Positions 1 to 64,000 of a stretch of DNA of 64,000 nucleotides are shown piece after piece. Each line of letters opens with the position of its first letter. The stretch's first letter is position 1. The stretch lies in NCBI GenBank assembly GCA_028284045.1, contig JANQSN010000061.1:1-64000 (forward strand), read 5' to 3'. The DNA is from Alphaproteobacteria bacterium. GTDB lineage: Bacteria > Pseudomonadota > Alphaproteobacteria > DSM-16000 > Inquilinaceae. The notes beneath the pieces were generated by a model. It was not told where the DNA came from and made no database searches. It saw only the letters and a program-made list of their open reading frames with translations. The position numbers and the translations under genes were made by a program.

Positions 1-429
1 GCGCGGTCACGCCGGTTCTATGAAAGGCTCGGTTGGCAGCCGCATCCCAGTTCGGAAGACACGATCGTCTTCTTCCAGATGCATGGGACGGTCCTGGCGC
101 TCTTCTCCCGAGCCAGTCTCGCTGCCGACCAGGACCGTGCGGATGCGCCGCTTGGCACCGGGGCGATGACCCTGGCCCAGAACTTCGCCACCAGGGAGGC
201 GGTCGACCAAGCCTTTGGCGAGGCCTTGGCAGCCGGCGCCACCGCCTTGAAGCGACCCCAGGACGTGTTCTGGGGCGGCTATTCCGGGTACTACGCCGAC
301 CCCGACGGTCACGTCTGGGAGCTGGCCATGAATCCCTTCTGGCCGCTCAACCCCGACGGCAGTCTGACCCTCCCGGCTCCGTCGGACGTCGACAAGGTGG
401 CCGGCCATGGGTCCGATGATGGCTCGTAG
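1..429 (+). CDS. VOC (glyoxalase/bleomycin-resistance fold) family protein, 5' truncated
   Basis: The reading frame is open from base 1, so the N-terminus lies outside the window. The visible part begins with an ARSRRFYERLGW stretch, which matches the 'FY..LGW' segment of the first VOC beta-alpha-beta-beta-beta module. It ends with a YYADPDGHVWELAMNPFWPL segment, the usual 'DPDG..WE' signature that carries the metal-ligand Glu. About 142 residues are visible, so only a small part is missing. VOC proteins bind a divalent metal and act on varied small molecules, and nothing here shows the substrate. The 3' end overlaps the proposed start of mtgA by 23 bases. Confidence 0.8.
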   Translation, partial: ARSRRFYERLGWQPHPSSEDTIVFFQMHGTVLALFSRASLAADQDRADAPLGTGAMTLAQNFATREAVDQAFGEALAAGATALKRPQDVFWGGYSGYYADPDGHVWELAMNPFWPLNPDGSLTLPAPSDVDKVAGHGSDDGS

Positions 430-1165
430 GGCGGGGCGCGGCCGGTCGCGCCCGGCGCGGCCGGCGCCCAACCGCCTTCTGCGGCGGCTCCGGCGTTGGC
501 TCTTCTACCTGCTGGCCGGCGTCCTGGTCGGTCCGGCGTTTTTAATCTTGGTGTTCCGCGTCATCGATCCGCCGGTGACGCCGCTCATGCTGATCCGCCT
601 GATCGAGGGTCACGGTCACGACCATGATTGGGTGCCGGCCGACGCGATCGCGGGCCATCTGGCCGATGCGGTGATCGCGGCGGAGGACAACCGCTTCTGC
701 GAGCATGGCGGGGTGGATTGGCAGGCGGTGGGGGAGGCGTGGCGCGATTGGCAGGGCGGCGAGCGACTGCGCGGGGCCAGCACGATCACCATGCAGACCG
801 CCAAGAACCTCTTCCTCTGGCCGGATCGCGGCTGGCTGCGCAAGGCTCTGGAGGCTTGGTTGACCGTGCAGATCGAGCTGCTCTGGCCGAAGCAGCGCAT
901 CCTGGAAGTCTATCTGAACATCGCCGAATGGGGTCCCGGCATCTATGGCGCGGAGGCGGCCGCCCGCCGCCATTTCGGCCGCGAGGCCGCAACGTTGACC
1001 CTGGGTGAGGCGGGGCTGCTCGCGACCGCCTTGCCGAATCCGCTCGGCCGTGCGGCCGGCCAGCCGAATTCGGCCCATGTCCGCAGCGCCAACCGCATCG
1101 TCCGGCGCATCGCCAGCTTGGGTCCGCTCTTGGCCTGCGCCCAGGAGGGCTTCGCCCGGCGGTAA
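407..1165 (+). CDS. mtgA: Monofunctional biosynthetic peptidoglycan transglycosylase
   Basis: This is a family 51 glycosyltransferase of 252 residues that polymerises lipid II into glycan strands at the inner membrane. Residues about 23-52 form a single membrane anchor after an Arg-rich N-terminus. The GT51 motifs follow: AAEDNRFCEHGGVDW with catalytic Glu93, GASTITMQTAKNLFLW, and LEVYLNIAEWGPGIYGAEAA. There is no penicillin-binding domain, so it is the monofunctional type. In-frame ATGs at 407, 416 and 419 are all possible, and 407 is taken as the longest. It sits first in a run of cell-wall genes with rlpA and dacC. Confidence 0.95.
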   Translation: MGPMMARRAGRGRSRPARPAPNRLLRRLRRWLFYLLAGVLVGPAFLILVFRVIDPPVTPLMLIRLIEGHGHDHDWVPADAIAGHLADAVIAAEDNRFCEHGGVDWQAVGEAWRDWQGGERLRGASTITMQTAKNLFLWPDRGWLRKALEAWLTVQIELLWPKQRILEVYLNIAEWGPGIYGAEAAARRHFGREAATLTLGEAGLLATALPNPLGRAAGQPNSAHVRSANRIVRRIASLGPLLACAQEGFARR

Positions 1166-1272
1166 GCACCGCGCGCGCCGGGCGCCATGGCCGCTCCGCT
1201 TGACATCGCCGACGACGCCCCGCAAGCGTACCGGCCAACATGTCGGCCGAACGGCTGAGGAGATTTGCCGCC

Positions 1273-2172
1273 ATGGCACAGGTTTACCACCGGATGCGCC
1301 GCGGCGCGCTCGGCCGCACAAGGCTCGGTGCGCTGATCGGCGTATGCCTCGCCGCCGCGGCCTGCGGCAGCCCGGATATCGCGGCACCCACCGGCGCCAC
1401 GGCGGATCGCGGGGCCGCCGGCGGCCACTACAAGGTGGGAAATCCCTATCAAATCAATGGCGTATGGTACACGCCTGAGGAAGACTTCCACTACGACGAG
1501 CGGGGCCTCGCGTCCTGGTACGGTCCGGGCTTCCACGGCAATCAGACGGCCAATGGCGAGATCTTCGACCAGGACGCGCTGACGGCGGCCCACCCGACCC
1601 TGCAGATGCCGAGCCTGGTTCGGGTGACCAATCTGGACAACGGCCGCTCCGTGGTGCTGCGGATCAACGATCGCGGGCCGTTCGTCGGCGGGCGGATCAT
1701 CGACGTCTCGCGGCGCGCGGCGCAGCTTCTCGGCTTTGCCCAGGCCGGCGTGGCGGAGGTGCAGGTTCAGGTGCTGACCGCGGAGAGCCGCGAGCTGGCG
1801 TCACGGTACGGCCGCGGCGGCGGTGTCGTGGTCGCCTCGGCCGCCCCGCCGGAGCGCGAGGTCGACCACGAGGAACTCCAGCGCATTGCTGCCGCCGCCC
1901 GCGGCGCCCGGCCGGCCGCGGCGCCCGCCGCACCAGCGCCGGCTGCCGGCCCCGTCTTCATCCATGCGGGCAGCTTTCCGGACATCGCCGGGGCGCGTCG
2001 CCTGGTCGGCACGCTGAGCCCGATCGACCGCGGCACCATCGTCGAGACGACCGCGGGCGGCGTGGCGACCTATCAGGTTCAGCTTGGGCCCTATGCATCG
2101 GCCGACCAAGCCTCGCGCGTGTTGAGCCAGGTCGTCGGCGCGGGCCACGCCAACGCCCGGTTGGTCCGCTGA
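1273..2172 (+). CDS. rlpA: RlpA-like septal lytic transglycosylase (lipoprotein, SPOR domain)
   Basis: The ATG at 1273 has a GAGGAG ribosome site 11 bases upstream. An in-frame ATG at 1240 lacks one and would lengthen the signal peptide. The 299-residue protein has a lipoprotein-type signal, with CLAAAAC ending at Cys31. The double-psi beta-barrel follows: GLASWYGPGFHGNQTANGE, then VRVTNLDNGRSVVLRINDRG with the RxNDRGP active-site loop. A Pro/Ala linker leads to a C-terminal SPOR domain (VFIHAGSFPDIAGARRL to the end), which binds denuded septal glycan. RlpA proteins cleave denuded peptidoglycan at the division site. It lies just upstream of dacC, the usual alphaproteobacterial order. Confidence 0.93.
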   Translation: MAQVYHRMRRGALGRTRLGALIGVCLAAAACGSPDIAAPTGATADRGAAGGHYKVGNPYQINGVWYTPEEDFHYDERGLASWYGPGFHGNQTANGEIFDQDALTAAHPTLQMPSLVRVTNLDNGRSVVLRINDRGPFVGGRIIDVSRRAAQLLGFAQAGVAEVQVQVLTAESRELASRYGRGGGVVVASAAPPEREVDHEELQRIAAAARGARPAAAPAAPAPAAGPVFIHAGSFPDIAGARRLVGTLSPIDRGTIVETTAGGVATYQVQLGPYASADQASRVLSQVVGAGHANARLVR

Positions 2173-2189
2173 TCTTGAGGGAGGGGACG

Positions 2190-3386
2190 ATGACCCGGCG
2201 GCCTCTGGCAGCGGTGGCCACCCGGTCGACCGGTGCCCTGCGCATTCTGGCGATGCTGCTGGTTGCGGCGGCGGCGCTGCTGCCGGTCTCCGCCGACGCC
2301 ATCGAGACGCGGGCGCGGGAGGCCATTCTGATCGACGCGTCGACCGGTACGGTGCTGCTGGAGCACAACGCCGACACGCGCATGCCGACCGCGTCGATGA
2401 GCAAGGTCATGACCATGTTCCTGGTCTTCGAGGCGCTGGAGAGCGGACAGCTCTCCCTCGACGACGAATTGCCGGTCAGCGAGACCGCTTGGCGCATGGG
2501 CGGCTCGAAGATGTTCGTGGAGGTGAACGACCGGGTCCGGGTCGAAGACCTGATCCGCGGGGTGATCGTGCAGTCGGGCAACGACGCCTCGGTCGTGCTG
2601 GCAGAGGCGCTGGCGGGCTCCGAAGCCGCGTTTGCGGAGCGGATGACCGCGCGCGCCGCGGAGATCGGCATGAGCGGTAGCCGCTTCGCCAATGCGACCG
2701 GCTGGCCTCATCCCGACCACTACTCCACGGCGCGCGATCTGGCGCTGTTGGCCGAGACGCTGATCGAGCGGTTTCCCCAGCATTACCACTACTATTCGGA
2801 GCTGGCGTTCACCTACGGCACCGACATCAACACCGGCGACCCGATCGTCCAGTACAACCGCAATCCGCTGTTGCGCCGGGATATCGGCGCCGACGGCCTG
2901 AAGACCGGGCACACCCAGGAGGCGGGTTATGGCCTGACCGCCTCGGCGGTACAGGACGGCCGCCGGCTGATCTTGGTGATCAACGGCCTGGAGAGCGAGA
3001 CGGCGCGGGCGGAGGAGGCGGAACGCCTGATCGAATGGGGTTTCCGCGAGTTCGAATCGCGCGACCTGTTCCGCGCCGATGATGTCGTTCAGTACGCCGA
3101 GACCTGGATGGGCACACCCGCCCAGGTGCCACTGGTGGTGGGGGAGGATCTACGGCTGTCCTTCCGCCGCGGCGGCGCTGGCGATCTGTCGCTGTCGGCG
3201 CGGGTGGTGGAGCCGGTGCCGGCGCCGATCGAGGCCGGCCAGCCGATCGCCACGCTGATCGTTTCGGTGGACGGAAGCGTGGTGCATGAGGTGCCGCTGC
3301 TCGCCGGCGACGCGGTGGCGCGCCAGGGATTCCTGGGCAGGGTTGCCAGCGCCGCCGGGCACGTGGTGTTCGGCTGGCTGCAGTAG
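2190..3386 (+). CDS. dacC: D-alanyl-D-alanine carboxypeptidase (PBP5/6 type)
   Basis: This is a serine peptidase of the S11 family that removes the terminal D-Ala of peptidoglycan stem peptides. From the ATG at 2190, preceded by a GGGAGGGG ribosome site, the protein is 398 residues with a cleavable signal peptide ending near VSADA (residue 37). The three penicillin-binding motifs are intact: SMSK at 69-72 (nucleophile Ser69), SGN at 129-131 and KTG at 238-240. The C-terminal region from about residue 300 matches the PBP5 beta-rich domain, and the tail (VVFGWLQ) could be the amphipathic membrane anchor. An upstream TTG at 2175 is in frame but lies before the ribosome site. Confidence 0.94.
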   Translation: MTRRPLAAVATRSTGALRILAMLLVAAAALLPVSADAIETRAREAILIDASTGTVLLEHNADTRMPTASMSKVMTMFLVFEALESGQLSLDDELPVSETAWRMGGSKMFVEVNDRVRVEDLIRGVIVQSGNDASVVLAEALAGSEAAFAERMTARAAEIGMSGSRFANATGWPHPDHYSTARDLALLAETLIERFPQHYHYYSELAFTYGTDINTGDPIVQYNRNPLLRRDIGADGLKTGHTQEAGYGLTASAVQDGRRLILVINGLESETARAEEAERLIEWGFREFESRDLFRADDVVQYAETWMGTPAQVPLVVGEDLRLSFRRGGAGDLSLSARVVEPVPAPIEAGQPIATLIVSVDGSVVHEVPLLAGDAVARQGFLGRVASAAGHVVFGWLQ

Positions 3387-3400
3387 CGGCCGCGTGGGGA

Positions 3401-4078
3401 ATGGTGCACGGAGGCCCTGAGGGCGCGGCGGGCGGGCCCGACGCCACCCGGCGCGGCCGGCTGATCGCCTTCGAGGGCGCCGACGGTGCCGGCAAATCCA
3501 CCCAGATCGCCGCCATCGGCGAGGCCCTCCAGGCGCGCGGGCTCGACATCGTAGCGACGCGCGAGCCGGGCGGCACGCCGGGGGCGGAGGCGATCCGGGA
3601 GCTGCTGGTCAGTGGGCCGGGCGACCGCTGGGATCCGATGAGCGAGGCGCTCCTCCACTACGCTGCCCGGCGCGAGCACTTGGTGCATCGCGTGCTGCCG
3701 GCGCTCGCCGCCGGCCGCTGGGTGCTGACGGACCGCTTCGCCGACAGCACCATGGCCTATCAGGGCTATGCCCAGGGGCTCGGACAGGCGGCCGTCGACC
3801 GGCTGCACGCGCTGGCGGTCGACGGGCTGACGCCGGATCTCACGCTCATCTTCGACCTGCCCGGCGAGGCCGCCGATCGCCGGCGGGCTACCCGCGGCGG
3901 CCCCGGCTCGCGCTACGAGCGCTTCGATGCGGATTTCCAGGCGACCGTGCGGGCGGCCTTTCGCGACATCGCGCGGCGCCAGGCCGATCGCTGTGTCCTG
4001 ATCGATGCCGCCGCGGCGCCGGCGGCGGTGACCGCGGCGGCGCTGGCGGCCATCGATCGGCGGCTGGGCCTGCCATGA
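3401..4078 (+). CDS. tmk: Thymidylate kinase
   Basis: Tmk phosphorylates dTMP to dTDP for DNA synthesis. The 225-residue protein starts with about 20 extra residues, then LIAFEGADGAGKSTQ with the P-loop at 26-33. The DR(Y/F) motif appears as WVLTDRFADSTMAYQG, and TREPGGTPGAEAIREL is the dTMP-binding DR/REPGGT segment. The LID region contains GGPGSRYERFDADF. The stop overlaps the holB start by four bases (ATGA), so the two are translationally coupled. This tmk-holB pairing is common across bacteria. Confidence 0.96.
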   Translation: MVHGGPEGAAGGPDATRRGRLIAFEGADGAGKSTQIAAIGEALQARGLDIVATREPGGTPGAEAIRELLVSGPGDRWDPMSEALLHYAARREHLVHRVLPALAAGRWVLTDRFADSTMAYQGYAQGLGQAAVDRLHALAVDGLTPDLTLIFDLPGEAADRRRATRGGPGSRYERFDADFQATVRAAFRDIARRQADRCVLIDAAAAPAAVTAAALAAIDRRLGLP

Positions 4079-5244
4079 GCCGCCGCGCCGCCGGCAGGGC
4101 AGGGGGCGATGGCCAGGACGCCGCGACGGATGGCGACCATCCGCGGTTCACCGCGGCGATGATCCCCCAGCCGGCGGCGGAGGCCGCCTTCGCCCGCGCC
4201 TATGCCGCGGGACGGGCGGCCGGCTCCTGGATGCTGGAAGGACCGTCGGGCGTCGGCAAGGCCAGCCTGGCCTATCGGATCGCCCGCCGGCTGTTGGCGC
4301 AGGGACCAGGCGGCGGGGCCGACGCAGCCGAACCGCCCGGCCTGTTCGGGGACCCGGCCCCCGGCCCGGTGCCCGCTGTTGACGGCCTCGACAGCGACCC
4401 GGACGATCCCGGCGTCCGCAAGGTCCGCAATGGCAGCCATCCCGACCTGCTGGTGATCGACCCCGACACGGCCGGCGGCGCGCCGGAGGGCGACCTGGCG
4501 GTCGACCAGATCCGTCGTATCGGCCCCTTCCTGCACCTGACGCCGGCGCTGGCGGCCTGGCGGGTGGTGATCGTCGACGAAGCCGACCGGATGAACCGCA
4601 ATGCCGCCAACGCGCTGTTGAAACTCTTGGAGGAGCCGCCCGACCGGGCGGTGATGCTGGTACTGGCCGGGCGCCCCGGTGCGCTGCCGGCGACCATCCG
4701 GTCGCGCTGCCGGCGGCTGCGGCTGGCGCCCTTGGCCGACGCGGCGGTGGCCGCGCTCTTGGCGGACCGCCGGCCGGCGCTGTCGGACGAGGATCGCCGG
4801 CTGATCGTTTCCCTGGCGGCGGGATCGCCGGGCCGGGCCCTGCAGCTCGCCGACCGCGACGGGGCCGCGCTGTGGCGTGACATCCTCGACCGGCTTGGCG
4901 ACGCGCCCCGTCTCGACTGGTCGGCGATCGACGCGGTGGCGGAGCGTCTGGGCGCGAAGGCGGGGGAGGGCGCCTTCGCGCTGTGGAGCGAGTTGCTGGT
5001 CGACGCCCTTGCCCGCGTGGCGCGCCACGCCGCATCGGCCGATGGGGCGGTGCCGCCGCCGCTGGACCGGATCGCCGGGATCACCTCGCTTGATCGGTGG
5101 ATCGAGCTGTGGGAGAAAATCGCCGCGCTGCGCGAGCGTACGCGCAATGCGAATATGGACAGGAAGCAGGCCGTGCTCGGCGCCTTCGCGCTGATCGAAG
5201 CGGCGACCCATCCCGGCGCGCGGGGGCCGTCGCTTCGGCCCTGA
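4075..5244 (+). CDS. holB: DNA polymerase III subunit delta'
   Basis: This is a clamp-loader subunit of 389 residues. An AAA+ fold begins with SWMLEGPSGVGKASLAYR (P-loop about 56-64). It is followed by a long insert where many homologues carry zinc cysteines, which are absent here, as in other alphaproteobacteria. Then come VVIVDEADRMNRNAANALLK and LLEEPP, characteristic of the delta'/gamma family, and a sensor/SRC-like TIRSRCRRLRL. The C-terminal collar domain is divergent. It overlaps tmk and is followed by an unusual repeat before metG. Confidence 0.93.
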   Translation: MSRRAAGRAGGDGQDAATDGDHPRFTAAMIPQPAAEAAFARAYAAGRAAGSWMLEGPSGVGKASLAYRIARRLLAQGPGGGADAAEPPGLFGDPAPGPVPAVDGLDSDPDDPGVRKVRNGSHPDLLVIDPDTAGGAPEGDLAVDQIRRIGPFLHLTPALAAWRVVIVDEADRMNRNAANALLKLLEEPPDRAVMLVLAGRPGALPATIRSRCRRLRLAPLADAAVAALLADRRPALSDEDRRLIVSLAAGSPGRALQLADRDGAALWRDILDRLGDAPRLDWSAIDAVAERLGAKAGEGAFALWSELLVDALARVARHAASADGAVPPPLDRIAGITSLDRWIELWEKIAALRERTRNANMDRKQAVLGAFALIEAATHPGARGPSLRP

Positions 5245-5306
5245 TCGGGACCGTCGCCCCCGGCCATCGCCGCCCCGAATGAGCCGATGGATCGGCGCGG
5301 ACGCAA

Positions 5307-5348
5307 CGGCCCCATGAGCACGGTCCCATGAGCACGGCCCCATGAGCA
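5307..5348 (+). repeat. Three tandem 14-bp repeats creating chained mini-ORFs before metG
   Basis: The unit CGGCCCCATGAGCA (the second copy has T at position 4) occurs three times head to tail at 5307-5320, 5321-5334 and 5335-5348. Each unit carries one ATGAGCA. The unit length is not a multiple of three, so the ATGs at 5314, 5328 and 5342 fall in three different frames. The first reads MSTVP then TGA, and the second reads MSTAP then TGA. Each stop overlaps the next ATG as ATGA. The third ATG is the metG start. Confidence 0.9.
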
Positions 5349-6919
5349 GCCAACCGCATTTCTACGTCACCACGCCGATCTACTACGTCAACGATCGGCC
5401 GCATATCGGGCATGCCTATACGACGATCGCCTGCGATGTGCTGGCGCGCTTCAAGCGGCTCGACGGCTTCGACGTACACTTCCTGACCGGCACCGACGAG
5501 CACGGGCAGAAGGTCCAGAAATCGGCCGCCGCCGCGGGGGTGGACACCCGCGCCTTGACCGACCGGGTCAGCCGGAACTTCCGCGACCTCGCCGACGCCA
5601 TGGGCTGCGCCATCGACGACTTCATCCGCACCACCGAGGACCGGCACTATGCCGCCTGCCGCGCCCTGTGGCAGCGCATGATGGCGCGCGGCCATCTCTA
5701 CGCGGGCAGCTATGCCGGCTGGTACTCGGTACGCGACGAGGCGTTCTACGACGAGAGCGAGCTGACCACCGACGCCGCCGGCGCCCGCGTCGCGCCCTCC
5801 GGCGCGGAGGTGGCCTGGGTCGAAGAACCAAGCTACTTCTTCAGACTATCGGCGTTTCAGGAGAGATTGCTGGAGCACTACGAACGCCACCCCGACTTCG
5901 TCCTGCCGGAAGGCCGGATGAACGAGGTGGCGAGCTTCGTGCGCGGCGGGCTGAAGGATCTGTCGGTCAGCCGCACCAGCTTCGACTGGGGCATCCCGGT
6001 GCCGGACGACCCGGACCATGTGATGTATGTCTGGCTGGACGCCTTGACCAACTACATCACCGCGCTGGGCTATCCGGACGAGGAAGCAGCGCTCTACCGG
6101 CAATTCTGGCCGGCCGATCTGCACATGGTCGGCAAGGACATCCTACGCTTCCACGCGGTTTATTGGCCGGCTTTCCTGATGGCGGCGGAACTGCCCTTGC
6201 CGCGCCGGGTGTTCGCCCATGGCTGGCTGTTGAACCGGGGCCAGAAGATGTCGAAGTCGCTGGGCAATGTGGTCTCGCCCTATGACTTGAAGGACCGCTA
6301 TGGGCTCGACCAGACCCGCTACTATCTGTTGCGCGAGGTGCCGTTCGGCAGCGACGGGTATATCGGGCATGACAGCCTGGTTCAGCGGATCAACAGCGAT
6401 CTGGCCAATGATCTTGGCAATCTGGCGCAACGCGTCCTGTCGATGGTCAAGCGCAACTGCCAGGCCAGCGTGCCCGCGCCGGGCGCCTTCGATCCGGCCG
6501 ATACGGGCCTGATGGCGGCGGCCGGGCCGGCGCTGCTGGCGACCGTGCGCGAAGCCTTGGACCGCCAGGCTTTTCACCGTGCGCTGGAGGCGATCTGGTC
6601 GGTGATCGGCGACGCCAACCGCTATGTCGACGAACAGGCGCCTTGGGCCTTGCGCAAGACCGACCCGGATCGCATGGCCACCGTGCTCTACGCGCTGTGC
6701 GAGACCTTGCGGCGGCTGGGCATTCTGCTGCAGCCGGTGATGCCCGACGCGATGGACCGGCTGCTGGGGCTGTTGTCGGTGCCGGCGGCGACGCGGCGCT
6801 TCGCCGATCTGGGCGACGAGGGGCGCCTTGAATCGGGGACCGCCTTGCCGCCACCCGTGGGTATCTTCCCGCGCTATGTGGAGGCCGACGCCGACGACCC
6901 GCCGGCCGCGGGCGCCTGA
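5342..6919 (+). CDS. metG: Methionyl-tRNA synthetase
   Basis: This class I aminoacyl-tRNA synthetase charges tRNA-Met. The 525-residue protein has the Rossmann signature YYVNDRPHIGHAYTT with HIGH at 21-24 and KMSKS at 302-306. The connective region lacks the CxxC zinc knuckles, which places it in the shorter MetG2 group, with no C-terminal tRNA-binding domain. The anticodon-binding helical domain follows (NLAQRVLSMVKRN, then VDEQAPWALRK). The start is the third ATG of the 14-bp repeat array, and no purine-rich ribosome site is visible, so initiation may depend on the upstream mini-ORFs. Confidence 0.96.
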   Translation: MSSQPHFYVTTPIYYVNDRPHIGHAYTTIACDVLARFKRLDGFDVHFLTGTDEHGQKVQKSAAAAGVDTRALTDRVSRNFRDLADAMGCAIDDFIRTTEDRHYAACRALWQRMMARGHLYAGSYAGWYSVRDEAFYDESELTTDAAGARVAPSGAEVAWVEEPSYFFRLSAFQERLLEHYERHPDFVLPEGRMNEVASFVRGGLKDLSVSRTSFDWGIPVPDDPDHVMYVWLDALTNYITALGYPDEEAALYRQFWPADLHMVGKDILRFHAVYWPAFLMAAELPLPRRVFAHGWLLNRGQKMSKSLGNVVSPYDLKDRYGLDQTRYYLLREVPFGSDGYIGHDSLVQRINSDLANDLGNLAQRVLSMVKRNCQASVPAPGAFDPADTGLMAAAGPALLATVREALDRQAFHRALEAIWSVIGDANRYVDEQAPWALRKTDPDRMATVLYALCETLRRLGILLQPVMPDAMDRLLGLLSVPAATRRFADLGDEGRLESGTALPPPVGIFPRYVEADADDPPAAGA

Positions 6920-6947
6920 GCGAGAACGAGGGGTTGGGGCGCCGCCC

Positions 6948-7751
6948 ATGCTGGTCGACAGCCATTGTCATCTGGATTTCGAGGATTTCGGCGGTGACCT
7001 GTCCGCGGTCGTGGACCGTGCGACGCGCGCCGGTGTGGCGCGCATGGTCACCATCTGCACGCGGCCGAGCCGGCTGGCGACGACCCTGGCGATCACTGAG
7101 CGTTTCGCCCCGGTCTACGCCGCGGTCGGCGTGCACCCGCATGAGGCCGACCAGGAAGGCGAGACGGAAACCGACCGGCTGGTCGCCCTGGCGGCGCATC
7201 CGAAGATCGTCGGGATCGGGGAGACCGGCCTCGATTACCACTACGACCACAGCGCGCGCGACCGGCAGCGCGACAGCTTCGCCCGCCATATCCGCGCGGC
7301 GCGCCTGGCCCGGCTGCCGCTGATCGTGCACACCCGCGAGGCGGACGCCGATACCGCGGCGATCTTGGCGGAGGGGGCGGCGGGCACCGACCTGCCGCCG
7401 CTGACCGGGGTCATCCACTGCTTTTCCGGCGGCCGGGCGCTGGCGGAGGCGGCCTTGGCGCTCGGCCTCTACATCTCGCTGTCGGGCATCGTGACCTTCA
7501 AGGCCGCCGAGGCGCTGCGGGCGATCGTGCAGGACATCCCGCTCGACCGCCTGCTGGTGGAGACCGACAGCCCCTATCTCGCGCCGGTGCCCAAGCGCGG
7601 CAAGCGCAACGAGCCCGCCTTCGTCGCCCACACGGCGGAGCGGGTGGCGGCGATCAAGCAGGTCGCCCCCGACGAGATCGCCCGCAGCACCACGGCGGCG
7701 TTCTTCCGTCTGTTCTCCAAGGTACCGCCGCCCGATCGGATGGCCGCTTGA
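6948..7751 (+). CDS. tatD: TatD-family metal-dependent DNase/hydrolase
   Basis: A TIM-barrel hydrolase of 267 residues from the ATG at 6948. The metal site begins with MLVDSHCHLDF (HxH at 6 and 8). It continues with GIGETGLDYHYD, LPLIVHTREADADT, GVIHCFSGG and LLVETDSPYLAP, all diagnostic of the TatD family. Members act as 3'-5' exonucleases or DNA-repair enzymes, though the physiological role varies. It follows metG by 28 bases and its stop overlaps the next start, so it is part of the same operon. Confidence 0.94.
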   Translation: MLVDSHCHLDFEDFGGDLSAVVDRATRAGVARMVTICTRPSRLATTLAITERFAPVYAAVGVHPHEADQEGETETDRLVALAAHPKIVGIGETGLDYHYDHSARDRQRDSFARHIRAARLARLPLIVHTREADADTAAILAEGAAGTDLPPLTGVIHCFSGGRALAEAALALGLYISLSGIVTFKAAEALRAIVQDIPLDRLLVETDSPYLAPVPKRGKRNEPAFVAHTAERVAAIKQVAPDEIARSTTAAFFRLFSKVPPPDRMAA

Positions 7752-8614
7752 GCGCGGAGGGCAGTCGCCGCGATCCGGGTGGGCAGGGCGGGGCGCGCAC
7801 GCCTGCCGGCCCGCCGCGGATCGCCGCCCGGCTGCTCGGCTGCGGCGGATCGCTGGGCGTGCCGGTCTTGGGCATCGGCTGGGGTTCCGTCGATCCGGAC
7901 GAGCCGCGCAACCGGCGCACGCGGCCCTCTTTGCTGGTGGAGTTCGGCGAGGAGCGCATCCTCGTCGATGCCACGCCGGATTGCCGCGACCAGCTCCTGG
8001 CGGCCGGGCTGGATGCGTTGGACCTCGTGCTGTTCACCCATGAGCATGCCGACCATGTCCACGGCATCGACGATCTTCGCCCGCTGACCTTCCGCCGGCA
8101 GGGACCGCTGCCGGCCTTCGCCAACCGGGCGACCATCGCGGCGCTGGAGGAACGCTTCGCCTACGCGATCACGACGGTTGATATGGACCGCGGGCTCTAC
8201 CGGCCGATCCTGGATTTGCAGGAGATGCCGGCGTCGATCGACCGGCCGGCCGGGCGGATCACCAGTTTCGAGCAGGCGCATGGCCGCGGCACCTCGCTGG
8301 GGTTCCGCTTCGGCCCGATCGCCTATTCCACCGACGTGTCGACGCTGTCGGACGAGGTGTTGGCAGCGCTGCACGGCGTGCCGGTGTGGATCGTCGACGC
8401 CTGCCGCGAGGAGCCGCATCCCAGCCACGCCCATCTCGACCGGACGCTGGAGTGGATTCGCATGGTCCGGCCCGGCCTGGCGGTGCTGACCCATATGAAC
8501 CACACCATGGACTATCGCCGCCTGTGCGCGAAGCTGCCCGACAATGTCGTTCCCGGGCATGACGGGCTGGCGGTGGAGGTGATGGCCGACCAGATGCCCC
8601 GGCTCGTCGCCTGA
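7748..8614 (+). CDS. MBL-fold metallo-hydrolase (PhnP-like)
   Basis: A metallo-beta-lactamase-fold protein of 288 residues with a TTG start overlapping the tatD stop (TTGA). The zinc site is LFTHEHADHVHGIDDLRPL (HxHxDH). Further ligands probably include the His in EQAHGRGTSLGFRFG and the Asp in IAYSTDVSTLS. The C-terminal LAVLTHMNHTMDYRRL supplies the last His. The family includes the cyclic phosphodiesterase PhnP, but the substrate cannot be read from the sequence. The metG-tatD-MBL order is frequent in alphaproteobacteria. It converges on the next gene with a 7-base gap. Confidence 0.88.
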   Translation: MSAEGSRRDPGGQGGARTPAGPPRIAARLLGCGGSLGVPVLGIGWGSVDPDEPRNRRTRPSLLVEFGEERILVDATPDCRDQLLAAGLDALDLVLFTHEHADHVHGIDDLRPLTFRRQGPLPAFANRATIAALEERFAYAITTVDMDRGLYRPILDLQEMPASIDRPAGRITSFEQAHGRGTSLGFRFGPIAYSTDVSTLSDEVLAALHGVPVWIVDACREEPHPSHAHLDRTLEWIRMVRPGLAVLTHMNHTMDYRRLCAKLPDNVVPGHDGLAVEVMADQMPRLVA

Positions 8615-8621
8615 AAGGATC

Positions 8622-11498
8622 CTAGACGAGGCGGATCAGCCGCTCGCGGATCACGTCGGGGGTCGACAGGATCGTGTCGGGGTCGAGGGTCAGGACCGCG
8701 AGCGCGCCGGTCGCCGTCGGCCGGTTCGGCGGTGAGGGGGCCTGGTCCGACAGCACAAGGTCGTAGACGCCGCCGAACACCGTGAACACGCGCAGGCCCC
8801 CGGCGATCTCCAGGAAGGCCAGGCCCGCGTCGCGCAACAGGTGATCCAGCCGGGCGCGCGCATCCACGTCGCGGGGTGCGGCGGTCTCGTCCGCGCCGGG
8901 CCGGGTCGGCGGGAGATGGTCCAGCAACGCCGCCAGGGCGCCGCCGGCCTCGCGGCACTGCGCGCGGCTGCCGACGACATGCACGCCGCACCGCGCCATG
9001 CCGACGACGTCGTGATAGAGCGTGGCGTCATCGGCCTGAAAGCGGATGCGGTCGGGGTCCATGCCCCGTTCCATGCCGGGCAACAGGATCAACAGGTCGG
9101 TGGTTCGGCCCCGCACCTCGTCGGGGGTGCCCACGGCGACCGTCTCCAGGCCGTCCAGGCCGCTCGCCGACAACTGGTCGAGCGTGCGGCGCAGCCGGTC
9201 GACCCGGCCGGACCAGGGGCTGACCACCGATGCGGTCAGCGGCCGGCGCCCGCCCAGCACGCCGGCGCGCTGCCAATGCACCAAGAGGCGCAGGGCCTCG
9301 TCGATCTCCTGGGTCTCCGAGACGCCCCCTTCGTCGGCGCCGCCGGGCATGTACCAATGGATGCCGGCCAGGACGGCCGTCCGCGTGTCCTGGCGTTCCA
9401 AGGTCGCGCGGTCGACGAGGATGCGCAGCCGTCCGTCGTGGAACGCCTCGCTCAGATAGCAGGCCACCCGCGGCGTCCAGCAGCGATGCTCGCGCGGCAC
9501 CAGCGGGGCGGTGGCGAAGAGGTTGCGCGCATAGGTGAAGGCATCCGTCTCCCGCCGGGTGGCGCGGTCGCGGGTGCCGATGATGACGGCGCGCTGGGCC
9601 CGCACGAGCAACAACGGCAACAGGGCAGGGGGCAGGACATCCGCCTCGTCGACGATCACCAGGTCGAACAGGTCGGTCGCCAGCGGCAGCGCCGACACCG
9701 CGGCCTCGGCGGTCCCGCTCCACACCGGGAAGCCGTCGGCGACCGCCGCCAGATGTGCGGGCTCGATCCGTTGAGTTGCGCCGGCGGTCCCGTCGGCGAC
9801 GCCCCACAGGACCGATAGAAGGCCAGCGAGCTGATCGACGGCCGCGGTCTCCGCCGGTGTGGCGGCACGGGCGAACCGGCGGGACAGTAGCTGGCGGGCG
9901 CACAGCGCCGCCTCGCTGCCCAGGCGGGCGAACCGCTCTTCCCACACCGCCATGGATGGGCAGCGCGCCAGGCGCTCGCGCGCGTCGTCCAGCGCGGTTG
10001 CCGCCTGGCGCGTCTCGACCGCCAGGACGACTTGCCCCGCCGCGCGGCGCAGGGCCGCCGGGTCGGCGCCGGCCAGCGTTCTCTCCAGCGCGCCGACCGC
10101 CGCCGCCGCGGCGTCGCGCTCTTCGCCAGCCCGTTGCAGGGCGTCGCGCACCCGGGCGAGCGCCCCCGCCAGCGCCCGCGCGGACGGATCGGCCTGTCCG
10201 GTCAGCGCCGCCAATCCGGAGACGTCGGTAGGTAGCGGGCATCGCGGGTCGAACAGGGCGCCCCAGCGGTCGTCGCGCGCCGCCGACAGGCGCCGCATGA
10301 CGCCATCGGCCGCCAGGAAATCGTCGAGCTCGCGCCGCGCGGCGGCGACTTCCTCGCCGAGACCCGTCAGCTCCTCATTGGCGGCGCGCAGCGGGTCCAC
10401 CAACCGTGGCTCGGCGGTGTCGTCGGCCGGCCGGCAGATCAGCGGGGCGGGCAGGCGCTGAGGCCCGGGTCGGCTCAGCGGCACGGCGATCGGGCGATCA
10501 CCGCCGCTGCGCGCATGCAGGGTGCGATTGACGTGGTCGGCGGCGGTCGGGCTGGCGCAGACATACAGGACGCGATGTCCGGCCGCCGCCGCGCTGGCCA
10601 AGAGATCGAGGATCAGCCCATAGCGGCCGCTGTCCGGCAGCATCTCCACCAGCGCGACCGGCAGGTCGATCAACCGCCGCAGCAGGGTGCCGGACTCCAG
10701 CGGCAGCGGCACCAGCGGCAGCGGCTCGATGGATGCGGCCCGGGCGGCGAAGTCCGACGGGGCGGTGCCCATCCAGGCGCCGAAGGCCGTGGCCTCCGGC
10801 ATCGGCTGGTCGGCCAGGCGGGCGAGATCCGCCGCCAAGACCGCCTCGCGCGGATCCGGGCGGCGGTGGAACAGGATCGCGGCGTTGATCCAGCCATCGG
10901 CCGCCTCGTCCGGCGCCGTCGCGGCGGGGTCATAGGGCCGCATGGGCGCCTCTCGGGCGGTCGCATCGACGCCCAGCAGCGCCAGCAGATAGTCCAGGCG
11001 TGTGCCCAAGGTCTGCGGATCGTCGTCGGACGGCAGGACGGCCGCCTCGACGGAGATCGGCGACAGGCCGGCGGTCTCGACCGCCCGGTGGTTGAGCGCC
11101 AGGCGGGCGCCCGGCGTCGGGCGCACGATCACGCCGCCGCCCGGCGCCAGGCCGAACCCGACGGCGATGGACAACAGCGGCATCAGCTCGCCGCCGGGCC
11201 CGATCCGCAACGGATAGCCGTAGCAGAGTTGCGCCGTGCCAAGGCGCGCCTGCCGGTCGGCCAGGAAGCGCTGTACGGCGAGATCGCCGGTGCGATCGGC
11301 CGACCGGATGATCTGGGTGGCCTGGCCGGCGCGGATCAGAGCCTCCGGTCCGTGGAACGGGGCGACCCAGTCGCGCCCGTAGGTGCTCGCCGACAGGCTG
11401 GGCAAGCAGCGGCCATCGACCTCGATCAGGCGGCGCGCCTGGTCCGCGAGCGCCCGCAGCTCGTGGCGGAGGTCCTGTTTCTGGGCGCCCAGGGTCAT
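8622..11498 (-). CDS. Large UPF1/DNA2-like SF1 helicase homologue with eroded ATPase motifs
   Basis: This is a 958-residue protein. The N-terminal about 270 residues resemble the accessory domain of long bacterial UPF1-like helicases (LCYGYPLRIGPGGELMPLL, ARLALNHRAVE). At the expected P-loop, VALVEMLPDSGRYGLILDLL (281-300) replaces GPPGTGKT, and the catalytic Lys is absent. The following HRVLYVCASPTAADHVNRTL fits motif Ia. Walker B is kept as LVIVDEADVLPPA (613-625). Other recognisable blocks are REHRCWTPRVACYLSEAFHD (669-688), SVVSPWSGRVDRLRRTL, EVRGRTTDLLILLPG (794-808) and VVGMARCGVHVVGS (831-844, in place of VALTRAK). Residues about 370-560 are a probable coiled coil. The C-terminus (VFGGVYDLVLSD) faintly recalls a Vsr-like nuclease core. 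The helicase relationship is my inference from motif order. Confidence 0.7.
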   Translation of the reverse strand: MTLGAQKQDLRHELRALADQARRLIEVDGRCLPSLSASTYGRDWVAPFHGPEALIRAGQATQIIRSADRTGDLAVQRFLADRQARLGTAQLCYGYPLRIGPGGELMPLLSIAVGFGLAPGGGVIVRPTPGARLALNHRAVETAGLSPISVEAAVLPSDDDPQTLGTRLDYLLALLGVDATAREAPMRPYDPAATAPDEAADGWINAAILFHRRPDPREAVLAADLARLADQPMPEATAFGAWMGTAPSDFAARAASIEPLPLVPLPLESGTLLRRLIDLPVALVEMLPDSGRYGLILDLLASAAAAGHRVLYVCASPTAADHVNRTLHARSGGDRPIAVPLSRPGPQRLPAPLICRPADDTAEPRLVDPLRAANEELTGLGEEVAAARRELDDFLAADGVMRRLSAARDDRWGALFDPRCPLPTDVSGLAALTGQADPSARALAGALARVRDALQRAGEERDAAAAAVGALERTLAGADPAALRRAAGQVVLAVETRQAATALDDARERLARCPSMAVWEERFARLGSEAALCARQLLSRRFARAATPAETAAVDQLAGLLSVLWGVADGTAGATQRIEPAHLAAVADGFPVWSGTAEAAVSALPLATDLFDLVIVDEADVLPPALLPLLLVRAQRAVIIGTRDRATRRETDAFTYARNLFATAPLVPREHRCWTPRVACYLSEAFHDGRLRILVDRATLERQDTRTAVLAGIHWYMPGGADEGGVSETQEIDEALRLLVHWQRAGVLGGRRPLTASVVSPWSGRVDRLRRTLDQLSASGLDGLETVAVGTPDEVRGRTTDLLILLPGMERGMDPDRIRFQADDATLYHDVVGMARCGVHVVGSRAQCREAGGALAALLDHLPPTRPGADETAAPRDVDARARLDHLLRDAGLAFLEIAGGLRVFTVFGGVYDLVLSDQAPSPPNRPTATGALAVLTLDPDTILSTPDVIRERLIRLV

Positions 11499-11633
11499 CG
11501 GTGCGGCAGTCGCTCCCTTGTCCGTCCGCTGTTATGGGTGCGGTGGGGCCGGTCGGTAGCCGGCCAAACCATACTGGAAAAGTGCACAGAGGGGGATGAA
11601 GAGCGGCTGTGCCGATCGAACATCCTATTTTCC

Positions 11634-11647
11634 ATAATATATATTAT
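11634..11647. promoter_or_regulatory. 14-bp perfect AT palindrome in the mazG/helicase-homologue divergent region
   Basis: ATAATATATATTAT is a perfect palindrome inside an AT-rich island of the 253-bp gap between two divergent genes. It is about 105 bases before the mazG start and 136 bases before the other start. It could be a promoter core or an operator. No gene for a cognate regulator is adjacent. Confidence 0.4.
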
Positions 11648-11751
11648 CCGACTAACGGATCTGTGTAGCGTCCCCAAGGCTGCACCGATCCGGCGGCGAT
11701 GCTAAACCCCCTCTTGGCGATCCGCGACGCAGTTGGAGCGACAGGCCCCGC

Positions 11752-12600
11752 ATGGCGCCTCCGAAACCCACCGCCGGCCCGACGGCCAACGAAACCGGCA
11801 CCAGCGCCGGGATCGATCGCATCCTCGCGGTGATGGCGCGTCTGCGCGATCCCGACCAGGGCTGTCCGTGGGACCTGGAGCAGACCTTCGCCTCCATCGT
11901 GCCCCATACGCTGGAGGAAGCCTACGAAGTCGCCGACGCCATCGAGAACGGCACCAAGGCGGATCTGAAGGACGAGCTGGGCGATCTGCTCTTGCAGGTC
12001 GTCTACTACGCGCAGATGGCGGCGGAGGAAGGCAGCTTCACCTTCGACGACGTGGCGAATGCCATCGCCGACAAGATGATCGCCCGCCATCCCCATGTCT
12101 TCGGCGATGCCACGGTGCGAACCGCTGCGGAGATGACGGAGCGCTGGGAGACCCAGAAGGCCGCCGAAAGGCGGGCCCGACAGCCGGCGACATCGGCACC
12201 GGCCAGCGTGCTGGACGGCATCGCGCTTGGCCTGCCCGGCCTGACCCGGGCGCTGAAGCTGCAGCGCCGCGCGGCGCGCATCGGCTTCGACTGGCAGGAA
12301 GCGCCACCGATCCTGGACAAGATCGCGGAGGAACAGGCGGAGCTTCAGGCGGCGCTGGACGACGGCGCCGACCCTGAGGCGGTGACGGACGAACTGGGCG
12401 ATCTGCTCTTCTCGGTGGTCAATCTGGCGCGCCACCTATCGGTCGACCCGGAACAGGCGATCCGGCGGACCATCGCCAAGTTCGAGCGCCGGTTTCGCGC
12501 GATGGAGGCCATCTTGGCGGCCGACGGGCGTTCGTACGGGGTCGATCTGAGTGAACTAGAAATGCTCTGGCAGCGCGTCAAAGCTACGGAACAAGGTTAA
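11752..12600 (+). CDS. mazG: Nucleoside triphosphate pyrophosphohydrolase
   Basis: MazG hydrolyses NTPs and dNTPs to monophosphates and is considered a housecleaning enzyme. The 282-residue protein has two MazG modules. The N-terminal one has CPWDLEQTFASIVPHTLEEA followed by KADLKDELGDLLLQVVYYAQ, with the EExxE and ExxD metal motifs. The C-terminal one has EEQAELQAAL and EAVTDELGDLLFSVVNLARH. The linker is acid- and alanine-rich. The start ATG at 11752 gives a short Pro/Thr-rich extension before GIDRILAVMARLRDP. It is transcribed alone and converges on the next gene. Confidence 0.95.
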   Translation: MAPPKPTAGPTANETGTSAGIDRILAVMARLRDPDQGCPWDLEQTFASIVPHTLEEAYEVADAIENGTKADLKDELGDLLLQVVYYAQMAAEEGSFTFDDVANAIADKMIARHPHVFGDATVRTAAEMTERWETQKAAERRARQPATSAPASVLDGIALGLPGLTRALKLQRRAARIGFDWQEAPPILDKIAEEQAELQAALDDGADPEAVTDELGDLLFSVVNLARHLSVDPEQAIRRTIAKFERRFRAMEAILAADGRSYGVDLSELEMLWQRVKATEQG

Positions 12601-12624
12601 TTACCGAGAAATATCTTTTTTGAA

Positions 12625-13500
12625 TCAATGAGTATCGCCGTTTTCTTGTGTATTGATCTCGATCGTCAGCAGGCTGATCACCTGCTCCCAACTTTCCGAG
12701 TCCGGTGCGGCCACCACACAGCCCGCGGTCAAGCCGGGCCGATACGGCGTACCGTCGATCAGCGCGCTGTAGCCGCCGGCCTCGGCGTGCAACAGCAGCC
12801 CGGCCGCGTGATCCCAGGGTTTCAGGCGGCCATGGCTGCCGAACAGCGCGACTTGGGCGCGCCCGGCAATCAGCTCGATGTAGTCGAGGCCGCCGGAGCC
12901 GATCCAGCGGTGCATCTTCAGGCTCTGGCGGATCCGCTCCGCGAAGGGCCGCAGCACTGCGTTGCGCGGCGGCAGGCTGTAGGTGCCGATCAGCTCGGCC
13001 AGTCCGTCGGGGGTGGTCGCGCCCGGCTGGTCGGTGAGATCGAGTCGCCGCCCGGCCATCCAGGCACCCTGCCCGCGCGCGCCGACGACCGCCTCGTCGT
13101 TCATCGGATTGACGATCCAGCCGGCCTGCGTTTCGCCGCCGACCACGAGCGCGACGATCGACGAGAACCGGTCGACGCCGTTGGCGAAGTTGTAAGTGCC
13201 GTCGATCGGATCGATCACCCAGACCGGCGCGTCGCCGCGCAGGGCGGCCGTGATCGTCGGATCCTGCTCCGCCCCCTCCTCGCCGATCGCCTCGGATCCC
13301 GGCAGCAGCTCGGTCAACGCCTCCGACAACCGCCGTTCGCACGCTTCGTCGGCGACCGTGACCAGGTCGCCGGGACCGGTCTTGGCCCGCACATCCGCCT
13401 CGCCCAGATTGCGAAACCGGGGTACGGCCTCTTCCGCCAGCACGGTGCGGATGATGCCGAGAACGGTCTCCAGATCAGGCAGCGCGCGGGAAACGCTCAT
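12625..13500 (-). CDS. Inositol-monophosphatase-family phosphatase
   Basis: A Mg-dependent phosphatase of 291 residues. Its metal motifs are IGEEGAEQD, VWVIDPIDGTYNFANG (DPIDGT) and GRLKPWDHAAGLLLHAEAGG (WDxAAG). Family members hydrolyse inositol phosphates, histidinol phosphate, fructose-1,6-bisphosphate or PAP, and the motifs alone do not pick one. The ORF starts at ATG 13500 and its stop lies 24 bases from the mazG stop on the other strand. It is 103 bases downstream of hflX and may be read through from it. Confidence 0.9.
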   Translation of the reverse strand: MSVSRALPDLETVLGIIRTVLAEEAVPRFRNLGEADVRAKTGPGDLVTVADEACERRLSEALTELLPGSEAIGEEGAEQDPTITAALRGDAPVWVIDPIDGTYNFANGVDRFSSIVALVVGGETQAGWIVNPMNDEAVVGARGQGAWMAGRRLDLTDQPGATTPDGLAELIGTYSLPPRNAVLRPFAERIRQSLKMHRWIGSGGLDYIELIAGRAQVALFGSHGRLKPWDHAAGLLLHAEAGGYSALIDGTPYRPGLTAGCVVAAPDSESWEQVISLLTIEINTQENGDTH

Positions 13501-13603
13501 CGAAGGTCCTTGAACGGGCGTCCGGAATCGGGGTCAGCGGGTACGGATTTCCGGCGGGATCTGGCGGGCGGCGCGTACGACTGTCGCCGATCCGCCCGGT
13601 GGC

Positions 13604-15022
13604 TCAGCGCGCGTCTTGTGCCACGAATTGCCCTGCCGCAACAGGGGACAGCGGCGCGGGTCGGACCCGCTCCGCGCCGAGCCGGTCGGTCAGGCGGCCG
13701 ATATCCGCCGGCTCCAAGCGGACGGTGACGGTCAACGCCGCCGCACCGTCGTCGCGGCACAGAACCTCGCCATGGCGGTAGAGCCAGGCGAGCGTGCTGC
13801 CGTCGGCGGGCGACAGCGCGACCGACACGACCGCGCGGCTGCGGTTCAGGAAGCCGGCCAGCGCTGCTTTCAGATCGTCGATCCCCTCCCCGGTCCAGGC
13901 CGAGATGGCGACGACGTCCGGGCTGGCAGCAGCACCGGCGCGCACCCGTTCGCGCGCGGCGTCATCCAACTGGTCCAGCTTGTTCCAGACCTCCACGACC
14001 CGCGTACGGTCGGTGGCGTCGACGCCAAGACCGTCGAGCACGCTCTCCACATCGGCCTTCTGCGCCAAGGTCGCCGGATGGGCGATATCGCGGACATGGA
14101 TGATCAGATCGGCCGACTGAACCTCCTCCAACGTGGCGCGGAACGCGGCCACCAGCGCAGTCGGCAGGTCGGCGATGAACCCGACCGTGTCGGACAGGAT
14201 AGCCTGGCGGCCGTGGTCCAGATCGACCAGGCGCATGGTCGGGTCGAGGGTAGCGAACAGCATGTCACGCGCCACGACCTCGGCCTGGGTCAGCCGGTTG
14301 AACAGCGTGGACTTGCCCGCGTTCGTGTAGCCGACCAGCGCAACCACCGGGAACGGCACCTTGCCGCGGGCTTGGCGATGCAGGCCGCGGGTGCGCCGGA
14401 CCTGGGCGAGCTGCCGGCGGATCTGGGCGATCCGGTCGTCGATCAGGCGGCGATCCAGCTCGATCTGGCTTTCGCCCGGGCCGCCCAGGAAGCCGGCACC
14501 GCCGCGCTGGCGCTCCAGATGGGTCCAGGACCGAACGAGGCGCGAGCGCTGGTAGCTGAGATGGGCCAGCTCGACCTGAAGCTGGCCTTCGGCCGTACGC
14601 GCCCGTTCGCCGAAGATTTCTAGAATCAGCCCGGTACGGTCGATGACCTTGGCCTTCCAGGCACGTTCCAGGTTGCGCTGCTGCACCGGGGTGAGTGTGG
14701 CGTCGACCACGACCAGGTCGATCTCGCCATCGCGCACCGTGTCGGCGATCTGGGCGACGCTGCCCGCCCCGATCAGCGTGGCCGGCCGCGGCGTCGCCTG
14801 GCGGACCACGAGAGCGTCGACGACGCGCACGAAGATCGCCTCGGCCAGCCCGACCGCTTCGGCGAGCCGGATCTCCGGCGACACCGTTGGACGCCCGGTT
14901 CCCGAATCGCCGCCAAGCTCCTTGCGGTCCGGCAGCAAGACCAGCGCGTTGACGCGATCGCCGCGCCGATGCCGGTTTGTGTCGGTACCGCCGTCTGTCC
15001 CGGCGGTGGGACGGTCGCTCAC
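13604..15022 (-). CDS. hflX: GTPase HflX
   Basis: HflX is a ribosome-associated GTPase that splits stalled 70S ribosomes. The chosen start is the GTG at 15022, whose GTGA overlaps the hfq stop. The frame runs further upstream but only through hfq. This gives 472 residues. The N-terminal HflX domain includes [26 protein letters not shown] and [19 protein letters not shown], then a Gly-rich [19 protein letters not shown] segment. The G domain has [19 protein letters not shown] (G1), LSDTVGFI (G3) and VWNKLDQL (G4). The C-terminal domain covers the last about 100 residues. The hfq-hflX arrangement is ancient and widespread. Confidence 0.95.
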
Positions 15023-15267
15023 TCCGACGCTTCTTCCTTGCTCGGCTCGAAAAGTTGCACTGTCTGCGCCGGCATTACCGTCGAGATCGCATGTTTGTAC
15101 ACCAACTGCGAGTGTGTATCCCGCCTCAGCAGAACGGAAAAGTTGTCGAACCAAGTAATAATTCCCTGAAGTTTCACGCCGTTCACAAGGAATACCGTCA
15201 CCGGAACCTTGTTTTTGCGAACATGATTCAGAAATACGTCCTGTACATTCTGGGCTTTTTCGGACAT
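15019..15267 (-). CDS. hfq: RNA chaperone Hfq
   Basis: Hfq is a hexameric Sm-like protein that pairs small RNAs with mRNAs. The protein reads [20 protein letters not shown], then the Sm1 region [20 protein letters not shown] and Sm2 with [14 protein letters not shown]. The YKH motif that lines the RNA-binding pore is intact. The start ATG at 15267 has AAAGGA eight bases upstream. An in-frame ATG three codons earlier (15276) abuts that same purine tract and is unlikely. This gives 82 residues with a short acidic C-terminus, as is usual in alphaproteobacteria. Its stop overlaps hflX by four bases. Confidence 0.97.
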
Positions 15268-15433
15268 GCGCGGCATCCTTTAGCATTGATTTTGGTTGGT
15301 GGGCGCGCAACTGCGGCGTCGACGGCACCGGCCCCGCAATCTTCTATCGCATATAGGGCGAACCCGATGGTCCGCCAAGGGCTTAGCAGATCGACCAAAA
15401 ACGCAGGCGTTTCCGGCCGTCAGCGAAGATGCC

Positions 15434-16300
15434 CTAGATGACAGGCGACCCCGCCATCACACCGTCGACATAGCTCTGCCGCAGGCGCTGCGCCAGCAGC
15501 CCCGGGTGACCGTTGCCGACGGGCCGGCCGTCGATCTCGACGATCGGCTGGCAAAAGGTGGAGGCGCTGCTGAGAAACGCCTCGCGCGCCTCATACGCCT
15601 CCGCCAGCGAAAACGCCCGCTCCTCGAACGGCAGGCCGAGCGTGCCGGCGATCCGCAACAGCGCCTGACGGGTGATCCCGTTCAGGATGGCCGTCGTGGC
15701 GTGGCGGGTGACCAGCACGCCGTCGCGGGTGATGATCCAGGCGTTCGACGAGCAGCCCTCCGTCACCAAGCCGTCATCGTCGATCATCCAGCCTTCGAAG
15801 GCCCCCGCCTCGTGCGCTTTTTGCTTGCCCAGCACCTGGGGCAGCAGCGCCACCGACTTGATGTCGCGGCGCGACCAGCGGATGTCCGGCAGGCTGATGA
15901 CCCGGACGCCGTTGGCCAGCCGCTCGACCGGATCGAGATTGGCCGGCCGCACCGTCATCACCAGGCTGGGGCGCACCCGCGGGGGCGGGAACTTGAAGTC
16001 GCGCGGCGCCACCCCGCGGGTCACCTGCATGTAGAGCCCGCCGTTGCGCACCCGGTTGCGCCGCACCAGCTCGCGCATCACCAGGCACAGCGCCGGGCGC
16101 GGCATCGGCCAGGCGATGGACAGTTCCCCCAGCGACCGGCCGAGCCGGTCGAGATGCCCGTCTTCGTCGGCGAACCGCCCCTGCTTCAGGGCGATCACCT
16201 CATAGACCCCGTCGGCGAACTGGTAGCCGCGGTCCTCCACCGACACCGCGGCGCGCGACAGGGGGATGAAACGGCCGTTCACATAGGCGACGCGCGGCAT
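15434..16300 (-). CDS. dat: D-amino-acid transaminase (class IV PLP enzyme)
   Basis: A fold-type IV aminotransferase of 288 residues that probably interconverts D-alanine and D-glutamate for peptidoglycan precursors. The N-terminus MPRVAYVNGRFIPLSRAAVS and VEDRGYQFADGVYEVI are typical of D-amino-acid transaminases. Lys in WSRRDIKSVALLPQVLGKQ is the expected PLP lysine. LVTEGCSSNAWIITRDGVLV and ILNGITRQALLRIA form the phosphate-binding region. A branched-chain or 4-amino-4-deoxychorismate enzyme would be the main alternative. It sits 24 bases after trkA on the same strand, and hfq follows after a 166-base gap. Confidence 0.88.
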   Translation of the reverse strand: MPRVAYVNGRFIPLSRAAVSVEDRGYQFADGVYEVIALKQGRFADEDGHLDRLGRSLGELSIAWPMPRPALCLVMRELVRRNRVRNGGLYMQVTRGVAPRDFKFPPPRVRPSLVMTVRPANLDPVERLANGVRVISLPDIRWSRRDIKSVALLPQVLGKQKAHEAGAFEGWMIDDDGLVTEGCSSNAWIITRDGVLVTRHATTAILNGITRQALLRIAGTLGLPFEERAFSLAEAYEAREAFLSSASTFCQPIVEIDGRPVGNGHPGLLAQRLRQSYVDGVMAGSPVI

Positions 16301-16324
16301 CGGGGGTTTCCTCGGCGGAGCGGA

Positions 16325-17704
16325 TCAGAAGAACTCAAGACGGACGGCAAACAGCTTCTCGATCTTGCGGACCGATTCCGACCGGGCCAGCAGGATCACC
16401 CGGTCATGCGGCTTCACCACCGTGTTGGGGCGGGCGATGATCACCGTCCGGTCGCGCACCAAGGCGCCGATCAGCGTGCCCGGCGGAAGCTGGATATCGC
16501 GCACCGGCGTGTTGACGAGGTCGGAGGTCTCCAGCGCCTCCGCCTCGATCAGCTCCGCAAAGCCGTCGCCGATCGAGTGGACCGCCCGGATCCGGCCGCG
16601 CCGCACATGCTGCAGCACCGTGGAGGCGGTGATGGTGCGCGGGCTGACTGCGGCGTCGATCGGCAGCGCGCGGTTGATCAGCGGCAGATAGGTCTGGTGG
16701 TTGAGCAGGGCGATCGCCCGCTTCGCCCCGGCATGCTTGGCCAAGAGGGCGGCGAGCACATTGACCTCGTCGTTGCTGGTGACGGTGACCACCATCTCCG
16801 CCAGGTGGACATTGGCCTCCCGCAGCATCTCCGGATCGAGGCCGCTGCCGGTCAGCACCGTGGTGCGCGACAGGTTGAGCGCGATGCTCTGCGCGCGGGC
16901 GTCGTTCGCTTCGATGATGCGGACCGTCATGTTGGGGTGGTCGGCCTCGATCTCCTCCGCCAGCGTCAGGCCGATATTGCCGCCGCCGATCACCACCACG
17001 CGGCGCGCCGCGGTCTCCTCATGCCCGAAGGCGGCCATGGCGCGGCGCATATGGCTGCGCTCGGTGACGAAGTAGACCTCGTCGCCCGGCAGCATTTGGT
17101 CGAGGCTGTCCGGCACGATCGGCCGGCCGTCGCGGATGATCGCCAGGATCTCGATATGCAGGTCGGGAAACAGCCCGGTGAGCTGGCGCAGCGGCGTGTT
17201 CACGATCGGGCAGTCTTCGGTGCACGTCACACCGATCACCCGCACCAAGCCGTCGGCCAGCGGGATCATGTCGAAGGCGCCCGGCACCTCCAGGCGCCGC
17301 ACCACGGCGTGTGCCACCTCGATCTCCGGCGAGATGATCACGTCGATCGGCATGTTCTCGCGGCTGTAGAGATCGGCGTAGATCGGCTCCAGATAGGCCT
17401 GCCGGCGCACCCGCGCGATCTTGGTGGGCACGCTGAACAGCGAATGGGCCACCTGGCAGGCGACCATGTTCACTTCGTCGGACTGGGTGACGGCGATGAT
17501 GATGTCGGCTTCGGCAGCCCCTGCCCGCTCCAGCACCTGGGGGCTGGAGGCGTGGCCGACCACGGCTTGGACGTCCAGCGTGTCGGACAGCTTGCGCGTC
17601 AGCTCCGCCGACTGGTCGACCACGGTGACGTAGTTGGCTTCCTGGGCAAGGTAGTGCGCGATGTTGGCGCCGACTTGGCCCGCGCCGCAGATGATCACCT
17701 TCAT
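16325..17704 (-). CDS. trkA: Trk potassium uptake regulatory subunit TrkA
   Basis: TrkA is the cytoplasmic NAD-binding gating protein of the TrkH/TrkG potassium channel. The 459-residue protein holds two RCK halves. The first begins MKVIICGAGQVGANIAHYLA and the second has VVVIGGGNIGLTLAEEIE, each a GxGxxG dinucleotide site. Each is followed by a TrkA_C domain. Acidic switch residues appear in DQSDEVNMVA-like segments (VTQSDEVNMVACQVA and VTSNDEVNVLAALLA). It is 19 bases downstream of ntrX, an order shared by many alphaproteobacterial ntr clusters. No trkH lies in the window. Confidence 0.95.
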   Translation of the reverse strand: MKVIICGAGQVGANIAHYLAQEANYVTVVDQSAELTRKLSDTLDVQAVVGHASSPQVLERAGAAEADIIIAVTQSDEVNMVACQVAHSLFSVPTKIARVRRQAYLEPIYADLYSRENMPIDVIISPEIEVAHAVVRRLEVPGAFDMIPLADGLVRVIGVTCTEDCPIVNTPLRQLTGLFPDLHIEILAIIRDGRPIVPDSLDQMLPGDEVYFVTERSHMRRAMAAFGHEETAARRVVVIGGGNIGLTLAEEIEADHPNMTVRIIEANDARAQSIALNLSRTTVLTGSGLDPEMLREANVHLAEMVVTVTSNDEVNVLAALLAKHAGAKRAIALLNHQTYLPLINRALPIDAAVSPRTITASTVLQHVRRGRIRAVHSIGDGFAELIEAEALETSDLVNTPVRDIQLPPGTLIGALVRDRTVIIARPNTVVKPHDRVILLARSESVRKIEKLFAVRLEFF

Positions 17705-17723
17705 GGACGTCGACCGGCGGTCA

Positions 17724-19142
<1,419 letters not shown>

Positions 19143-19180
19143 GAGTCCCCCGCCTGAAGCCGTGTCACGCGCCGGTCGGT

Positions 19181-21436
19181 CTAGCCGGCGGCGGCCGTCG
19201 TCGCCGGGGATGCCACCCCGCCGATCGGGAAGACCAGTAAGGCCCGCGCCCCGCCGCCCGGCCGGTCGGCGAGGGTGAAGCGGCCGCGATGGTCCTCCAT
19301 GATCTTCTTGACGATCGCAAGGCCCAGTCCGGTGCCCTTGGCCCGGGTCGTCACATAGGGTTCGGTCAAGCGATGGCGATCCTGGGCCGGCAGGCCGCGC
19401 CCGTTGTCCGCCACCTCGATCTCCAGGGCGCCACCGGCCGCCGCCAGGCGCACCGTCACCTCGCCCGGCGGCAGCGTCTCGCCCTCCGCCGCCGCGCGGC
19501 CTTCGATGGCGTCGACCGCGTTCTGCAGCACATTGGTCATGACCCGGGTCACCTGGCTTTCGTCACACAGCACCTCCGGCAGGCCGCTGACATCGCCGTC
19601 GATGGCGAACCGGATATGCGGATGCGCCGTCTTCTGCAAGTACACGGTGTCGCGGAACACCGCCGCCAGCCGCACCGGGCGGAATACCGGCGCCGGCATC
19701 CGCGCGAACTCGGAGAACTCCGAGACCATCCGCCCGATATCGCCGACATGCCGGATGATGGTGTCGATGCAGGTGTTGAAGACCTGAGGATCGCCGGCGA
19801 TTTCCTTCAGATAGCGGCGGCGCAGCCGCTCTGCGGAGAGCTGAATGGGGGTCAGCGGGTTCTTGATCTCATGGGCGATGCGCCGGGCGACATCGGCCCA
19901 GGCGGCCTTGCGCTGGGCGGACAACAGCTCGGTCACGTCGTCGAAGGTGACCACGTAGCCCAGCGTCGCCGCCCCTTCCCGTTCCGCCACGATGCGGACC
20001 AGCAGCGTCTTCGACTCACCGGCGCGCGAAATCTGGATCTGCGTAACCACGGTCCGGCTCGGCCGCGCGCGGATCTCCGCCATCAGGCCGTCGAGTTCCG
20101 GCAGGATCGCCTGGACACGCTGCCCGATCAGCGCGTCGGGCGTCATGTCCAGGAGATCCAGCGCGGAGCGGTTGGGCAGGTCGATCCGCCCCGCCTCGTC
20201 GAGGCCGAGCACGCCGGCCGACACACCGGCCAGGACCGACTCGGTGAAGCGGCGCCGGTGGTCGAGCTGTGCGTTGGCGTCGATCAGGTCCTGGCGCTGC
20301 TGGCCGAGCTGATGGGTCATGCGGTTGAAGGCGCGTCCCAAGCTGCCGATCTCGTCCTTGCCGTCGGCCTCGGCCACCCGTGCGCCCAGATCGCCGGCGC
20401 GCACCCGTTCCGCGGCGTCGATCAGCGCCCCGACCGGGCGCACCAGCGCATCGGCGATCGACAGGCCGATCCAAACCGCAGCCATCAGCAGCAACAGCGC
20501 GATCACCACATAGATCAGCAGAAAGGTGATCTGAAGCTGCGACTGGCGGGTCTGCAGGTCGGAGTATTCGGCGACCGCCCCTTGGGCGCGCTCCATATGG
20601 GCGATCACCTCCGGCTCGATCAGCCGGCCGACCAGCAGATAGGTGTCGATGAAGTTCGGCAGGTGGATCAGGGCGCGGACCCGGTCGTCCGAGGGCGTCG
20701 GCAGCAGCACCACTTCGCCGCCGCGCGCCGCGACGAAGGCCGTCTCTTCCGGCGACGCGAACATCACCGACAGCGAGAACGGCGCCTGCCAGATCACCTG
20801 CCCGGCACCATCGATCACCGCCGCCTCGGTCAGGCTGCGCAACATCGCCTGGGTGGAGACAAGCTGGTTGCCATAGACGGCATCCGCCACCAGCCGCGGC
20901 GCCTCTCGGTTGATGTCGTTGGCCATGGCGAGCGCGTCGGCCTGCAGGACGGCCTGGTGCTCCTCAAGATACGCTTCGGCGACCGATTGGCTCTCCGCAA
21001 CCGCGGTGGCGATCCGTTCGGAGAACCAGGTGTTCACGCCCAGATGGAAGAACAGCGCGGAGAACGCCGCCACGGTGATCGCCGGTGCGACGGCGAGCAC
21101 GCTGAACAGCGCCACCAACCGCATATGCAGCTTCGATCCGGCCGCGCCGCGCCGCCGTCCCGCCCACACCATGGTGAAGCGGTAGGCCACCAGCGCCGAC
21201 AGCATCAGCAGGATCGCCAGATCCAGATTGAGCAGCAGCGTGACGATCTCGGGGTTGCTGCCCATCGGCGGGCTTTCGCTGAGCGCGCCATAGGTGGCGA
21301 GCCCGGCGATCACGCCCAGCACGATCAGGACTTGGGCGATCCGCCCGGATAGCCGCGTCCGCTGGTCCCAATCCCACAGCCGCGCCAGCAGGCCGGGGCC
21401 GCGATGGGGTTCCGTCACGCCGATATCGGCGGTCAT
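19181..21436 (-). CDS. ntrY: Membrane sensor histidine kinase NtrY
   Basis: A 751-residue sensor kinase. Three hydrophobic helices lie in the first about 110 residues ([54 protein letters not shown]). They are followed by a periplasmic sensing domain and another membrane helix ([20 protein letters not shown]). A HAMP domain, a PAS domain and the kinase core come next. The H box is [20 protein letters not shown] and the N, G1 and G2 boxes are [22 protein letters not shown] and [13 protein letters not shown]. Its ATG overlaps the ntrC stop (ATGA). NtrY-NtrX responds to nitrogen or redox state in different alphaproteobacteria. Confidence 0.95.
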
Positions 21437-22881
21437 TTCTGGCCCCGCGACACCGGCACGTCGAGTTCGCGGATCTTCTTGCGCAGCGTGTTGCGGTTGA
21501 GGCCGAGAAGCTGGGCGGCGCGGATCTGGTTGCCGCGGGTGGCCTTCAGGCTCTGGACGATCAACGGTCGCTCCACCTCGCGGATCACCCGGTCGTAGAG
21601 GCCGGCGGACGGCAACCCGTCGCGATGCGCTGCGAAATAGTCGGTCAGGTGGCGCTCCACTGCGCCCGCCAGCCCTTCGCCCCGGTCGGTTGGCGGCTCC
21701 TCCTCCACGACCACGCGGCCCGCACCCTGAAGCTCGCGGCGCACCACCTCGCCACCGATCACGTCCTGCGCGTAGAGCGCCGCCAGGCGGCGGATCAGGT
21801 TTTCCAGCTCGCGCACATTGCCGGGCCAGCGATGTGCCTTGAGGCGGGAGATCGCCTCGCCGTCCAGCGTCTTCGGCCCCAGACCCTCGCCCCGCACCTG
21901 GGCGAGAAAATGGCGGACCAGCAAGGGGATATCCTCAATACGCTCGCGCAAAGGCGGCAGGCGGATCGGCACGACGTTAAGGCGGTAGAACAGATCCTCG
22001 CGGAACAGCCCCTGGCGGATCAGCGTGCCCAGGTCGCGATGGGTCGCGGCGATGATGCGCACATCGGCCGCAATCGGCTGGCGACCGCCAACGGAAGTGA
22101 ACTCGCCCTCCTGCAGGACGCGCAAGAGACGCGTCTGCGCCTCGATCGGCATGTCGCCGATCTCGTCCAGGAACAGCGTGCCGCCATTCGCCTGCTCGAA
22201 GCGGCCCGCCGCTTTGGCGAGCGCGCCGGTGAAGGCACCCTTCTCGTGGCCGAACAGCTCCGACTCGATCAGCTCGCGCGGGATCGCGGCCATGTTGACG
22301 GCGACGAACGGGCCATCGCGCCGCTTGCCGTAGTCGTGCATGGCACGGGCGACCAGTTCCTTGCCGGTCCCGCTCTCGCCGGTGATCATCACTGTCAGGT
22401 CGGTGGCCATCAGCCGGGCCATCACCCGGTAGATTTCCTGCATCGCCGGCGACCGGCCGATCAGCGGCAGGGAGTCCTCCGCCTCCGCCGCCGGCTCGCT
22501 GCGCGCGCTCGGCTGCGCGGCGTCGATCGCGCGCTGCACCACGGCGGCCAGTTCCGCCAGGTCGAAGGGCTTGGGCAGGTACTCGAAGGCGCCGCGTTCG
22601 GTGGCGCGGATGGCGGTCAGCAGCGTGTTCTGCGCGCTCATGACGATGACCTGAAGCTCCGGGCGCAGCCGGCGGATGCGCGGCACCAGCTCCAGGCCGT
22701 TCTCGTCGGGCATCACGACATCGGTGATGACGACGTCGCCTTCCCCCTCCTCCACCCATCGCCACAAGGTCGCGGCCCGCGCGGTGCTACGCACCTCGTA
22801 GCCGCGCCGGGCCAGGGCCTGGGTGACGACCAAGCGGATCGACCGGTCGTCGTCGGCGACCAGGATGACGCCGACGCTCAT
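21433..22881 (-). CDS. ntrC: Nitrogen regulation protein NtrC (sigma-54 activator)
   Basis: A 482-residue enhancer-binding protein. The receiver carries [20 protein letters not shown] and phosphoacceptor Asp in [20 protein letters not shown]. The AAA+ domain has [20 protein letters not shown], an intact sigma-54-contacting [16 protein letters not shown] loop and [20 protein letters not shown]. The C-terminal Fis-like HTH is [20 protein letters not shown]. Phosphorylated by NtrB under nitrogen limitation, it activates assimilation genes. Both ends overlap their neighbours by four bases (ATGA with ntrB and with ntrY), so ntrB-ntrC-ntrY is one coupled unit. Confidence 0.97.
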
Positions 22882-24044
22882 GCCGGTACCTCCTCGTCGG
22901 CCGTGGGCGCGGCGTGATGGATCGGCAGCGAGACCTTCATCACCGTGCGGCCGGGCCGGGTCTCGAAGCCGATGATGCCGCCGTGGTCCCCGATGATCTT
23001 GGCGACCAGGGCGAGGCCGAGGCCGCTGCCCGACGGCTTGGTGCCGACGAACGGGTCGAACAGGTGATCGTGCAGGTCGTCGGGAATGCCGGGGCCGTTG
23101 TCCTGGATGGAGACCAAGAGCGGCAACTGCAGGCGCCGGTTGGTGCCGGAGACGGCGATGCTGACGCCGCGCTGGTAGGCGGTGGACAGCACGATGTCGC
23201 CGCCGCTGGGCGGCACCGCTTCCGCCGCGTTCTTGACCAGGTTCAAGAAGACCTGAATCAGCTGGTCGCGATGGGCGTGCGCCGGGGGCAGCGAGGGGTC
23301 GTAGCGCTCCGTGAAGCGGATGCCGGACGCGAAGCCGCTCTGTGCCAGGCGACGGACATGCTCCAGCACGGCATGGATGTTGACGCCCTCGCGCCGCGGC
23401 GAGCGGTCGGTGGAGAAGGCGTCCATGCGGTCGACCAGGGCGACGATGCGGTCGGCCTCATCGCAGATCAGCCGGGTCAGCTCGCGGTCGGGCTGACCCA
23501 CCGACTGTTCCAGAAGCTGGGCCGCACCGCGGATGCCGGACAGCGGGTTCTTCACCTCATGCGCCATCACCGCGGCCATGGCGGTCACCGACCGTGCGGC
23601 GTTGCGATGGCTGAGCTGGTTGTCGATCCGCCGGGCGATGGAGATCGGTTGCAGCGTCATCGCGCCGTGGGTCGGCGGGTCGCCCATCGGCGCGACCGTC
23701 GCCGTGACCACGCGGCCGGCGATCTTCGGCGTCTCCAGGGCGACGCTGTAGTCCGACAAGCTGCGGTTGCCGGAGAGGCATTGGGTGACCATGGCGGTCA
23801 GCGGGCTGTCGCTGGGGATGATCTGGGCCAGGGGCTGGCCGATCAGCCCCCCCTCCCCGGCGTCGAAAAACTGCTGCGCGGCCAGATTGACATACCAGAT
23901 CACCAGGGACGGATCGACGACCACCACCGGGTGAGGGATGGCGGCCAGCACGCTGCCCGGGTCGATCGGCGAGGCCGGAGCGCGCCGGCGTCCCGGCCTA
24001 TCCGAGAGCGCGACGGGGGATGGATCGTCGGCGGGTGCGGTCAT
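22878..24044 (-). CDS. ntrB: Nitrogen sensor histidine kinase NtrB
   Basis: A soluble sensor kinase of 388 residues. The frame is open far upstream, but the ATG at 24044 ([15 protein letters not shown]) overlaps the dusB stop by one base and gives the family's usual length. A PAS domain ([20 protein letters not shown]) precedes the H box [20 protein letters not shown]. The ATP site has [24 protein letters not shown] and [19 protein letters not shown]. NtrB phosphorylates NtrC under nitrogen limitation, with PII as its usual partner. There are no membrane helices. Confidence 0.96.
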
Positions 24045-25081
24045 CAGGCAGCGTGGCGGTGGTCCGCGCGATCGTCTGCCCCCGTCAGCGCTGCGACCAG
24101 GAGCCGGCGCACGGCGTCGGGGTCCGTCTCGGCGAACAGGCGCCGGCGCCACTCGGCGGCCTGGGGCACGCCGTCGACATAGGCGGCCAGATGCTTGCGG
24201 GCGAGGCCGATGCCGCGGGGTGCGCCGTACCAGGCGAGGATCCGCGCGTAATGGTCCAAGGCGATGGCGAGGCGTCGGGGGGCCGCCGGCGGTGCCGGCC
24301 AGCCGCGGCCGGCGATATGGGCCGCCGCCTGTCGCAGGATCCACGGCGCGCCGATCGCCGCGCGCCCGATCATGACGCCGGCGGCACCGCTGTCGCGCCG
24401 GGCGCGGTCGATGGAGGCGGCGTCGCGGATATCGCCGTTGACGATCACCGGGATCGACAGTGCGCCGACCACCGGGCGGACGCGGCGCCAGTCGGCCTGG
24501 CCGCCATAGGCTTGCGCACGGGTGCGGGCATGCACGGTGATCCAGCCCGCCCCGACATCCGCCAACCGGCGTGCCAGGACCGCCGCGTTCAGCGACGTCT
24601 CGTCCCATCCTAGGCGCATCTTCACCGTCACCGGCCGGTCGACGGCGCGTACCACGGCGGCGGTGATGGCTTCTGCCAGCGGCTCGTCGCGCATCAGAGC
24701 GGCGCCGGCCAGCTTGCCCACGACCTTCTTGGCCGGACAGCCGAAATTGATGTCGACGATGTCGGCGCCGAGATCGACGGCCAGACGCGCCGCGTCGGCC
24801 ATGATCGCCGGATCGTGGCCGGCGAGCTGGACGATATGCGGCCGGCCGGCGCCGCCAGCGGCCGCGCCGACCTCGCGCGCGGCACGTCGGCGGGTGGCTT
24901 CGCCCTTCAGCAGCTCCGCGCTGGCGATCATCTCGCTGATCAGCAGACAATCCCTCTCCGTGGCCCTCTCCGTGGCCCCCTCTGCGGCCACAACGGCGCG
25001 GAACGGCGGGTCGGTAATGCCCGACATCGGCGCCAGCAGCACCGGATACCGGTCAAGCACCGCGCGGAGGCCGCAAGCCAT
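24044..25081 (-). CDS. dusB: tRNA-dihydrouridine synthase (DusB/NifR3 family)
   Basis: A flavoenzyme reducing uridines in the tRNA D-loop. The ATG at 25081 is chosen because MACGLRAVLDRYPVLLAPMS leads straight into the barrel, giving 345 residues. The frame upstream is only a shadow of ispDF. Signatures are APMSGITDPPFRAVV, VDLGADIVDINFGCPAKKVV with the catalytic Cys in NFGCPAKK, VTVKMRLGWD, ITVHARTRAQAYGGQADW and NGDIRDAAS. The region GATERATERD carries a short ATER duplication. It opens the ntr operon (historically nifR3-ntrBC) and is divergent from ispDF across 219 bases. Confidence 0.95.
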   Translation of the reverse strand: MACGLRAVLDRYPVLLAPMSGITDPPFRAVVAAEGATERATERDCLLISEMIASAELLKGEATRRRAAREVGAAAGGAGRPHIVQLAGHDPAIMADAARLAVDLGADIVDINFGCPAKKVVGKLAGAALMRDEPLAEAITAAVVRAVDRPVTVKMRLGWDETSLNAAVLARRLADVGAGWITVHARTRAQAYGGQADWRRVRPVVGALSIPVIVNGDIRDAASIDRARRDSGAAGVMIGRAAIGAPWILRQAAAHIAGRGWPAPPAAPRRLAIALDHYARILAWYGAPRGIGLARKHLAAYVDGVPQAAEWRRRLFAETDPDAVRRLLVAALTGADDRADHRHAA

Positions 25082-25300
25082 GGGGCAAGTCGCTCGCAAG
25101 GTCGGTAGTCGGGGGGGCGATGGCGGCAAATGGGGCCGACGGCGCCGAGCGCTCAACCGTAACAGCAGGGTCCACGCCCGCAACTGTTTTCCCCGCCGGA
25201 CGGCCGTCTTGCGGGCCTCTCCGCGGCCCTTGGCGGCCCGGGGTTCCGGGTCTACTGTCCGGCGCCCGACGCTCCACCCGCCGCCTGCCGCCGACCCGCC

Positions 25301-26497
25301 ATGCCCCGTTGTTCCGCCCTGATCGTCGCCGCCGGCTCCGGCCAGCGGTTCGGCGGCGAGGTTCCCAAACAGTACCGCCTTCTCGCCGGTACGCCGGTCC
25401 TGCGCCGCACGGTGCTCGCATTCCTGCGCCATCCGGCGATCGGCCGGGTCCAGGTGGTGATCAATCCCGACCATCGGCCGTGGTACGACATGGCGGTCGA
25501 CGATCTGGCGCTGCCGGCGCCGGTTGCCGGCGGGGCGACGCGCCAGGCCTCGTCGCTGGCCGGGCTGGAGACGATCGCCGCCGCCGGCGATAGCGACCGC
25601 GTGCTGATCCACGATGCCGCCCGGCCGTTGGTCGATGCCGAGACCATCGCCCGGGTGGTGGCCGCCCTCGACGACGGCCCGGCGGTTCTGGCAGCGCGCC
25701 CCGTGACCGATACGCTGAAGCGCGTCGCCGAGGGCCGATCCGTCGGTACCGTCGACCGCAGCGGGCTGTGGCGGGCGGAAACGCCGCAGGGCTTTCACCT
25801 GGCCGCCATCCGCGACGCCTATGCGGCGGTCGGCGCCGCCGCCCTGGCGGCGACCGACGACGCCGGCATCGCCGAAGCCGCCGGCCTGTCGGTGGCGGTG
25901 GTGGAGGGCGCGGCCGACAACCCCAAGATCACGACGGAAGCCGATCTCGACGGCGCCGCCCAGTTGCTGGCGGTGGCCGAGGGCGGGATCGTCGCACCGG
26001 CGGAGACGCGCACCGGCCACGGCTACGACGTGCACCGCCTGGTGCCGGGCGACGCCGTCATTCTGTGCGGCGTTCGCATCGACCACGACGCGGCGCTGAG
26101 CGGCCATTCCGACGCCGATGTCGGCCTTCACGCGCTGACGGACGCCATCTTGGGCGCGTTGGCCGACGGCGATATCGGCAGCCATTTCCCGCCCAGCGAT
26201 CCGCAATGGCGCGGCGCCGACAGCGCCCGGTTCCTGGTCCATGCCGCCGATCGCGTCCGCGGCGCGGGCGCGCGGATCGCGCATGTCGACGTGACGCTGA
26301 TCTGCGAGGCGCCGAAGATCGGCCCGCATCGCGACGCCATGCGCGCGCGGGTGGCGTCCCTGCTCGACCTCGACGCGTCCCGTGTCAGCGTCAAGGCGAC
26401 GACCACGGAGCGGCTGGGCTTCGCCGGCCGGCGCGAGGGCATCGCCGCCCAGGCGACGGCCACGCTGGCCTTCCCGGCGGCGGGTCCCGGCCAGTGA
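25301..26497 (+). CDS. ispDF: Bifunctional IspD/IspF isoprenoid enzyme
   Basis: A fusion of two MEP-pathway enzymes in 398 residues. Residues 1 to about 232 are IspD, the CDP-ME synthase: MPRCSALIVAAGSGQRFGGE, then VPKQYRLLAGTPVL with the conserved Lys, then VLIHDAARPLVD. Residues about 238-398 are IspF, the MEcPP synthase, with zinc ligands in GHGYDVHRLVPGD (Asp243, His245). It continues with LSGHSDADVGLHALTDAILG and HFPPSDPQWRGADS. The enzymes catalyse non-consecutive steps, and the fusion is typical of alphaproteobacteria. The stop overlaps the cinA GTG start. Confidence 0.97.
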   Translation: MPRCSALIVAAGSGQRFGGEVPKQYRLLAGTPVLRRTVLAFLRHPAIGRVQVVINPDHRPWYDMAVDDLALPAPVAGGATRQASSLAGLETIAAAGDSDRVLIHDAARPLVDAETIARVVAALDDGPAVLAARPVTDTLKRVAEGRSVGTVDRSGLWRAETPQGFHLAAIRDAYAAVGAAALAATDDAGIAEAAGLSVAVVEGAADNPKITTEADLDGAAQLLAVAEGGIVAPAETRTGHGYDVHRLVPGDAVILCGVRIDHDAALSGHSDADVGLHALTDAILGALADGDIGSHFPPSDPQWRGADSARFLVHAADRVRGAGARIAHVDVTLICEAPKIGPHRDAMRARVASLLDLDASRVSVKATTTERLGFAGRREGIAAQATATLAFPAAGPGQ

Positions 26498-26997
26498 TCC
26501 CAGGCGCCCCCTTCGCCGCCGACGACCTCGCCGCCGCTGCCGCCCTGCTCGACCGGCTGCGCGGCGCAGGATGGCGTCTGGCCGCGGCGGAAAGCTGTAC
26601 CGGCGGGCTGATCGCCGGACTGCTGACCGCCGTTCCCGGCTCTTCGGACGTGGTTGAGGCCGGCTTGGTGACCTATTCCAACACGGCCAAGACCCGGCTG
26701 CTCGGCGTGCCGGCGGCGCTGGTCGCAGCGGAGGGCGCGGTCAGCGATGCCGTCGCCTGCGCCATGGCCGATGGCGCGCGCCGGATGACCGGCGCCGACA
26801 TCGCGATCTCCGCAACCGGTGTCGCGGGTCCCGGCGGCGGCAGCGACGCGAAGCCGGTGGGGCTGGTCTTCGTCGGCCTGGCGGTCGCCGACCGACCCGC
26901 CACGGCGACCCGGCTGCTGCTGGACGGCGACCGCGGCGGCATCCGGATGGCCACGGTGCGCCGAGCGCTGGATCTGGTCGCCGCGGCGCTGCCGTGA
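26494..26997 (+). CDS. CinA C-terminal-type nicotinamide-nucleotide amidohydrolase
   Basis: A 167-residue protein corresponding only to the CinA C-terminal (PncC) domain, which deamidates NMN to NaMN for pyridine-nucleotide salvage. The core is RLAAAESCTGGLIAGLLTAV, then GLVTYSNTAKTRLLGVP, ISATGVAGPGGGSDAKPVGL and RLLLDGDRGGIRMATVRRAL. The Ser in AESCTGG and the Lys in YSNTAK are the expected active-site residues. The GTG start at 26494 overlaps the ispDF stop (GTGA), and its own stop overlaps the next GTG in the same way. The three genes are therefore translationally coupled. Confidence 0.93.
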   Translation: MIPGAPFAADDLAAAAALLDRLRGAGWRLAAAESCTGGLIAGLLTAVPGSSDVVEAGLVTYSNTAKTRLLGVPAALVAAEGAVSDAVACAMADGARRMTGADIAISATGVAGPGGGSDAKPVGLVFVGLAVADRPATATRLLLDGDRGGIRMATVRRALDLVAAALP

Positions 26998-27809
26998 CGG
27001 GGCCGCCGGCCTCGGTCATCGGACTCGACTTCAGCGGTGCGGAGCGCCCGGGCCAGGCGATCTGGCTGGCGCTTGGCCGGCCGCAGGGTGCGGCGCTGAC
27101 GATCGACAGCGTGATGCCGGCCGCCGATTTGCCCGGCGCTGGGCAGGTGCGCGAGACCGTCTACCGCGCGCTCCGTACCCGTCTGCTCGCGGCACCGACA
27201 CCCGCCGTGGTCGGCTGCGACTTTCCCTTCTCGCTGCCGGCGCCGCTGCTGGAGGGTCGGGACTGGCCACGCTTCGCCGCCGGTTTCGCGAGCCGGTATG
27301 CCGACGCGGCGGCTTTCCGGGCAGCCTGCCGCCGCGCGCATCCGCAAGGCGAGCTGCGCCGACGCACCGATCACCAGGCCAAGACTCCCTTCTGTCCTTA
27401 CAACCTGCGTCTCTATCGGCAGACGTTTCACGGCATCCGCGACATCCTGGCCCCGCTGGCGGCGCTGCCTGAGGTCGCCGTGGCCGGAGTGCTGGCCCGG
27501 CCCGAGGCACGCTTAGTCCTCGCCGAATGCTGCCCGGCGTCGACGCTGAAGGCCGAGGGGCTCTATCGGCCGGCCTACAAGGGCACCGACGCCCCCGCGA
27601 TCGCGCGGCGCCGCGCGCTGGCAACGGCGCTCTCGGACCTTGGGGTGCGTCTGGACGCCACCGTCCGGGATATCGTCATCGACCAGGCCGGCGGGGACGC
27701 CCTGGACAGCGTCCTGGCCGCGCTCGGCGCCTGGCGAGCGTCGCAGACCCCGGGGTTTCCAGTGCCGGCCGACGCGCTGGAGGCCCTGGAAGCCCGCGTG
27801 TTCTACTAG
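26994..27809 (+). CDS. DUF429-like protein, predicted RNase H fold
   Basis: A 271-residue protein without an assigned function. The pattern suits a DUF429-type RNase H-like fold: an N-terminal strand with Asp (VIGLDFSGAERPG), a second acidic strand (VVGCDFPFSLPAPL), a LVLAECCPASTLKAEGLYR segment, and a final helix with acidic residues (DQAGGDALDSVLAALGAW). The middle contains an unusual HQAKTPFCPYNLRLYRQTFH stretch. The start is a GTG overlapping the cinA stop. Coupling to cinA suggests nucleotide or nucleic-acid work, but that is only context. The family assignment is by pattern and is not certain. Confidence 0.6.
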   Translation: MTGPPASVIGLDFSGAERPGQAIWLALGRPQGAALTIDSVMPAADLPGAGQVRETVYRALRTRLLAAPTPAVVGCDFPFSLPAPLLEGRDWPRFAAGFASRYADAAAFRAACRRAHPQGELRRRTDHQAKTPFCPYNLRLYRQTFHGIRDILAPLAALPEVAVAGVLARPEARLVLAECCPASTLKAEGLYRPAYKGTDAPAIARRRALATALSDLGVRLDATVRDIVIDQAGGDALDSVLAALGAWRASQTPGFPVPADALEALEARVFY

Positions 27810-27913
27810 CGCCCCGCCGCCCCTACCGGTCCGGGACCGCCGTTGCCGGGGGGGCGCGGCCTGTGTTATCCGGCTCGCGCGCCGTAACCCCCTGGCATGA
27901 GGAACCGCTTTCG

Positions 27914-28366
27914 TTGCCCGCTTCCGACCGGCCCACCGTCCTGGTGCTGAACGGCCCCAATCTCAACCTTGTGGGGACGCGGGAACCGGCGATCTACGGC
28001 AACCAGTCGCTGAGCGACATCGCGGCCGCCTGCGCGGCGCATGGCGAGGCGCTGGGCCTGGTGGTCGATTTCCGCCAGTCCAACCACGAAGGGGAGCTGA
28101 TCGACTGGGTGCAGGCGGCAACCGGCACCGCCGCCGGGCTGATCGTCAATGCCGGCGGTCTTTCCCACACCTCCGTCGCCTTGATGGACGCGCTGCGGGC
28201 GGCCGGGCAGCCGGTGGTGGAGGTGCATCTGTCGAACATCTTCCGGCGCGAGGGTTTCCGTCACCACTCCTATGTCAGCTTGGCGGCGGACGGCGTGATC
28301 TGCGGGTTCGGTCCCCCTGGCTACCTGATGGCCCTGGACGCGATTGCCCGATATATCAAAGGCTAG
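27914..28366 (+). CDS. aroQ: Type II 3-dehydroquinate dehydratase
   Basis: The third enzyme of the shikimate pathway, a dodecameric class II dehydratase. The TTG at 27914 is chosen because GAGGAA lies nine bases upstream and the resulting 150 residues fit the family. No ATG is available near the conserved N-terminus. Active-site features are VLVLNGPNLNLVGTREPAIY (catalytic Tyr), FRQSNHEGELIDW, AGGLSHTSVALMDALRA and VEVHLSNIFRREGFRHHSYV. It heads an aroQ-accB-accC group with a 13-base gap to accB, an arrangement seen in many proteobacteria. Confidence 0.95.
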   Translation: MPASDRPTVLVLNGPNLNLVGTREPAIYGNQSLSDIAAACAAHGEALGLVVDFRQSNHEGELIDWVQAATGTAAGLIVNAGGLSHTSVALMDALRAAGQPVVEVHLSNIFRREGFRHHSYVSLAADGVICGFGPPGYLMALDAIARYIKG

Positions 28367-28379
28367 AGAGCGCACGCTC

Positions 28380-28835
28380 ATGTCTCAATTCATCCTGGAC
28401 TCCGATCTGATCCGGCGTCTCGCGACGATCATGGCCGACGCCGGCCTGACCGAAGTGGAGTGGTCCGACGGCGATCAGAGCCTGCGGCTGGGTCGCCAGA
28501 CGACCGTGACCGTTGCCGCGGCCCCGGCCGCCGCCCCGCCGCCGGCGCAACCGGTGGAGACGGCGCAACCCACGCTGTTCGAGTCGCCGCCGGCCGTGCC
28601 GCCGGGCAGCGTGGTGTCGCCGATGGTCGGCACCGCCTATCTGTCGCCGGAGCCCGGCGCCGCCCCGTTCGTGCGGATCGGCGACCAGGTCGCGGAGGGC
28701 GACACGCTGCTGATCATCGAGGCGATGAAGGTGATGAACCCGATCCGCGCCGCCCAGGCCGGGCGGGTTACCCGCATATCGGTGCAGGACGCCCAGCCGG
28801 TGGAATACGGCGAGGTGCTGATGAGCATCGAATAG
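28380..28835 (+). CDS. accB: Biotin carboxyl carrier protein of acetyl-CoA carboxylase
   Basis: BCCP carries biotin between the carboxylase and transferase halves of acetyl-CoA carboxylase, the first step of fatty acid synthesis. The 151-residue protein has an N-terminal dimerisation part (MSQFILDSDLIRRLATIMAD) and an Ala/Pro-rich linker (about 45-75). A biotinyl domain follows with SPMVGTAYLSPEPGAAPFV and the biotin site IIEAMKVMN at Lys117. The PEPGA..F thumb region distinguishes bacterial BCCP. The ATG at 28380 lies 13 bases after aroQ. Confidence 0.97.
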   Translation: MSQFILDSDLIRRLATIMADAGLTEVEWSDGDQSLRLGRQTTVTVAAAPAAAPPPAQPVETAQPTLFESPPAVPPGSVVSPMVGTAYLSPEPGAAPFVRIGDQVAEGDTLLIIEAMKVMNPIRAAQAGRVTRISVQDAQPVEYGEVLMSIE

Positions 28836-28905
28836 CGGGTCCGCCCGTCCCCGCCGCCGGCCGACCGGCCGCGCGATCCCGACAGTCCGCAAGAGTGCTT
28901 GCCCC

Positions 28906-30252
28906 ATGTTCCGCAAGGTGCTGATCGCCAATCGCGGCGAGATCGCGCTGAGACTCCACCGCGCGTGCCGCGAGATGGGCATTCACACGGTGGCCGTGCA
29001 CTCCACGGCCGACAGCGAGGCAATGGCCGTGCGCCTCGCCGACGAGAGCGTGTGCATCGGCCCGCCGCCGGCGCGCGACAGCTATCTCAACATCCCGGCG
29101 ATCCTGTCCGCCGCGGCGGTGACGGGTGCCGACGCGATCCATCCCGGCATCGGCTTCCTGGCGGAGAATTCCCGGTTCGCCAAGATCGTCGAAGAGCACG
29201 GCTTCACCTTCATCGGCCCGTCGCCGGCGCATATCGACGTGATGGGCGACAAGGTGGCGGCCAAGCGGACGATGATCGAACTCGGCGTGCCGACGGTGCC
29301 GGGCTCCGACGGCGTGGTGGAGGACCTCGACGAGGCCCGCCCCGTGGCCGACGCCATGGGCTATCCGGTGCTCATCAAGGCGGTGGCCGGCGGCGGTGGG
29401 CGCGGCATGAAGGTCGCCTGGACCGCGGAGGAGCTGTCGACCCAGATGTCGCTGGCCCGGGCGGAGGCGCGGGCCGCCTTCGGCGACGACTCGGTCTATA
29501 TCGAGAAATACCTGCCCGACCCGCGCCATATCGAGGTGCAGATCCTCGCCGACCAGCACGGCAATGTTGTCCATTTCGGCGAGCGCGACTGCTCCGTCCA
29601 GCGCCGCCACCAGAAGCTGGTGGAGGAAGCCCCCTCGCCCGTGCTGAGCGCCGCCGCGCGCGCGGAGATCGGCCGGCTGTCGACGGATGCGGTGCGCCGG
29701 CTCGGCTATCGTGGCGTCGGCACGCTGGAGTTCCTCTACCAGGACGGCGCCTTCTACTTCATCGAGATGAACACCCGCCTGCAGGTCGAGCACCCGGTCA
29801 GCGAGGCGATCACCGGCGTCGACCTGGTGCGCGAGCAGCTTCGCGTCGCCATGGGCGAACCGCTGGGCTATGGGCAGGAGGAGATCGCGTTCGACGGCCA
29901 CGCCATCGAATGCCGGATCAATGCCGAGCATCCGGAGACCTTCATCCCCTCGCCCGGCCGGGTGAACAGCTATCATGCGCCGGGCGGTCTGGGCGTTCGG
30001 GTCGACAGCGCGCTTTATGACGGCTACACGGTGCCGCCCTACTACGACAGCCTGATCGCCAAGGTCATCGTCCGCGGCCGGTCGCGCGACGAGTGCCTCG
30101 CCCGCCTCGCCCGCTCGCTAGAGGAACTGGTGATCAGCGGCGTGGCGACCAACCAGGCGCTGCATGTCGCGATCGTGCAGGATCCCGCGTTCCGCAGCGG
30201 CCAATACACGATCCGCTGGTTGGAATCCTGGCTCGCCGAACGATCCGCCTGA
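28906..30252 (+). CDS. accC: Biotin carboxylase of acetyl-CoA carboxylase
   Basis: An ATP-grasp enzyme of 448 residues that carboxylates BCCP biotin. It opens MFRKVLIANRGEIALRLHRA, then DAIHPGIGFLAENSRFAKI and the glycine-rich ATP loop VAGGGGRGMKVAW. Catalytic and metal residues lie in ERDCSVQRRHQKLVEEAPS, IEMNTRLQVEHPVSEAITG and HAIECRINAEHP. The length matches stand-alone AccC, with no fused BCCP. It is 70 bases downstream of accB. Confidence 0.97.
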   Translation: MFRKVLIANRGEIALRLHRACREMGIHTVAVHSTADSEAMAVRLADESVCIGPPPARDSYLNIPAILSAAAVTGADAIHPGIGFLAENSRFAKIVEEHGFTFIGPSPAHIDVMGDKVAAKRTMIELGVPTVPGSDGVVEDLDEARPVADAMGYPVLIKAVAGGGGRGMKVAWTAEELSTQMSLARAEARAAFGDDSVYIEKYLPDPRHIEVQILADQHGNVVHFGERDCSVQRRHQKLVEEAPSPVLSAAARAEIGRLSTDAVRRLGYRGVGTLEFLYQDGAFYFIEMNTRLQVEHPVSEAITGVDLVREQLRVAMGEPLGYGQEEIAFDGHAIECRINAEHPETFIPSPGRVNSYHAPGGLGVRVDSALYDGYTVPPYYDSLIAKVIVRGRSRDECLARLARSLEELVISGVATNQALHVAIVQDPAFRSGQYTIRWLESWLAERSA

Positions 30253-30340
30253 TCGCCCAGGGGCTTGCGGGGGCGCCGACAATCGCCAAATCTTCGCTGG
30301 GCCCCCTAAGTGCGGTCCAGGCGGAGGCCAGGCAAAGGCG

Positions 30341-30982
30341 ATGACCCGATCGATCGAGATCACGCCCGAACTGCTGTTGAAGGCCTACGCCCACGGCTAT
30401 TTCCCGATGGCGGAGACGGCCGACAGCGACAGGCTGTTCTGGCTGGATCCGCCGTTGCGCGGGATCCTGCCCCTGGACGACTTCCATGTTCCGCGCCGGC
30501 TCAGGCGGTCGATGCGCCAGGGCGGGTTCCAGGTGCGGCTGGACGGTGCCTTCGACGCCGTGATGCAGGCCTGCGCGGAGCGCCGGCCGGAACGCCTGCA
30601 GACCTGGATCAACGCCGACATCCTGCGGCTCTACGGCGGCCTGCACGATATGGGCCATGCCCACAGCGTCGAGGTGTGGATCGACGGTGCGCTGGCCGGC
30701 GGGCTTTACGGCGTGGCGCTGGGGGCCGCCTTCTTCGGCGAGAGCATGTTCAGCCGCCACCGGGATGCCAGCAAGATCGCGCTGGTTTATTTGGTGGGCC
30801 TGATGCGCGCCGGCGGGTACAGCCTGTTGGACACGCAGTTCACGACGGACCACCTGGCGCGCTTCGGCGGCCGCGAGATCCCGCAGGTCGAGTACAAGGC
30901 CATGCTGCAGGACGCCCTGCACCGCGCCGCGGTCTGGGATCCGGCGCGCATGGCCGAGGGGGTGGCGGGTCTGATGGGTTAG
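30341..30982 (+). CDS. aat: Leucyl/phenylalanyl-tRNA-protein transferase
   Basis: Aat adds Leu or Phe to proteins with N-terminal Arg or Lys, marking them for ClpAP by the N-end rule. From the ATG at 30341 the protein has 213 residues. Conserved blocks are LLLKAYAHGYFPMAE, FWLDPPLRGILPLDDFHVPR, TWINADILRLYGGLHDMGHA, HSVEVWIDGALAGGLYGVAL and GAAFFGESMFSRHRDASKIA. The end is LDTQFTTDHLARFGGREIPQ. It follows accC by 88 bases on the same strand. Confidence 0.96.
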   Translation: MTRSIEITPELLLKAYAHGYFPMAETADSDRLFWLDPPLRGILPLDDFHVPRRLRRSMRQGGFQVRLDGAFDAVMQACAERRPERLQTWINADILRLYGGLHDMGHAHSVEVWIDGALAGGLYGVALGAAFFGESMFSRHRDASKIALVYLVGLMRAGGYSLLDTQFTTDHLARFGGREIPQVEYKAMLQDALHRAAVWDPARMAEGVAGLMG

Positions 30983-31000
30983 GTGTCCGTCCGGGCTCGC

Positions 31001-31783
31001 TCAGGCCTTGGCTTCCTGCTGCCGTCGCACCCTGTCCAGGATCATGCGCTTGGGCAGGAAGGGCGCCAGCCGCAGGGTCAGGCGTTGCGAGACCGGCAGG
31101 CCGCTGACGACATCCAGATCGCCGCGCATCATCGCGGCGTAGCCGTCCCGGGCAACCGACTCAGCCGATGCGGTCTTGGCGAACAGATCTGTTTTGTCCA
31201 ATCCCGCGGTCGCCGCGAAACCCGTTTGGGTTGCGCCCGGCAGCAGGTTGGTGACGGTCACCGCGCTGTCGTGCAGCTCGCCGGCCAATGCGTTGCCGAA
31301 CGAGTTCACATACGCCTTGGTGGCGAAGTAGACGGCCTGTAGCGGGCCCGGCACGAGACCGGCGGTGGAGGACGTGTTCAGCACGCGCCCGCGGTTGCGG
31401 GCGATGAAATCCGGCAGGAACAGCCGGGTCAGCGCCGTCAGGGCGACGATGTTCAACCGGATCATCGCCAGATCGTCCGCCCAGACGCGCTCGTGAAACC
31501 GGCCGTGACCGCCGAAGCCCGCATTGTTGATCAGGTAGTCGACCGCCACGCCGGCGTCCCGCACCGCATCGTAGACGGCTTGGGCGGCCCCGTCGGCCGT
31601 GAGGTCCTGGACGATCGTCATGACGGTGATGCCGTGCTCTGCCTCCAACGACCCCTTCAAGGACTGCAGTCGATCCGCGTTGGTGGCGACGGCAACGACG
31701 TCGCCACCCGCCTCGGCATGGATTTCGGCAAGCGCGCGGCCTATGCCGCTGGAGGCGCCGGTGATCAGCGCGACGTTCTGCAT
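31001..31783 (-). CDS. Short-chain dehydrogenase/reductase
   Basis: A classical SDR of 260 residues with NAD(P)-binding VALITGASSGIGRALAE (TGASSGIG at 8-15) and the NNAG motif in YLINNAGFGGHGR. The catalytic Ser is in LNTSSTAGLVPG and YxxxK is in VYFATKAYVNSFG. The substrate is unknown. The C-terminal half resembles bacterial DltE/YqjQ-like SDRs (ELHDSAVTVTNLLPGATQTG). It is divergent from a TetR-family gene, and the shared 80-base region holds a strong inverted repeat, so that regulator probably represses this gene. Confidence 0.88.
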   Translation of the reverse strand: MQNVALITGASSGIGRALAEIHAEAGGDVVAVATNADRLQSLKGSLEAEHGITVMTIVQDLTADGAAQAVYDAVRDAGVAVDYLINNAGFGGHGRFHERVWADDLAMIRLNIVALTALTRLFLPDFIARNRGRVLNTSSTAGLVPGPLQAVYFATKAYVNSFGNALAGELHDSAVTVTNLLPGATQTGFAATAGLDKTDLFAKTASAESVARDGYAAMMRGDLDVVSGLPVSQRLTLRLAPFLPKRMILDRVRRQQEAKA

Positions 31784-31837
31784 GGGAGGAATCCTCCGAA
31801 TTTCGACGAATGGACATTCAAAGTCCGTGTGTCTAAT

Positions 31838-31862
31838 TTGACATTCAGATTGAGAATGTCAA
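31838..31862. promoter_or_regulatory. TetR-type operator between the SDR and TetR genes
   Basis: TTGACATTC and GAATGTCAA form perfect 9-bp inverted arms around a 7-base spacer. Further half-sites GGACATTC (31812-31819) and ATGTCC (31864-31869) flank it. The palindrome ends one base before the tetR ATG. Each arm contains a TTGACA that could be a -35 box on its own strand, so bound repressor would block both directions. Confidence 0.75.
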
Positions 31863-31863
31863 T

Positions 31864-32435
31864 ATGTCCAGTATGACCGATCGTGAAACAAAGATCATCG
31901 AGGCGGCGACCCGGGTCTTCCTGCGCTATGGCGTGAAGCGCACGACGATGAACGACATCGCGCAGGAGGCGGAGATTGCCCGCCAGACCCTCTACAACGC
32001 CTTCTCCAACAAGGACGATCTGGTTCGCGCACTGATCCGGGCGTTCAACGAACGCGCGGTCGCGGCCATCGCGGCGGACTGTGCGGGTGCAGGATCGATC
32101 GGGCGGAGGCTGGACGCGATCTTCCGGCACATGGTGGTCACCCCGTTCGAGATGCTGAGCACCTCCCCCCACGCGCAGGACATTCTGGACGGCCTGAACG
32201 CCGCGGCCCGCGACGAGATCCAGGCGGCGGAAGCCGACTATCGCCACGCCATCGCCGGCAGCCTGGCGCCGATGGCGGACGCTATCGGGCGCCGCGGGCT
32301 CTCGGTGGCGCGTTTGGCGGAGGTGATCTACTGCTCAGCGAAGGCAGCCAAGGACCGCGCGACGGACCGAGAGCATCTGACGCAGATGCTGGACACGCTG
32401 AAGGTCCTGGTCCTGGATCTGGAAAATCACCCCGA

Positions 32436-32439
<4 letters not shown>
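31864..32439 (+). CDS. TetR-family transcriptional regulator
   Basis: A 191-residue regulator. The N-terminal HTH reads KIIEAATRVFLRYGVKRTTM, then NDIAQEAEIARQTLYNAFSN, as expected for TetR proteins. The C-terminal ligand domain (from about residue 60) is not diagnostic. Two starts are possible: the ATG at 31864, directly against the operator, and the ATG at 31873. Neither has a ribosome site, so the mRNA may be leaderless. Autoregulation and repression of the divergent SDR gene are inferred from the operator. Confidence 0.9.
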
Positions 32440-33845
<1,406 letters not shown>

Positions 33846-33861
33846 GGCGTGAACGAGCTCC

Positions 33862-34536
33862 TCAGCCGCGGGCGGCGCTGTCGGGCGGGCTCGCCCGCAA
33901 GGCCCGCGGGTAGCCGAACAGGAAGCTGGTGACCCGGCTCAGCCGGGCGACCGTCGCGGCGAGCAGCAGCGCGAAGCCGATCACCAGGAACAGCTTGATG
34001 TGCCAGCGCATCGGCAAGCACAGCTCCGCCGTCTCGCCGAGCGCCATGCAGAAGGGCAAGCCGCCGGGCGCGTCGGAGATCTCCTGCAGTTCGCGCGACC
34101 GTTCGACGAACGGCACCCCGAAGTAGAGGACCAGAATGATGAACGGCAGCAGGAACAGGAGGATGCCGAACAGCTCCACCCACGCCTTCGCCTTCAGCGA
34201 GAACCCGGTATGGAAGACGTCGACGCGCACATGGGTGTCGCTGACCACGCAGTAGCTGAGGCCGACCAAGAAGCCGACGGCATAGAGATGCCATTGCAGC
34301 TCTTCCAGCTCGACCCGGCCCTCAGCGAACAGATACCGCATGGTGACGTTGAGCACGATCACCAGCACCAGGATGCCCCACAACCAGGATGTCCAGTCGC
34401 CGACCTTGGTCACCACGCGGTCGAACGGCCGCGACAGCCGCGTATGCGGCAGTTCCTTGGGCCCGCCGAGGTCGATCTCGTGGCCCATCGGGGGCCGGTC
34501 GCCCGGGGTCGGTTCATCCGTGTCGGTGGGGGTCAT
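33862..34536 (-). CDS. dctQ: TRAP transporter small permease subunit (DctQ)
   Basis: A 224-residue four-helix membrane protein that partners DctM. The ATG at 34536 (MTPTDTDEPTPGDRPPMGHE) starts an acidic cytoplasmic tail. The frame is open upstream only through non-coding GC-rich sequence. Helices include SWLWGILVLVIVLNVTMRY, WHLYAVGFLVGLSYCVVSDT, FGILLFLLPFIILVLYFG and IKLFLVIGFALLLAATVARL. The EELQWHLY and DTHVRVDV motifs are typical of DctQ. It lies 16 bases before dctM and 190 bases after dctP. Confidence 0.92.
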   Translation of the reverse strand: MTPTDTDEPTPGDRPPMGHEIDLGGPKELPHTRLSRPFDRVVTKVGDWTSWLWGILVLVIVLNVTMRYLFAEGRVELEELQWHLYAVGFLVGLSYCVVSDTHVRVDVFHTGFSLKAKAWVELFGILLFLLPFIILVLYFGVPFVERSRELQEISDAPGGLPFCMALGETAELCLPMRWHIKLFLVIGFALLLAATVARLSRVTSFLFGYPRALRASPPDSAARG

Positions 34537-34654
34537 GGACGTCTCGGGCGCCAGGCGCGTCAGGGCGCAGCCGCGGGCGCCGCCGGGGTCCGCGGGGGAC
34601 GCCGGCGTGCCTGGGGGGAGCGTCCGATCGGCACGGGTTGGGGGATGGGGGCTT

Positions 34655-34710
34655 GGGCAGCCGCCGGGCTGCCCGGGGGACCGGCGGCGATGGTCAACCG
34701 CCGCCGGTCC
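34655..34710 (-). terminator. Tandem hairpins between dctP and dctQ
   Basis: Two perfect hairpins follow the dctP stop on the minus strand. The first spans 34678-34710 with 12-bp arms GGACCGGCGGCG/CGCCGCCGGTCC and a 9-base loop. The second spans 34655-34674 with 8-bp arms GGGCAGCC/GGCTGCCC and a GCCG tetraloop. There is no U-run. Such structures can stabilise the upstream message or partly terminate it, so that the binding protein is made in excess of the permeases. Confidence 0.65.
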
Positions 34711-34726
34711 GGACGCCGCATGAGGA

Positions 34727-35806
34727 TCAGAAGTCGCGCGGCAGGTAGCCGAGACGCTTCCAGTAGGCGTAGTTCTCGGTGAACGCCTGCTGGCTCTCAT
34801 AGACCCGCGCGAAGTCCTCGTCGTTGGCCGCCTCTTCGGCCAACACCTGCTCCGACACCGCGCGCAACTCAAACAGCACTTCGTCAGACAGGGTCGTCGC
34901 GGTGACGCCGATATCCTCGAACCCGGCGATGATCTCGCCCTGCCAGGCCTCCGAGGCCGCCAGGTTGCGGGTCACGCCGGCCATGCAGGCCATGTCGATC
35001 ATCGCGCGGTCGGCCTCGGTCATCTCGTTCCAGAGATCGAGATTGACGATCATGTGGAAGGCGGTGAACGGCTGATGCCAGCCCGGATAGTGGTTGAAGG
35101 TGGCGATCTGGTTGAAGCCCAGCCGCTGATCGACGATCGGCAAGGAGAATTCCGAGGCGTCGATGGCGCCGCGCTCCAGCGCCTGGAAGATCTCGCCGCC
35201 CGGCAGCATGGTCACCGAGGCGCCCAGCGCCTCCATCACCCGGCCGCCGAGGCCGGCGAAGCGGATCTTCAGACCGTCGATCTGGTCCAGGCTCTCGATC
35301 GGCTCCTTGAACCAGCCGGCGGTTTCCGGCCCGGTGATGCCGCAGAAGATCGGGTGGACGGTGTTGGCGTGGTAGATGTCCTCGCCCAGCTCCCGGCCGC
35401 CGCCATAGTACCACCAGGCGCTGTACTCCCACGGCTCCATACCGAAGGGCACCGCGGAGAACAGCGGCGAGGACGGGATGCGGCCCTGGTCGTAGCCGAG
35501 CCAGTTGTAGCCCGCCTGGACCTGGCCGCGGCCGACCGCCTCGGTCAGCTCCAGCGCCGGGACCATCTCGCCGGGCTCGACGACATTCAGATCGATGCGA
35601 CCCTCCGTCGCAGTGCGCAGCAGGTCGGCGACGAACGGCGCGTTGTCGCCCAGCGCGGGCAGGCTGGAGGGGAAGGCGCTGGGCAGGCGCCAGCGGTGGC
35701 GGTCCTGTGCCTCGGCATCGGTCGGCATGGCCGCCAGGGCGAAACCGGCGGCGGCAACCGCCACCACGGCCGTCTTGAACAGGGGAGCGTCGTGCAGCTT
35801 GAGCAT
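34727..35806 (-). CDS. dctP: TRAP transporter substrate-binding protein (DctP, TakP-like)
   Basis: A periplasmic solute-binding protein of 359 residues. The ATG at 35806 is preceded by a GAGGAA ribosome site and begins a signal peptide ending AMPTDAEA near residue 33. The DctP fold is indicated by HRWRLPSAFPSSLPALGDNA, LAGLGGRVMEALG-like FAGLGGRVMEALGASVTMLP and GGEIFQALERGAIDASEFSL. The WSWWYYGGG-like stretch (EYSAWWYYGGGRELGEDIYH) and GGEIFQALERGAIDA resemble the TakP group, whose characterised member binds 2-keto acids with sodium. The substrate here is inferred only by that resemblance. Confidence 0.92.
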   Translation of the reverse strand: MLKLHDAPLFKTAVVAVAAAGFALAAMPTDAEAQDRHRWRLPSAFPSSLPALGDNAPFVADLLRTATEGRIDLNVVEPGEMVPALELTEAVGRGQVQAGYNWLGYDQGRIPSSPLFSAVPFGMEPWEYSAWWYYGGGRELGEDIYHANTVHPIFCGITGPETAGWFKEPIESLDQIDGLKIRFAGLGGRVMEALGASVTMLPGGEIFQALERGAIDASEFSLPIVDQRLGFNQIATFNHYPGWHQPFTAFHMIVNLDLWNEMTEADRAMIDMACMAGVTRNLAASEAWQGEIIAGFEDIGVTATTLSDEVLFELRAVSEQVLAEEAANDEDFARVYESQQAFTENYAYWKRLGYLPRDF

Positions 35807-36096
35807 TTGTCGTTCCTCACCTGACGTTGTGGATCTTGTCGTTGGACTCCGGCACGGGCGGGGGAGAGATCCGGTCCGGTGCAACGGCGGTTGCCAGCCC
35901 CGGGCGGGGCCGATCACCGGTTGACTCAAGCGGCGGACGCCACCGGCAAACACGAGGTCTCGCTGAACTTGCCGACGAGGATGCCGCGACGTTGAATGGA
36001 CAATCCCCCGCGTCCGCGGTCAAGAGAGGATCGGTGTGCTGGATCAATTGATGGGTTTCCGGACCATCGGGTGACCACCCTAAGGAGGCGAGTGGC

Positions 36097-38415
36097 GTGC
36101 CGCTGACCATGACTCATTGGGGGGCCTACGACGTCGACACCACGTCGACGGGTGGGCTGAGTGTCCGGCCGGCCGCCGACGATCCGGACCCCTCGCCCAT
36201 CGGCCGCTCGCTTGCCGACGCGATCGTTAGCCCGCTCCGGGTCCGCCGCCCGGCGGTTCGCGCCGGCTGGCTGGACGGGCGCCGATCGGGCGGCCCGTCC
36301 GGGCGGCGCGGGGCGGAGCCGTTCGTGGAGGTGTCGTGGGACGAGGCTCTGGACCTGGTCGCGGTGGAGCATGTACGGGTCCGCGACGGCCACGGGCCGG
36401 CGGCGATCTACGGCGGCTCCTACGGCTGGGCGTCGGCCGGACGGTTCCACCACGCCTTGAGCCAGCTTCATCGCTTCCTGGCGCTGGCCGGCGGCTATGT
36501 CCGCTGCGTCGATACGCATTCCCATGCCGCGGCGGAGGTGATCGTGCCGCGCGTCCTCGGCCTGCCCTACAAGGCCATTCAGGACGGCGCGACGTCGTGG
36601 CCGGTGATCGCCCGGCATACCGACCTGATGGTCTGCTTCGGGGGACTGCCGACGCGGACGTCGCAAATCTCTTCCGGCGGCGTCGGCCGGCACGGGTTGC
36701 GAGAATGGCTGGGGAAGGCCGGGCAGCGCACCCGTTTCGTTTCGATCTCGCCAATCGCGGACGACCTCGATGGCGTGCCGGTCGACTGGCTGCCCGCCCG
36801 GCCGAACACCGATGCGGCGATCCTCTTGGGCCTGGCGCACACGCTGACGGTGGAAGGCTTGGCCGACGAGGCGTTCCTGGCGCGCTACACGGTGGGGTGG
36901 CCGGTGTTGCGCGACTACCTCACCGGGGCCGCCGACGGGCAGCCCAAGGACGCCGATTGGGCGGGGGCGATCGCCGGGCTGCCGGGCGAGCGGCTGCGCG
37001 GGCTGGCGCGCCGGATGGCCGCCGGGCGCACCCTGATCACCGCCACTTGGTCGGTGCAGCGCGCCGACCATGGCGAGCAGCCCTATTGGCTGGTCATCGC
37101 GCTGGCGGCGATGCTGGGGCAGATCGGCCTGCCCGGCGGCGGCTTCGGCCTCGGCTATGGCTGCGTCGCCACCATCGGCAACGGGGCGCGCCGGCGCCGC
37201 CTGCCCAGTCTGCCGCAGCCGTCCAATCCGCTGGACCGGTTCATCCCCGTGGCGCGGCTGGCCGACATGCTGCTCGATCCCGGCGGGACGGTGGACTATG
37301 ACGGGCAGCGCCTGACCTATCCCGACATCCGCCTAGTCTACTGGGCCGGCGGCAACCCGTTCCACCATCACCAGGACCTGAACCGCCTGGTGGAGGCCTG
37401 GCAGCGCCCGGAAACGGTGGTTGTCCAGGACCCCTTCTGGACCGCCACGGCGCGCCATGCCGACATCGTCCTGCCGGCGACGACGACGTTGGAGCGCAAC
37501 GACTTCAGCGGCTCCTCCGCCGACGATGTCGTGGTCGCGATGCCCCGTATCCTCGACCCGGTCGGCGAGGCACGAGACGACCACGCCATTCTGGCCGGGC
37601 TGGCGCAGCGCCTCGGCATCGAGGATGCCTTCACCGAGGGGCTGGACGAGACCGGCTGGCTCCGCCGCCTCTACGACGGCCTCCGCCGCGAGATCCCGGA
37701 GGCGCCGCCGTTCGAGGTGTTCTGGCAGCGCGGCCGCCTCGACTTCGGCACCGACGACACGGGCGTCGCGGAGGATGAGATCGCCCCGCACTGGCAGGTG
37801 CTGCTGGGCGACTTCCGCGCCGACCCGGCGGGGGCCGCCCTGCCCACGCCATCCGGCCGCATCGAGCTTTTCAGCGAGGCCATCGCCGGCTTCGGCTATC
37901 CGGACTGTCCCGGCCATCCGGTCTGGCGGGAACCGGCGGAGTGGCTGGGCGGGCCGTCGGCGGCGCGGTTCCCGTTCCACCTGATCTCCAACCAGCCGGC
38001 GACCCGCCTGCACAGCCAGCTCGACCATGGCATGACGAGCCGCGAGTCGAAGGTCGCCGGCCGCGAGCCGCTCGCCATGAACCCCGACGATGCCGCGGCC
38101 CATGGCCTCGCGGACGGCGACGTGGTCAAGGTGTTCAATGATCGGGGCGCGTGCCTGGCCGGGCTCACCCTCGATCCCGGGATCCGGTCCGGCGTCGTGC
38201 GGTTGTCGACGGGGGCCTGGTACGACCCGGAGACTCTGGGCCATCCCGGCGGCCTGGAGCGCCACGGCAACCCCAATGTCCTGACGCGCGACGTCGGCAC
38301 CTCGCGGCTTGCCCAAGGCCCGACGGCACAGACCTGCCTGGTCGCCATCGACCGCTGGGACGGCCCCGTGCCGCCGCTCGCCGTCGACCGCCCGCCGGCC
38401 TTTCGGGGGCGGTAG
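36097..38415 (+). CDS. Molybdopterin-dependent oxidoreductase, DMSO reductase/biotin sulfoxide reductase type
   Basis: A 772-residue type II/III DMSO-reductase-family enzyme. It begins MPLTMTHWGAYDVDTTSTGG, the THWG(A/T)Y opening of the BisC/TorA/DorA branch. There is no twin-arginine signal and no iron-sulfur cysteines, so a cytoplasmic BisC-like role is likely. The molybdenum ligand should be Ser113 in IYGGSYGWASAGRFHHAL. Cofactor-binding blocks include LMVCFGGLPTRTSQISSGGV, VYWAGGNPFHHHQDLNRLVE, ADIVLPATTTLERNDFSG and HLISNQPATRLHSQLDHGMT. The substrate could be methionine, biotin or another S- or N-oxide. The TAG stop is the first triplet of an inserted repeat. Confidence 0.9.
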   Translation: MPLTMTHWGAYDVDTTSTGGLSVRPAADDPDPSPIGRSLADAIVSPLRVRRPAVRAGWLDGRRSGGPSGRRGAEPFVEVSWDEALDLVAVEHVRVRDGHGPAAIYGGSYGWASAGRFHHALSQLHRFLALAGGYVRCVDTHSHAAAEVIVPRVLGLPYKAIQDGATSWPVIARHTDLMVCFGGLPTRTSQISSGGVGRHGLREWLGKAGQRTRFVSISPIADDLDGVPVDWLPARPNTDAAILLGLAHTLTVEGLADEAFLARYTVGWPVLRDYLTGAADGQPKDADWAGAIAGLPGERLRGLARRMAAGRTLITATWSVQRADHGEQPYWLVIALAAMLGQIGLPGGGFGLGYGCVATIGNGARRRRLPSLPQPSNPLDRFIPVARLADMLLDPGGTVDYDGQRLTYPDIRLVYWAGGNPFHHHQDLNRLVEAWQRPETVVVQDPFWTATARHADIVLPATTTLERNDFSGSSADDVVVAMPRILDPVGEARDDHAILAGLAQRLGIEDAFTEGLDETGWLRRLYDGLRREIPEAPPFEVFWQRGRLDFGTDDTGVAEDEIAPHWQVLLGDFRADPAGAALPTPSGRIELFSEAIAGFGYPDCPGHPVWREPAEWLGGPSAARFPFHLISNQPATRLHSQLDHGMTSRESKVAGREPLAMNPDDAAAHGLADGDVVKVFNDRGACLAGLTLDPGIRSGVVRLSTGAWYDPETLGHPGGLERHGNPNVLTRDVGTSRLAQGPTAQTCLVAIDRWDGPVPPLAVDRPPAFRGR

Positions 38416-38511
38416 TGGTGAGAATCGGACGGATCGAACTTATCCTTTCGCCGATGAATGGCGGAAGTCGGCCAATCAGGCCGGACCCCATCTGTACGAT
38501 CTTCACCACTA
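38413..38511. repeat. MITE-like repeat, copy 1 (terminal inverted ends, TA-flanked)
   Basis: A 99-bp element from TAGTGGTGAGAATCG to CGATCTTCACCACTA. Its ends are imperfect inverted repeats and both carry TA. It matches copy 2 at 41011-41105 over about 95 bases in the same orientation, including GACGGATCGAAC and CGCCGATGAATGGC. The internal GGATCGAACTTATCC can form a small hairpin. The molybdoenzyme stop codon lies within its left end. Confidence 0.8.
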
Positions 38512-38530
38512 GACCGTTTGGGGGGCGAAT

Positions 38531-38561
38531 TTGACCAGTGCTCACCGCCAGGCAACATAGT
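38531..38561 (+). promoter_or_regulatory. Possible promoter of the nuclease gene
   Basis: TTGACC at 38531 and CATAGT at 38556 resemble -35 and -10 boxes with a 19-base spacer, in the AT-richer stretch just before the nuclease gene. This is weak evidence, and it is given because the stretch from 38512 to 38624 holds no gene. Confidence 0.3.
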
Positions 38562-38624
38562 ATCGTATCGCATTAGAGGAGCACAAAAGACAGTGCGGAA
38601 CTCCGACTATAGGTGTTGAATACC

Positions 38625-39737
38625 ATGCAACTACCCCTCATAGGTTTGCGTAGTGATCTCGACATCTTGAAGTTGAATGAAGCCGCGGTTAATGCTGAGA
38701 TCAACGAGAAAATCATCTCGTTTCTCGGTTACAAAACACAAACACCGCACAACGTGTACCGTGAGCAGGACATTATCTGGCGCTACCCTCACCTATTCCT
38801 CGGCCACAAGAATTCGAAGACCGATCCGATCCTAAAGGGTCGTCCTGACTACATTCTAGAGATTCGCGAGATCGGAAACTGGATCCTGGAGGCGAAGGCG
38901 GGATCGGAGGTGGTTGGGATGGACGATATCGATCAAGCTTACACATACGCTAGCGTTCCCCAGATCCGAGCTCCTATGTTTGCAATCTGCAACGGCATGA
39001 GTTTCGTTGTCTTCGAAACAAGACGGCATCCTAATGCTGATCCGATTCTGAGCATTGATTATGATCAAATTGAGGAAAAACGATACGCGATATACAATTT
39101 ATTGTCGCCGGCGGGATTCGCGCGTCGTTATCCTCGTCTACTCGTTGAAACTGGAAGGCCACTGGCGCCCGGGTTTGGGCCCTCCGCCAGAATACTCAAG
39201 GGAAGATCGATGCAGAATCAAGTGCGTTGCGTAGTAAAAATTGAGGGAACGGAAGTTCTTTTGCCTCCTCAGATAATCAGACAGATTGAAGAATCCTATG
39301 AGAGTGCAATAGGTATTTTTATTGGCGACCGTTGTGGCAGGTTGTCGGATGGAACGATTTTTGCTGATGTCAAGATGACGCATGGAGATAAGTCACACGA
39401 CGAATTTGCTAAGCAGTTTGAATTGGAGTATTATAGATATATATGTCGAGATGAAGAAGTTTCACTGGATCCGACTGTTCCAAGTATCTTCGAATGTACT
39501 ATTAATAGAACAATCCCGCCGGGAACAGCTATCTCAAACCCGATGACCGGCCAAACTAATATAGTACCAATCGAGGTACCGATTTCATACTACGCCGAGG
39601 CGACGGGGTATGTTTCCGGTTCGAAATTCATCGGCGAACATACAACTAGAATAAGTCATCCGATCAACTATTGTGGTAAAATCCTTAGTTTTGAGATCTC
39701 AGTCGCCGGGTCGATTGATTTTGATTTCGAGCGGTGA
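38625..39737 (+). CDS. Stand-alone HsdR_N-type (PD-(D/E)XK) nuclease-like protein, low GC
   Basis: A 370-residue protein of foreign base composition, with many AT-rich codons against GC-rich neighbours. The N-terminal half matches the nuclease domain of type I restriction R subunits: GRPDYILEIREIGNWILEAK places Asp75 and Glu89-x-Lys91 as a PD-(D/E)XK site. DIDQAYTYASVPQIRAPMFA supplies the QxxxY motif. The C-terminal about 180 residues (from NQVRCVVKIEGTEVLLPPQI) match nothing I recognise. There is no helicase, methylase or specificity gene beside it. The ATG at 38625 has AGGTG nine bases upstream, and a GTG at 38613 is the alternative. It is bracketed by repeats and an IS element, so it was probably acquired. 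Confidence 0.75.
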   Translation: MQLPLIGLRSDLDILKLNEAAVNAEINEKIISFLGYKTQTPHNVYREQDIIWRYPHLFLGHKNSKTDPILKGRPDYILEIREIGNWILEAKAGSEVVGMDDIDQAYTYASVPQIRAPMFAICNGMSFVVFETRRHPNADPILSIDYDQIEEKRYAIYNLLSPAGFARRYPRLLVETGRPLAPGFGPSARILKGRSMQNQVRCVVKIEGTEVLLPPQIIRQIEESYESAIGIFIGDRCGRLSDGTIFADVKMTHGDKSHDEFAKQFELEYYRYICRDEEVSLDPTVPSIFECTINRTIPPGTAISNPMTGQTNIVPIEVPISYYAEATGYVSGSKFIGEHTTRISHPINYCGKILSFEISVAGSIDFDFER

Positions 39738-39777
39738 TTTGGCTTTGCTCATGTTTGGTGGCCTATATGGTGTTATA

Positions 39778-40930
39778 CCAACGGCGATAATTACTGACTT
39801 GTGTGAGCCCAGTCGCGCATTCCGATGGACATGATGGTCTCAGGCTGGGCGATGAGCCTGTTCCAGCCGTCGCAGCCGGCGTCGAGGATGGCGTCGTAGG
39901 TCTCGAAGACGCGGTTGGAGAGCCAGGTCTGGCGCAGGTACTGCCAGACATTCTCGATCGGGTTCAGTTCCGGCGCGCGGGACGGCAGCAGGATGATGGT
40001 GAGGTTCTTGGGAACCCTCAGCTTGTCGGTCTTGTGCCAACCGGCGCGGTCCATGAGGACGACGGCGTGGGCCTTGGCGGCGACGGTGCGGCTGATCTCC
40101 TCCAGGTGCAGTTGCATCATCGGGATGTTGGTTCTGGGCAGCATGAGGGCAGCGCCCTTGCCGAGCCTTGGGCAGATCGCGCCGAACAGGTAGGCGTTCT
40201 CGTAGCGCTGATCGGCCGGCAGACGCGGCCGCGTTCCCTTTCTCGCCCAGAGGCGGACACGGCCGTTCTTCTGGCCGAGCCGGGCTTCATCCTGGAACCA
40301 GATCTCGATGGGCTTGCCCTTGGGCAGGTCGGCTATGTGTGCGGCGAACGTACGCGGGAAGTTTTTTTAAACCCCGCTATCACGCGCTCGTCCTGCGCCG
40401 GATGCTGGGGCCGGCCGCTGATGTGGGAGAAGGCGAGCCGGGCCAGCAGATCGGAGATCGCCCGCTCGCTGTAGACCACGCCGAAGCGTTCTTCGATGAC
40501 CCGCTTCAGGTCGATCCGCCGCCAGCGGACGACGCCGTGCACGGCCGGATCGGGGCCCGTCTCGACGATGCCGGCCAACGCCGTCATCTGTGCCTCGTTC
40601 AGCAGGCACTCGCGGCCGGGCCGCGGGCGATCCGTCAGCCCGTCGAGGCCTTCGGCGTTGAAGCGATGGGCCCAGTCCCGCAGCGTCTGGCGGTCCATGC
40701 CACCGACCTGCGCGGCCGCGGCTCGGCTCATGCCGTCATAGACGGCGGCCAGCGCCAGAAGGCGTCGGGTCTGGCGACTGTTCCGGCTTTGCTTGGCCAG
40801 TCGGCGAAGCTCGGCAGCGTCATAGTCATCCCGGAGCTGAATGGCAGGCATGGCGACCCTCCTTCGCCAACCATGAATCACGCCGCCCCGAAAAAAGGAA
40901 TCCCCCAGAGTCAAAATCTGGTGCCGTTGG
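39778..40930 (-). mobile_element. IS630-family insertion sequence
   Basis: A 1,153-bp element bounded by inverted CCAACGGC...GCCGTTGG ends with TA on both sides (39776-39777 and 40931-40932). The TA fits the TA target duplication of IS630/Tc1-mariner elements. Beyond the core the ends stay partly similar (GATAATTACTGACT and CCAGATTTTGACT). It contains one transposase in two overlapping frames. It inserted 40 bases downstream of the nuclease stop, splitting AT-rich sequence without breaking a recognisable gene. Confidence 0.85.
39791..40851 (-). CDS. IS630-family transposase, expressed through a -1 frameshift
   Basis: The first frame (40851 to 40333) starts MPAIQLRDDYDAAELRRLAK and carries the helix-turn-helix (AAAQVGGMDRQTLRDWAHRF). 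It ends shortly after GFKKTSRVRSPHT. The catalytic half is in the -1 frame and ends at 39791. The switch lies at a TTT plus seven-A run on the minus strand (T7 at 40362-40368). Reading through in -1 gives GFKKNFPRTFAAHIA and then all three catalytic residues: IWFQDEARLGQKNG, VVLMDRAGWHKTDKL and ELNPIENVWQYLRQ. The DDE set is complete, so the element may be active. Programmed frameshifting is common in this family. Confidence 0.85.
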
Positions 40931-41010
40931 TATTACGGCCCTTCTCCTTTCTCTCTCACCTCCTAACGTCGGCTGGAAGTTCCTCAATATAAATGTCGAG
41001 TATCGCAAGC

Positions 41011-41105
41011 GGTGAGAATCAGACGGATCGAACCCATCCTTCCGCCGATGAATGGCTGAGATCGGTCAGTCTGGTCGGACTCTTCCACGTGATTCTCACC
41101 ACTAG
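41011..41105. repeat. MITE-like repeat, copy 2
   Basis: It runs from GGTGAGAATCA to TGATTCTCACCACTAG. The 11-bp ends GGTGAGAATCA/TGATTCTCACC are perfectly inverted. It aligns to copy 1 with one single-base indel and scattered changes. The left flank is CAAGC rather than TAGT, so any left TA flank has been lost. It marks the right border of the low-GC segment. Confidence 0.8.
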
Positions 41106-41120
41106 CGACCACTTTGTCCG

Positions 41121-41945
41121 CTAAAGAGCCGATGGGTCATCGTAGGCTCCAGGTATTCCCAGGACATCGGCGAAGATGTCGACGCCACCCGCCAGGAGGT
41201 TGGGCAGGATCGGCCGGTCCTGCCAATGGCTGTCCGATGTTAGGATCGCCTGCACGAAATCGCCGCGGACGAACTTGAAGCGTTCCGTCACCCGCTCCCC
41301 TTCCTCGACTTTCAGGTAGAGGCCCTCCGCCAGATCGCTGTCGTCGGTCTGCTTCAGCACATGGTCGGGGCGGCTGTCGCTCTTCTGCGTCGCCGCCAAC
41401 AGTGCGGTGCGCCAATCGGCTGACTTGAAGCGGGACGGACCGAGCAATCGATCGACGGCGGCGGTGGACGCAACTTCACCCTGGTGGATTACCGGCGCCG
41501 GCACTACGGGAAGCCCGAACAGCAAATCGCGGCGCGCCTGCGTCGACAGGAAATGCTCCGTTTCACGGTCAAGAACCGCAAATTCCAAGAAATAGTGCGG
41601 TAGCTGATCGTAGAATACCGTGTGCTTTGCGTACAACCACTCGCCGAACATGATGTAGCGCGTACCGAGTGTGGACAATAATCGATGGGCATGCGTGTGT
41701 GCCCAGGTCTTGAAGAGATCGAAGTGTCTTTCGCGGCCGCCACCGGTCAGATAGTGCCCCCGGCTCTGAAGAAGCAGGCGGCGGTTGCCGTCAAAGGACA
41801 AGGCGGCATTGGCGCCGTCGACCTTCTCTTCGACCGTGAGCCGGACGCCGCGAAGCTCGGCCAGGGGCTTGTCGTCCGCAATATCGCCGACCTGTAGGCG
41901 GGAGCCTTCGATATGCCGGGTCCGCGGATACTTGATGAAGTCCAT
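41121..41945 (-). CDS. ATP-dependent RNA ligase family protein
   Basis: A 274-residue nucleotidyltransferase with the motifs of the Rnl2-like RNA ligases. Motif I is [18 protein letters not shown] with the adenylated Lys41. Motif IIIa is [18 protein letters not shown] (about 98-115), motif IV is [11 protein letters not shown] (Glu207, Lys212) and motif V is [10 protein letters not shown] (Lys224). The family seals nicks in RNA by a ligase-adenylate intermediate. No polynucleotide kinase, phosphatase or RtcB-like partner is next to it. It stands beside the repeat-bounded nuclease/IS segment and is co-directional with gcdH 91 bases upstream, so it could belong to the same accessory region. The biological target is unknown. 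Confidence 0.85.
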
Positions 41946-42036
41946 CGAACCCTCGCACGGCGGCGGACAATCCGGTCGAGGTGCCCGTCGCCGGCAGCCC
42001 CCGTGCTTGCCTTCGTGGTAGCCGCCGGTCGGTGGA

Positions 42037-43257
42037 TCAGAAGAACGCGCTGATGCCGGTCTGGGCGCGGCCGAGGATCAGGGCGTGGATGTCGTGGGTG
42101 CCCTCGTAGGTGTTCACCGCCTCCAGGTTCATGACGTGGCGGATCACGTGGTACTCGTCGGCGACGCCGTTGGCGCCCAGCATGTCGCGGGCTGTCCGCG
42201 CAATCTCCAGCGCCTTGCCGCAATTGTTGCGCTTCAGGAGGCTGATCGCCTCCGGTGGGCAGGCCGCGGCATCCTTCAGCCGGCCGAGCCGCAAGACGGC
42301 CGAAAGGCCGAGCGCGATCTCCGTCTGCATGTCGGCCAGCTTCTTCTGGATGAGTTGGTTGGCGGCCAGCGGTCGGCCGAACATCGGCCGGTCCAGCACG
42401 TATTGCCGGGCCGTATGCCAGCAGAATTCCGCCGCGCCCATAGCCCCCCAGGCGATGCCGTAGCGGGCGTTGTTGAGGCAGCCGAACGGCCCCTTCAGCC
42501 CACTGACGCCGGGCAGCAGGTGGTCGTCACCGACCGGCACATCGTCCATGACGATCTCGCCGGTCAGCGACGCGCGCAGGGAGAACTTGCCCTCGATCGC
42601 CGGCGCCGACAGGCCGGCCATCCCCTTCTCCAGGACGAAGCCGCGGATGACGCCCTCGTCGTCCTTCGCCCAGACGACGAAGACGTCGGCGATCGGCGAA
42701 TTGGTGATCCACAGCTTCGACCCACTGAGCCGCCAGCCGCCGGCCACCCGCCGGGCGCGCGTCTTCATCGCGCCGGGGTCGGAGCCGGCATCGGGCTCCG
42801 TCAGCCCGAAACAGCCGACCCACTCGCTGGTCGCCAGCCTCGGCAGGTAGCGGCGGCGCTGCGCCTCGCTGCCATAGGCATGGATCGGGTGCATGACCAG
42901 CGAGGACTGGACGGACATCGCGGAGCGATAGCCGCTGTCCACCCGCTCCACCTCCCGCGCGATCAGGCCATAGCAGGTGTAGGACACGCCCGCCCCGCCA
43001 TAGGCCTCCGGAATGGTGGGGCCGAGCAGGCCGAGCGCGCCCATCTCCGTCATGATGGCGCGGTCGAAGGTCTCGTGCCGGTGGGCCTCGCGCACCCGGG
43101 GGAGCAACTGGTCCTGGCAATAGGCGCGCGCCGTGTCGCGCACCATCCGCTCGTCTTCGCTCAGCTCCGCGTCCAGTCCCAGCGGATCTTGCCAGTCGAA
43201 GGGCGCGCGCGCGGGTGCGGCCTGAACCTCGGTGTCATCGGCAGTGGCGACGGTCAT
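42037..43257 (-). CDS. gcdH: Glutaryl-CoA dehydrogenase-like acyl-CoA dehydrogenase
   Basis: A flavoprotein of 406 residues. [20 protein letters not shown] at the start, [40 protein letters not shown] and [17 protein letters not shown] match the glutaryl-CoA dehydrogenase branch. The catalytic base is Glu385 in [20 protein letters not shown]. The enzyme oxidatively decarboxylates glutaryl-CoA to crotonyl-CoA in lysine, tryptophan and hydroxylysine breakdown. It lies 23 bases downstream of mrp on the same strand. Confidence 0.92.
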
Positions 43258-43280
43258 CGCTGGTCATCCTCAACGCTCGA

Positions 43281-44432
43281 TCACACATAGACGATCCGCG
43301 GCGCCTGGCGCGGCGTGGCCCCGGCCAGCTTGTCCCACACCGCCGCGGCGATCGCCCGATAGGCGTCGGCATCCGCGCTGTCGGGCTGCGAGACGACGAT
43401 CGGCGCGCCGTCGTCGGAGGTCTCGCGGATCGCCAGGGTCAGCGGGATCTCGCCCAGGAAATCGACGCCCAGCCGCCCGGCTTCCGCCCGCGCGCCACCA
43501 TGGCCGAACACGTTCGACTGGCCGCCGCAATGCGGGCAGACGAAATAGCTCATGTTCTCCACGATGCCGAGTACCGGCACGTCCACCTGGCGGAACATGT
43601 TGAGCCCCTTGCGCGCATCCAGCAAGGCAATGTCCTGCGGCGTGGAGACGATGACGGCGCCGGACAGCGGCACCTGCTGGGCCATGGTGAGCTGGGCGTC
43701 GCCGGTGCCGGGCGGCAGGTCGACCACCAGCACGTCCAGCGCCCCCCAGTTCACGTCGCGCAGCATCTGGGTCAGCGCCGACTGGACCATCGGGCCGCGC
43801 CAGATCATCGGTCGCTCTTCCTCCACCAGGAAACCGATGGACATGACCTTGAGGCCGTAATTGTGCATCGGGTCGAGGGACTTGCCGTCCGGGGAGTTCG
43901 GCTTGCCGCTGATCCCCATCATGCGCGGCATCGACGGCCCGTAGATGTCGGCGTCCAACAGGCCGACCTTATGCCCGTTGGCGGACAGGCCGAGCGCCAG
44001 GTTCGCCGCCGTGGTCGACTTGCCGACCCCGCCCTTGCCCGAAGCGACGGCGATCAGGAAGCGCACGTCGGGCAGGGTGATGCGCCCCGTGCCGGACTTG
44101 CGCTGCGGGCCGCCCGGACCGGCCGCCGGCGGTGCGGGGCGCGCCTGCGGTGGGGGCGGTGCACCCGCCGGACCGCCGGCGCCGCGCTGTGCGGTCATCA
44201 CCACGGTTGCAGACAACACGCCCGGCAAGGCCGCCAAGGTTTTCTCCACCTCGCGGCGCAGCGGCTCCAGGGCGGGACCCCGTTCCGCTGGCACCTCCAG
44301 CGCGACCAGAACATGGCCGTCGCGGATCTGCGGCGGCGACACCATGCCGAGCGAGACGATGTCCGAACCGCGATCGGGATCGCTGATCGTGGCCAGAGCC
44401 TGCTGGACCGCTTCGACGCTAACCGTGTTCAA
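43281..44432 (-). CDS. mrp: Mrp/NBP35-family iron-sulfur carrier ATPase
   Basis: An ATPase of the Mrp/ApbC family, 383 residues from a TTG at 44432 that has GGAG nine bases upstream. An upstream in-frame ATG would add an unrelated tail. The N-terminal MIP18-like domain is VEAVQQALATISDPDRGSDI. The deviant Walker A is IAVASGKGGVGKSTTAANLA. LLDADIYGPSMPRM and VDLPPGTGDAQLTMAQQVPL follow. The metal-binding CPHCGG (YFVCPHCGGQSNVFG) is intact. Family members carry Fe-S clusters to apo-proteins. A Pro/Gly-rich linker joins the two domains. It is divergent from hflK. Confidence 0.93.
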   Translation of the reverse strand: MNTVSVEAVQQALATISDPDRGSDIVSLGMVSPPQIRDGHVLVALEVPAERGPALEPLRREVEKTLAALPGVLSATVVMTAQRGAGGPAGAPPPPQARPAPPAAGPGGPQRKSGTGRITLPDVRFLIAVASGKGGVGKSTTAANLALGLSANGHKVGLLDADIYGPSMPRMMGISGKPNSPDGKSLDPMHNYGLKVMSIGFLVEEERPMIWRGPMVQSALTQMLRDVNWGALDVLVVDLPPGTGDAQLTMAQQVPLSGAVIVSTPQDIALLDARKGLNMFRQVDVPVLGIVENMSYFVCPHCGGQSNVFGHGGARAEAGRLGVDFLGEIPLTLAIRETSDDGAPIVVSQPDSADADAYRAIAAAVWDKLAGATPRQAPRIVYV

Positions 44433-44697
44433 GGTTGAAAACTCCGTAACGGCGGCCACATTCGCCTGGTAGGCCCAAGCGCGCGTCCCGGACACCCGTT
44501 CCGGGCGGGACGGCCAGAGCCCCACGACCGGCTTCTGATGTAGCCGGCGACAAAACGGATGGAAACCCCGGCCAAGGTCGCGCTAACCAGTCGGCGCGCC
44601 GCCGCGGCGGCTCATCGCGAAACAACACAGCGGCGACGCCTTAGCGGGGCGACGCCGTTCCGGCCAATGCCGACTTGGAAGGAGCGCGTCACAGGTC

Positions 44698-45834
44698 ATG
44701 CCCTGGAGTTCACAAGGCGGGGGCGGCGGCCCCTGGGGCTCAGGTGGCGGCGGCGGCGGCCAGAACCCCTGGGGCGGACGTCCCGGCGGTGGCGGCGGTC
44801 CGAACACGCCGGACTTCGAAGAGATGCTGCGCCGCGGCCAGGACCGGATGCGCCGGATGATTCCCGGCGGCGTAAGCGGCGGCCGCGGGGTGCTGATCAT
44901 CGTCGCCATCGTCGCGGCGATCTGGCTGAGCACCGGGATCTTCCGGGTCCAGCCGGAAGAACAGGGCGTGGTCCTGCGCTTCGGCGAGTATGTGCGTGAT
45001 GTCGGCTCCGGCCTGCACTATCACTTGCCTTCCCCGATCGAGTCGGTGTTCACCCCGGCGGTCACCCGCATCAATCGCATCGATGTCGGCTTCCGCAGCG
45101 GCAACGACGTGACCGGCTCCGCCCGGGTCAACGACGTGCCGGAAGAAAGCCTGATGCTGACCGGCGACGAGAACATCATCGACATCGACTTCACGGTGCT
45201 GTGGCGCATCAGCAATGCGCGCGACTACCTGTTCAACATCCGCAACCCGGAAGAGACGGTGAAGGTCGTCGCGGAAAGCGCGATGCGCGAGATCATCGCC
45301 CGAACCGACATTCAGCCCGCCCTGACCGAGGCCCGTCAGGAGATCGAGCAGCAGACCCGCCAGCTCCTGCAGGAGACGCTGGACAATTACGGCGACGGCG
45401 CGGGGATTGAGGTCACCGACATCCAGCTTCAGCGGGTCGATCCGCCGAGCCCGGTGGTCGATGCCTTCAACGACGTGCTGCGCGCGCGCCAGGACCAGCA
45501 GCGCCTGCGCAACGAGGCGGAGGCCTACCGCAACGACATCATCCCGCGGGCCCGTGGTGATGCCGAACGCCTGGTTCAGGAGGCGACGGCCTATCGCGAG
45601 CAGGTTATCAGCCGCGCCGACGGTGACGCCCAGCGCTTCCTGTCGATCCTCGCCTCCTACGCCATCTCGCCGGACGTGACGGCGCAGCGGCTCTATCTGG
45701 AGACGCTGGAGGAGGTGTTCGCCGGCGTGCAGAAGGTGCTGATCGACGGCGAGGCGGAAGGATCCCAGGGTGTCGTGCCCTATCTGCCGCTGGGTGAATT
45801 GAACCGGCGCCCGGCGCTGACGGGAGACCAGTAA
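44698..45834 (+). CDS. hflK: FtsH protease regulator HflK
   Basis: A 378-residue SPFH-domain protein that with HflC forms a large periplasmic cage around FtsH. The N-terminal about 60 residues are Gly- and Trp-rich (QNPWGGRPGGGGGPNTPDFE), then a membrane helix near 62-80 (VLIIVAIVAAIWLSTGIFRV). The SPFH domain contains QGVVLRFGEYVRDVGSGLHY and EESLMLTGDENIIDIDFTVL. A long helix (DIQLQRVDPPSPVVDAFNDV onward) ends the domain. It is spaced two bases from hflC. Confidence 0.95.
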   Translation: MPWSSQGGGGGPWGSGGGGGGQNPWGGRPGGGGGPNTPDFEEMLRRGQDRMRRMIPGGVSGGRGVLIIVAIVAAIWLSTGIFRVQPEEQGVVLRFGEYVRDVGSGLHYHLPSPIESVFTPAVTRINRIDVGFRSGNDVTGSARVNDVPEESLMLTGDENIIDIDFTVLWRISNARDYLFNIRNPEETVKVVAESAMREIIARTDIQPALTEARQEIEQQTRQLLQETLDNYGDGAGIEVTDIQLQRVDPPSPVVDAFNDVLRARQDQQRLRNEAEAYRNDIIPRARGDAERLVQEATAYREQVISRADGDAQRFLSILASYAISPDVTAQRLYLETLEEVFAGVQKVLIDGEAEGSQGVVPYLPLGELNRRPALTGDQ

Positions 45835-45836
45835 TC

Positions 45837-46892
45837 ATGGGCAAGCGACTTGGCATTCTCGGCATCGTCGTCATCGTTGCCGGCATCCTGGCCTCCGGTG
45901 CGCTGTTCACCGTCAGCGAGACCGAACAGGCCATCGTCGTGCAGTTCGGTGAGCCGAAGCAGGTGGTGCAGGAACCCGGGCTGAACCTGAAGGTGCCGTT
46001 CATCCAGGAGGTGCGCCGCTACGAGCGCCGCATCCTGGAGGTCGACCCGCCGGTGGAGCAGGTCATTCTGGCCGACCAGCGGCGCCTCGATGTCGACGCC
46101 TTCGTGCGCTATCAGATCACCGATCCGCTGCGCTTCTTCCAGTCGGTGACCAACGAGAACGGCGCCCGGGCGCGCATCTCCACCGTCACCAACGCCGCGC
46201 TGCGCCGCGTGCTGGGCAACCAGACCCAGCTTGCCGTCCTGTCCGGCGAACGCGCCGACATCATGCGTCAGATCCAGGACGAGGTCGAAGCGCTGACGGA
46301 GACGGCCTTCGGTGTCGACATCATCGATGTGCGCCTCGGCCGCGCGGATGTGCCGCAGGACACGGTGCAGAGCGTCTATGACCGGATGGCGTCGGAACGC
46401 CAGCGCGAGGCGGCGGAGTTCCGCGCGCAAGGTGAGGAGCAGGCCCAGCAGATCCGCGCCCGTGCGGATCGCGAGGTGACGGTGCTGCTGGCGGAGGCCG
46501 AGCGCCAGGCGCAGATCCTGCGCGGTCAGGGCGATGCCGAGGCGATCCGCATCCTCGCCGAAGCCTATGGCCAGGACGAGGAATTCTTCGGCTTCTTCCG
46601 CACCCTGCAGGCCTATCGCACGTCGATCGGCGACGACGACACCACCATGGTGCTGGCACCGGAAGGGGAGTTCTTCCGCTTCTTCCACAACATCGACGGC
46701 TCGGCCATCGCCGCGTTGGGGGGCGGTGGGACGCCGCCCGCCGGGGAGGAAGAGGACCAGGTCGGCGACGCAGCACCGACGGCGCCGGCCGAAGCGCCGC
46801 CCGCGCAGCTTGCCCAGCCCGCGGAGGCCGAGGCCGAGGGGACACCTGTCCCAGCCGAAGAGACGTCGGCCACCAACGGGACCGTCAACTGA
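45837..46892 (+). CDS. hflC: FtsH protease regulator HflC
   Basis: The partner of HflK, 351 residues. A single N-terminal helix (LGILGIVVIVAGILASGALF) anchors it. The SPFH domain includes QAIVVQFGEPKQVVQEPGLN and RRLDVDAFVRYQITDPLRFF. The segment TAFGVDIIDVRLGRADVPQD and MASERQREAAEFRAQGEEQA are family signatures. The C-terminus (from about residue 300) is an Ala/Glu/Pro-rich tail longer than in E. coli HflC. The next gene is a DegP-type protease, the usual partner of this pair in alphaproteobacteria. Confidence 0.95.
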   Translation: MGKRLGILGIVVIVAGILASGALFTVSETEQAIVVQFGEPKQVVQEPGLNLKVPFIQEVRRYERRILEVDPPVEQVILADQRRLDVDAFVRYQITDPLRFFQSVTNENGARARISTVTNAALRRVLGNQTQLAVLSGERADIMRQIQDEVEALTETAFGVDIIDVRLGRADVPQDTVQSVYDRMASERQREAAEFRAQGEEQAQQIRARADREVTVLLAEAERQAQILRGQGDAEAIRILAEAYGQDEEFFGFFRTLQAYRTSIGDDDTTMVLAPEGEFFRFFHNIDGSAIAALGGGGTPPAGEEEDQVGDAAPTAPAEAPPAQLAQPAEAEAEGTPVPAEETSATNGTVN

Positions 46893-46925
46893 CCTGGCGG
46901 CCAAGGGCTATTTGGTAAAGCGGAT

Positions 46926-46979
46926 ATCGGGCGCCGTTCGCCGTCGGTTTCTACCGATCCCCGGCGGGCGGCGCCCGAT
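46926..46979 (+). terminator. Branched inverted repeat between hflC and degP
   Basis: ATCGGGCGCCG (46926-46936) and CGGCGCCCGAT (46969-46979) are perfect 11-bp arms. They enclose a second hairpin TCGGT-TTCT-ACCGA (46944-46957). There is no U-run after it. It could end or attenuate the hflKC transcript before degP. Confidence 0.6.
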
Positions 46980-47141
46980 CCATATTTCGACCACAATGGC
47001 GTGTTGCAAGCGAAGGCAACCGGACATTCGCCGCCCTTGCGCCCGACCCACCCGGCGCGCAGGAGGGTCGTTCGGGCAGCCCTCCCCCTTGACAGACGCG
47101 CGGACTCAGCGCGCCGCAGCTTCAGAAGACCAGAGACACGT

Positions 47142-48674
47142 ATGAGGCACAGCATCGCCAGCGCCGGCCCGTCACGCGGCCCCGCCGTCCCCCGATCCAT
47201 CGCCGGTACGGTCGCGGGCAGCCCCGTACGGCGGATCGCCCGGCTGTTTGCCGGCCTGGCCTTCCTGGTCTCCGCCGCCGTCGTGGCGGCGCCGCCCGCG
47301 CTGGCGCAGGCCCCCGACAGCTTTGCCGATCTGGCGGAGCGGCTGTTGCCGTCCGTGGTCAACATCTCCACGACCCAGGCCGCGGGCCGCGCAGACGGGC
47401 CGATTCCGGAATTCGAGTTCCCGCCGGGCTCGCCCTTCGAGGATTTCTTCGACGAGTTCTTCGATGACCGGCCCGGCAATGCGCCGCCGCGCCGTGCCAC
47501 CTCGCTGGGCTCCGGCTTCGTGGTCGACGGCAACTATGTCGTCACCAACTATCACGTGATCGAAGGGGCCGACGAGATCACGGTCATCCTGCAGGACGAC
47601 ACCAATCTGCCGGCCACCGTCGTCGGGCGAGACGACAAGACCGATCTGGCGCTGCTGCGCGTGGAGTCCGAGGAGGTGCTGACCAGCATCGCCTGGGGCG
47701 ACAGCAACGAGATGCGGGTCGGCGACTGGGTGATCGCCATCGGCAACCCGTTCGGCCTCGGCGGCACGGTGACCGCGGGGATCATCTCCGCCATCGCCCG
47801 CGACATCAACGCCGGCCCCTATGACGACTTCATCCAGACCGACGCCTCGATCAACCGCGGCAATTCCGGCGGGCCGATGTTCAACACCGATGGCGAGGTG
47901 ATCGGCGTCAACACGGCGATCTTCTCGCCGTCGGGCGGCTCGGTCGGCATCGGCTTCGCCATCCCGTCGGTGATGGCCCGCCAGGTTGTCGACCAGCTCC
48001 GTGAGTTCGGGCGCACCCGGCGGGGCTGGCTGGGGGTCCGCATCCAGACGGTGACCGAGGAGATCGCGGAGAATCTCGGCCTCGACCAGGCCCGCGGCGC
48101 GCTGGTCGCCAGCGTCAATCCGCAAGGTCCGGCCGCCGCCGCGGGCATCGAGCAAGGCGACGTGATCGTCGAGTTCGACGGCCAGGCGGTGCCGGACATG
48201 CGGGCCCTGCCCCGGGTCGTCGCCGCCACGGCGGTCGACAAGGAGGTGACGGTTCGGGTCTTCCGCGGTGGCGCCTTCGTCGACGTGACGGTGGTCCTGG
48301 GCGAGTTGGAGGCCGCGGAGGAAGGCGGACTCCTCGCCTCAGCGCCGCAGCAACCCGAACGCGACGAGTCGGCGACCTTGGATCTCTTGGGCCTGACCTT
48401 GAGCCCGCTCAGCGACGATGTCCGCCAGGAATACGATCTCGGATCCGTCGCAGATGGTGTCGTCATCACCGATGTCGACGGCGATGGCGTCGCGGCGGCC
48501 CAGGGCCTGATCACCGGCGAAGTTATCCTGGAGGTTGGGCAGGAGCCGGTTGCCAGCCCGGGGGATGTCGCCCGCCTGGTCAACGAGGCGCGCGATGCCG
48601 GTCAACGCTCCGTCCTGATGCTGATCGACCGGCGCGGCGATCTGCGCTTCGTTGCCGTCGGCGTTCAAGGCTGA
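47142..48674 (+). CDS. degP: Periplasmic serine endoprotease, Do/DegP family
   Basis: A 510-residue HtrA protease for periplasmic quality control. The signal peptide ends near PPALAQA (residue 57). The trypsin-like domain has the triad His138 (VVTNYHVIEG), Asp168 (RDDKTDLALLRV) and Ser242 (INRGNSGGPMFNTDG). Two PDZ domains follow, the first from RRGWLGVRIQTVTEEIAENL and the second from about residue 405 (LDLLGLTLSPLSDDVRQEYD). An acidic FEDFFDEFFDDRPG segment forms the LA loop. The ATG at 47142 gives the full signal peptide; the frame is open further upstream without a plausible start. Confidence 0.95.
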   Translation: MRHSIASAGPSRGPAVPRSIAGTVAGSPVRRIARLFAGLAFLVSAAVVAAPPALAQAPDSFADLAERLLPSVVNISTTQAAGRADGPIPEFEFPPGSPFEDFFDEFFDDRPGNAPPRRATSLGSGFVVDGNYVVTNYHVIEGADEITVILQDDTNLPATVVGRDDKTDLALLRVESEEVLTSIAWGDSNEMRVGDWVIAIGNPFGLGGTVTAGIISAIARDINAGPYDDFIQTDASINRGNSGGPMFNTDGEVIGVNTAIFSPSGGSVGIGFAIPSVMARQVVDQLREFGRTRRGWLGVRIQTVTEEIAENLGLDQARGALVASVNPQGPAAAAGIEQGDVIVEFDGQAVPDMRALPRVVAATAVDKEVTVRVFRGGAFVDVTVVLGELEAAEEGGLLASAPQQPERDESATLDLLGLTLSPLSDDVRQEYDLGSVADGVVITDVDGDGVAAAQGLITGEVILEVGQEPVASPGDVARLVNEARDAGQRSVLMLIDRRGDLRFVAVGVQG

Positions 48675-48720
48675 ACCGACTGGAAATTCGCGCGACGCCT
48701 TAGCGAGGACCCCTAACCCA

Positions 48721-49443
48721 TTGCCGGTGCTGGAGCATGAGCACTCCGCCGACGCCATTCGCCGGCGGCTGGCGCGCGGGCCGCGGACCAGCTATCTGCG
48801 CGACTGGGTCTATGGCGGGATCGACGGGGCGATCACCACCTTCGCCATCGTGGCGGGCGCCGCCGGGGCCGGCTTCTCCGACCGTGTGGCCCTGATCCTG
48901 GGCATCGCCAATGTCGTCGCCGATGGGTTCTCCATGGCGGTCGGCAACTACACCAGCACGAAGGCGGAAGGCGACGAGTACCGGCGCCTGCGCGCCATCG
49001 AGGAGCGCCATATCCGCCTGGCGCCGGAAGGCGAAGCGGAGGAAATCCGCCAGATCTTCGCCGCCAAGGGCTTCGAGGGCCCGGATCTGGAGCGGGCGGT
49101 GGCGGTCATCACGGCCGACCGCCGACGCTGGATCGACACCATGATGACCGAGGAATACGGGTTGCCGACCGAGCCGCGGTCGCCGCGCCGCGCGGCCGCC
49201 GCGACCTTCGTCGCCTTCATGCTGTGTGGCCTGGTGCCGCTGGTGCCGCTGATCTTCGGGCTCACGGACCCCTTCGCCACGGCCATCGCCCTGACGGCCG
49301 CCGTGTTCTTCGTCATCGGTGCGCTGAAAGGCATCTGGGCGACGGCCCCGTGGTGGCGCTCCGGCGTGGAGACGCTGGCGGTCGGCCTCGGCGCCGCCCT
49401 GCTGGCCTTTGCCATCGGCTACGGGATACAGGCGATCCTGTAG
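48721..49443 (+). CDS. VIT1/CCC1-family metal (iron/manganese) transporter
   Basis: A membrane protein of 240 residues. DWVYGGIDGAITTFAIVAGA and LILGIANVVADGFSMAVGNY are the first two helices with the conserved Asp and Met/Gly residues of the family. A cytoplasmic Glu-rich metal-binding loop (YRRLRAIEERHIRLAPEGEA) follows, and then three C-terminal helices. Family members export Fe2+ or Mn2+ to vacuoles or the outside. The TTG at 48721 has GAGGA 11 bases upstream. A longer in-frame start would overlap degP. It is 46 bases after degP. Confidence 0.88.
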   Translation: MPVLEHEHSADAIRRRLARGPRTSYLRDWVYGGIDGAITTFAIVAGAAGAGFSDRVALILGIANVVADGFSMAVGNYTSTKAEGDEYRRLRAIEERHIRLAPEGEAEEIRQIFAAKGFEGPDLERAVAVITADRRRWIDTMMTEEYGLPTEPRSPRRAAAATFVAFMLCGLVPLVPLIFGLTDPFATAIALTAAVFFVIGALKGIWATAPWWRSGVETLAVGLGAALLAFAIGYGIQAIL

Positions 49444-49479
49444 ACCGGCGATCTTGAGGGGGGTGACCCCAGCGTTCCG

Positions 49480-50736
49480 ATGACGACGGGCCAGACATCC
49501 GGACAGACGCTGGTGGGGATCTGGCCCCTCCTGTTCGGCATCGCGCTGTTGATGCTGGCCAACGGGCTGCAAGGCAGCCTGATCGGCGTGCGGGCGGCGG
49601 CCGAAGGTTTCGATCCGACGGTCACTGGCCTGGTGATGGCGGCGTTCTTCGCCGGGCTGCTCGCCGGCTCGCTGTGGACGCCGCGCGGCGTGCGCGCGGT
49701 CGGCCATGTCCGCGTCTTCGCGGCGATGGCGGCGATTTCCTCGGTCACCATTCTGGTCCACGCGGTCTTCGTAACGCCGACCGCCTGGGGCGCCATGCGC
49801 TTTCTGACCGGTTTCTGCTACGCCGGCGTGTTCGTGGTCGCGGAGAGTTGGCTGAACGCCCGCGCCCCGCAACGGACGCGCGGGGGCGTTCTGGCGCTCT
49901 ATATGGGCGTCACCTTCGGTGGGATGGGCTTAGGCCAACTGCTGCTCAATCTCGCGGAGATCGGCGAGGCCGATCTGTTCATCCTGGTCTCGGTGCTGAT
50001 CTCGTTGGCCGTGGTACCGCTGTTGCTCAGCGCCGTGCCGCTGCCGGCCAGCACCGGGGCACGGGCCGTATCCTTGCGCCGGCTGGCCGCCGCCTCCCCG
50101 CTCGGCGTCGCCGGGGTGTTCGTCGCCGGGCTGGCCAATGGAACGATCTTCGGCATGGGCGCGGTCTATGCCCGGTCCATCGGCCTGACGGTGGCGGACA
50201 CGGCCCTGTTCATGGCGCTGCTGATCGCCGGGGCGGCCGTGCTGCAGTGGCCGATCGGCCGGCTGTCCGACCGCTTCGACCGCCGCCGGGTGATCACCGT
50301 GGTGACCGCCGCCGCCGGGCTCGCCGCCCTCTTGGCGATGCAGGTCCGCACCGTGGACACGCCGCTCGCCATGGCGATCGTCGCGCTGTTCGGCGGGTTG
50401 TCGCTGTCGGTGCACTCGCTGTCGCTGGCCTACACCAACGACTATCTGTCCGCCGACGAGATGGTCGGGGCGAGCGGCGGGCTGGTCCTGCTGCTGGGGA
50501 TCGGCTCGGTGATCGGCCCGGTGATCGTGGGCACCCTGCTTGCCCAGGTCGGCCCGGCGGCCTTCCATCTCTGGCTGGCGGCGAGTCATCTGGCGCTGGC
50601 GCTGTTCGCGCTGTGGCGGATGACCCGTCGCGCCGCCCTGCCCGGCGACGCGCAAGCCCCCTATGTGCCGACGCCGCTGCAGGGGACCGAGATCGCGACG
50701 GCCGTGGCGGAGGATGCTGTGGCGGACGGTCGCTGA
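49480..50736 (+). CDS. Major facilitator superfamily transporter (YcaD-like)
   Basis: A 418-residue, twelve-helix MFS protein. The first helices are GIALLMLANGLQGSLIGVRA and VMAAFFAGLLAGSLWTPRGV. The central loop is short, and GRLSDRFDRRRVITVVTAAA gives the RxxDRxxRR motif in the second half. LGIGSVIGPVIVGTLLAQVG is near the end. The pattern matches the YcaD group, whose substrates are mostly unknown. It lies 36 bases after the VIT gene with a GAGGGGGG ribosome site. Confidence 0.88.
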   Translation: MTTGQTSGQTLVGIWPLLFGIALLMLANGLQGSLIGVRAAAEGFDPTVTGLVMAAFFAGLLAGSLWTPRGVRAVGHVRVFAAMAAISSVTILVHAVFVTPTAWGAMRFLTGFCYAGVFVVAESWLNARAPQRTRGGVLALYMGVTFGGMGLGQLLLNLAEIGEADLFILVSVLISLAVVPLLLSAVPLPASTGARAVSLRRLAAASPLGVAGVFVAGLANGTIFGMGAVYARSIGLTVADTALFMALLIAGAAVLQWPIGRLSDRFDRRRVITVVTAAAGLAALLAMQVRTVDTPLAMAIVALFGGLSLSVHSLSLAYTNDYLSADEMVGASGGLVLLLGIGSVIGPVIVGTLLAQVGPAAFHLWLAASHLALALFALWRMTRRAALPGDAQAPYVPTPLQGTEIATAVAEDAVADGR

Positions 50737-50749
50737 GAGGACCGCCGCG

Positions 50750-51697
50750 TCAGCCGGCCCCCGCCGCCTCGCCCTCGGCGCCGAGGGCGAGGCGCTCTTG
50801 CGCAGGCCAAACGATCTCCGCATCGCGATAGCCTTGCAGGTACAACAGCGCCGACAGATCGCCGTGGTCGATCACCGCCGCCGCTTCCGCCCGAACGGAG
50901 GGTTTGGCCCGGAAGGCGACGCCCAGGCCGGCGGCCTTCAGCATCGGCAGGTCGTTGGCGCCGTCGCCGACGGTCAGCGCCGCCGCCAGCGGGACCGACA
51001 GCGATGCCGCCCGGCGGCGGAGCATCGCCTCTTTCGTGTCGCGGGTGACGATCTCGCCCAGCAGGCGGCCGGTCAGCCGGCCGTCCACCACCTCCAGCCG
51101 GTTGGCATGGGTCTCATGGAAGCCGAGGGTGTCGGCGACCCGGTCCGCAAAGTCCAAAAAACCGCCGGAGACCAGCGCGGTATGCGCTCCCGCTCGACGC
51201 ATGGTGGCGATCAGCGCCCGCGCCCCGGGCGTCAGCCGCGTTCTCGCCAGCGCCGCGTCGATCAGCCCGGCCGAATGCCCGGCCAGAAGCGCGACACGCT
51301 CCCGCAACGCCTCGGCAAAATCGATCTCCCCATTCATCGCGCGGGCGGTGATGGGCAAGATGGCGTCGCCCAACCCGGCGAGCGTGGCCATCAGGTCGAG
51401 CGTCTCCTCCGCAACGATGGTACTGTCCATGTCCGCGATCAGCAGCCGCCTCATCCGGTGCGTACCGTCCTGGGCGACGGCATCGATGGCCGCGTCGCCC
51501 AGCGCCGCGCGGGCCGCGGCCGCGGCAACCGGGGGCGCCAAAGGGTCGACCGCGATGTCGCAGGCCCGACCCGGCGACAACCAGTCGGCCGGCGGAGTCC
51601 GGGCACCGGCGACATGCAGGGCTGCCCGCACGTGATCGACGAGATCGGCGGTGAGGTCTCCCGGATGAACGCCGATCAGGGTGAGGATCGAGGCCAT
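50750..51697 (-). CDS. serB: Phosphoserine phosphatase
   Basis: A HAD-superfamily phosphatase of 315 residues that makes serine from phosphoserine. The N-terminal about 80 residues form the ACT-like extension. The HAD core is LLIADMDSTIVAEETLDLMA with nucleophile Asp89. AMNGEIDFAEALRERVALL, ALVSGGFLDFADRVADTLGF and LTVGDGANDLPMLKAAGLGV follow. The ATG at 51697 begins MASILTLIGVHPGDLTAD. The end (ALGAEGEAAGAG) is a short low-complexity tail. It is divergent from miaA with a very short shared region. Confidence 0.95.
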   Translation of the reverse strand: MASILTLIGVHPGDLTADLVDHVRAALHVAGARTPPADWLSPGRACDIAVDPLAPPVAAAAARAALGDAAIDAVAQDGTHRMRRLLIADMDSTIVAEETLDLMATLAGLGDAILPITARAMNGEIDFAEALRERVALLAGHSAGLIDAALARTRLTPGARALIATMRRAGAHTALVSGGFLDFADRVADTLGFHETHANRLEVVDGRLTGRLLGEIVTRDTKEAMLRRRAASLSVPLAAALTVGDGANDLPMLKAAGLGVAFRAKPSVRAEAAAVIDHGDLSALLYLQGYRDAEIVWPAQERLALGAEGEAAGAG

Positions 51698-51793
51698 AAG
51701 GCGGCTCCGGCGGCGCAGGCGGGCGCCGGGGACCCGGCGGCGGCGCACTCTGGCCCGGCGCTCCACGCCCTGTCCAGACGGTGCCCGGGCAGC

Positions 51794-52738
51794 GTGCCCG
51801 TGATCGTCGTCGCCGGGCCGACGGCGGCCGGCAAGTCGGCGATCGCCCTGGCGCTGGCGGCGGATCGCCCGTCGGTCATCGTCAACGCCGACAGCATGCA
51901 GGTCTATGGCGAGCTGCCGATCCTGACGGCCCGGCCCGGTCCGCGCGACCATGCCTTAGTGCCGCATCGGCTCTACGGCATCGTACCCGCGGCGGCCGGC
52001 TTCAGCGCGGCGGCCTGGCGAGCCCTCGCGCTTGACGCTATTGCCGAGGCTGCGGCGGCGAACCGCCAAGCCATCCTGGTCGGCGGGACGGGCCTCTACC
52101 TCAAGGCGTTGATCGAGGGCCTGTCGCCGGTCCCGGCGGTGCCGGAGCCCGTGCGGGCGGAGGCGATGGCGCTGCTCCGCACCGGCGGCGCGCCCGGCCT
52201 GCATCGCCGGCTGGCGGCGGTCGACCCGGCGATGGCCGCACGGCTCGCGCCCGGCGACAGCCAACGCCTGGTGCGGGCCTGGGAGGTGCTGGCGGCGACC
52301 GGTCGCTCCATCGCCGACTGGCAGGCCTTGCCCCCCACCCCGCCGCCGCCGGCGCTGCGCTTCGTCGGCCTGGTCATCATGCCGCCGCGGCGCCCGCTCT
52401 ACGGCGCCTGCAACCGGCGGCTTGCCGGCATGGTGGGCGACGGCGCGATCGCCGAGGTCGCCCGTCTCCTGGCCTTGGGCCTGCCGCCCGACAGGCCGGC
52501 GATGAAGGCGCTGGGCGTGCCCGCCTTCGCCCGCTACCTGGCCGGCGAGATCGACCAGGCCGAGGCGATCCGTCAGGCGGCGGTGGCCACCCGGCACTAT
52601 GCCAAGCGCCAGATGACCTGGTTTCGCCACCAGTCGCCGGGATCGCACACCGGCGCTGCGCAATGGCATGTCGTCGAAGAGCAACTTTCGGAAACTCTAT
52701 GCCGGAAAATTGTCACGATGGTGCGTGATCTCGGTTGA
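51794..52738 (+). CDS. miaA: tRNA dimethylallyltransferase
   Basis: MiaA adds the isopentenyl group to A37 of tRNAs reading UNN codons. The enzyme opens with VIVVAGPTAAGKSAIALALA (P-loop), then VIVNADSMQVYGELPILTAR, AILVGGTGLYLKALIEGLS and ATRHYAKRQMTWFRHQSP. The GTG at 51794 is chosen, giving 314 residues. An in-frame ATG at 51665 would overlap the serB coding start by 33 bases and add an Ala/Arg-rich tail not seen in the family. Neither has a clear ribosome site. Confidence 0.93.
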   Translation: MPVIVVAGPTAAGKSAIALALAADRPSVIVNADSMQVYGELPILTARPGPRDHALVPHRLYGIVPAAAGFSAAAWRALALDAIAEAAAANRQAILVGGTGLYLKALIEGLSPVPAVPEPVRAEAMALLRTGGAPGLHRRLAAVDPAMAARLAPGDSQRLVRAWEVLAATGRSIADWQALPPTPPPPALRFVGLVIMPPRRPLYGACNRRLAGMVGDGAIAEVARLLALGLPPDRPAMKALGVPAFARYLAGEIDQAEAIRQAAVATRHYAKRQMTWFRHQSPGSHTGAAQWHVVEEQLSETLCRKIVTMVRDLG

Positions 52739-52908
52739 CCCTCGCCCGGGCTCGGGACTAATGTCTGGCCTCCGGCGCTTTGCGGTGCAGCATTCGGGGG
52801 CGCAAGCCGTCCGACGGGCCTTCGGGACCCGCCGGTCGGGTTCGCCGATCTCCGGTCGAGCCTGCCCGCGCCAGGCGCCGTCCGATCATGGGCGAGCGGT
52901 TCGCGGCG

Positions 52909-52962
52909 ACCCCTGAAACAGGGGTGCCGGCCGCTCTTCTTGCGCCCCGGCGGAACCGGGGC
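52909..52962 (+). promoter_or_regulatory. Two hairpins in the ilvB leader
   Basis: ACCCCTG-AAA-CAGGGGT (52909-52925) and GCCCCGG-CGGAA-CCGGGGC (52944-52962) lie 24-61 bases before the ilvB start, within a 247-bp gap after miaA. The first could end the miaA transcript and either could regulate ilvB. No run of Ile, Val or Leu codons was found in the leader. Confidence 0.45.
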
Positions 52963-52985
52963 TGGGCTGAACGAGGTCGAGAGCG

Positions 52986-54758
52986 ATGAGCGAAGATCGC
53001 ATGACGGGTGCACAGATCCTGATGCAGGCGTTGCGCGACCAGGATGTCGACGTCATCTTCGGCTATCCCGGCGGGGCGGTCCTGCCGATCTATGATGCGC
53101 TGTTCGCCCAGAACGCGATCCGCCACATCCTGGTCCGCCACGAGCAAGGCGCGGTCCATGCGGCGGAGGGCTATGCCCGCTCCACCGGCAAGGTCGGCTG
53201 CGTCCTGGTCACCTCCGGCCCCGGCGCGACCAACGCCGTGACCGGACTGACCGATGCCCTGATGGACAGCATTCCGATCGTCTGCATCGCCGGTCAGGTG
53301 CCGACCCATCTGATCGGCAACGACGCCTTCCAGGAATGCGACACCACCGGCATCACCCGGCCGTGCACCAAGCACAACTACCTGGTCAAGGAGGTCGACC
53401 GCCTCGCCCGCACGGTGCACGAGGCGTTCTACGTGGCGCGCAACGGCCGGCCCGGCCCGGTGGTCATCGACCTGCCGAAGGACGTGCAGTTCGCGGAAGG
53501 CACGTATGTCGCGCCGGAGGACGTGGTGCACCGCACCTACCGCCCGACCGTGTCGGCGGAGCCGACGGCGCTGGAGCGGGCGATGGAGATCATCGCCGGC
53601 GCCAAGCGGCCGATCTTCTACACCGGCGGCGGCGTCATCAATGCCGGCCCGGCGGCGTCGGAGGCCTTGCGCCAACTGGTGCGGCTGACCGGCTATCCCT
53701 GCACCAACACGCTGATGGGTCTCGGCGCCTTCCCGGCCAACGATCCCCAGTTCCTCGGCATGCTGGGCATGCACGGCACCTATGAAGCCAATCTCGCAAT
53801 GTACAATTGCGACGTGATGATCAATATCGGCGCCCGTTTCGACGATCGGGTGACCGGCAAGCTGTCGGAGTTCTCGCCGAACTCCACCAAGATCCAGGTC
53901 GATATCGACCCCAGCTCGATCAACAAGAACGTGCGGGTGGATCTCGCGATCGTCGCCGATGCCGGCCAGGCGCTGGCGGAGATGGTGCGGATCTGGCAGG
54001 CGCGCGGCTACCGCGCCGATCGGCCGGCGCTGGATGCCTGGTGGGGACAGATCAAGCAGTGGCGGGCACGCGACTGCCTCTACTTCAACCAGGACAAGAC
54101 GCCGGGCGCGGTGATCAAGCCGCAACACGCCATCAAGCGGCTGGCCGAGCTGACCGCGGACCGCGAAAACGTTTACATCACCACCGAGGTCGGTCAGCAC
54201 CAGATGTGGGCCGCCCAGTTCGTGCCCTTCAACCAGCCGAACCGCTGGATGACCTCCGGCGGCCTGGGGACCATGGGCTACGGGCTGCCGGCGGCCATGG
54301 GGGTTCAGGTCGCCCATCCCGACGCGCTGGTGATCGACATCGCCGGCGAGGCGTCGATCATGATGAACATTCAAGAGCTGTCGACGCTGGCCCAGTACCG
54401 GCTGCCGGTCAAAGTGTTCATCACCAACAACCATTGGATGGGCATGGTGCGCCAGTGGCAGGAGCTGCTGCATGGCGAGCGCTATTCGGAAAGCTACATG
54501 GACAGCCTGCCCGATTTCGTGAAGCTGGCGGAAAGCTTCGGTGCGGTCGGCCTGCGCGCCACCAAGGTCGAGGAGGTCGACGACACCATCGCCGAGATGA
54601 TGGCGATCGACCGGACGGTGATCGTCGACATGCATGTCGATCCGAAGGAGAACTGCTTCCCGATGATCCCCGGCGGGGCCGCCCATTACGACATGATCCT
54701 GGGGCCCGACGACCGTGGGGAGCAGCGCACTTCCGAGGAAGGGATGGTTCTGGTATAG
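52986..54758 (+). CDS. ilvB: Acetolactate synthase large subunit
   Basis: A ThDP enzyme of 590 residues catalysing the first common step of valine, leucine and isoleucine synthesis. The pyrimidine domain has VIFGYPGGAVLPIYDALFAQ and LVRHEQGAVHAAEGYARSTG with the catalytic Glu. The central FAD domain holds LMGLGAFPANDPQFLGMLGM. The ThDP-binding segment is VIDIAGEASIMMNIQELSTL followed by NNHWMGMVRQWQELLHGERY. The usual GDG is here GEA. The ATG at 52986 follows GAGGTCGAGAGCG. ilvN follows after 104 bases. Confidence 0.95.
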   Translation: MSEDRMTGAQILMQALRDQDVDVIFGYPGGAVLPIYDALFAQNAIRHILVRHEQGAVHAAEGYARSTGKVGCVLVTSGPGATNAVTGLTDALMDSIPIVCIAGQVPTHLIGNDAFQECDTTGITRPCTKHNYLVKEVDRLARTVHEAFYVARNGRPGPVVIDLPKDVQFAEGTYVAPEDVVHRTYRPTVSAEPTALERAMEIIAGAKRPIFYTGGGVINAGPAASEALRQLVRLTGYPCTNTLMGLGAFPANDPQFLGMLGMHGTYEANLAMYNCDVMINIGARFDDRVTGKLSEFSPNSTKIQVDIDPSSINKNVRVDLAIVADAGQALAEMVRIWQARGYRADRPALDAWWGQIKQWRARDCLYFNQDKTPGAVIKPQHAIKRLAELTADRENVYITTEVGQHQMWAAQFVPFNQPNRWMTSGGLGTMGYGLPAAMGVQVAHPDALVIDIAGEASIMMNIQELSTLAQYRLPVKVFITNNHWMGMVRQWQELLHGERYSESYMDSLPDFVKLAESFGAVGLRATKVEEVDDTIAEMMAIDRTVIVDMHVDPKENCFPMIPGGAAHYDMILGPDDRGEQRTSEEGMVLV

Positions 54759-54862
54759 CGCCGCCCGCATGCGCGCGGGCGGTGGGGTGATACCGCCGCC
54801 GCCCGCGCCCTCGCCCGTTCAACCGCGTACCTGCCGCGTACCTGCCCGTCGAAGGCCCCCTC

Positions 54863-56492
<1,630 letters not shown>

Positions 56493-56510
56493 CCGGATAT
56501 ACACCTGAAT

Positions 56511-56545
56511 TAACGGTCGTGTTTGCCAACACAAGTTTACCGTTA
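56511..56545 (+). terminator. Stem-loop after ilvC
   Basis: TAACGGT (56511-56517) pairs with ACCGTTA (56539-56545), enclosing a smaller GTGTT-TGCC-AACAC hairpin. It begins 19 bases after the ilvC stop and is followed by a weakly T-rich GTCGTTAAGTTTTAT, so it may be the ilvC terminator. Confidence 0.5.
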
Positions 56546-56578
56546 GTCGTTAAGTTTTATGAAAGCCGCACTGTGTTA

Positions 56579-56618
56579 GCGGGATCTCCAAGGGTTGACT
56601 TTCCCTTGGGGGTCCCGC
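56579..56618 (+). promoter_or_regulatory. Hairpin covering the ribosome site of the chemoreceptor gene
   Basis: GCGGGA (56579-56584) pairs with TCCCGC (56613-56618), and CCAAGGG (56588-56594) pairs with CCCTTGG (56603-56609), separated by a 3x3 internal loop. The GTG start is at 56620. The only purine-rich ribosome site, GGGGG at 56608-56612, lies inside the structure and would be masked when it is folded. Confidence 0.6.
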
Positions 56619-56619
56619 C

Positions 56620-58305
56620 GTGCTCAGCAGACTGACCATCAAGCTTCGCCTCATCATTGTCGCCACCGTGGGTTTGGTCGGCTTGGTGTTTCTGGGTGCG
56701 GAGAAAGTCGCGGAAATCCGCGCCGAGCTGCACAGCGCAGTCGAACAACGCTTGGAGATGGTCACGGAGATCGGGCTGTCGATCGCCCAGACGCGGTTCG
56801 ACGAGACCGCCGCGGGGACGCTGTCGGAGGCGGAGGCCCGCGCCCGCGCCGCGGCGGAAATCGCGGAGTTGCGCTACGAGGGCACCAACTACCTCTGGAT
56901 CAACGATCTGGACGGCATCCTGGTGGCACACCCGCATCGGGCCGAACAGATCGGTACCAGCATGTTGGGCCTGACGGATTCCGACGGCACGCCGATCTAT
57001 CGGCGGTTCGTGGAGGCCGCGCGCGACGGCGGCGGTTTCGTCGGCTATGTCGGACGCCGTCCCGGCTCCGATCAGATGACCTCCCCGAAACTGGCGCACA
57101 TCGCCGTGTTCGAGCCTTGGGGCTGGGCGATCGGCACCGGCAGCTATGTCGACGACGTCGCGGCGCGCGTCTGGGCGGAGGTGCGGTCCGGCGCCCTCGT
57201 CGTCCTGGCGGCGGTTCTCGTCACCGCGACGGTCGTCTTCCTGGTGTCGCGCTCGATCACCAAGGGCATCGGCGCGATGACGGAGGCGATGCGCCATCTC
57301 GCCGATGGCCATACGGGCTTCAAGGTTCCCTTCACGGGCTCGCGCACCGAATTCGGCGTGATGGCGCAAACGCTTGAGGTCTTCCGGACCAACGCCATCG
57401 AGAAGACGGCGCTTGAGGCACAGCAGAAGGCGCTGGAGCAGCGCGCCGCCGAGCAGCGCCGCGCCGACCTGCACAAGCTGGCGGACGACTTCGAGGGCAA
57501 TGTCGGCCGCGTGATCACCTCGGTGTCGGCGGAGTCGGCCACCCTCCTGCGGTCCGCCGACTCCCTCTCCACGATCGCGGAGGAGACCGGCCGGCAGGCG
57601 ACCACGGTCGCCACCGCCGCCGACGAGGCCTCGGCGAACGTCCAGACCGTCGCCGCGGCGGCCGACGAGCTGGGAACCTCCATCGGCGAGATCAGCCGGC
57701 AGATGACCGTGCAGAGCGATGCCGCCGATGAGGCGGTCGCCGGTGTCGCCACCAGCGAGGAGCGCATCCGCGGCCTGGCCGGACAGGTCGATGCGATCGG
57801 CGGCGTCGTCAGCCTGATCACCCGCATCGCCGAGCAGACCAACCTGTTGGCCCTGAACGCGACCATCGAGGCCGCCCGCGCCGGGGAGGCCGGCAAGGGC
57901 TTCGCCGTCGTCGCCTCGGAGGTGAAGGCGCTGGCCACCCAGACCGCCAAGGCGACCGACGAGATCGCCGCGCAGATCAAGGCGGTGCAAGATCAGACGG
58001 GCGACGTCGTCTCGGCCATCGCCGACATCACGGCGAAGATCCAGAAGATCCAGGATGTCGCCTCCAGCGTCGCCGCCGCGGTCGAGGAACAGAATGCCGC
58101 CTCGTCCGAGATAAGCCGGAACATCCAAGAAGCGTCGACCGGCACCAACCAGGTCTCCACGGCGATCGTCCAGGTTTCCGAAGCCTCGGTCGGCGCGGGA
58201 CGCAGCGCGAACGACGTCCTGACGGCATCGCAGGATCTGAAGTCCCAGGCGGAAGATCTCTCATCGCGGATGACCGCCTTCATGACGCGGGTTCGCGAGG
58301 CCTAG
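56620..58305 (+). CDS. Methyl-accepting chemotaxis protein with Cache sensor
   Basis: A 561-residue chemoreceptor. Transmembrane helix 1 is at about 8-28 ([20 protein letters not shown]). The periplasmic part is a single Cache_2-type domain ([20 protein letters not shown], then [20 protein letters not shown]). Helix 2 is at about 188-207, followed by a HAMP domain ([20 protein letters not shown]). The signalling hairpin tip [20 protein letters not shown] lies near residues 402-421. There is no C-terminal NWETF-type CheR-binding peptide. The GTG start at 56620 lies behind a hairpin. Its position between ilvC and leuA is odd, and the ligand is unknown. Confidence 0.93.
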
Positions 58306-58409
58306 CCCGGTCCGCGGCGGACGGCCGCCCATTCGGGCTTGCCATCCCCCGGCGGATCTGTCAGTTGATCAGGTGTGACGAAGAGCGAGTGAACCGAGCC
58401 GACAGGCCG

Positions 58410-58544
58410 ATGATGCCGATGGACCCGACCCACTGCCCTGCCCCGACGCGCCGTATTCGCGGCGCGAACGGTGTGGCGTGTGGGCGCGGTGCGATTCGGG
58501 GCCTGCTTCTCCTCGGTCTAGGGACGCGACTTAGCCGCCCCTGA
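58410..58544 (+). CDS. Putative Leu-rich leader peptide of leuA
   Basis: In the 405-bp gap before leuA one frame encodes ...AIRGLLLLGLGTRLSRP and stops at 58542-58544. It contains codons CTG CTT CTC CTC GGT CTA in a row, with a further CTT shortly after, as expected for leucine attenuation. The ATG at 58410 gives 44 residues and a GTG at 58473 gives 23. Neither has a strong ribosome site. The stop lies within the left strand of a long helix. This is inferred from codon content and position only. Confidence 0.45.
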   Translation: MMPMDPTHCPAPTRRIRGANGVACGRGAIRGLLLLGLGTRLSRP

Positions 58545-58632
58545 CCCGCGGCTGTCGAGGATCGCGCCTTCGGTTTCTCTGCCCTGATGGGCCTCCAGGA
58601 ACCACCCGACGATCCTCCCGCGGTCAGGGGCG
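58536..58632 (+). promoter_or_regulatory. Long helix of a probable leuA attenuator
   Basis: 58536-58551 pairs with 58618-58632 over 15 bp with one bulged C (CGCCCCTGACC with GGTCAGGGGCG, then GCGG with CCGC). Directly inside, GAGGATCG (58557-58564) pairs with CGATCCTC (58610-58617), making a nearly continuous 23-bp helix. GACGATCCT recurs at 58669-58677, offering a second partner for AGGATCG. The rest of the gap (58306-58409 and 58633-58710) shows no gene. Confidence 0.55.
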
Positions 58633-58710
58633 AGACCGGCCCGGCTTTCCGGCGGCTGGCGGCGAACAGACGATCCTGAAGACCGCTTTCGACACCGAGG
58701 ACGCATTCCC

Positions 58711-60285
<1,575 letters not shown>

Positions 60286-60314
60286 GCCGCCCCGGGGCTT
60301 GGCCTAAGCACTGA

Positions 60315-61490
<1,176 letters not shown>

Positions 61491-61630
61491 GCTGCCATTT
61501 GTGGCGACTCACGCCGTCCGCCTTTAGTCGGGGCATGTGTTTATAATTCGTTAACGACGATCACTCTGCGGCATCTCGTCCGCATCATCGCTCTCAAGAT
61601 CGCATCAATATCCTTCAAGTCCCTACCCCC

Positions 61631-61671
61631 GGCAACGCCAGCGCTGCCAGGTATGAGACCGTTGCCCTGGC
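61631..61671 (+). other. Interleaved stems in the mreB-mreC gap
   Basis: GGCAACG (61631-61637) pairs with CGTTGCC (61660-61666), while GCCAGG (61646-61651), inside that loop, pairs with CCTGGC (61666-61671). This is a pseudoknot-like arrangement sharing one base. A small GGATC-TTCGC-GATCC hairpin lies nearer mreC. The rest of the 292-base gap shows no gene. Confidence 0.35.
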
Positions 61672-61782
61672 GATAGGTCGCAGATTTCGCGCCGGCGATT
61701 ATTGTTTGGCTTCTGCGTGTGTGTTATGGCCTGAAGTCGTGGTATCCTGGGATCTTCGCGATCCGGAAATGGGGGTCGCCCC

Positions 61783-62655
61783 GTGCGGCAGCAGGCTCGA
61801 TCGGTAGCGAGAATCGTCGCGCTCAGGGCGATCGCCCAGCGCTTCTCGCTGGCCGTGCTGCTGCTGGCCTCGGTCGGCGTCATGATGATCGGCAAGATCG
61901 ACGCTGTGATCGTCGAAAACCTACGCAGCCGGGTGACGGATGCCGTGGCGCCGATGCTGGACGCCGCCGCGCGGCCCGTGGCCGCGGTCAACCAGGTCAT
62001 CGCCGACGCCCGCGCCTTCCTGGCGCTCAGGGAAGAGAACGCCCGTCTCGCCGCCCGCGTGGCGGAGCTGCAGCACTACGAGGCTGTGGCGCACCGGCTG
62101 GAGGCGGAGAACCTCAATCTCCAGGCGCTGTTCAACTTCCATCCCGAGCAGACCCACGCCTTCATCACCGCCCGCGTCATCGCCGACAACAGCGGCGCCT
62201 TCGTGCGCAGCTTGGCCGTCAATGTCGGCACGCGCGCGGGCGTCGGCGACGGCATGGCCGCGGTCGGCGGGCGCGGGCTGGTCGGGCGCACGGTGCAGAC
62301 CGGCGAACGCTCCGCCCGGATCCTGCTGCTGACCGATCTCAACGCCCGGATCCCCGTGCTGATCGAGCGGACGCGCCAGCGCGCCGTGCTGGCCGGCGAC
62401 AACACGCATCAGCCCAGCCTCGCCTACCTGCCGCCGGACAGTGCGCCCCTGGCGGGCGACCGAATCGTCACCTCCGGCCATGGCGGCCTGTTCCCGCCGG
62501 GACTACCGGTGGGCGTCGTCGCGTCGATCGGCGACGGCTTGGTGCGGGTGGAGCCGTTCGAAGACCTGAGCCGCCTGGAACATGTCCGCGTCCTCGACTT
62601 CCGGGCGCATACCGGTGGTGCCGCGATGCGCGGCATTCCCGGCGGCGGTCCTTGA
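61783..62655 (+). CDS. mreC: Rod shape-determining protein MreC
   Basis: MreC is a bitopic periplasmic scaffold linking MreB to the elongation PBP2. The 290-residue protein starts at a GTG with GGGGG six to ten bases upstream. It has a membrane helix near 18-37 (FSLAVLLLASVGVMMIGKID) and a coiled coil (LALREENARLAARVAELQHY). The beta-rich core has TARVIADNSGAFVRSLAVNV, GDGMAAVGGRGLVGRTVQTG and GDRIVTSGHGGLFPPGLPVG. The end is short and Gly-rich, without the long Pro-rich tail seen in some relatives. Confidence 0.95.
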   Translation: MRQQARSVARIVALRAIAQRFSLAVLLLASVGVMMIGKIDAVIVENLRSRVTDAVAPMLDAAARPVAAVNQVIADARAFLALREENARLAARVAELQHYEAVAHRLEAENLNLQALFNFHPEQTHAFITARVIADNSGAFVRSLAVNVGTRAGVGDGMAAVGGRGLVGRTVQTGERSARILLLTDLNARIPVLIERTRQRAVLAGDNTHQPSLAYLPPDSAPLAGDRIVTSGHGGLFPPGLPVGVVASIGDGLVRVEPFEDLSRLEHVRVLDFRAHTGGAAMRGIPGGGP

Positions 62656-62671
62656 GGGACGGGGGACGGCC

Positions 62672-63205
62672 ATGGGGACGATCGGTCGTTCGCCCTGGCA
62701 AAAGCTCGATCTGTGGGCGCGCGCCGCCGCACCGTCGCTGTCGTTGCTGGTGCTGGTGATGCTGGGCGTCATGCCGCTGCAGTTGCCCGGCTACGGGGCC
62801 GTGGCGCCGTTGCTGCCGTTGATCGGCGTCTACTACTGGATCCTGCATCGCCCGGACCTGATCACCTTCCCGGTGCTGTTCGTGGTCGGGCTGTTTCAGG
62901 ACTTGCTGACCGGCGGTCCGCTCGGCGTCTCGGGCTTCGTCTTCCTGACCATCGGATGGTTGGTGCTGAGCCAGCGCCGCGTGCTGGCGGGGATGCCGGT
63001 GCTGGTGGTCTGGTCGGGCTTCGCGATGATCGCGGCGGTCGCCGTCGGCCTGGAGTGGCTGATCATCAGCGGTCTCTATGGGGAGATTCTGCCGGTTCGC
63101 CCGGCGATCTACCGTGCCCTAGTAACCGGCGCCGCCTACCCCATCGTCGCCGTGTGCCTTCACCCCGTGCTGCGGACGATGACGCCGCCGCCGCCGTCCG
63201 CCTGA
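62672..63205 (+). CDS. mreD: Rod shape-determining protein MreD
   Basis: A small polytopic membrane protein of 177 residues. From the ATG at 62672 (GGGGGACGGCC just before) it has about five helices, including LSLLVLVMLGVMPLQLPGYG, LITFPVLFVVGLFQDLLTGG and AMIAAVAVGLEWLIISGLYG. FQDLLTGGPLGVSGFVFL is the conserved MreD signature. It lies 16 bases after mreC and 11 bases before mrdA. Confidence 0.94.
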   Translation: MGTIGRSPWQKLDLWARAAAPSLSLLVLVMLGVMPLQLPGYGAVAPLLPLIGVYYWILHRPDLITFPVLFVVGLFQDLLTGGPLGVSGFVFLTIGWLVLSQRRVLAGMPVLVVWSGFAMIAAVAVGLEWLIISGLYGEILPVRPAIYRALVTGAAYPIVAVCLHPVLRTMTPPPPSA

Positions 63206-63216
63206 AGTGCTCGCGA

Positions 63217-64000
63217 TGGACCGGGACACCGACCGCTACCGCAACCTGACCCGGCGCGCCCTGGTGCTGGGCGGCTTCAAGACAGCACTGCTCGGCGTGC
63301 TGGGCACGCGCCTCTACGTGCTGCAGGTCCAGGAGAACGCGCACTACCGGGTTCTCGCGGAAGAGAACCGCATCAACATGCGCCTGCTGCCGCCCTCGCG
63401 CGGCCAGATCCTCGACCGCTTCGGCGTGCCCTTGGCGATCAACCACCAGAACTTCCGCGTCCTGATGGTCGAGGAGCAGGCAGGCGATGTGGCGGAAACC
63501 CTGGACAGGCTGTCCGCCATCGTGCCGTTGAGCGAAGCGGAGCGGCTGCGGGTGCTGCGCGACGCCGACCGCAGCCCCGCCTTCGTGCCGATCACCGTGC
63601 AAGACAACCTGTCCTGGGGCCAGGTGACCCGCCTGGACGTCAACAGCCCCGAACTGCCGGGCCTGGCGATCGAAGTGGGGGAGCTGCGCAGCTACCCCTT
63701 CGCCGAGTCGACGGGCCATGTGCTGGGCTATGTCGGCGCGGTGACGGAGCAGGATCTGACCGGCGATCCGGTGCTGCGGCTGCCCGGCTTCCGCATCGGC
63801 AAGACGGGGTTGGAGCTTCAGCACGACCAGATGATGCGCGGCAGCGCCGGCACCAGCCAGGTCGAGGTCAATGCCGTTGGCCGCGTGATCCGCGAGCTGA
63901 GCCGCGATGAAGGGACTCCCGGTTCCGAGGTCCAGGTCACCGTCGACATCCGCCTGCAGAACTATGTCCAGGAGCGGCTGAAGACGGAGCACAGCGCCAC
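63217..64000 (+). CDS. mrdA: Penicillin-binding protein 2, 3' end outside the window
   Basis: The elongasome transpeptidase, of which 261 residues are visible. The ATG at 63217 begins MDRDTDRYRNLTRRALVLGG, with a membrane helix near residues 14-33 (a GTG at 63208 is possible). The PBP dimerisation domain follows: ENRINMRLLPPSRGQILDRF, GVPLAINHQNFRVLMVEEQA, TGHVLGYVGAVTEQDLTGDP and IGKTGLELQHDQMMRG. The frame stays open at base 64000, before the catalytic SxxK motif. It completes the usual mreBCD-mrdA order. Confidence 0.94.

Follow-up and report, generated by a model that had tools for sequence, protein, structure and literature searches.

Upstream of leuA in the window (the whole stretch of 64,000 nucleotides analysed here) lies a leader that we predict, from sequence comparison, to be a leucine-sensing translational attenuator, in which translation of a leader peptide would control translation of leuA. 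We put the probability of this reading at roughly 0.7. In the sequences compared, the reading frame of the leader is conserved together with its leucine codons, a hairpin holding its stop codon (P2) covaries, and the leader is complementary, in a species-specific way, to the region of the leuA Shine-Dalgarno (SD) site (P1).

The leader reading frame

In the window, leuA is preceded by a chemotaxis-receptor-like gene, ilvN and ilvC, and followed by mreB. A GC-rich hairpin followed by TTTT lies 3' of leuA (60316-60345); it resembles an intrinsic terminator, which suggests that leuA is transcribed alone. From position 58503 the leader frame reads CTG CTT CTC CTC GGT CTA GGG ACG CGA CTT AGC CGC CCC TGA. 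Upstream it is open to GTG58473 and ATG58410, both of which are in frame and either of which is a possible start; a search of the window for a consensus promoter and a clear start codon for the leader ORF found neither. The features of the locus are collected in Table 1.

Table 1. Coordinates of the leuA leader features in the window.
Feature	Position	Strand	Remarks
Leader ORF, peptide end GLLLLGLGTRLSRP	58473-58544	+	GTG start assumed; stop TGA 58542-58544
Leucine codons	58503-58532	+	CTG CTT CTC CTC 58503-58514, CTA 58518-58520, CTT 58530-58532; leucine run kept in relatives; proposed stalling region and P1 5' strand
P1 core 5' strand UCCUCGGU	58510-58517	+	pairs with 58694-58701
P1 inner 5' strand	58521-58528	+	GGGA 58521-58524 with 58687-58690; GCG 58526-58528 with 58684-58686
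Hairpin P2, leader stop codon inside	58536-58632	+	covariation in relatives; R1 match
GACGATCCT, copy 1	58608-58616	+	in right strand of P2
GACGATCCT, copy 2	58669-58677	+	not conserved
P1 inner 3' strand CGCUUUC	58684-58690	+	
P1 core 3' strand ACCGAGGA	58694-58701	+	holds leuA SD GAGGA 58697-58701, 9 nt before start codon
leuA, 2-isopropylmalate synthase, controlled gene	58711-60285	+	NCBIfam NF002087, 853 bits

We compared the leader with relatives, starting from alphaproteobacterial LeuA homologues (80 loci plus further genomes). LeuA loci often share a layout in which the motif Leu-(Arg/Leu)-Leu-x-x-(usually Pro)-stop closes a leucine-rich frame and GCCCCTGA...CAGGGGA follows. In the resulting 126-locus set, selection of the loci itself accounts for part of the constancy of the CCCCT core and the proline. 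Three codons ahead of CCC, 116 of these loci have CTT, and the arginine preceding that CTT codon, where present, is encoded by CGA in 77 of 78. The frame is open over 18 codons in 126/126 loci, while the other two frames are open in 80 and 58. Of the last 13 codons, 38% encode leucine in the leader frame against 12% and 3% in the others, with two or fewer leucines among the last codons in a few loci. A second, model-aligned set is free of the selection limit and includes the variants CCTCTGA, CCCTTAG and CCCCCGG. Since the frame is conserved across relatives, it is probably translated.

A covarying hairpin holds the stop codon

The outer helix of P2 is formed by CGCCCCTGACC (58536-58546), perfectly paired with GGTCAGGGGCG (58622-58632). 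The hairpin runs on inward via GAGGATCG and CGATCCTC, with an inner helix at approximately 58558-58565 and 58610-58617. A preliminary description of this DNA had reported a short ORF with leucine codons whose end falls in the left strand of a long helix, and had named covariation in relatives as a check. The stop codon does lie within the left strand, and the folding energy of P2, -61.5 kcal/mol, is far beyond chance (z -5.9 against shuffles). The pairing also covaries: among the 125 rows of the model-aligned set, which was fitted to structure and includes some reverse-strand echoes, 8 of the 10 core pairs show compensatory changes and 93% of cells are paired. The covariation score in this set was reached by no shuffle and was lost on sliding the register, and the pattern was unchanged when each locus was represented by a single row (99 rows). 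An independent MAFFT alignment concurs, with five pairs changed on both sides and 92% paired. By this comparative evidence P2 is an RNA helix. Tests for a pseudoknot gave z -2.2 for the P2 loop with the spacer and z -2.8 for the loop with the SD region, compared with z -9.8 for P2 itself.

The preliminary description went further and proposed a switch, in which the inner strand AGGATCG alternates between two copies of GACGATCCT. Both copies are present and able to pair, and AGGATCG by itself has a slight preference for the region of copy 2 (-17.9 vs -15.9 kcal/mol). The whole left strand, however, favours its own helix by 20 kcal/mol (-47.7 for the native helix vs -27.3 kcal/mol with copy 2), and copy 2 is missing from all other loci examined. 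Further, dinucleotide shuffling of the 181-nt leader yields a repeated 9-mer 14% of the time, and the same shuffling of the 300-nt leader 36% of the time. A repeat of at least 8 nt in a comparable place occurs in 6/126 loci, the window included, and none of the others has the GACGATCCT repeat. Non-conservation, weaker pairing and a chance-level repeat together speak against the duplicated partner strand, and we regard an AGGATCG switch as extremely improbable; copy 2 is most likely a chance occurrence outside the switch. The broader part of that proposal, a ribosome-controlled attenuator of leuA, stands, with its frame, leucine run, helix and gene context all conserved.

Another way to view P2 is as part of a classical transcription attenuator, as known for the leu operons of gammaproteobacteria: P2 or a later structure would be the terminator, and a ribosome stalled on the leucine codons would favour an antiterminator. 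A leucine-rich leader ORF with its stop codon in a strong GC-rich hairpin is consistent with such an arrangement, as is the T-rich run found between P2 and leuA in 13 of the 126 loci. However, no intrinsic terminator precedes leuA in the window, the T-rich run is absent in the other 113 loci, and the 3' strand of P2 has no conserved alternative partner (z -0.5). The constraint that we do detect is pairing with the SD region. We therefore consider transcription attenuation unlikely, and P2 itself we reject as a terminator for lack of a U-run in the window and most relatives. Because the window lacks an intrinsic terminator and 113/126 relatives lack a T-rich run, control is probably exerted at the level of translation.

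Predicted pairing of the leucine codons with the leuA SD region

The core of P1 is extended in the window by GGGA/UUUC, GCG/CGC and UGC/GCA. Although overlooked in the preliminary description, P1 is already visible in the minimum-energy fold. Across the 126 loci, the leader strand pairs with the SD region of its own leuA at a mean of -21.3 kcal/mol, against -17.4 kcal/mol for species-swapped combinations (z -12.5). Other controls were likewise weaker, at -17.7 kcal/mol with the leader strand shuffled, -18.9 with the adjoining upstream segment and -14.6 with the leuA coding start, and z was still -7 to -10 once similar loci were removed and GC content was matched. Judged by these comparisons, the complementarity between the leucine strand and the leuA SD region is species-specific.

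We then used thermodynamic models, which leave out folding during transcription, to examine exposure of the SD site when the leucine strand is held single-stranded, a mask that mimics a stalled ribosome. In 81 of 113 loci the leader strand pairs with SD nucleotides. Masking the leucine strand in silico raised modelled SD exposure (0.23 unmasked, 0.43 masked; p 3e-11). Exposure was 0.33 with the stop region masked and 0.25 for a mask further upstream. At the level of single codons, covariation is suggestive at most: leaders with CTT-CGA and CTG-CGA, compared for matching downstream pentamers, gave 20/37 vs 4/21 (p 0.013), and the converse comparison gave p 0.13. Taken by itself, the P1 duplex of the window is only mildly unusual, with 67 of 2000 shuffles equally good, and in two near relatives (L002 and L009) modelled SD exposure did not rise on leucine-strand masking. 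Support for P1 in the closest relatives of the window is thus mixed.

Some of the conservation exceeds what codon supply would demand. The CTTA before P2 and the arginine codon CGA (58527-58533 in the window) are near-invariant among the 126 relatives, more so than leucine codons alone need. UAAG/UGAG, the partner of CUUA, is not enriched downstream (52 observed vs 45.8 ± 5.2 in shuffles), and we found no conserved pairing partner that accounts for the near-invariant CTTA/CGA. The element might instead be a protein-binding site, or might couple untranslated leuA RNA to Rho-dependent termination, with the leader ORF playing only a minor part. Near-invariant bases beside P2 (CTTA, GCCCC/GGGGA) that surpass codon-supply needs would fit such a role, and it would give P2 a function that is otherwise without explanation. 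Yet the open frame and leucine richness are retained in all loci, and it is the leucine codons themselves that pair with the SD site, leaving this explanation, in our view, quite improbable.

Distribution across Alphaproteobacteria

On the sequence evidence, what is conserved is a leader element in single copy, comprising the leucine-rich frame and the covarying hairpin P2 that holds its stop codon. A covariance model built on the conserved leader core (R1), which scores the window's own copy at 39.6 bits, matched 141 of 387 sampled alphaproteobacterial genomes, representing 110 of 264 genera, mostly with one match per genome. In a phylum-wide sample, R1 matched 95 alphaproteobacterial genomes and gave just two weak matches outside the class. 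Searching genomes at the level of the order yielded nothing beyond the family.

A LeuA-type gene lies downstream in 85 of 90 inspected R1 matches. In five of these 85 (L143, L151, L165, L167 and L171) the element is followed by a long-form LeuA, recognised by sequence and confirmed as PRK03739-type (NCBIfam) for L143 and L151. The element thus stands before a long, non-orthologous LeuA and has been retained across LeuA types. Two of the 85 (L155 and L156) have another small gene between the element and leuA, for which a cupin domain was confirmed in L155.

A weak R1 match on the reverse strand of L177 (984-1056), with the same CGCCCCTGAGCG...CGCTCAGGGG hairpin, lies 5' of a threonine ammonia-lyase (ilvA-type) gene; from its sequence and position this is possibly the same device serving isoleucine synthesis. 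Within the window, a small hairpin resembling the P2 core (CCCCTG-AAA-CAGGGG, 52911-52926) lies about 60 bases 5' of the ilvB start, in a region that shows no run of leucine, isoleucine or valine. Finally, six genomes of the same family (G001-G006, genus g2, 93-100% complete) have no LeuA match at E 1e-100, and may use another LeuA type.

A model for leuA control

We infer from the conserved features that the leader ORF is translated, that it responds to leucine through ribosome stalling, and that control acts on translation rather than transcription. In the proposed off state, the codons of the leucine run would be paired with the leuA SD region in P1, with P2 between the two strands, and leuA would be off. 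When leucyl-tRNA is plentiful, the leader peptide would be completed, the ribosome would exit at the stop codon that P2 contains, and refolding would return the RNA to the off state. With leucyl-tRNA in short supply, the ribosome would stall on the leucine codons and cover the 5' strand of P1, freeing the SD site and allowing leuA to be translated. P2 probably acts by drawing the two strands of P1 together.

Since the complement of an SD sequence is similar to leucine codons such as CUC CUU, one stretch could be both amino-acid sensor and SD-hiding strand. We see an even chance that the element is a class-wide, uncatalogued alphaproteobacterial RNA device: the codons that sense leucine would themselves hide the SD site, the device would have stayed attached to leucine synthesis even with the long LeuA, and its hairpin would possibly have been recruited to ilvA. 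If so, a compact translational switch that is described by no RNA family searched would control leucine synthesis in much of the class (110/264 sampled genera). The identity of sensor and hiding strand would then offer a testable design principle, and many unannotated leader peptides could be named.

Comparison with known systems

Searches of Rfam found no family matching the leader in the window or in ten relatives, and Pfam and NCBIfam hold no entry matching the leader peptide. The leucine operon leader of gammaproteobacteria (Rfam Leu_leader) likewise has leucine codons in a leader peptide upstream of genes for leucine synthesis. Leu_leader, however, works by transcription attenuation with a terminator, whereas the window lacks a terminator and the leader here has no match in Rfam. 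The predicted mechanism is closer to the translational attenuation of erm leaders, where stalling in the leader ORF frees a downstream ribosome-binding site; as in translational attenuators, the ribosome-binding site of the gene is predicted to be paired with part of the leader ORF. The erm leaders answer macrolide-bound ribosomes, whereas the leuA leader is predicted to answer a shortage of leucyl-tRNA. A second difference from erm leaders is that the ribosome-binding site here would be hidden by the stalling codons themselves.

Earlier predictions already place leader peptides ahead of alphaproteobacterial genes for branched-chain amino acids: Vitreschak et al. (2004) are credited with a predicted alphaproteobacterial ilvB leader and with branched-chain attenuators in proteobacteria (PMC1273637). 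To the extent that the source describes them, these predictions resemble the present element and may carry partial priority. In the literature searched we found no alphaproteobacterial leuA leader; an actinobacterial one, the LEU element upstream of leuA, was found. In its base stem the run of leucine codons pairs with the SD site of leuA (Seliverstov et al. 2005, PMC1262725), and involvement of a protein has been proposed for it (PMC1262725). By analogy, this is the closest described system: both have a leucine-rich leader ORF before leuA with no obvious terminator, and the base stem of the LEU element has a predicted counterpart in P1. The LEU element, however, belongs to another phylum and has a conserved pseudoknot between the strands of its stem; the alphaproteobacterial leader has, between the strands of P1, a hairpin that contains the leader stop codon.
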